A DNA stretch of 25,444 nucleotides from a virus: the IMG/VR virus record IMGVR_UViG_3300042691_018649, positions 1-25,444 of that record; one strand, written 5' to 3'. A program made the translations under genes and the position numbers. Position 1 is the stretch's first letter, and each line of letters starts with the position of its first letter. Positions 1-25,444 of the stretch are shown in pieces. The notes beneath the pieces are model-generated. The model was not told the origin of the DNA. It ran no database searches and saw only the letters and a program-made list of their open reading frames with translations.

Positions 1-764
1 GCCACATTAAGTTTATCCAGGCATTTGTGCAGGATAACCCGTACCTCACAAAAGACTACATTGAAAACCTCATGAATACCAAAGACAAGGCAAAAAAGGA
101 ACGCCTTCTGTTTGGCAATTGGGAATACGATGATTCTCCGGATGCGCTGTGCGATTACGATGCTATTTGCGATATTTTCACTAACATTCCGGATAACACC
201 GACAAACATTACCTAACCGCAGACGTGGCGCGTATGGGTTCTGACAAGGCCGTTATAATGGTGTGGCGTGGTTGGTCAGTTATTGAAATACATACCTTTG
301 ACCTTAGCAAGCTAACGGAGTTAAACCAAGTAATCACCGCGTTGCGCACTAAATACAGCATACCAGCAAGCCAATGTATTGCGGATGAGGATGGCGTTGG
401 TGGCGGTTTGGTTGATATGGCGCGCATTAATGGTTTTCTAAACAACTCCAAACCGTTTGGTGATGATAACTACTACAACCTACAAGCGCAATGCTGCTAC
501 GGCCTTGCTGAAGCTATAAACACGCACAAGCTATCCATTACCTGCGAGGTTGCGCCTGCTGATGTGGAGTTAATAAAAGAGGAGCTTGAACAGCTACGAA
601 GTTACCAAACCGATAAGGACGGAAAGTTGCGCATACTGCCCAAAGAAATGGTAAAGCAAAACATTGGGCGATCACCGGATTACCGTGATGCGCTCATGAT
701 GCGCAAGTATTTTGACTACAAACGAAGCGGGTATGTTGGTAGTTTTGTCAGCAAAGGTTTTTGA
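1..764 (+). CDS. terL: Terminase large subunit, C-terminal part (5' end outside window)
   Basis: The frame is open from the first bases of the window, so the ATPase half lies upstream. What is visible is the end of the ATPase region (FIQAFVQDNPYLT, LLFGNW) followed by an RNase H-like nuclease domain. Three acidic clusters typical of the large terminase nuclease can be seen: DVARMGSDKA, IADEDGVGGG and SPDYRDALMMRKYFD. The enzyme would translocate phage DNA into the prohead through the portal and cut the concatemer. It ends 31 bases before the tail chaperone start. A GTG at 27 is an internal codon, not the real start, because homology-like sequence continues upstream of it. No portal gene follows, which is unusual. 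Confidence 0.9.
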   Translation, partial: HIKFIQAFVQDNPYLTKDYIENLMNTKDKAKKERLLFGNWEYDDSPDALCDYDAICDIFTNIPDNTDKHYLTADVARMGSDKAVIMVWRGWSVIEIHTFDLSKLTELNQVITALRTKYSIPASQCIADEDGVGGGLVDMARINGFLNNSKPFGDDNYYNLQAQCCYGLAEAINTHKLSITCEVAPADVELIKEELEQLRSYQTDKDGKLRILPKEMVKQNIGRSPDYRDALMMRKYFDYKRSGYVGSFVSKGF

Positions 765-789
765 TATTTGAAACAATCGTATAAATTTG
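760..789 (+). promoter_or_regulatory. Bacteroidota-type promoter before tail chaperone
   Basis: TTTG at 760-763, an 18-base spacer, and TAAATTTG at 782-789 match the Bacteroidota -33/-7 pattern (TTTG and TAnnTTTG). The -7 box ends only six bases before the ATG at 796, so the transcript would have almost no leader. The -33 box overlaps the terminase stop codon. Confidence 0.55.
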
Positions 790-795
790 CAGCAA

Positions 796-1524
796 ATGAT
801 TAAAGCAAACCTAAAACACGGAAACAGCAAAATAGCGGTAAGCATCCCAACCTCATGGCGCGATGTGAGCTTCCTGCAATACTACAGAATTATCCAACTT
901 GGCGACAAAGCTGATGTATTTGACATTTACGCCATCCTGCTTAATCTGGATGCCAAAACAATTGAGCGCGTATCGCTGGAATCATTTGAGCAAATTGCCA
1001 ACCTTTGCGCTTTCATCAAAGACAAGTCAGCATTTACACAAGATGACCTTGCCCGCTCCATTCTGTTCAAGGGGCAAACCTGGACTTATTATGCTGATAT
1101 GGGTAACGCGCCTATTGGATGCTACAAAGATTGGCAGCAATTTGAACTGAAGAACTACGTGGAATCCGATCCATTGGCGATATTGCCGCGCACCTTGGCG
1201 CATTTCCTGCGTCCAGTTGGTGAGGAGTACGACCACACTAAGATTGATGAGCGCGCAGAATTGTTCATGCAACTTGACTGCGTGACCGCCTTGCAGCTGT
1301 TCAATTTTTTTTTGCGGAATTTGAAAGGGTTGAATCTCAGTTTGAGGGCTTACACAGCGAGCCTGATGTGGATGAGGAAGCGGCAGGAATTAATAACCTT
1401 GCTCCGTTTGGCTTTTACGCTACCTATCACAGCCTTGCCGGTGGCGATATATTGCGGATGGATGCGGTTGCAAAGCTATCGGTTTATGAGGTCTATTCGT
1501 TTTTACTTTACGAAAAAAGCCTAA
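796..1524 (+). CDS. Tail assembly chaperone (gpG-like), zero-frame product
   Basis: The ATG at 796 is preferred over a TTG at 787 because the latter lies inside the promoter -7 box. The N-terminal part contains IPTSWRDVSFLQYYRIIQ and reads like the short alpha-helical tail chaperones of Bacteroidota phages. Up to about residue 172 the sequence looks like a normal protein. After that the zero frame runs 70 more codons rich in Leu, Arg and Met, which looks like an out-of-frame shadow. A -1 shift on the T run at 1305-1313 joins it to the frame ending at 1574. Lambda G/GT-type chaperones work in this way to load the tape measure. Position upstream of the tail genes agrees. Without the shift this could instead be a one-base deletion in a homopolymer. 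Confidence 0.7.
   Translation: MIKANLKHGNSKIAVSIPTSWRDVSFLQYYRIIQLGDKADVFDIYAILLNLDAKTIERVSLESFEQIANLCAFIKDKSAFTQDDLARSILFKGQTWTYYADMGNAPIGCYKDWQQFELKNYVESDPLAILPRTLAHFLRPVGEEYDHTKIDERAELFMQLDCVTALQLFNFFLRNLKGLNLSLRAYTASLMWMRKRQELITLLRLAFTLPITALPVAIYCGWMRLQSYRFMRSIRFYFTKKA
1305..1313 (+). other. Slippery T9 run, probable -1 ribosomal frameshift site
   Basis: Nine T follow AA at 1303-1304. In the zero frame the codons are AAT TTT TTT TTG, so 1305-1311 is a perfect T TTT TTT heptamer of the X XXY YYZ class. A -1 slip joins the first 172 residues to 87 residues ending at 1574, giving about 259 residues. The junction reads LFNFFFAEFERVESQ. I see no strong downstream stem-loop. Confidence 0.65.
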
Positions 1525-1574
1525 ATGATTACAAAAAAGCGTACAAGCGAATAGTTGAGCGCAAGCACAAATAA
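1311..1574 (+). CDS. Tail assembly chaperone C-terminal extension (gpT-like), reached by -1 frameshift
   Basis: This is the -1 frame that opens at the slippery run. It encodes FAEFERVESQ, an acidic linker (EPDVDEEAAG), then a compact helical module with FGFYATYHSLAGGDILRMD and VYEVYSFLLYEKSL and a basic tail ending ERKHK. It has no convincing start of its own. An ATG at 1368 exists but would remove the natural-looking first 19 residues. In the known tail chaperone systems the shifted domain binds the tail tube or tape measure while the N-terminal part coats the tape measure. That role is inferred here from arrangement, not from a recognised domain. Confidence 0.65.
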   Translation, partial: FAEFERVESQFEGLHSEPDVDEEAAGINNLAPFGFYATYHSLAGGDILRMDAVAKLSVYEVYSFLLYEKSLNDYKKAYKRIVERKHK

Positions 1575-1579
1575 TTTAC

Positions 1580-1608
1580 TTGCATAAGTGCAAAAAATTG
1601 TATATTTG
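1580..1608 (+). promoter_or_regulatory. Bacteroidota-type promoter before tail operon
   Basis: TTG at 1580-1582, an 18-base spacer and TATATTTG at 1601-1608 fit the TTG/TAnnTTTG consensus. A perfect dyad TTGCA-TAAG-TGCAA (1580-1593) covers the -33 element and could be an operator. The -7 box ends six bases before ATG 1615, so the message would be leaderless or nearly so. Confidence 0.6.
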
Positions 1609-1614
1609 CACTCA

Positions 1615-2070
1615 ATGTCGTACAAGTCAATCAAATCAGCATTTCAAACCATTGCAAGCCAATATCAAGGGAGTCTTTCATTTGGCTATGGCACGTTAAA
1701 CGAAATGAACAAGAGCGACAAAAACTACCCGCTTGTGTGGTGGGTATTGCCGCTTACCGTTACTGACCCGCAAACCAATAGCCAGCAACAACGATATGAG
1801 AATTGGCCAATAACCTTGCGCTTTGTTACGTCAACTGAATTAGCAAAAGATTTTGATGATGTGGACAATCTGTACAACATGACTAAAACAATTGCCGATG
1901 GCTTTGTTTACACGCTCATGGATGCGTCTGATGAATATACCATATCCACGTCAATTACCAAGCGTCAATTGTTCAAAGTGCAGGATGACGTAAACATTGG
2001 CTGGGAGTATCAATTTACCTTACAACTTACACCGGATATAGACTACTGCTGCTTGCCTTATGCAAATTGA
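1615..2070 (+). CDS. Putative tail terminator or head-tail joining protein
   Basis: The product is 151 residues from the ATG at 1615. A GTG at 1588 would give a longer form but lies within the promoter. No transmembrane segment or signal is seen. Segments such as YPLVWWVLPL, ENWPITLRFV and IGWEYQFTLQLTP suggest alternating beta strands with one helix (DFDDVDNLYNMTKTIADGF), as in small tail terminator or tail completion proteins. It overlaps the following gp10-like gene by 11 bases, a pair commonly found together between head and tail genes. Assignment is by context and fold impression only. It could also be a connector or stopper protein. Confidence 0.45.
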   Translation: MSYKSIKSAFQTIASQYQGSLSFGYGTLNEMNKSDKNYPLVWWVLPLTVTDPQTNSQQQRYENWPITLRFVTSTELAKDFDDVDNLYNMTKTIADGFVYTLMDASDEYTISTSITKRQLFKVQDDVNIGWEYQFTLQLTPDIDYCCLPYAN

Positions 2071-2575
2071 ACAGGAACTTGAACGGATTGCGCAGCAATT
2101 TATCGCTGAGGTACAGCAGGCAATGGAATCGCTTAACATCAATGCCTCCGGTGAATCATCCCGTTCATTGCGGTACGAGATAACTTCAACGGATGCCGCT
2201 GTAAAAATGGTGGTTTACGGCAACCCAGGTATATTTTTTACCGATAAAGGACGCGGGCCAACACGCGGCACGGGCAATGGTTCATTTACCCGTGAAGATG
2301 CAAAGAAATGGGCGCGCGATAAAGGCGTTGGGACTTGGTATAAGGAAAGCAAAAAAGGGCGCAAGGCTATGAATGCCGATGAACAAGCCTATCTTATTTG
2401 GCGCAAGGTGCATCAAAAGGGGTTTTATGGTAACAACAGCGAAGGCAAAGAATACCTTGAAGCCATCCGCGAGCGTACAACCAACGAAATACGGCAAAAC
2501 ATCAATCAATCAGTATTTGAAGTAGTTAAACAAAGACTAAATCTAAATGGCAATCGCACGAGTACAGCAGCCTAA
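2060..2575 (+). CDS. HK97-gp10-like tail completion protein
   Basis: The protein has 171 residues. It starts with an amphipathic helix (EQELERIAQQFIAEVQQAM), then SSRSLRYEIT and a GNPGIFFTDKGRGPTRG segment. The tyrosine/glycine-rich 'edge' followed by FTDKGRGPT is typical of HK97 gp10 / neck protein relatives in Bacteroidota phages. The middle is basic (WARDKGVGTWYKESKKGRK). These proteins sit at the neck and help complete or attach the tail. The last 29 bases overlap the next gene in another frame, so its C-terminal NRTSTAA tail may be a by-product of that overlap. Confidence 0.6.
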   Translation: MQIEQELERIAQQFIAEVQQAMESLNINASGESSRSLRYEITSTDAAVKMVVYGNPGIFFTDKGRGPTRGTGNGSFTREDAKKWARDKGVGTWYKESKKGRKAMNADEQAYLIWRKVHQKGFYGNNSEGKEYLEAIRERTTNEIRQNINQSVFEVVKQRLNLNGNRTSTAA

Positions 2576-4406
2576 CCGGTGGTCATCGGTTTACGCGCCA
2601 ATAATTTACAAATTTAAGAGCAGCTTTGCCACGGGCTACCGTATAGGTAACGTGCTTACACCGGCAGTCATTGGCGAAACCAACGGTTTTTTGACAATCA
2701 CATGGTCAACAGCGCACGGAATGCGCTCAGGTGATTATGTTTATATTAATTCTGACTTCTCCGGTGCGTACCGCGTGATTAGTTGCCCAGGTTCAGCACA
2801 AACAATCATTGACGTAAATGCCACAGCAGGGCAAAATTGCACATCGGGATATTGGTATGCGTTTCAGTACAATGCAAGCGTGCGCGTATGGGCTGAGATT
2901 GACAACGTGTTTACCGATATTGGCACAATAACCACCAAGCCCGTTGATGACGGCACGGATATTATTTTTACGTTTGACGTCTCAACCGTGCTGCGCAACT
3001 ACATTACATCAAACTTGCCCGATTTGCGCAATGGCTCAGTACAGCACTGCCCTGATGCGTTCAAATCGTTTTACATTGAGTACCGTGAGGAATATGTACG
3101 TGGCGTTGCAGGCATTACGCAATACGTGGCGCAGGATTGGGAAACCGATACAGACAGCAGCTATTATGACACCAACGATAAAGTGGCCGTAAATTCAACT
3201 GAGCAATACGATGAGAACATTGGCGATCCATATAAACAATCTGAATACGTATTTGGTATTGACAATGGCACGGTGAGATTGCTTACCAATCAGCCTGATG
3301 GCGTGCCTTATTGCGCAGATAGAAAATATTGGCTGTATTTTAATGCCGATAACCTGCAAACTAATCACAGCATTGTATTCAATGTAGAACAATATGGAGG
3401 TGGTGGCAATTTAATCACCACTTCTGAGATTGAATATGAAGATGTGGAACTTGGGCAGAACCTTGTTGAAATATCAAATGAAACATTTACGCTTAACGCC
3501 AATGCAGCCAAAATATGCGTTACCGCATCATTGCCTGAGTATCAGTTTCACGATAACTTAAAACAGCTTGGCTCCTGGTCATTGCAGGATAACGGGGTGA
3601 ATATTGTGTTTGGCAGCCAAGGCGCGCTGTTTAACCAAAATACCATCCCGTTGCCTACCTTATCAGTTAATGGCTACATGGATAGAAACGTACTTGCCAA
3701 TGGCATTGAGTACGAGTTTCGCATTACTTTGGCATTCACAAATAATCAGCCATCAGGAGTGATAACTATTGATGCCGGTGGCAATGGCACAAGTACGCAC
3801 ACCATCAGTACAGCAGGTACGCATACATTTACACTCACCGCAAATGGTCCAACATTGCGCTTGCAAGCCACATATTACGACAACAACAATGTGGCCAATG
3901 AGTTCAGATTGTCAAACCTACACGTTCACAGTACAATCACCGAAGATTCACAGCCCGTTTGTTTTTCAGTTGAGCAAAACTGCGAATGCACAGATAAGTA
4001 CTACAAGTTGGTTTGGCTGAACAACAAAGGCGGGTACTCATCGTTCTACTTTACCGGCCGCGCAACTCACGGCATTGAAGTTGACCGCCAACGGCCAATC
4101 AAATATGCTTTGGTAGCGGGCAGGTTTGAACCAAGCAACAGGCAATACGCCAACCTGCGCAACATTGGGCGCAAGCGGATAACCTTGCGCAATGAAACAA
4201 TGAATAAAGACATCAACACATGGCTTGCCAATGAATTGATGACAAGCATTGATGTTTACCTGGAGCAAACCGTTGACGGGGTAAACTACTTTTTGCCGGT
4301 GCAAATTGAAAACGATAGCATTGACATACGCAAAGACGGGGATAAAAGATACAGCCTTGTATTGGATGCCATTTACGCGTACGATATAATCAGCCAAACA
4401 CGATGA
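2547..4406 (+). CDS. Tail-tip / baseplate-like structural protein
   Basis: This 619-residue protein is rich in Thr, Asn, Tyr and Gly and looks beta-sheet rich throughout. The last third has CFSVEQNCECTDKYYKLVWL followed by NNKGGYSSFYFTGR, a pattern seen in large structural proteins of Bacteroidota phages, where a W-x-N-x-x-G-G segment recurs. Residues about 375-460 look like a carbohydrate-binding-type beta sandwich (NGIEYEFRITLAF, AGTHTFTLTANG). Position between tail completion and tape measure suggests a distal tail or baseplate component, possibly one contacting host glycans. It overlaps the next gene by four bases (ATGA). The start at 2547 lacks any Shine-Dalgarno and is probably coupled to the previous gene. 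Confidence 0.55.
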   Translation: MAIARVQQPNRWSSVYAPIIYKFKSSFATGYRIGNVLTPAVIGETNGFLTITWSTAHGMRSGDYVYINSDFSGAYRVISCPGSAQTIIDVNATAGQNCTSGYWYAFQYNASVRVWAEIDNVFTDIGTITTKPVDDGTDIIFTFDVSTVLRNYITSNLPDLRNGSVQHCPDAFKSFYIEYREEYVRGVAGITQYVAQDWETDTDSSYYDTNDKVAVNSTEQYDENIGDPYKQSEYVFGIDNGTVRLLTNQPDGVPYCADRKYWLYFNADNLQTNHSIVFNVEQYGGGGNLITTSEIEYEDVELGQNLVEISNETFTLNANAAKICVTASLPEYQFHDNLKQLGSWSLQDNGVNIVFGSQGALFNQNTIPLPTLSVNGYMDRNVLANGIEYEFRITLAFTNNQPSGVITIDAGGNGTSTHTISTAGTHTFTLTANGPTLRLQATYYDNNNVANEFRLSNLHVHSTITEDSQPVCFSVEQNCECTDKYYKLVWLNNKGGYSSFYFTGRATHGIEVDRQRPIKYALVAGRFEPSNRQYANLRNIGRKRITLRNETMNKDINTWLANELMTSIDVYLEQTVDGVNYFLPVQIENDSIDIRKDGDKRYSLVLDAIYAYDIISQTR

Positions 4407-6454
4407 TTCAGATATTTGTAAACAATATTGAACTTGATGGCGCAGAGGATGTGGATGTAGCTTTTACGTATTCACTTAAAGACATCCGCGAGGTAGGAAA
4501 GGTTAAAGGCGGCAAAAGTACCACCGTTACCATCCCGCGCACAAAAAACAATGATTCCGCATTTGGCTTGGCCGGAGACATCAATGCGTTTACCTCATTT
4601 GACAAAAACAAAGGCCATCACGTTTACGCATTATCGGATAGCGCTGTAATTTTTGAGGGCATGGCCTATATCCTATCTGCAACAGATAACGATATTGAAT
4701 TTGTGATGATTGAAAACGTGGCTGCCCTAAAAGAGATATTTGGCGAGTTGATGATGTCAGATATTGACTTGTCAGACCTTGACCATACCTACAACGATAC
4801 AGACGTGTTTGCCACGTGGTCAAACAATTACGATTACATTTACCCGCTGATTGATTACGGCTTATTCCGGTTGCGTGCAGCAGGCACAACATCTACTATT
4901 CACTCAGAACTGAAGCCCGCTGTTAAGGTAGAAAAAATACTGCGCGCCATGTGCAATGATGCAGGTGTTACGCTTGATACGCGGTTTTTTAATAACCCTA
5001 TCCACAAAGGTTTAATTGTGGCGTTTGGCAACGGAGATATGGTTCATAGCCCCGCATGGGTAGATGAGCGCAGAGTGGAAGCAACAAGAAATACAAATAC
5101 AACCTATTTTGGTACTGGAGCGTTTGTGCTTTGGGCGAATAACGAAGTGAGCGATCCATTAAATGAATGGGACAACGTGAATTACATTTACACAAGTAAC
5201 GAAGGGAAAACAGCTGACATAAGACTAACATTTGTTGTTGTTGGGTATGGCATAAGTGATTCTATCCCGCGTGTTCAACTTGAATACTCAGACGATGGCG
5301 GCATCAATTGGTACGATGTGGAAGGCGGAGGTATTGAAGATGTAAGTATTGCTCAATTTTATCAAATAAATGTTACCGTCAACTTATTAAATAATTGGAA
5401 GCTACGCGCCACGGTAAACTTTGATGGCGGATTTTTTACTGGATATATTGTTATAAGAGATTTAAAGTTGAATATTACACCGCAAGATGTGGTGTATAGC
5501 CAATCAACCGTACAGCTATCGTATTGCTTGCCACGTTGGAAACAAATTGAGTTTATAAAAGAAATAGCGCAGTTGTTCAATATGGTGGTGCAATACAATC
5601 CCGTAACGCGCACGCTCACAATGAACACGTACAATGATTTTTTTGGGCGCGATTTTGTGGATTGGAGTAATAAGCTGGATTTAAGCGAAAGCCCCGTAAT
5701 TGCATACACCGGAGATGATATTCCAAGCACATGGAACTTTGCATGGACGCAGCCTGATAACGATAGACGCTTGCTGCAATACAATGAGCAATGGAGCAAC
5801 GGCACTTTATTTGGCGATGGCTCATACAACCTTAAAACAAAATATGGCGATGCTGAGGAAGTAGTGAGTTCTAAATTCCGCATTGTGTACAATGGACGTT
5901 CATACGATACGGCCTCACTTGTGCCAGGCACGCAGTTTTCTGACTACATTATTATCCCTAACGTATGGGAGAAAGGGCAAGACCAAACGCAGGCCAATTA
6001 CTCATGCGGCCCAATGATTCTCATTTACCAAGGCATGCAGGATGTATCTTTGCTATCTGATGGTACACGGCAAAGCATCAAGATAAAAACCACCCCTGTT
6101 ACGCAAACAACTATTCCCATGACCTACATGGTAAAAAAGATTTACGATGATGCGGATATTAATACTTGGGATGTAAACTTAACCTTTGATATGCCGGCAA
6201 ATGAGCCATTAAGCACATGGAACGGGAAAGGATTAATTGAAACCTATTACAATCAGGAATTGACAAATATTGACAATTTCCGCATGGTAACTGCACGTTT
6301 TGCACTTAATAATCAGGATATTGCACAATTGGATATTGCAAAATACGTTTATGTTGATTACTTTCGTGCGTACTTTATAATCAACAATATAAAACAATTT
6401 AACCCCAATTCAAATGAAAGCACTGAAGTTGAGCTTATTCGCGTTGCTCGTTAG
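4403..6454 (+). CDS. Tail structural protein (distal tail / baseplate hub-like)
   Basis: The protein has 683 residues. Near its N-terminus it has DVDVAFTYSLKDIREVGKVK then STTVTIPRTKNNDSAFG. The pattern of basic residues, S/T run, IP-x-TKNN and FG is a recurrent feature of large Bacteroidota phage tail proteins. A central WKQIEFIKEIAQLFNMVVQY followed by TLTMNTYNDFF (around residues 374-412) resembles the domain turn in phage tail hub proteins where a helix precedes a beta hairpin. The C-terminus (YVYVDYFRAYFIINNIKQFNP) resembles the end of such hub proteins. It probably forms the tail tip with the preceding gene. Its last 41 bases overlap the lipoprotein gene in another frame. Confidence 0.55.
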   Translation: MIQIFVNNIELDGAEDVDVAFTYSLKDIREVGKVKGGKSTTVTIPRTKNNDSAFGLAGDINAFTSFDKNKGHHVYALSDSAVIFEGMAYILSATDNDIEFVMIENVAALKEIFGELMMSDIDLSDLDHTYNDTDVFATWSNNYDYIYPLIDYGLFRLRAAGTTSTIHSELKPAVKVEKILRAMCNDAGVTLDTRFFNNPIHKGLIVAFGNGDMVHSPAWVDERRVEATRNTNTTYFGTGAFVLWANNEVSDPLNEWDNVNYIYTSNEGKTADIRLTFVVVGYGISDSIPRVQLEYSDDGGINWYDVEGGGIEDVSIAQFYQINVTVNLLNNWKLRATVNFDGGFFTGYIVIRDLKLNITPQDVVYSQSTVQLSYCLPRWKQIEFIKEIAQLFNMVVQYNPVTRTLTMNTYNDFFGRDFVDWSNKLDLSESPVIAYTGDDIPSTWNFAWTQPDNDRRLLQYNEQWSNGTLFGDGSYNLKTKYGDAEEVVSSKFRIVYNGRSYDTASLVPGTQFSDYIIIPNVWEKGQDQTQANYSCGPMILIYQGMQDVSLLSDGTRQSIKIKTTPVTQTTIPMTYMVKKIYDDADINTWDVNLTFDMPANEPLSTWNGKGLIETYYNQELTNIDNFRMVTARFALNNQDIAQLDIAKYVYVDYFRAYFIINNIKQFNPNSNESTEVELIRVAR

Positions 6455-6818
6455 CATGGCGATTACATCCTGCCAAAAGGATGAAGGCATTGACGCACCT
6501 CAAAAAACCATTATCATCCCAATTGATGCGGATTCACCTACTTATTGGAAATTTCATTACTTCACATCTCTGCAACCGCCACGCAGCGGTATTGTACGCA
6601 TTGATGGCACAATGGCCTTGCACCGCACGTACCATGTAAGGCATTACACATATGTAAACAACCGCGAGTACCACGATACAATACAGCACGAGTTGCGCAA
6701 TGATAGCATCTTTTTTACAACTAACGACATTGCACAGCCAAAGTTTGTATCAGGCCCGCACTACATTAAAAACGACACACTTTATACCGTCATCCCACCA
6801 GGGGTGTTTTATAAATAA
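6414..6818 (+). CDS. Predicted surface lipoprotein with LES-like signal
   Basis: The 134-residue product begins with a basic stretch (MKALK), a hydrophobic core (LSLFALLVSMA) and a lipobox-like ITSC, so Cys20 would be lipidated. The residues after it, Q-K-D-E, resemble the Bacteroidota lipoprotein export signal (K-(D/E)2, consensus near QKDDE) that sends lipoproteins to the cell surface. The rest is a small beta-rich domain with many aromatic and His residues. The gene sits between a tail protein and the tape measure, overlapping both (41 bases upstream; TAATG downstream). A phage lipoprotein displayed on the host could block receptors and exclude other phages, as Llp does for T5. That role is inferred only; I do not recognise the family. 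Confidence 0.7.
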   Translation: MKALKLSLFALLVSMAITSCQKDEGIDAPQKTIIIPIDADSPTYWKFHYFTSLQPPRSGIVRIDGTMALHRTYHVRHYTYVNNREYHDTIQHELRNDSIFFTTNDIAQPKFVSGPHYIKNDTLYTVIPPGVFYK

Positions 6819-9058
6819 TGGCAGACGAAACAATAATCTATAATGTCGTAATTGAAACGGGTGACCTTACCCGTCAAGCGGCTGAACTACGCAAAACAAT
6901 TGATGAGTTAAAGGGAAGACAAAAAGACCTTGATACATCCACGCAAGAGGGGCGCGTGCAATTTGAGGCCAATGCCGCTGCCATCAGAGATTTGCAAAGT
7001 GCGTACCGGCAAACGACAAAAGATATTGATAACGTCAACAAGCAAATACAGGCTGAAACGGGCAGTATTGCAGCCAACCGTGCTGAACTTGCGCGGCTTA
7101 CTGCTGAATACATAAAGATTGCAAAGCCAACGGCTGAGCAAACCTCCCGCATCAAGACGTTATCTGACCAATTAAAGGCGCAAGAAAAAGCGATTGGTGA
7201 CACCCGCAGAAATGTAGGTAACTATGCCGATTCCTTAAAGGAAGCATTAGCAAACTCGCAAACATTTGGCGGTGCTGTAAATGGATTGTCAAGCGCTGTA
7301 AGTTTGTTTGCTGGTGGGCCTTTGATTATTGCTATTGCCGCAATTGGTAAACTTGCTGACATATTTGGCAGCTTTAATGATGTACTTGATCCAGTAGAGC
7401 GGGCGCTTGGGGGTATAAATGCTGTTTTTTCTGAACTCATAAGCAGGGTTGGACAATTTGGTGGTGGATTAGCACAAATTTTATCAGGCAATATTTCAGG
7501 CGGTATAGATGCGATAAAAAATAGTTTTACTGGGCTATCATCATCTATAAGTGCAGCATTTAAAGAGGGGCAAAGGTTTGTTGAATTTCAGCAAAGGTTA
7601 GATGATGTGCAACGTACTCTTACAATAAGAAATGCGGAAGCCGCAAAACAAGTAGATGTTTTACTTGCTCAGGCAAAAGATAGATCAAAATCAGAACAAG
7701 AGCGCATTGATTTATTGCAACGTGCAGGCAAAATTGAAAAGGATAATTTTAATACAAGGTTACAAGTTGCAAAAACAGAGGAACTATTGTCGCAACAGCA
7801 ATTGAGGCGCGCGCAGGATAGAGGACAAACCACAGATGAACTTGAAAACAAAGCAGCAGAAGCAACTGTAAACAGGCTAAACTTAGAACGTGAAAGCCTT
7901 GCGCTACAAGAGCGCATACAGGGCCGTATTAATCAGTTGATTGAATCTGAACAGGCAGCAAGGGATGCCGCGGCAAAAAAAAGACAAGAGGATATTGCAA
8001 AAAATAAGGCTGAGAAAGAAAAGCAGCTAAAAGATGATGCAGACTTTTACGCGAAGTTATCGGAAAACATACGCAAGGCCGAAGAAGAACGGCAAAAGCA
8101 AGCCGAAGCGGATGCAAAGAAGATAACAGAAACGCGCAATAAAGAGTATGAAGATAGCCTTACTAACCTTGAAAATTATTATGCAGAACAAGAGCTTATC
8201 GCAAAGAACGCATTTTTAAATGGCGAAATATCTGAGCAGGAATACAATGAGAAAATTAATTCATTGCAAACTGATTCGCTTGATAGCCAACTTGTACTTC
8301 AAAAAGATTACGGAGAAAGCACGGTTAAACTTGAAAATCAAATTGCCGATGAGAAAATAGATGCTGCAAAAGAAGAAGAAGAAGAAAAGAAAAAGATAAG
8401 GGACGCTGAATTGCAGGCGGCATTTGGGCTTGCTGAAGAATTGACTGGATTGGCTCAGTCAATTGCATTAAATAGTGAAAAGAATGCTGAATTGCAAAAG
8501 GGGATTGCTGTATTCCAAATTGCAGTTGATACTGCTGCTGCTATTTCAAGCGCAACAAGAGCATCAACCCAAGGCGCTGATGTTATTGCGAGTGGTGGTT
8601 TAAGTATTCCAATAAAGATAGCAACATTATCAGCTACTATTCTTGCAAATATTGCCCGTGCAACTGCGATATTAAATTCTGCACCTCGCCAATTTTATGA
8701 TGGCGGTTACACCGGTGATGGCGACCCGCATGAGCGCTCAAATGCTATCGGGCCAAAGCCATACATTTACCACAAGCGCGAGTATGTTATACCTCACCAA
8801 ACACTTGAAAATCCATTTGTATCTGATTTTGTTTCCAAAGTTATTGAGCCAATGAGACGCGGCAACCCATCAATGGGATTGGTGGGCTTTGCTGATGGTG
8901 GCTTTGTGCAAACGGGCATACGCAATGAAATATCTTCATCCCTGCAAAGCAGCAACCTGGCAAAAGCAATAAGCCAAATGCGCCCAGTTGTGCGCGTGTC
9001 TGAAATAAATGACGTGCAAACACGCGTATCTGTAATTGACCGACAAGCAACCTTATGA
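6818..9058 (+). CDS. Tape measure protein
   Basis: At 746 residues this is the longest product here and has tape measure architecture. Residues 15-145 are a heptad-like coiled coil (LRKTIDELKGRQKDLD, LARLTAEYIKIAK). A hydrophobic Gly/Ala region follows at about 153-186 (AVSLFAGGPLIIAIAAIG). Another long charged coil occupies about 380-540, including EEEEEKKKIRDAE. A second hydrophobic region lies near 535-620. The C-terminal part (FYDGGYTGDGDP, GPKPYIYHKREYVIP, FADGGFVQTG) is typical of tape measures of Bacteroidota phages. It sets tail length; at about 1.5 angstrom per residue the tail would be near 110 nm. The ATG at 6818 shares its A with the lipoprotein stop. Confidence 0.88.
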   Translation: MADETIIYNVVIETGDLTRQAAELRKTIDELKGRQKDLDTSTQEGRVQFEANAAAIRDLQSAYRQTTKDIDNVNKQIQAETGSIAANRAELARLTAEYIKIAKPTAEQTSRIKTLSDQLKAQEKAIGDTRRNVGNYADSLKEALANSQTFGGAVNGLSSAVSLFAGGPLIIAIAAIGKLADIFGSFNDVLDPVERALGGINAVFSELISRVGQFGGGLAQILSGNISGGIDAIKNSFTGLSSSISAAFKEGQRFVEFQQRLDDVQRTLTIRNAEAAKQVDVLLAQAKDRSKSEQERIDLLQRAGKIEKDNFNTRLQVAKTEELLSQQQLRRAQDRGQTTDELENKAAEATVNRLNLERESLALQERIQGRINQLIESEQAARDAAAKKRQEDIAKNKAEKEKQLKDDADFYAKLSENIRKAEEERQKQAEADAKKITETRNKEYEDSLTNLENYYAEQELIAKNAFLNGEISEQEYNEKINSLQTDSLDSQLVLQKDYGESTVKLENQIADEKIDAAKEEEEEKKKIRDAELQAAFGLAEELTGLAQSIALNSEKNAELQKGIAVFQIAVDTAAAISSATRASTQGADVIASGGLSIPIKIATLSATILANIARATAILNSAPRQFYDGGYTGDGDPHERSNAIGPKPYIYHKREYVIPHQTLENPFVSDFVSKVIEPMRRGNPSMGLVGFADGGFVQTGIRNEISSSLQSSNLAKAISQMRPVVRVSEINDVQTRVSVIDRQATL

Positions 9059-9330
9059 AAATAGTACAAACCTTTGAAAGCCTGTTTTTGGCTGAGATTG
9101 AAAACAAAACACCTATTGAAATCCTTAACTTGCTAAATGACCGTGGCGTGCTTAACATGTCAAACATGGAGCGCTATGTGATACGCAAAGAGTTCAATGA
9201 CCTATGCGATGCGCGTGGCGGTTTTTGCCACGAGTGTTATCAAAAAATACCTGATGGCGTTGTGCCTATTTTAGCTGATAAGTTTGGCAAGGAGCCACGG
9301 CAAATTCACTACATCGTAAAAGGTAAGTAA
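9055..9330 (+). CDS. Small Cys-containing protein of unknown function
   Basis: The 91-residue product starts at an ATGA overlap with the tape measure stop, so it belongs to the tail operon and ends it. It has three cysteines (51, 58, 61) around CDARGGFCHEC, which could bind a metal together with His59. The C-terminal part (VPILADKFGKEPRQIHYIV) could form a helix-turn-helix of the kind that recognises DNA, but this is an impression. I do not recognise a family. A role as late regulator or tail accessory protein is possible. Confidence 0.6.
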   Translation: MKIVQTFESLFLAEIENKTPIEILNLLNDRGVLNMSNMERYVIRKEFNDLCDARGGFCHECYQKIPDGVVPILADKFGKEPRQIHYIVKGK

Positions 9331-9353
9331 CAAATTTTCGGCATATTACGCCA

Positions 9354-9374
9354 ATTGCTTGCAATGTAAATTTG
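9354..9374 (+). promoter_or_regulatory. Possible promoter and dyad before head protease
   Basis: TAAATTTG at 9367-9374 is a good -7 box and ends eight bases before ATG 9383. The -33 position holds TTA (9346-9348) instead of TTG, so the site is weak by consensus. A perfect dyad ATTGC-TT-GCAAT (9354-9365) lies just upstream of the -7 box and might bind an activator or repressor. Confidence 0.4.
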
Positions 9375-9382
9375 TAGGCAAT

Positions 9383-10489
9383 ATGGGTAAAGAACACCAC
9401 ATTTACATCTATGAGCCAATCGATTCGTTTTGGGGCTATTCCTCAAAACAAATGATTGCTGAAATTGCTGATGCTCGCAAGGTATCGGCTGATTCTATTG
9501 TGCTGCATATCAATAGCCCAGGCGGTTCAGTATTTGAGGGCTTTGCCATTTACAACCTGTTAAAAGATTCCGGCCTTACCGTTACAGCCAAAGTTGAAGG
9601 CGTGTGCGCATCTATTGCCACGCTTATCGCATTGGCCGCTAATGAAATACACATGGCGCGCAACAGCCAATTTATGATTCACAATCCATCAATGGAAGCC
9701 GGTGGTGATGCAGCCAAAATGAAGCAAGCTGCTGATATCCTTGAAAAGATTGAGAGCCAACTTATATCAGCCTACGTTATCAAAACAGGTAAGCCTGAGG
9801 ATGAGATACGCGAAAAGATGGCTGCTGAGACTTGGTTTACCGCTGATGAGGCCGTTGCCTATGGCTTTGCTGATTCAGTAACTGAATCGCTCAAAATCGC
9901 TGCAATTTACGATAAATTAAATTCCATAAAAATGAAGCAAAAAGATAACAAAGTGCTTTCGGCCATTGATGGCCTGTTAGCAAAAATCAAGGCAGAATTT
10001 GCCAACCCAACCAACGGCATGATGAAACTGAAAGATGCCGAAACAATCCTGTACTTTGAAGGTGAACTTGTAGAAGAAGGTAAAAAGGTTTACACCGATG
10101 AGGCCATGACCGTACCTGCTCCTGAAGGCGATCACATGCTTGAAGATGACAAAATGATTACCGTTGGACCTGATGGCACAGTTGTGCGTGTGCTTGAACC
10201 AACAGCGTCAACTGATGAGCAATTAGCCACTTTGACTGCTGAGAATGAGCAATTGAAAAATCAGATTGAAACCATGAATGCTCAAATTGCTGAAATGCAA
10301 AACAAGCATCAGGAAGCATTGAACACATTGGTTACTGAGGTTGAAAACCTTAAAACACTTGCTCTTGGTGAGCCGGTGAAGGTTAAAGCAACTGCCGCTG
10401 TATCAAATGAGGCAAAAAGCAAAACAAAAGCAAGCCCATCAGCATGGGATTCACTTGCCGATAACATCAAAAAGAATTTCGTAGCATAA
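9383..10489 (+). CDS. ClpP-like head maturation protease with fused scaffold domain
   Basis: The ATG at 9383 is chosen because the alternative TTG at 9359 lies within the promoter. Of 368 residues, about 1-175 form an S14 (ClpP-like) protease: INSPGGSVFEG, the catalytic Ser77 in GVCASIATLIALA, His100 in MIHNPS, and the final ETWFTADEAVAYGFAD. The position of the ClpP catalytic Asp appears to be Glu149. Residues about 185-368 are charged, with a coiled coil (LTAENEQLKNQIETMNAQIA) and a basic C-terminus, as in scaffolds. So protease and scaffold seem to be one chain that shapes the prohead and then cleaves itself and its partners. An in-frame ATG at 9932, right at the domain border, might also yield scaffold alone. 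The capsid gene follows 22 bases later. Confidence 0.88.
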   Translation: MGKEHHIYIYEPIDSFWGYSSKQMIAEIADARKVSADSIVLHINSPGGSVFEGFAIYNLLKDSGLTVTAKVEGVCASIATLIALAANEIHMARNSQFMIHNPSMEAGGDAAKMKQAADILEKIESQLISAYVIKTGKPEDEIREKMAAETWFTADEAVAYGFADSVTESLKIAAIYDKLNSIKMKQKDNKVLSAIDGLLAKIKAEFANPTNGMMKLKDAETILYFEGELVEEGKKVYTDEAMTVPAPEGDHMLEDDKMITVGPDGTVVRVLEPTASTDEQLATLTAENEQLKNQIETMNAQIAEMQNKHQEALNTLVTEVENLKTLALGEPVKVKATAAVSNEAKSKTKASPSAWDSLADNIKKNFVA

Positions 10490-10511
10490 ACATTTAATCA
10501 CAAATAAAGAC

Positions 10512-11492
10512 ATGGCAAACATTTTAAACTTTGACAACGTTGCTTGGGAAGGACAACAGGCGAATGATGTATTTATCAAACCCGCATTCCTTATCCCGTC
10601 CATCACTTCTGAAGTGGAAGTTATGCTGGGCGTTAAATCTAAGCGTCAAGTAGTACTTGATACCAACCTGCGCGACATCGTGCGTGCATCTTCAGGCTGC
10701 GGTCGCACAACTGCCGGTGATGTTATCGACTTAACCGATAAATTCCTTGAGGTATGTGACGCTAAAATCAACCTGGAGCAATGCGCTAAAAACTTGGCCG
10801 ATACCTTCATGGAAGAATGGCTGAAAACCGGCAACGCTATTTATGACCTTACCGGAACTGAAGTTGCTACATACATTGAGCGCAAAGTGTCTGAAGCACT
10901 TGCCCGTGACGTTTACACAATCCTTTGGTTTGGCGACACACAAAGTAACAACGCTACATTGGCTACCTGCGATGGATTGTGGAAGAAACTGATTAATGGT
11001 GTATCAGCTTATGGCGTACAACGTGCTTACACTTTCCAAAGCAATACTTTAACAGCTGGTCAATCATTAACCGTTCTGCGTGAAATGCACGAAAACGCAA
11101 GCGATTTGTTAGATCAGGTTGCTGACAATGAGAAGTATTTCAAACTTACCCGCGACCTGTACTACAACTACCTCGCGCTTCGTGAAGATGCTTGCTGTGG
11201 TGATATGTCATGGCAGATGCTTGAAAACGGATCACGTCAGGTTTACTTCCGTGGCATTCCGGTGTACAAAGCAACTGAATGGAGCAACGCTATTAGCCAC
11301 TACAACCTGTCATTCCCTAACCGCGCGATTTACACCGCTAAATCAAACCTGTACTTGGGAACTGATGCTATCAGCGACACCAACAGCTTTGAGATGTACT
11401 ACGAGCGCAAAGACAAATTGACTTACATTGATGGTGAGTTCAAAATTGGAACTCAGTACATGTACGATGAATTGACCGTGTTGGCTTACTAA
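10512..11492 (+). CDS. Major capsid protein (HK97 fold)
   Basis: The 326-residue product follows the protease-scaffold gene, the classic position for the capsid protein. Features include an N-arm (MANILNFDNVAWEGQQANDVF), a long spine-helix region (INLEQCAKNLADTFMEEWL, ATYIERKVSEALARDVYTI) and a C-terminal beta stretch with RGIPVYKATEWSNA, then TYIDGEFKIGTQYMYDELTVL, read as HK97-type E-loop, A-domain and P-domain parts by order only. Six or more cysteines (SGCGRT, DACCGDM) are unusual for a cytoplasm-assembled shell and recur in capsids of related Bacteroidota phages. Codons look smoother and more C-ending than in neighbouring genes, as expected for a highly expressed gene. Confidence 0.85.
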   Translation: MANILNFDNVAWEGQQANDVFIKPAFLIPSITSEVEVMLGVKSKRQVVLDTNLRDIVRASSGCGRTTAGDVIDLTDKFLEVCDAKINLEQCAKNLADTFMEEWLKTGNAIYDLTGTEVATYIERKVSEALARDVYTILWFGDTQSNNATLATCDGLWKKLINGVSAYGVQRAYTFQSNTLTAGQSLTVLREMHENASDLLDQVADNEKYFKLTRDLYYNYLALREDACCGDMSWQMLENGSRQVYFRGIPVYKATEWSNAISHYNLSFPNRAIYTAKSNLYLGTDAISDTNSFEMYYERKDKLTYIDGEFKIGTQYMYDELTVLAY

Positions 11493-11497
11493 TCAAT

Positions 11498-11503
11498 AGG
11501 AGG
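11498..11503 (+). promoter_or_regulatory. Canonical Shine-Dalgarno before tail tube gene
   Basis: AGGAGG lies eight bases before the ATG at 11512. It is the only full-consensus site I notice before a gene in this window, where starts are otherwise coupled or leaderless. It probably gives strong translation of the tail tube protein. Confidence 0.7.
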
Positions 11504-11511
11504 TAAACAAT

Positions 11512-12084
11512 ATGGCAGCTTGTAAAATTACAGCCGGATTGGATTGCGCATCGTGCAACGATATCCGTGGAAAGTCAGGATTGTTTAATGAAATCTACGT
11601 CATCAATTACGATGACGTGGATTCAACATTAGGCATTAATGGAATCTACTATACTGGTGTAGCGCCTTTTTATGTTACCGGACTTGCAATTAGCGCATAC
11701 GCAAATGCTTATAAGTTCTGCACTAAAAAGCAGAGCGGAGCAATTACGCATGAGCTTGTTGTAACGGACGGTGGCTATAAATACTACACTCAAACGCTCA
11801 CGGGTTCATTTATTCAGTCAGATGCGCAAAGCAGATTGGATATTGATGGCCTTATTGGTGGCAATTTCTACATTGTTGCACGTGACTTTAATAACCGCTT
11901 TTGGTTGTTAGGCCAAGGCGATGGTGTTGAATTAACTGCTGCCACACAAACTACCGGTACAGCACCTGGCGATGCTGCTGGCTACACCTTTACCTTCACA
12001 GGTAACGTTGACGGCCTTGCCCCGCAATTGCTGAAAAACGGTAACTATGAGGACACTTTGAATTACCTTGAATCATTATTGTAA
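11512..12084 (+). CDS. Major tail (tube) protein
   Basis: The protein has 190 residues, typical for a tail tube subunit, and follows the capsid gene in the same transcript. It begins with ACKITAGLDCASCNDIRG, a Cys/Gly-rich N-terminus like that of tail tube proteins of Bacteroidota phages. The body is beta-rich: FNEIYVINYDDVD, THELVVTDGGYKYYTQTL and YTFTFTGNVDGLAPQLL. The strong Shine-Dalgarno fits a protein needed in hundreds of copies. A hairpin terminator follows directly, closing the head-tube unit. An alternative is a capsid decoration protein, but size, strands and the final DGLAPQLL segment favour the tube. Confidence 0.7.
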   Translation: MAACKITAGLDCASCNDIRGKSGLFNEIYVINYDDVDSTLGINGIYYTGVAPFYVTGLAISAYANAYKFCTKKQSGAITHELVVTDGGYKYYTQTLTGSFIQSDAQSRLDIDGLIGGNFYIVARDFNNRFWLLGQGDGVELTAATQTTGTAPGDAAGYTFTFTGNVDGLAPQLLKNGNYEDTLNYLESLL

Positions 12085-12116
12085 AGAGGTTCTGTTTTCA
12101 TATTGTTAGGTTTGGA

Positions 12117-12151
12117 AAATGCCCCGCAGGAATGTGGGGCTTTTCTTTTTT
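12117..12151 (+). terminator. Rho-independent terminator after tail tube gene
   Basis: GCCCCGC (12121-12127) pairs with GTGGGGC (12134-12140), a 7-bp stem with one G-U pair and a six-base loop. AAAAT precedes it and TTTTCTTTTTT follows (12141-12151). It ends the head operon just ahead of a new promoter for the glycosyltransferase cassette. Confidence 0.88.
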
Positions 12152-12196
12152 GTGCAAAAATTTGTTTGTATTTTTAAAAACTACATATTAATTTTG
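12148..12196 (+). promoter_or_regulatory. Promoter with upstream dyad for glycosyltransferase operon
   Basis: TTTG at 12165-12168, a 20-base spacer and TAATTTTG at 12189-12196 fit the Bacteroidota consensus. The -7 box ends four bases before ATG 12201. The dyad TTTTGTGCAAAA (12148-12159) sits upstream of the -33 box and partly shares the terminator T tract. The same dyad on the opposite strand lies before the promoter near 24850. Confidence 0.55.
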
Positions 12197-12200
12197 GCAC

Positions 12201-12377
12201 ATGACCCCGCAAGAACTGAAAACACAAATAGATGCTGCCGGTGGCCGTGCTATGCCGCGCAACAATCCGTTATGGAAGCAATTATTTGACCTTGCCCAAG
12301 CAAGTAAGGCAGGCATTCCAAAGAGTTGCGGTTGCAGGTTTAACAAGGCGTATGATTGGTTGGCTAAAATTTCATGA
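12201..12377 (+). CDS. 58-residue protein of unknown function, first gene of the glycosyltransferase operon
   Basis: This short gene runs from the ATG directly after the promoter to a TGA overlapping the next start (ATGA). Its product has CGCRFNKAYDWLAKIS at the end and one or two helices before (LWKQLFDLAQASKAG). There is no membrane segment. Two close cysteines (CGC) might bind a metal. Being first on the transcript and nearly leaderless, it could also serve as a leader gene that couples translation to the next gene. I do not recognise the family. Confidence 0.6.
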   Translation: MTPQELKTQIDAAGGRAMPRNNPLWKQLFDLAQASKAGIPKSCGCRFNKAYDWLAKIS

Positions 12378-13057
12378 AAACAGACCTGTATCAAATTTAC
12401 TATTCACCTGAAACAAAGGCAAAGCTGCATCCTGGGTGTATTGGCATTGATAACAGCAAGCGGTTTGAGCCATACCCTACATTAGAAAGCCGTACTATTT
12501 GCGATTTGTTTGCTTCCAATGACTTTGCCTGCGATTACCTTGGCGTGCTTTCATGGAAATTCGAAATGAAAGTGCCAATTAGCATCAGCAACTTGCGCCT
12601 GCGCATTGAGCAGGATGAATATAAGCATGATGTCTACACCTTTTTTTCAGCGCTTACGCATCCAAACATTTGGCAAAAGGGCGAAGTATGGCACAATGGG
12701 ATAATTATGATGGCAGAGGAAATGTTTAAGCGCATTGGCTTTCATTTTAACCTGCGCACCATACCGCGCACTCCGGTGGTGTATCAAAACGCGCATGTGA
12801 CCAAATTAAGCGTGTATAAAGATTTTGTTGACAATTGGCTGCTTCCATGCGTGAACGTATTGGAAACCCATCAGGATTTGCAGGATGAGTTAAACAAGCG
12901 TATGCCGTACAGGGTTGGCAATACCAACCATAATACAGAAGCGCAACTAATGCGCAGCATTGGCAAACCTTATTACACTATGCACGCCTTTATTGCTGAG
13001 CGTATATTCAGCACGTATTTAGCCTTTCATCCACAGAAAATAAAAAACCTTTGCTAA
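12374..13057 (+). CDS. Protein of the glycosyltransferase cassette, family not recognised
   Basis: The 227-residue product starts with LYQIYYSPETKAKL and contains YLGVLSWKFEMKV and, near the end, PYYTMHAFIAERIFSTYLAFH. A 'host cell view' motif such as GVLSWKF and a C-terminal ER-x-F-S helix recall the small glycan-synthesis proteins grouped with GT-A enzymes, but I see no clear D-x-D metal motif. It overlaps its neighbours at both ends (ATGA before, TAATG after), so it is certainly part of the cassette. It may be a glycosyltransferase of an unusual type or a partner that supplies or binds the acceptor. Confidence 0.6.
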   Translation: MKTDLYQIYYSPETKAKLHPGCIGIDNSKRFEPYPTLESRTICDLFASNDFACDYLGVLSWKFEMKVPISISNLRLRIEQDEYKHDVYTFFSALTHPNIWQKGEVWHNGIIMMAEEMFKRIGFHFNLRTIPRTPVVYQNAHVTKLSVYKDFVDNWLLPCVNVLETHQDLQDELNKRMPYRVGNTNHNTEAQLMRSIGKPYYTMHAFIAERIFSTYLAFHPQKIKNLC

Positions 13058-13761
13058 TGAAATTTAGCGTAATACATCCCAGCCGTGGCCGAGCTCATTT
13101 GGCGTACAAGACATACCAAAAGTGGATGTCAAACATTAGTAGCCTGCACACGTATGAGTATATTTTGAGCATTGACGCAGATGACCCGCAATTGCATGAA
13201 TACATGCGCTTGTTTGCATCCAATCAGGTATTTATCAATCCTGTGCCATCATCAACGGTGCAAGCGGTAAACAATGCGGCAGGCGTGGCAAAGGGCAAAG
13301 TGCTTATTTGCATTAGCGATGATTTTGAGCCTGCCGTACATTGGGATGAACTTATTGCTGCTGAGGTAGGCGACTGCAAAGATTGGATTCTAAAAACGCA
13401 AGACGGCACGCAAGGGTGGATAATTACGCTGCCAATAATGGATAGGGAGTATTATAACCGCTTTGGCTACATTTACCCGCCCATGTACAAGCACATGTTT
13501 TGCGACACGCACATGACCTGCGTGGCTGATTTATTAGGCCGCAAGATTGTGAGCAATTTGCACTTTAGGCATAAGCACTATTCGCAGGCTGATGGCATAA
13601 AAAAAGATAGCGTAAGCCAACGGGCTGATGCAACATGGAACGAAGGCGAACGCGTTTTTTTGGATTATTGGAAGCGCGGGTTTGATATCGATAATCCGGT
13701 TGGCAAAATACAAGACCAAGGCACTATTAATTGGGTAAAAAGTAAACTGAAACAAATATGA
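13057..13761 (+). CDS. GT-A fold glycosyltransferase-like protein
   Basis: The ATG at 13057 shares its A with the TAA of the previous gene; a TTG at 13051 is less likely. Of 234 residues, the start (FSVIHPSRGR) is the first strand of a GT-A domain, followed by ILSIDADDP (residues 37-44) and VLICISDDFEP (82-92), the place of the D-x-D nucleotide-sugar/metal motif. The middle contains the NNAAGVAKGKV segment typical of family 2 enzymes, where the helix before D-x-D carries N and G. A late His-rich part (HFRHKHYSQADG) may help catalysis. It would transfer a sugar from a nucleotide donor to an unknown acceptor in the cytoplasm. No membrane segment is visible. Confidence 0.75.
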   Translation: MKFSVIHPSRGRAHLAYKTYQKWMSNISSLHTYEYILSIDADDPQLHEYMRLFASNQVFINPVPSSTVQAVNNAAGVAKGKVLICISDDFEPAVHWDELIAAEVGDCKDWILKTQDGTQGWIITLPIMDREYYNRFGYIYPPMYKHMFCDTHMTCVADLLGRKIVSNLHFRHKHYSQADGIKKDSVSQRADATWNEGERVFLDYWKRGFDIDNPVGKIQDQGTINWVKSKLKQI

Positions 13762-13985
13762 GCGGCAAAGCATTTAAAACAGAACGCAACAAGTGGAAGA
13801 AAGCATTTGAAAAAGCAAGCGAGCAAAACCGTATAATGGTTGGCCATTTGCTTTCCATTGCAGCAGACCCACAATCAGAAATTGCGCAAAACATCATCAC
13901 CTTTTACAAACAGAAATACGATGAACTCAAACAAAAAACTATCGATACTGATAGCAACGGTGCTGGAACGTCAGCAGCAGTTTAA
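13758..13985 (+). CDS. 75-residue basic helical protein of unknown function
   Basis: The product starts at an ATGA overlap with the previous stop. It is rich in Lys and Gln and predicted mostly helical (AFKTERNKWKKAFEKAS, ITFYKQKYDELKQK). Its last 65 bases overlap the next glycosyltransferase gene in another frame, one of the larger overlaps in this window. It may act as a small partner or chaperone of the neighbouring enzymes, or serve only to carry ribosomes to the next start. I do not recognise a family. Confidence 0.6.
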   Translation: MSGKAFKTERNKWKKAFEKASEQNRIMVGHLLSIAADPQSEIAQNIITFYKQKYDELKQKTIDTDSNGAGTSAAV

Positions 13986-14523
13986 TCAATTGGTTCAGGA
14001 GTTTAACCGCCAAATTGAGATTAACAAGTATCAAGACATTGTGGAGGTGTGCAGCATTAGCGACAATAAGCAAATGACTATTGGCGCAAAAAGGCAAAAG
14101 CTGCTTGACATGGCCGCAGGTGAGTACGTTGTATTCTTTGATGATGACGATTGGCCGGAGGCGTATTATGTGGCTGAAGTGGTGGCCGCATTAGAAACAA
14201 AGCCTGATTGTATTGGTATGCTTATACGCATGACCACCAATGGCCGGCAACCTCAAATGTGCTGCCACAGCCTGCAATTTCCTGACTGGAAAGATAACTA
14301 TGCAGGATATGACTATGTGCGTAACGTAACGCATTTCAATCCGGTCAAGTCTTACATTGCAAAATTGGTAGGCTTTCTTGATAAACGTTTTGGTGAGGAT
14401 AAAGAGTATAGCGATAAAGTGACCTTGCTGTGCAAGGATGAGGTGTTTATCAATAAGCCCATGTTTCACTATAGGTACACCACACATATACCACACAATA
14501 AAAAATACGGGTTTACTAAATGA
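13921..14523 (+). CDS. Family 2-like glycosyltransferase, first of a paralogous pair
   Basis: The ATG at 13921 is chosen because the protein from there begins with the canonical first strand KLSILIATVLERQ. An upstream ATG at 13840 would add 27 residues that are the shadow of the previous gene. The 200-residue product has ISDNKQMTIGAKRQKLLDMA, then VVFFDDDDWPE with a four-Asp run at 74-77 (D-x-D region), and a late GEDKEYSD segment where family 2 enzymes have their catalytic base (ED). It resembles the next gene over its whole length, with DDDD at the same residue number. No membrane helix is seen, so it acts in the cytoplasm on an unknown acceptor. Confidence 0.82.
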   Translation: MNSNKKLSILIATVLERQQQFNQLVQEFNRQIEINKYQDIVEVCSISDNKQMTIGAKRQKLLDMAAGEYVVFFDDDDWPEAYYVAEVVAALETKPDCIGMLIRMTTNGRQPQMCCHSLQFPDWKDNYAGYDYVRNVTHFNPVKSYIAKLVGFLDKRFGEDKEYSDKVTLLCKDEVFINKPMFHYRYTTHIPHNKKYGFTK

Positions 14524-15101
14524 AAACATTAGCTATACTTATACCGTCTATTCCTGAAAGAATTGAACAGCTGAAATTAATATTTGACGAGTTGCAGCGC
14601 CAAATATCTGAATATGAACGGCCTGAGCAGGTAAAAATAATTACATTAATTGACAATAAGCAGTTAAGCATTGGACAAAAGCGCCAGGAATTGGTAAACT
14701 TGGCTTTAAAAGCAAACGCCAAATACTGCACTATGTTGGATGATGATGACTATGTGACCGCCAATTACGTGTACGAGATTTGCAACGCGATACATGACAC
14801 CAATGTTGATTTGATCACCTTCAATCAGCTTGCGCGCATAAACACCGCGCATAGCATTGTACATTTTAAGCACAAAGGCGAGTTGCAAGCGTTTAATTCA
14901 AATGGCATTACTGAGCGGCCCGCATGGCATTGCAATGTTTACCTTACAGAAATTGCCAAAAATTGCTTATTCGGAGATTCAAATTGGGGCGAAGATGAGC
15001 CATTTTCACAAGCAATAAATGATTTGTGCGAAACAAGCCATCACATTCCGCACGTTTTGCACCTGTACCAACACGATTCACATAAAACAGCAGCCAAATG
15101 A
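14520..15101 (+). CDS. Family 2-like glycosyltransferase, second of a paralogous pair
   Basis: This 193-residue enzyme begins LAILIPSIPERIEQL and has LIDNKQLSIGQKRQELVNLA, then CTMLDDDDYVT with DDDD at residues 74-77, matching the preceding paralogue. A later WGEDEPFSQAI supplies the E-D pair expected for the catalytic base. Between these is a short acceptor region (RPAWHCNVYLTEIAKNCLF) that differs from the paralogue, so the two may use different acceptors or sugars. Start and stop overlap both neighbours by ATGA. Two steps of one oligosaccharide, or a duplicated activity diverging after duplication, are both possible. Confidence 0.82.
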   Translation: MKTLAILIPSIPERIEQLKLIFDELQRQISEYERPEQVKIITLIDNKQLSIGQKRQELVNLALKANAKYCTMLDDDDYVTANYVYEICNAIHDTNVDLITFNQLARINTAHSIVHFKHKGELQAFNSNGITERPAWHCNVYLTEIAKNCLFGDSNWGEDEPFSQAINDLCETSHHIPHVLHLYQHDSHKTAAK

Positions 15102-15772
15102 ATGTAGTAATTAACGGTTATACTGGCAACGGTTGGTATGCAGATGGGCAAAAACGCCTGCGTGAATCATTGCAAGGCATGAAAGGTTTTGAATTGTCAT
15201 TTAGCAAAACAAACCTTGACACCAACCCGTACTTTTTGCACTCCTGCCCGTACACGGTAAAGGCGGCAGAGATTTACACGGCCATTCACCAAGGCGCAAC
15301 ACGCATCCTTTGGTTGGATTGTTCAATATGGGCTATAAAAGACATACAGCCTATCTTTGACATTATTGAGCGCGATGGCTATTACTTTATAAAATCGGGC
15401 TACAACTGCGCGCAAACAAGTAATGACAAGGCATTGGAATACTTTAACATAAGCCGCAACACGGCAGAGCATTTACCTGAGATTTGGAGTTGCGTTTTTG
15501 GACTTGATTTGTCCAATTTAGACGCAGAAGCGGTGTGCGAATTGTTTTTACAATCAGCAAAAGATGGCATATTTAACGGTCCTCGTCATCACGGATGGGG
15601 CAGCAAAGACTCGCGTTTTTTGTTTCACCGGCAAGACCAAACATGCCTATCACTTGCCGTGCATACTGAAATAAGCAACCCCATATTACATGAGCCTACT
15701 GAGCATTTGTGCTACGTTGGGCAAGATTGGCCTGTTACCGATACAACCATTTTTAAAATGAAAGGAATGTGA
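15098..15772 (+). CDS. GT-A-like glycosyltransferase (LPS/galactosyl-type pattern)
   Basis: The product has 224 residues, begins with VVINGYTGNGWYADGQKRL and has ATRILWLDCSIWAI (67-80), where D-x-S takes the place of D-x-D after a buried strand. Near the C-terminus HRQDQTCLSLAVH (177-189) resembles the R-x-D-Q-x-x-x-S/N helix found in many sugar transferases of capsule or lipopolysaccharide synthesis. The start at ATGA overlaps the previous gene; the end shares TGATG with the methyltransferase. Donor and acceptor are unknown. A non-enzymatic glycan-binding relative cannot be excluded because the D-x-D is incomplete. Confidence 0.7.
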   Translation: MNVVINGYTGNGWYADGQKRLRESLQGMKGFELSFSKTNLDTNPYFLHSCPYTVKAAEIYTAIHQGATRILWLDCSIWAIKDIQPIFDIIERDGYYFIKSGYNCAQTSNDKALEYFNISRNTAEHLPEIWSCVFGLDLSNLDAEAVCELFLQSAKDGIFNGPRHHGWGSKDSRFLFHRQDQTCLSLAVHTEISNPILHEPTEHLCYVGQDWPVTDTTIFKMKGM

Positions 15773-16407
15773 TGGGCCTACTTACAAAACTGAAACAATT
15801 TTATCTTATGAACAATAAACAATACTTGGCGCAAAATGCGCTTGGCTTTGAGGGCGACACCTTCCTCAAGGAATGGTTTGAAAAAATCACCACAGAAAAC
15901 AAAATTACTTGGATTGTTGAAACCGGCACTTTCAGGGGCGCAACTACGCGGCACTTTGCTAACATGGCTGCAAAGGTTGACACCATTGAAATTAATGCTG
16001 AGAACTTTGCCGCAGCAAAAGAAACACTTGCCGGAGTTGAAAATGTAAACATGCACTTTGGCAATTCTGCTGAAGTATTAAAAGCCATTTTTGAAGCACG
16101 GCCAAAGCAAGGTAAAAAGCCCAACACGTTATTTTTTTTGGATGCGCATTGGGGCGAGTACAACCCGCTGCTTGATGAGCTGGCACTGATTAAAGAATAC
16201 GGATTTAAGCCTGTTATTGCGATACATGATTTTAAAGTACTTGGCAATGCTGAACTTGGATTTGATACATACGGCTCAATCGTATATGAATGGGATTACA
16301 TCAAAGACGGTATTGAAGCGATATATGGCGCGGGTAAATACCGCGTGGAGTACAACAGCCAGGCAACCGGTGCAAAACGTGGCGTAATTGTAATATTGCC
16401 TGCATGA
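15772..16407 (+). CDS. Class I SAM-dependent methyltransferase
   Basis: The ATG at 15772 lies in TGATG with AAAGGA just upstream, a better start than GTG 15769. Of 211 residues, motif I is WIVETGTFRGATTRHFA (48-63), the acidic end of strand 2 is TIEINAEN (71-78), then HFGNSAEVL (95-103) and FFLDAHWGEYNPLLDELALI (121-140). The LDAHW-type motif is seen in methyltransferases of glycan and FkbM-like or Methyltransf_24 groups. In an operon of glycosyltransferases it probably O-methylates a sugar, for example to cap a chain or to alter antigenicity. The substrate is inferred from neighbours only. Confidence 0.82.
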   Translation: MGLLTKLKQFYLMNNKQYLAQNALGFEGDTFLKEWFEKITTENKITWIVETGTFRGATTRHFANMAAKVDTIEINAENFAAAKETLAGVENVNMHFGNSAEVLKAIFEARPKQGKKPNTLFFLDAHWGEYNPLLDELALIKEYGFKPVIAIHDFKVLGNAELGFDTYGSIVYEWDYIKDGIEAIYGAGKYRVEYNSQATGAKRGVIVILPA

Positions 16408-16622
16408 ATCTAAAATCAATAGCTGAAGGTTTTACCAATTTGCTGTTCACAAAAGAGTTGGTTGAAGATGTGGCAAAGCAACGCAAGGGGATTTGTGATG
16501 CCTGCCCTGTAAGCGAATTTGGCAAAAGCAAATATTGCAAACTGCGCAATGGCGGGTGTGGGTGCTATCTTCCTGCCAAGCACAGGGCAATGGATGAGGA
16601 ATGCCCAAAAAATAAATGGTAA
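16404..16622 (+). CDS. 72-residue Cys-rich, probably zinc-binding protein
   Basis: The product carries CDACP, YCKL, CGCYL and a final ECPKNKW. The six or so cysteines arranged as two pairs plus GCGC strongly suggest a structural zinc ribbon. Similar mini-proteins ending in CP-x-x-KW are common in tailed phages and usually left unnamed. The first helix (KSIAEGFTNLLFTKELV) is amphipathic. It is embedded between the methyltransferase and the last glycosyltransferase gene, with ATGA and TAATG junctions. Whether it serves the glycan pathway or is a generic phage protein is open. Confidence 0.75.
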   Translation: MNLKSIAEGFTNLLFTKELVEDVAKQRKGICDACPVSEFGKSKYCKLRNGGCGCYLPAKHRAMDEECPKNKW

Positions 16623-17383
16623 TGCACAAACTTGGTATTGCATACAATGTTTTTGACGGTGAAGAACTGCTTGACGGCTCCATCATGTGCGTGCGTCCCA
16701 TTGCTGATTACATTGTGGCCGTGGTTCAAACAACCTCGAATCACGGCCAATTTTATACCGGTGGGTATTCAGAATGTTTGCGCCTTTGTGAACTGGGCTT
16801 AATTGATGAAATTGCGGTTGTTGAAACAAATGGCAGCATCCCGATTAAAAAGGAAAAGGCCAAGCGGCAAATAGGCGCTGATTATTGTAAGAAAAACGGC
16901 TGCACCGTAATGGCTCACATGGATTGCGATGAGTACTATCATACAGACCAGTACCAAACCTGCTATGAGCGTTTTATTGCGTCAGATTTTGACGGTTCAG
17001 CCTGCAAAATGCAAACGTATTACAAACGGCCTACATTAAAGCTGTGGCCTCCGGAGGAGTATTATGTGCCGTTGTTTCATCGCATTGATAAATCGCACGC
17101 CATGATTGACCATTATCCGGTTTATTCTGATCCAACCCGCAGGATGCACACGACTAAGTTTTTGCCATTTAGCAGGTCAGAAATTGAAATGCACCACTTT
17201 TCATTTGTGCGCAACAACATCAGGCGCAAGTTGGAAAACTCATCTGCACGGCAAAACTTTAACAGCCGATTAGACGACCATGTGCAGCAATGGTTCAATG
17301 CTGAAGAAGGCTGTGTATTGGATTATTTCGGGCATGAGAAGCGTTTGATTGAATGCCCTAATGTGTTTAGCATTAACCTGTAA
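16622..17383 (+). CDS. GT-A-like glycosyltransferase, last gene of the cassette
   Basis: I prefer the ATG at 16622 because it makes a TAATG overlap like other genes in this operon; the ATG at 16616 would add two residues. The 253-residue product has ADYIVAVVQTTSNHG, then TVMAHMDCDEYYH with D-x-D at 101-103, flanked by a conserved-looking MDCDE. Many family 2-like enzymes of this DUF-type contain a W-x-x-EY-x-x-P segment, here LWPPEEYYVPL. The C-terminal part has HHFSFVRNNIRRKL, a His/Arg-rich helix that could hold the donor phosphate. It is the final gene before the convergent minus-strand block; the stops overlap by 11 bases. Confidence 0.78.
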   Translation: MHKLGIAYNVFDGEELLDGSIMCVRPIADYIVAVVQTTSNHGQFYTGGYSECLRLCELGLIDEIAVVETNGSIPIKKEKAKRQIGADYCKKNGCTVMAHMDCDEYYHTDQYQTCYERFIASDFDGSACKMQTYYKRPTLKLWPPEEYYVPLFHRIDKSHAMIDHYPVYSDPTRRMHTTKFLPFSRSEIEMHHFSFVRNNIRRKLENSSARQNFNSRLDDHVQQWFNAEEGCVLDYFGHEKRLIECPNVFSINL

Positions 17384-17627
17384 GGCTTGTGTCTTTATCA
17401 ATCCAGGCAAGCAAATGAAATAGCTTTCCTTTTAGCCTGTATGTTTCGCCTTCGTCAAATAGATTTTTCATTACAGGCTCACCACCAAATGTACTCTTGC
17501 TTTCATCAATTACCTGAGAAATCATCAGTTCGTTAAGTAAAGAAGCCCATGCGCGCATTTCTTCCAAATGCAACACAGGGGCCTCCATTTCTTCAATTTG
17601 CTTTGCTTTGGTTTTCGATCCCGACAT
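17373..17627 (-). CDS. 84-residue acidic-helical protein of unknown function
   Basis: I use the ATG at 17627 because a longer reading starts inside the phosphoesterase gene and adds 35 shadow residues. The product begins SGSKTKAKQIEEME and is mostly helical (LHLEEMRAWASLLNELMIS), ending LLAWIDKDTSLTG. No domain is recognised. It lies 22 bases downstream of the phosphoesterase stop and also has a possible promoter of its own (17631-17638). Its 3' end overlaps the end of the glycosyltransferase operon on the other strand by 11 bases. Confidence 0.62.
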   Translation of the reverse strand: MSGSKTKAKQIEEMEAPVLHLEEMRAWASLLNELMISQVIDESKSTFGGEPVMKNLFDEGETYRLKGKLFHLLAWIDKDTSLTG

Positions 17628-17630
17628 ACA

Positions 17631-17638
17631 CAAATTTA
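17631..17638 (-). promoter_or_regulatory. Possible -7 box for the 84-residue gene
   Basis: TAAATTTG on the minus strand ends three bases before the ATG at 17627. No TTG is found at the expected -33 distance, so this is weak evidence only. If used, the message would be leaderless. Confidence 0.25.
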
Positions 17639-17649
17639 AGCAATTTGGC

Positions 17650-18666
17650 TCACCTAACTTTGCCTTGAATGATTTTTTTGTTATGCACTTCAAAATCACC
17701 TGATTGCTCTTTTTCAACCAATGCGAAACCAAGGTTACATTGCCCTACTTGGGGATTGTATTCCGGTTTTAAATCAGATAAGCAACCGGTACTCCATGTA
17801 CCATATTGTTTGCCTTGCATATTTGTCCAAAGATGCTCGGATGATTTGTGCAAGTGGCCTATAATAGTTGACTGAAATGTTTTCATTTGTACGCCACGAG
17901 CAGGTGATACCGGTGCAAATATGCCTTTTACGATGTGATGGCCGTGCGCAACCATAAGATGCCCAAATTCCATCCAATGCGTATCGGGTACAAACTCTAT
18001 GCTTTTTTCACGCAGTTTCAATACTTCGGGGAGTTCCATAAATCCCAAATTAAACAAATCAGCAGCGTTGCGAATTATATAGTTATTCCAACGAGCATCA
18101 TGATTGCCAGTGTGGTACACAATGGTTTGTTTTGGAAAAACCTTTCTGAGCATATTTAAAAAGTTTTCTGTTTCCTGAAGTTCATCATGCACGGTCATAG
18201 CCGATGGCTTTACTAACCACTTGCCTAAACGTGGGAAATCCATTAAGTCACCATTGATAATTATGGTATCGATGCCAAACTTATCGCCTTCTTCAAACGC
18301 AATATCAATAGCCGCGTCATCTTGATGTCCTATGTGTATGTCAGAAATAACAAGTGCCTTTTTATTCGCTTTAGCAAATACGTATGGCTCAACTTTGAAA
18401 TTATCACGATGTTCAACGGGGAACTGCTTGCGCGCTTCATCAAGCCTTTCTTTAAATGTAATTATTGCATTTGCGCTTGTGTTTCTAACCCTTTTCCCGC
18501 TTAATCCCTGAACAGCCCGAATTGAACTTCTTGCTTCCTCTATATCCTTAAACACGGCATTGTATTTGGCAAACAATAGCTTTGCAAGGGTTCTGTTTTC
18601 GGTAATTTGATAGTTTTCAAGCAATATTTGACGCGCCAAATCTCGCTTAGATAATTGTTTTCCCAT
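17650..18666 (-). CDS. Calcineurin-like metallophosphoesterase with helical N-terminal domain
   Basis: All signature motifs of the family are present in 338 residues: DIHIGH (109-114), NGDLMDFPRLG (138-148), GNHDARW (187-193), VAHGHH (239-244) and GHLHKSS (270-276). These bind two metal ions and hydrolyse a phosphate ester or nucleic acid backbone. Residues 1-75 form an N-terminal helical region with SKRDLARQILLEN, EEARSSIRAVQGLSGKRV, basic and perhaps DNA-binding. Similar proteins occur in Bacteroidota phages. The gene is reversed relative to everything around it and separates the glycosyltransferase cassette from the portal. Substrate unknown: RNA, DNA, cyclic nucleotide and nucleotide-sugar are all open. 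Confidence 0.85.
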   Translation of the reverse strand: MGKQLSKRDLARQILLENYQITENRTLAKLLFAKYNAVFKDIEEARSSIRAVQGLSGKRVRNTSANAIITFKERLDEARKQFPVEHRDNFKVEPYVFAKANKKALVISDIHIGHQDDAAIDIAFEEGDKFGIDTIIINGDLMDFPRLGKWLVKPSAMTVHDELQETENFLNMLRKVFPKQTIVYHTGNHDARWNNYIIRNAADLFNLGFMELPEVLKLREKSIEFVPDTHWMEFGHLMVAHGHHIVKGIFAPVSPARGVQMKTFQSTIIGHLHKSSEHLWTNMQGKQYGTWSTGCLSDLKPEYNPQVGQCNLGFALVEKEQSGDFEVHNKKIIQGKVR

Positions 18667-18691
18667 GATTAATATTTTATAATTATTGCTA

Positions 18692-18719
18692 CAAATATAA
18701 GAAAGTTTTAAAAAACAAA
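18692..18719 (-). promoter_or_regulatory. Promoter for the metallophosphoesterase gene
   Basis: On the minus strand TATATTTG (18699 to 18692) is a perfect -7 box. TTTG (18719 to 18716) lies 16 bases upstream, slightly shorter than usual. The leader to ATG 18666 is about 20 bases and AT-rich, with no Shine-Dalgarno. Confidence 0.5.
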
Positions 18720-18725
18720 AACTTT
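18702..18725. promoter_or_regulatory. AT-rich dyad in the divergent promoter region
   Basis: AAAGTTTT (18702-18709) and AAAACTTT (18718-18725) form a perfect 8-bp inverted repeat separated by eight bases. It overlaps the -33 region of the minus-strand promoter and lies about 35 bases upstream of the -33 box of the portal promoter. It could be an operator or a bidirectional terminator-like element. Chance is possible in such AT-rich DNA. Confidence 0.35.
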
Positions 18726-18758
18726 TTATTTTGCAAGTGCTTACAAATTATTTGCATA

Positions 18759-18787
18759 TTTGGGTAATAATGGGTAATGTATATTTG
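18759..18787 (+). promoter_or_regulatory. Promoter for the portal-lysis operon
   Basis: TTTG at 18759-18762, a 17-base spacer and TATATTTG at 18780-18787 match the consensus. The -7 box ends five bases before ATG 18793, so the message would be leaderless. Confidence 0.6.
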
Positions 18788-18792
18788 CATTG

Positions 18793-20073
18793 ATGCAAAA
18801 TGCCAACATAACTGAATTGCAAAAGGGGATTTACCTCATCCAAGCTAAAGCGCCTGAACCGCTTACGGCTGTAAACAATAAGCAGCGCAAAATAATCAAC
18901 TACGGGGCAAAAAATAATTACCCGCAAGAGATACTGAGGGCAATTAATCGTTCAAGCTATGGCGCAAGCTGTGTAAAAACATTTGCATCGTATATTTTTG
19001 GCAACGGCATAAAAGTGAGCCAAGACACGCCATTTTCGCGTGAGATTCAATATTACCTGCTCACGCATGAGTTCATGCAAAAAATCATTTACGACTACGC
19101 CATGTTTGGCGGGTTTGCTTTTCAATGCCGGTTTAACAGCAATGGCAATATTGCTATGCGCTCATTTAACGGCAGCGGCATCGTGCATGTTGATTTTAGT
19201 ACCATTCGCTTGGGCAATTACGATGAAACCACGTTTGACGTGCGCACCGCATGGATATCACAAGATTGGGAGCAGTACACCAAAAAGGAATACAAACCTA
19301 TTGAAATTGAATTGTTTGACGTAATCAAAGCGCGCCAAGCGGTTGAAGATATTAAACAACGCGGAACAGGCTCGTACAATGGACAATTGTTTTACACCAA
19401 GCAATACAAGCCTGGCGAACCATTTTACCCATCTCCGGTATGGGCTGCTGGTTTAAGTTGGATTTATTGCGATGGGCAAATAGGTGAGTTTCACGAAAAC
19501 AACATTGATAATGGCTTTTTCCCGTCTGTAATTCTGTATCACCCAGGCATCATGTCAGGCGAAAAAACAGCCGATGGCCGTGATGTGGTTGATGCGCTAA
19601 AAGAAGATTTAGAGCAATTCCAAGGCGCTGAAAACAGCGGTAAAATATTCAACTTGTTTGGCCCAAGCCGCGAAAGCGCACCGCAATTGATACCCATATC
19701 AGCCAACAATAATGCTGATTTGTTCAACACATTAGCTGAAATTATTGAAAAAAAGATAGTATCTGCATTTCAAATGCCTAAATTATTGGCCGGCATTGAA
19801 ACGCCTGGCGCATTGGGTAGCACAAATGAGATTGCCAACAGCATTGAGATGTATGTATCGCAAATACAAGGGCATATCAAATTTGTAGAGCAGGAAATTA
19901 ACCGCGTATTGCAATACGTGGAAGGTTATGACGGCACAAAAGTAGAATTTGTTACCAATAAGCCTATCAGCTACCTTGATCCTGATTTTCTTGCTTACCT
20001 TGACGAATCAGAAATACGCACATCATTGGGATATCCCGCAACAAGACCATCACAACAAGACACCACAATATGA
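18793..20073 (+). CDS. Phage portal protein
   Basis: I use the ATG at 18793; a TTG three bases upstream is less likely. The 426-residue product has the portal layout: an N-terminal part (NYGAKNNYPQEILRAINRSS), a stem helix region, a clip loop near GRDVVDALKEDLEQFQG and a long crown helix NEIANSIEMYVSQIQGHIKF followed by VEQEINRVLQYV. The SAFQMPKLLAGIETPGALGS segment is typical of portals of siphoviruses, where residues after F-x-x-P contact the tail. Twelve copies form the DNA channel at one head vertex; terminase docks here. It lies about 18 kb from the terminase gene and has its own promoter. Confidence 0.82.
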   Translation: MQNANITELQKGIYLIQAKAPEPLTAVNNKQRKIINYGAKNNYPQEILRAINRSSYGASCVKTFASYIFGNGIKVSQDTPFSREIQYYLLTHEFMQKIIYDYAMFGGFAFQCRFNSNGNIAMRSFNGSGIVHVDFSTIRLGNYDETTFDVRTAWISQDWEQYTKKEYKPIEIELFDVIKARQAVEDIKQRGTGSYNGQLFYTKQYKPGEPFYPSPVWAAGLSWIYCDGQIGEFHENNIDNGFFPSVILYHPGIMSGEKTADGRDVVDALKEDLEQFQGAENSGKIFNLFGPSRESAPQLIPISANNNADLFNTLAEIIEKKIVSAFQMPKLLAGIETPGALGSTNEIANSIEMYVSQIQGHIKFVEQEINRVLQYVEGYDGTKVEFVTNKPISYLDPDFLAYLDESEIRTSLGYPATRPSQQDTTI

Positions 20074-20570
20074 GTTGCTGCAAATGTTTATTCATAAGCC
20101 TTAGCGATTTTACAGGCCGTGTGCCAATAGGAACGCACAATATCCAAAACAATCAGATTGCTCCAAGCATTGAATTAACGCAATTGCAGTACATTCAACC
20201 ATTGCTTTGCGATGATTTGTACGATGAGTTGTGCAACCAAATAAACAATGACACGCTAACTGAAGCAAACACAGCGCTATTGTGCTACATAAAAGACATC
20301 CACGTGCGCTATGCGTTTGCTGATTTTATTTACCGCCATCCCATACGCGTTACAGCTGAAAGCGTGGTTCGCAAGGTGAGTGACGAAAGTGAATTTGTTG
20401 ACTTTTTGACCATTGAAAAGCAAGCTAATCAATACCGGTTGGATGCGGGCATATTTGAATCGCTCATGATTAAGTTCCTGCAAGATAACGAAGATACTTA
20501 CCCGCTGTGGAAGAACAGCGATTGCAACAAGTGCCGTATCAATAGCCGCAAGGTTGGAGGGTTCTTTTAA
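20070..20570 (+). CDS. Head-tail connector (gp6-like adaptor)
   Basis: The 166-residue product begins at ATGA overlapping the portal stop, the usual place of the connector. It is largely helical: LTQLQYIQPLLCDDLYDELC, ALLCYIKDIHVRYAFADFIYR and EFVDFLTIEKQANQYRLDAG. A PIRVTAESVVRK turn between helices is characteristic of these adaptors in Bacteroidota phages. It binds beneath the portal and links it to the tail. Four cysteines at the termini (CCKC and CNKC) could form a small metal site joining the ends. It ends with TAATG shared with the fibre gene. Confidence 0.7.
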   Translation: MSCCKCLFISLSDFTGRVPIGTHNIQNNQIAPSIELTQLQYIQPLLCDDLYDELCNQINNDTLTEANTALLCYIKDIHVRYAFADFIYRHPIRVTAESVVRKVSDESEFVDFLTIEKQANQYRLDAGIFESLMIKFLQDNEDTYPLWKNSDCNKCRINSRKVGGFF

Positions 20571-22453
20571 TGATAACTATAAACAGCGCACAAAGCAACA
20601 CGGTCATTTTATACCTTGACTCTACTAAGCAATATTTTTTGTTTGAGTTTGTGAGCGGGTTGGCATGCGGGAATATTTACATTATACCTGAAAACGTAAG
20701 CACGTGCGCTGATTACCAAAAATTTGTTATCAATCACGATTTTGGCTTTGGCGGGGTATGGACCTTGAATGTGTATGAGCAAACAAGCCCTGTAAACACC
20801 AATCCGGCAAATGCGACTTTTCTGATGACAGATTTGGTAAAGATTGTTGTGGATGAAACGTGCTTTAACACGCCCCCAATAATTACCAACCCATGCCCTG
20901 ATATTAATCCTATTGATTTCAGCTGCGAAGATTTACTTACGCCATACACCGGATTAACAACTGAACAAATCAACTGCGTGCTGGCATCGCTCACGTGCGA
21001 CTATTTAAAGGATAACTTGACCTATGAGCAAATTGCTTGCTTTGGCCCGCCATTATCTGATTACTCATGCGCGCAATTGTTGGAAGGCTTAATAGAATCG
21101 CAACTTAGTTGCTTGCTTCGCTCATTTGATTGTGACTTTTTAAATGACCCGTATTTGGGATTGACAACTGAGCAATTAGCTTGTTTGCCATATAAGCCTA
21201 TTGAATTATACACATGTGGAGAATTAATTGACCCATATAATGGTTTGACTGATGACCAAAAGACATGCGTGCTGCAAAGCCTTTCATGCGAATTTTTAAA
21301 TAACCAATATACCGGCCTTACAGATGAGCAGCGTGAGTGCGTAGGCAAGCCAATAGAAGAATACACATGCGAGCAATTGATTGACCCATACACAGGGCTT
21401 AGTGATAATCAAAAATCATGTGTGTTGCAAGCGTTGCCGTGTGGCTTTATAAATGACAGGTACAATGGCCTTACTGATGAGCAACGCAGTTGTATTATTC
21501 AAGATGCAACATGCGAAGAACTGACAGACCCATACTTGGGGCTTACCGAAGAACAAAACATTTGCGTGCTTCAAAATTTAAGTTGTGACTTTTTAGAAAC
21601 CAATTTAACCGCTGAGCAATTAGAATGCATAATACTTCAACAGTACGATCCAGATTACCGCAACGTTCTTAACTATGCCACAGCGCAAGGGTTTACAACA
21701 GTAAGTAACTTTCAAAAGGTCTTGCAAAGTGATTACATGGCCAATTTAAAGGCAGCAACAGCCAATGGCATATCTGATTTTGAATTAATTCGCGTGTATG
21801 GCAATGACCTTGTGCATGGTGTAATACCCGCAAATTTAGGTTTTGACGGTATCAACTGGTCATCTCCAGGTACATTAATACCAACACGGGTAAATACATT
21901 AACAAAAACAATAAATCAAGGCTATTCAGGAAACGGTGTTGACGGTAGAATACGCGAAGCATTTAACCCTAACACAAGCGCCATACCAACAGATGATTTT
22001 TTGTGGTTTGCATTGTATTATTATGAAGGGTTTGCCCCAGTTGGATTTGCTGAATCTGTATTTGATAGTACATTTAATAAAAGGATAGATATGTTTTTTA
22101 TTCTTAATTCACTTTCGATTACTGTTCAATATTTGTTTAATATAAATACAGGGGTACAAACATATGCAACAGCTAATTCAGAGCCTGCATTTCAAAGATT
22201 AATTATGTGGCGCAGCGGCAATGATATTTACATTATGGTAAATGGCACGCAGTATGGGCCATTCTCAAATGGAAGCGATACCGGCAAGATGAATCAAGAG
22301 TTTAACTCTTTTTGCCGCGCATATCAAACAAACAATTTCTTTGATTTTATGGGCAGCAACACACGCAAAACAACGTTTGGTTTTGGCAAGGCATCAAACA
22401 TAAATAAACCATTATTAGACGCAGCATTGGCAGCATATCAAGTTAATCTATAA
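20570..22453 (+). CDS. Cys-repeat fibre-like protein with LamG-like C-terminal domain
   Basis: This 627-residue protein has three parts. Residues 1-115 are a beta-rich N-terminal domain (TVILYLDSTKQYFLFEF). Residues 119-353 hold ten repeats of about 24 residues with two cysteines each, consensus C-x-x-L-x-x-P-Y-x-G-L-T-x-E-Q-x-x-C. Residues 355-627 start with a helix (RNVLNYATAQGF) and continue as a probable jelly-roll domain (FLWFALYYYEG, RLIMWRSGNDIYIMVNGTQY, FGFGKASNINKPLL) like LamG/concanavalin folds. This looks like a receptor-binding fibre or head fibre: anchor, stalk, glycan-binding tip. Its place just after the portal and connector is unusual for a tail fibre, so a head-neck fibre is possible. 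Confidence 0.7.
   Translation: MITINSAQSNTVILYLDSTKQYFLFEFVSGLACGNIYIIPENVSTCADYQKFVINHDFGFGGVWTLNVYEQTSPVNTNPANATFLMTDLVKIVVDETCFNTPPIITNPCPDINPIDFSCEDLLTPYTGLTTEQINCVLASLTCDYLKDNLTYEQIACFGPPLSDYSCAQLLEGLIESQLSCLLRSFDCDFLNDPYLGLTTEQLACLPYKPIELYTCGELIDPYNGLTDDQKTCVLQSLSCEFLNNQYTGLTDEQRECVGKPIEEYTCEQLIDPYTGLSDNQKSCVLQALPCGFINDRYNGLTDEQRSCIIQDATCEELTDPYLGLTEEQNICVLQNLSCDFLETNLTAEQLECIILQQYDPDYRNVLNYATAQGFTTVSNFQKVLQSDYMANLKAATANGISDFELIRVYGNDLVHGVIPANLGFDGINWSSPGTLIPTRVNTLTKTINQGYSGNGVDGRIREAFNPNTSAIPTDDFLWFALYYYEGFAPVGFAESVFDSTFNKRIDMFFILNSLSITVQYLFNINTGVQTYATANSEPAFQRLIMWRSGNDIYIMVNGTQYGPFSNGSDTGKMNQEFNSFCRAYQTNNFFDFMGSNTRKTTFGFGKASNINKPLLDAALAAYQVNL
20924..21628 (+). repeat. Ten in-frame Cys repeats inside the fibre gene
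   Basis: The paired cysteines are 119/136, 143/157, 167/181, 188/205, 216/233, 240/257, 267/284, 291/308, 315/332 and 339/353. Pair spacing is 17 in full repeats and 14 where PYxG-type residues are missing (repeats 2, 3 and 10). Distances between repeat starts are 24, 24, 21, 28, 24, 27, 24, 24 and 24. Repeats 4-5 and 6-7 look like a two-repeat unit of about 51 residues that was duplicated. The DNA diverges more than the protein, so the repeats are old and under selection. Confidence 0.85.
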
Positions 22454-22454
22454 T

Positions 22455-22649
22455 ATGTTAGTTTACAACGTTACACCCATATACAACCAAATTGCAGGCT
22501 TTGAAGGCGTTTGCCAGCCTGTGAAAGACGCAGCAGGTAATTGGATATTATCGCAAGATAGTGCAATCGATCCGTTGCTTTCAGACATTAAGGCATTGAT
22601 TGAGCAATGCGAGTTAATTGAATTTAATCCCGTAAAGCATGACATTTGA
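22455..22649 (+). CDS. 64-residue protein of unknown function
   Basis: The product starts one base after the fibre stop, with MLVYNVTPIYNQ, a Gly/Asn turn (CQPVKDAAGNWILSQ) and a helix (DPLLSDIKALIEQCELIEF). No signal or membrane segment. Its last 11 bases overlap the next gene. Being directly behind a fibre gene it might be a fibre assembly factor or cap, but there is no motif to support this. Confidence 0.6.
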   Translation: MLVYNVTPIYNQIAGFEGVCQPVKDAAGNWILSQDSAIDPLLSDIKALIEQCELIEFNPVKHDI

Positions 22650-23022
22650 TTGGTTTATGTTGACGGTGTTTGCCGGATTGGTTACGGTGCTTTGGTTTAT
22701 ATTTCAACGCACTTATGTAAAATTTGAGGACGTTCAAAAAGCGCAGGTTGAAAATGAGAAAAAAATCATTGAAATTTCGCTAAATTTGAGTAATGCAATC
22801 AAAGCAACTGATATTTATCAATCCATGAACAATGAGCAACTTAAGGAAATTAACGAAGCGCTGAAAAAGCAAATATCAGCTATGGAGCAATTGACAAAAG
22901 AGATTGGCTCAATGAATATTAACGTTTCAAAGATTGAACAGATGCTTGAAAACTACCCTAAAATTGAGCAACGGTTGCAGGATTTGGAAATAAAAGTAGC
23001 AGCAAATGGCAAAGGTCACTAA
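22639..23022 (+). CDS. Membrane-anchored coiled-coil protein of the lysis block
   Basis: Of 127 residues, about 5-22 form one transmembrane helix (FMLTVFAGLVTVLWFIF) and about 28-120 a long charged coiled coil (EDVQKAQVENEKKIIEI, INEALKKQISAMEQLTKEIG). The topology is N-out or N-in with the coil on one side of the inner membrane. It starts the group of small membrane genes leading to the amidase, so a role in holin control or lysis timing is plausible. Similar one-helix plus coil proteins also act in superinfection exclusion. Not a recognised family. Confidence 0.62.
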   Translation: MTFDWFMLTVFAGLVTVLWFIFQRTYVKFEDVQKAQVENEKKIIEISLNLSNAIKATDIYQSMNNEQLKEINEALKKQISAMEQLTKEIGSMNINVSKIEQMLENYPKIEQRLQDLEIKVAANGKGH

Positions 23023-23128
23023 CAAGGCAAATAAAAAGCAGGCGTTTGGCACGCGCAAAACTGGCGTACATAAGAAAAAACGCAACAAGCACGAATCTGT
23101 AAAGGCATATAAAGGACAAGGTAAATGA
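23006..23128 (+). CDS. 40-residue very basic protein
   Basis: A reading frame from ATG 23006 overlaps the previous gene by 17 bases and ends in an ATGA overlap with the next start. It has twelve Lys, two Arg, two His and one acidic residue (net about +13) and includes TGVHKKKRNKHES and AYKGQGK at the end. Small basic proteins with a YKGQG-like end occur in Bacteroidota phages next to lysis genes. It might bind nucleic acid or the inner face of the membrane. Overlaps on both sides argue that it is a real gene even though it is tiny. Confidence 0.6.
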   Translation: MAKVTNKANKKQAFGTRKTGVHKKKRNKHESVKAYKGQGK

Positions 23129-23370
23129 TACAAGTAATTTTAAGTTGGATTCTTACTCAGGCTACCAAGTTTGAGCATTTGTTTACAGGCAAAGACAATA
23201 AGTGGAGCATTCGCAGAATAATGGCCGGTGGCGCATTTTTAAAGTTCATCCTGATGAGTTGCGAAACGGGCAGCAGCGATGCGTACATTTGGGCTTTGGT
23301 TGCGCTTATTGGCGGATTGCTTGGCCTCACTACCTTACAAAACATGAAAGCAAATGAACAACAAGTTTAA
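23125..23370 (+). CDS. Small membrane protein, holin candidate
   Basis: The 81-residue product has an amphipathic N-terminal helix (MIQVILSWILTQATKFEHLF), a segment RRIMAGGAFLKFILMSC and a clear transmembrane helix YIWALVALIGGLLGLTTLQNM at 54-75. One or two membrane passes with a charged loop fit a holin or antiholin. It overlaps the next membrane gene by 17 bases, and the amidase follows. It could be the holin partner rather than the holin itself. Confidence 0.6.
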   Translation: MIQVILSWILTQATKFEHLFTGKDNKWSIRRIMAGGAFLKFILMSCETGSSDAYIWALVALIGGLLGLTTLQNMKANEQQV

Positions 23371-23527
23371 CGAGCTATTTTTTTGGTTTTGCCTATTGTT
23401 GGCGGCCATTGGCACGCTGTACCATTCCGTTGTAAGTGAAAATTGGGGATGGGCTATATTCTTTGGAGGCTTTTGGGCGCTTGTAATTGGCATGGCATTA
23501 AAAGCGGGCAATGATGAGACAGATTAA
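23354..23527 (+). CDS. 57-residue two-helix membrane protein, holin candidate
   Basis: From ATG 23354 the product has two hydrophobic segments: LFFWFCLLLAAIGTLYHSVV and WAIFFGGFWALVIGMAL, joined by a short polar turn (SENWG), and an acidic end NDETD. Two-helix proteins of this size directly before an endolysin are typical class II holins. It overlaps the previous gene by 17 bases and the amidase gene by 17 bases. I favour this one as the holin and the upstream gene as a partner, but the order could be the reverse. Confidence 0.62.
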   Translation: MNNKFNELFFWFCLLLAAIGTLYHSVVSENWGWAIFFGGFWALVIGMALKAGNDETD

Positions 23528-23948
23528 ATGGATTGTGGTGCATTGCACCGCAGGGCCGCAAGCGCAAACCACAAAAAGCATTATTGACTATTGGAGAAAC
23601 AAACTGCGCTGGCGCACCGTTGGCTACCATTTTTTGGTAAGCGGCAACGGCAGTTACGAGCAACTTGCGCCAATTGAAAACCCAACCAATGGCGTGGCCG
23701 GATATAATGCCAGTTCAATCCACGTTTGCTACAAAGGCGGTTGGAACGGCAAAGACACGCGCACCTCAGAGCAAAAATCATCCCTTTTGCAAATTATCAA
23801 AAACCTCAAAAAGCAATTTCCGGCAGCCAAGGTGATAGGTCACCGCGATTTTAGCCCTGATAAAAACGGGGATGGCAAAATTACACCTGATGAATGGGTT
23901 AAACTTTGCCCGTGCTTTGATGCCAAAACAGAATACGCAAACGCATGA
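23511..23948 (+). CDS. Endolysin: N-acetylmuramoyl-L-alanine amidase (Amidase_2)
   Basis: The 145-residue enzyme matches T7 lysozyme-type amidases. Zinc ligands are His11 (IVVHCTAG), His111 (VIGHRDF) and Cys133 (LCPCFDA); Tyr39 in VGYHF and Lys131 match the catalytic Tyr46 and Lys128 of T7 lysozyme. It cleaves the amide bond between muramic acid and the stem peptide. Between His111 and Cys133 lies DKNGDGKITPDE (117-128), which fits the 12-residue EF-hand calcium loop, an addition absent from T7 lysozyme. No signal peptide, so a holin is needed for release. The second ATG (23514) may be the real start. It overlaps the spanin gene by four bases. Confidence 0.9.
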   Translation: MMRQIKWIVVHCTAGPQAQTTKSIIDYWRNKLRWRTVGYHFLVSGNGSYEQLAPIENPTNGVAGYNASSIHVCYKGGWNGKDTRTSEQKSSLLQIIKNLKKQFPAAKVIGHRDFSPDKNGDGKITPDEWVKLCPCFDAKTEYANA

Positions 23949-24361
23949 ATAAAATAGCCGTATTCTTTATTCTTTTGGCTTATGGGATGACTTGCGGATG
24001 CAAAGCATACAAAGAGCGCATACTGCGTAAATATTGTACCACAGATACGCTAATTGTGCGCGACACCATTCGCACGCAAACCGTGCAGCATGATACGGCA
24101 TTTGTTGACATACCGCGCACAGATACGTTGGTAATCACAAAAGACAAGTTAGTGATCAGGTATTTTAAAAAAGACAGCATAGTTTATATTTCAGGTGAGT
24201 GCAAAGGCGATACGGTTTACATTGAAAAGCGCATATCAGTACCGCGTGCGCTGCCTGTTCAATCATTTTGGCAACGGGCTTACAATACCGGCAAAGAGGT
24301 ATTTTCCTGGCTTGGGCTAATATTGCTTGTTGCGCTGCTTCTGCGTTTTCTGATAAAATAG
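23945..24361 (+). CDS. Spanin-like protein with N-terminal lipobox-like and C-terminal membrane segment
   Basis: The 138-residue product starts with a hydrophobic stretch (MNKIAVFFILLAYGM) followed by TCGC, a weak lipobox (Cys17 or Cys19). The middle, about residues 30-100, is beta-like and rich in Thr, Asp and Val (DTLIVRDTIRT, TDTLVITKDKLVI, GDTVYIEKR). It ends with a transmembrane helix (WLGLILLVALLLRFLIK). A lipoprotein signal at one end and a membrane helix at the other with a beta-rich periplasmic part is the layout of unimolecular spanins such as T1 gp11, which fuse inner and outer membranes in the last step of lysis. Position after the amidase agrees. If the lipobox is not used, it would be an ordinary inner membrane protein. 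Confidence 0.65.
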   Translation: MNKIAVFFILLAYGMTCGCKAYKERILRKYCTTDTLIVRDTIRTQTVQHDTAFVDIPRTDTLVITKDKLVIRYFKKDSIVYISGECKGDTVYIEKRISVPRALPVQSFWQRAYNTGKEVFSWLGLILLVALLLRFLIK

Positions 24362-24362
24362 T

Positions 24363-24393
24363 TTTGATTTTTTAAAACTTTCAGTTAGCTTTG
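24363..24393 (+). promoter_or_regulatory. Promoter for the Cro/CI-like regulator
   Basis: TTTG at 24363-24366, a 19-base spacer and TAGCTTTG at 24386-24393 fit the consensus. The -7 box ends five bases before ATG 24399. The spacer holds TTTTTTAAAACTT, which resembles the spacer of the promoter near 24850 and may be an operator of the regulator itself. Confidence 0.55.
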
Positions 24394-24398
24394 TACCC

Positions 24399-24647
24399 AT
24401 GAAGCTAAAATTGAAAGAGGCATTGCGTGAGTATAACCTGCGCAACCCACAGAACAAATTGACACAGCAGGCATTTGGCAAGCTGTACTATGGCAAACAA
24501 TGGATTCCATCAAAAAAGGCAGCGGTGAGCCACATGTTTACCGGCCGCAAGCGCAATATTGACGTGGCCAAGTGCGCACAAATATTGCAATGCAGTACTG
24601 ATTACCTGCATGGCGTGGTGGATTGTTTTGAAACATCAAGTTGTTAA
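24399..24647 (+). CDS. Cro/CI-type helix-turn-helix regulator
   Basis: In 82 residues it carries a helix-turn-helix of the XRE type: LTQQAFGKLYYG (21-32, support helix), then KKAAVSHMFTGRKRNI (39-54, recognition helix and after), then VAKCAQILQCSTDYLHG (57-72), the final helix pair with the typical D-Y-L turn. A seven-residue insertion between helices 2 and 3 (KQWIPSK) is larger than usual. The size fits a Cro-like repressor with only the DNA-binding domain. It probably controls its own promoter and that at 24848. Cys-rich C-terminus (CFETSSC) is odd. Confidence 0.75.
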   Translation: MKLKLKEALREYNLRNPQNKLTQQAFGKLYYGKQWIPSKKAAVSHMFTGRKRNIDVAKCAQILQCSTDYLHGVVDCFETSSC

Positions 24648-24666
24648 CCCCTAAATACTAATTGAA

Positions 24667-24798
24667 ATGGAATTTATTAAACTACTCATTGTATGTGCGG
24701 CCACAGGTGCTGGCATGTACGCATTTGTTTTGGCTGCCGGATGGCTTATGAGCATGATGGATCAGCCTAAATCACGCAAGTATACGGGCAAGTTGTGA
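24667..24798 (+). CDS. 43-residue membrane protein of unknown function
   Basis: The ATG at 24667 follows the regulator stop by 19 bases. The product has one hydrophobic helix (FIKLLIVCAATGAGMYAFVL, continuing AAGWLMSMM) and a basic tail SRKYTGKL. A helix with Gly/Ala spacing and a short cytoplasmic tail is a common layout of phage membrane mini-proteins. Too short to assign; no clear ribosome-binding site. It may not be a gene. Confidence 0.45.
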   Translation: MEFIKLLIVCAATGAGMYAFVLAAGWLMSMMDQPKSRKYTGKL

Positions 24799-24832
24799 AA
24801 AATATTACGCTATTTATCAGCGCGTTATAATT

Positions 24833-24878
24833 TTTTGCACAAAATAGTTTGCGTTTTCTGAAACTTGCTGTACATTTG
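24833..24878 (+). promoter_or_regulatory. Promoter with dyad before the 109-residue gene
   Basis: TTTG at 24848-24851, 19 bases, TACATTTG at 24871-24878. The dyad TTTTGCACAAAA (24833-24844) is the reverse complement of the one before the glycosyltransferase operon. Here the leader to ATG 24902 is about 20 bases, longer than at other promoters. Nothing else is seen in the gap 24799-24901. Confidence 0.55.
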
Positions 24879-24901
24879 CATCACTAATTAATCAAAAAAA
24901 T

Positions 24902-25231
24902 ATGCCACAATTGAACATTAACGGGGAGTTGCGCGAGGTTACGCATTACCCATCATTTTTTAAAGACCAACACGACAAGTATTGGATTATTGCCGCGCCA
25001 AATTTGTGCCTTGCTGTGCATAGTGGTGGTTGGGCTGCACAAGTTGAACGTTATGACAGCATGGTGCTAAGTAAAGAAGATGATTTTCTTACTGAAGTAT
25101 CAGCCGAAGAAGTTACCACATTTGCCTTTGCGTCATTCAATCGCGCAATGGAGCGTTTTACTATCGTGTTCAATCAACTTCAAACCAAGCCGCGCAAGCC
25201 TCAAAATAGAATGTTGGAGGATATTGTATGA
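24902..25231 (+). CDS. 109-residue protein of unknown function
   Basis: The product begins with PQLNINGELREVTHYPS, then YWIIAAPNLCLAVHSGGWAAQVERYD and an acidic patch, and ends with a helix (AFASFNRAMERFTIVFNQLQ) and a basic tail. It looks like a small soluble alpha/beta protein. It has its own promoter and overlaps the next gene by ATGA. The early-region position suggests host takeover or replication control. I recognise no family. Confidence 0.62.
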   Translation: MPQLNINGELREVTHYPSFFKDQHDKYWIIAAPNLCLAVHSGGWAAQVERYDSMVLSKEDDFLTEVSAEEVTTFAFASFNRAMERFTIVFNQLQTKPRKPQNRMLEDIV

Positions 25232-25444
25232 TTACTGAAATGCCACAATTTGTAGTTACCGATTTTGACGTTGCAATAAACGGTGACATTGCCATTGAGT
25301 ATGTGAATGACTTTGACAATTCAGATAAAGTCTATCAAAAACTTACCACGGTGAAAAAGATTTGCAAGTTTATCGAGGAACATAAATTGAATGAGTTTAT
25401 AGACCGCGATGGCATTACTCAAACCTACGAAGAAAGTGTTGAAG
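25228..25444 (+). CDS. Unknown protein, 3' end beyond window
   Basis: From the ATG at 25228 (ATGA overlap) the frame stays open to the window end, so at least 72 residues are visible: ITEMPQFVVTDFDVAINGD, then an acidic part and a helix (LTTVKKICKFIEEHKLNEF). It shares a PQF/PQL start with its upstream neighbour, possibly by chance. The rest is not visible, so no function can be given. Confidence 0.55.
   Translation, partial: MITEMPQFVVTDFDVAINGDIAIEYVNDFDNSDKVYQKLTTVKKICKFIEEHKLNEFIDRDGITQTYEESVE

Follow-up and report, generated by a model that had tools for sequence, protein, structure and literature searches.

A conserved run of predicted glycosyltransferase genes between the capsid and portal genes of a probable Bacteroidota phage may build a glycan on a virion protein

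The window analysed here is the whole 25,444-nucleotide stretch of IMG/VR virus record IMGVR_UViG_3300042691_018649, which comes from a phage whose host probably belongs to the phylum Bacteroidota. The genome is incomplete, since the 25.4 kb of the window and a further 4.6 kb seen in L004 compare with 34.8 kb for phi46:1. A cassette of nine tightly coupled genes, here called A to I, occupies positions 12374-17383 on the + strand, in a slot with a capsid gene on one side and the portal gene on the other. The features of the slot are:

10512..11492, + strand: major capsid protein, candidate acceptor (phrog_1623, virion structural protein, 2.3e-7)
11512..12084, + strand: 190-aa protein, candidate acceptor (phrog_19091, no assigned function)
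12121..12140, + strand: terminator-like hairpin and T-run after the capsid genes (8 pairs, 6 of them G-C)
12165..12196, + strand: Bacteroidota-type promoter, TTTG-N20-TAATTTTG, with an ATG 4 nt downstream
12201..12377, + strand: 58-aa ORF, no relatives in Pfam, PHROG or the locus comparison
12374..13057, + strand: A, probable glycosyltransferase by predicted fold, GT-A, like the WbbM N-terminal domain (GT111)
13057..13761, + strand: B, glycosyltransferase (phrog_14945, 9.4e-19)
13758..13985, + strand: C, 75-aa ORF overlapping D by 65 nt, no relatives in Pfam, PHROG or the locus comparison
13921..14523, + strand: D, glycosyltransferase family 2 with a DDDD motif (PF00535, phrog_14775)
14520..15101, + strand: E, glycosyltransferase with a DDDD motif (phrog_8858, 1.4e-24)
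15098..15772, + strand: F, glycosyltransferase by predicted GT-A fold, D-C-S replacing D-x-D
15772..16407, + strand: G, probable class-I SAM methyltransferase (PF13578, PDB O-methyltransferases)
16404..16622, + strand: H, small Cys-rich protein (phrog_13558, without assigned function, 2.6e-9)
16622..17383, + strand: I, probable glycosyltransferase by its D-x-DEYY motif
18793..20073, + strand: portal protein, far edge of the slot (phrog_11226, 6.2e-54)

The original prediction described nine genes joined by overlapping stops and starts, with their own promoter and terminator boundary, lying between a tail tube terminator gene and the portal gene. Ten ORFs run from 12201 onward, the 58-aa ORF and then A to I, and ATGA, TAATG or TGATG is found at eight of their nine junctions, the C/D overlap being the ninth. 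The separate promoter was likewise recovered, as a match to the Bacteroidota consensus; seven such sites occur on the two strands of the window where 2.6 were expected, and none of 100 shuffles gave seven. Upstream, a terminator-like hairpin stands at the proposed terminator boundary, found in a scan that over the whole window was at chance level (9 found, 9.2 expected) and in which sigma-70 sites were overall not above chance either (23 found, 18.9 expected). No clear terminator was seen 3' of gene I, where a convergent - strand ORF (17373-17732) is followed by a metallophosphoesterase gene (17650-18666). The portal gene was confirmed on its side of the slot, but the 190-aa protein could not be upheld as a tail tube terminator, as its PHROG carries no function and it has no Pfam match; its matches among PDB sequences were mostly to antibodies (best 0.0051) and were taken as chance. 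Third-position GC is 0.464 in the cassette and 0.418 in the 12 structural genes compared, so that the cassette does not have the look of recent foreign origin. Neither an Rfam nor a tRNA search of the window gave a match, and repeats in the cassette region looked like chance.

Five of the nine cassette genes were assigned to glycosyltransferase families or folds, B, D and E through profiles and A and F through their predicted folds, so that the profile and structure searches did not place most of the genes outside glycosyltransferase folds. Only D passes the curated cut-off of PF00535 (28.3 bits against 23.3), and it matches phrog_14775 at 1.8e-36. E is 31% identical to D (1e-21) and reaches 20.7 bits with PF00535, under the cut-off, as are B (0.019 with Pfam GT2) and I (0.16, and 0.028 for a homologue of I). 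B shares 24-26% identity with Streptomyces phage glycosyltransferases, and a profile of B gave no significant match among PDB sequences. At least four genes had been credited with GT-A-type D-x-D or DDDD motifs and a fifth with D-x-S; our motif script found D-x-D in B, D, E and I and none in A, F or G, and F has D-C-S. By its predicted structure (AF2 pLDDT 76, from a diverse six-sequence alignment), F is a putative GT-A-fold glycosyltransferase: the best Foldseek match was to a domain of PBCV-1 A064R (E 1.9e-5), 103 PDB chains were matched at E <= 0.001, of which the 50 listed are almost all named glycosyltransferases, and VIA gave a Z of 12.9. The model of A (pLDDT 70, one good model in five) suggests a probable glycosyltransferase like the N-terminal domain of WbbM, to which VIA aligned it with Z 11.7 over 194 residues, the next best being 8.4; plain Foldseek gave a best E of 8.9e-3, and the DUF4422 profile was unmatched by all three members of the family, those of the window, L050 and L072. 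Gene I is probably a sixth glycosyltransferase, judging from its motif, which is invariant across 9 alignment rows, and from the company it keeps; a profile search found no relatives of it among PDB sequences.

G had been taken for a methyltransferase of a type found with glycans. Its scores weakly suggest a class-I SAM methyltransferase (PF13578 at 1.1e-3 and 20.3 bits, under the cut-off of 26.3; O-methyltransferases among PDB sequences, best 6.9e-4), and we infer that it would be a sugar O-methyltransferase. The one PADLOC match in the window, of G to mad2 (2.6e-5), was put down to a methyltransferase domain in common rather than to a defence gene, and an Erm assignment was rejected in the same way (best NCBIfam match 6.2e-4, with 19.3 bits where the cut-off is 475). 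The homologue of H in L050 matches DUF6171 at 7.2e-5, under the cut-off. Nucleotide-sugar genes, said to be lacking, were indeed absent among the ORFs scanned with Pfam and PHROGs, a scan that covered the small ORFs only in part and was made on an incomplete genome.

The neighbourhoods of related genes show that the set is not dispersed, and relatives keep the same order. L050, a distant relative, has the order A-B-D/E-two methyltransferases-F-H-I in the corresponding capsid-portal slot, the methyltransferases being of the TylF and FkbM types, and the L050 proteins in the places of the capsid protein and the 190-aa protein are 32% and 30% identical to those of the window. The order B, D/E, F, I was found in five places (the window, L050, L070, L071 and L095), which besides the window and L050 are two viral contigs and a MAG contig from Bacteroidetes that contains phage genes; in L095 the genes adjoin terminase and contractile-tail genes. 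Homologues of D lie 3' of capsid or head-tail genes in LittleE, phiAsp2, Forza and GodonK and at a distance from capsid genes in Fryberger, Avani and Che8, and the relatives of B in Streptomyces phages sit among non-structural genes. Scanning viral contigs with single proteins (B, F, A, G and D) returned only two further, near-identical contigs of the same virus, and neither megablast of 11512-20073 nor tblastn of A, F and G matched any named phage.

An island of loosely grouped, separate sugar-modifying genes with no common product would agree with the trees of B, D/E and I, which do not share one clean history, and with the many settings in which relatives of D and E occur; the single promoter, the coupled starts and the order kept in five places speak against it, and we regard it as improbable. 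A broader idea, which we advance tentatively and think somewhat less likely than not to hold, is that Bacteroidota phages possess a self-standing mobile module for a glycan coat, made up of B, D/E, a methyltransferase, F and I. Such a module would dock in differing structural slots of unrelated tailed phages, between capsid and portal in the window and L050 and near terminase and contractile-tail genes in L095, and would vary the end of its glycan by swapping one methyltransferase type for another (G, TylF or FkbM), with the result that coats shift like serotypes.

The reading that we favour, with some confidence, is that the cassette makes a short oligosaccharide on a virion protein; that its nine genes form one transcription unit is part of the same reading. 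The soluble GT-A enzymes B, D, E, A, F and probably I would act in succession in the host cytoplasm on nucleotide sugars supplied by the host, assembling the oligosaccharide most likely on the major capsid protein or on the 190-aa protein next to it, and G would cap it with a methyl group; H, C and the 58-aa ORF may be accessory or unrelated. The virion as target, the order of action, the sugars and the cap are all what we infer. The original proposal of a separately promoted set of glycan-building genes is supported, and a methyl cap is plausible by analogy with the TylF and FkbM genes in the L050 cassette and the TylF-like domain of Che8 gp108. None of the ten proteins (the 58-aa ORF and A to I) has a hydrophobic stretch >= 1.6 in a hydrophobicity scan, consistent with an acceptor in the cytoplasm.

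Homology and position point to a virion protein rather than to the host surface or phage DNA, both of which are less likely. Enzymes that changed the LPS or capsule of the host could mask receptors or block superinfection, and A resembles a domain of an O-antigen galactofuranosyltransferase (in the available text of PMC12269835); host serotype can be altered by phage glycosyltransferases (PMC10955285, likewise as available). Of the relatives of I (49 other viral and 39 genomic loci), many occur in large phages with further sugar-type genes around them, or else in bacterial MAG contigs next to other genes that look like glycosyltransferases; the target in these settings may be a different one. 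However, as no cassette protein reaches the hydrophobicity threshold, neither a flippase nor a membrane-anchored transferase is seen, although soluble enzymes could still use the host's own lipid-linked intermediates, and in both the window and L050 the cassette lies within the virion module; we consider a host-surface target unlikely, at roughly one chance in a handful. Glycosylation of phage DNA, shielding it from host nucleases, is in our judgement very unlikely. DNA hypermodification clusters contain a gene that makes the modified base serving as acceptor, and the ORFs scanned of this incomplete genome include none for a hydroxymethylated base. On the other side, DNA-modifying phage glycosyltransferases are known (accessible parts of PMC12838424 and PMC12619734), and E weakly matches the PHROG of HMC glucosyltransferases (0.0075).

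Several observations also weigh against a virion target: no homologue of Che8 gp110 was found in the window, relatives of B and D occur away from capsid genes too, the capsid protein has no serine/threonine-rich C-terminal tail and its alignment picked out no acceptor site, and the scores of G and the model of A are weak. If the virion target is nevertheless correct, virion glycosylation would extend to phages of another major phylum, Bacteroidota, through a conserved cassette that has as many as six transferases and whose methyltransferases can be exchanged; with its defined genes and fixed slot, the cassette would furthermore offer a way to ask what use a sugar coat is to a phage not exposed to antibodies.

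Phage enzymes that glycosylate virions have been reported for a few mycobacteriophages: as far as the available text of papers citing Freeman 2023 (PMC12363180, PMC12619734 and PMC11600133) goes, glycosylated proteins occur in Che8, Corndog and Myrna, the glycans are attached to the C-termini of the capsid and tail-tube proteins, and in cluster O phages an O-methyltransferase gene is followed downstream by three glycosyltransferases in tandem. Che8 gp110 and Corndog gp38 are reported to be essential for capsid glycosylation. The window resembles Che8 gp108-gp110 and the cluster O (Corndog) loci, reported to act on capsid and tail tube (PMC11600133, PMC12363180, in the same portions), in its tandem overlapping glycosyltransferase genes and its probable methyltransferase function, and Che8 gp108, a D-type glycosyltransferase domain joined to a TylF-like domain, is homologous to D (3.1e-20) and E (3.4e-19). 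It differs in having six candidate GT-A enzymes instead of three, no gp110 homologue (gp109 and gp110 were unmatched by any window profile or protein, and phrog_854, the family of gp110, by all ten cassette-region proteins), a probable methyltransferase that is separate and of a different kind from that of Che8, and a place next to the capsid gene, whereas the Che8 genes lie near the genome end. LittleE (gp15-gp21) and phiAsp2 (pas33-pas35) similarly have a glycosyltransferase run immediately 3' of the gene annotated as major head protein, or close to it, with D homologues in gp15 and pas33 and a B-type domain at the start of pas34. They are, however, actinobacterial phages (of Mycobacterium and Actinoplanes) in whose listed proteins no homologues of A, F, H or I were found, and virion glycosylation is reported for neither in the literature examined. 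In the chlorovirus PBCV-1, A064R and A061L supply glycosyltransferases and methyltransferases that complete and methylate the capsid glycan (PMC9614988, in the part available). The likeness of F to domain 1 of A064R, its top Foldseek match, is one of fold only, at 14% identity and to a multidomain protein of a eukaryotic virus. A resembles the N-terminal domain of WbbM in its predicted fold but is single-domain, with 14% identity. Serotype-converting gtr clusters have a membrane flippase and a membrane-anchored transferase, unlike the ten cassette-region proteins with their lack of hydrophobic segments. Sugar coats of phages are already known, and the gene set described here is a new version.

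The 25,444-base virus record carries a terminase end, tail genes and a tape measure gene, together with a structural region in which nine genes, A to I, lie between the capsid gene and the portal:

9359, head protease
10512, major capsid protein
11512, 190-aa protein preceding the cassette
12201, 58-aa ORF preceding genes A to I
12374 to 17383, + strand, the nine cassette genes A to I
17650-18666, - strand, metallophosphoesterase (phrog_221), between cassette and portal
18793, portal, past the metallophosphoesterase gene

ATGA, TAATG or TGATG is found at eight of the nine gene junctions of the cassette, and C overlaps D by 65 nt. The cassette is set apart from the capsid genes by a terminator-like hairpin (12121-12140) and by a Bacteroidota-type promoter match (12165-12196). 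The latter is one of five + strand matches to this consensus, the others being at 760-789, 18759-18787, 24363-24393 and 24848-24878, and all five stand directly 5' of genes; two more matches lie on the - strand. In four of the five the next ATG begins only 4-6 nt past the box, and this short spacing suggests leaderless messages. In phage GodonK an annotated metallophosphoesterase gene is found immediately ahead of the major head protein gene. Past the right end of the window, another contig of the same virus (L004, 16656-21281) carries NinB, DnaA C-terminal-like and DnaB helicase genes.

PHROG profiles assign B (9.4e-19), D (1.8e-36) and E (1.4e-24) to glycosyltransferases. D exceeds the Pfam GT2 cut-off, and B, E and I fall below it; the D-x-DEYY motif of I is invariant. 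G probably encodes a class-I methyltransferase, the PHROG that H matches is of unknown function, and no membrane-type hydrophobic stretch was found in any of the ten proteins (the 58-aa ORF and A to I). Since A and F gave no significant sequence match, their structures were predicted. The F model (pLDDT 76), built from six sequences of which two are just 13-15% identical to F, resembles GT-A enzymes, with PBCV-1 A064R as the top Foldseek match (E 1.9e-5) and BoGT6a first in a VIA search (Z 12.9; A064R, Z 12.7). For A, three sequences gave a good model in one of five cases (pLDDT 70). In VIA this model aligned with WbbM over 194 residues (Z 11.7; runner-up, Z 8.4), in the N-terminal part that a passage of PMC12269835 assigns to GT111; plain Foldseek gave weak matches to the A model, mostly glycosyltransferases, the best at 8.9e-3.

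When viral contigs were scanned with gene I together with two homologues from Lak phages, 51 loci were returned, two from the window's own virus. Among the 49 others, the B, D/E, F and I families occur together in three (L050, L070, L071), and a B-type domain occurs in 29, a loose measure, as several of the loci nearly duplicate one another and the profile may also pick up GT2 domains in general. A genome scan returned 39 loci, one with all four families: L095, a Bacteroidetes MAG contig with tail sheath-, tape-measure- and terminase-like genes (named by eye). In all five places, the window included, the order on one strand is B, D/E, F, I. The fullest match is L050, a distant relative, which begins with protease, capsid protein, 190-aa homologue, A, B, D/E and an HNH-like gene (by eye), and continues with TylF and FkbM methyltransferases (Pfam), F, H, I and the portal. 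The methyltransferases of L050 lie between D/E and F, and G of the window between F and H. FkbM-like genes were recognized in L070 and L095 by eye only, G homologues were found in L061 alone, where there are two, and in L055 the portal immediately follows I. We consider it very probable that the cassette is a conserved glycan-building gene set.

Two further observations concern these loci. An in-frame stop splits the F homologue of L050 (6994-7689), through decay or sequencing error. In three large viral contigs (L045, L048, L054) the I homologue is embedded in extended stretches of genes named by eye as glycosyltransferase-like or of sugar-nucleotide type.

Trees of B (9 rows), D/E (10 rows) and I (9 rows) give no single clean history. 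The window groups with L050 in the B tree (86/87; long branches flagged), and with L041, L044, L045 and L048, apart from L050, in the I tree (90/90); no fork of the ten-row D/E tree is firmly supported. Piecewise assembly and transfer of the cassette as one piece are equally likely, which weakens the view of B, D/E, a methyltransferase, F and I as a self-standing glycan-coat module docking in unrelated tailed phages.

In Cellulophaga phage phi46:1 three genes separate the portal from a structural protein that occupies the capsid position; one of the three carries the annotations SGNH hydrolase or tail fibre and, from MS, virion component. Three Parabacteroides or Phocaeicola phages have four small genes in the capsid-portal stretch (placed by position). 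A narrow open-access literature search found no paper joining Bacteroidetes, phage, glycosyltransferase and capsid glycosylation. The best reading, which we moderately favour, is that the cassette serves to coat the virion.

By tblastn, D matches 59 named phage records (35 Mycobacterium, 22 Gordonia, 2 Actinoplanes); in four of seven phages inspected its homologues lie 3' of capsid or head-tail genes (LittleE, phiAsp2, Forza, GodonK), and in the other three elsewhere (Fryberger, Avani, Che8). B matches 63 records, 61 of them Streptomyces phages, and in both Streptomyces phage records inspected its homologue lies amid non-structural genes. In phiAsp2, pas34 (L035, 5647-7440), annotated as a DNA methyltransferase, comes after a D homologue and starts with a B-type glycosyltransferase domain. 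Passages in papers citing Freeman 2023 (PMC12363180, PMC12619734, PMC11600133) state that proteins of Che8, Corndog and Myrna are glycosylated, that capsid and tail-tube proteins bear glycans at their C-termini, that glycosylation of the capsid requires gp110 in Che8 and gp38 in Corndog, and that cluster O phages have an O-methyltransferase gene with three glycosyltransferases downstream. Che8 gp108, itself composed of a D-type and a TylF-like domain, is homologous to both D (3.1e-20) and E (3.4e-19), and no homologue of Che8 gp110 was found in the window's cassette. In its parts and setting, then, the cassette works like these loci, though it is not of the gp110-dependent type.
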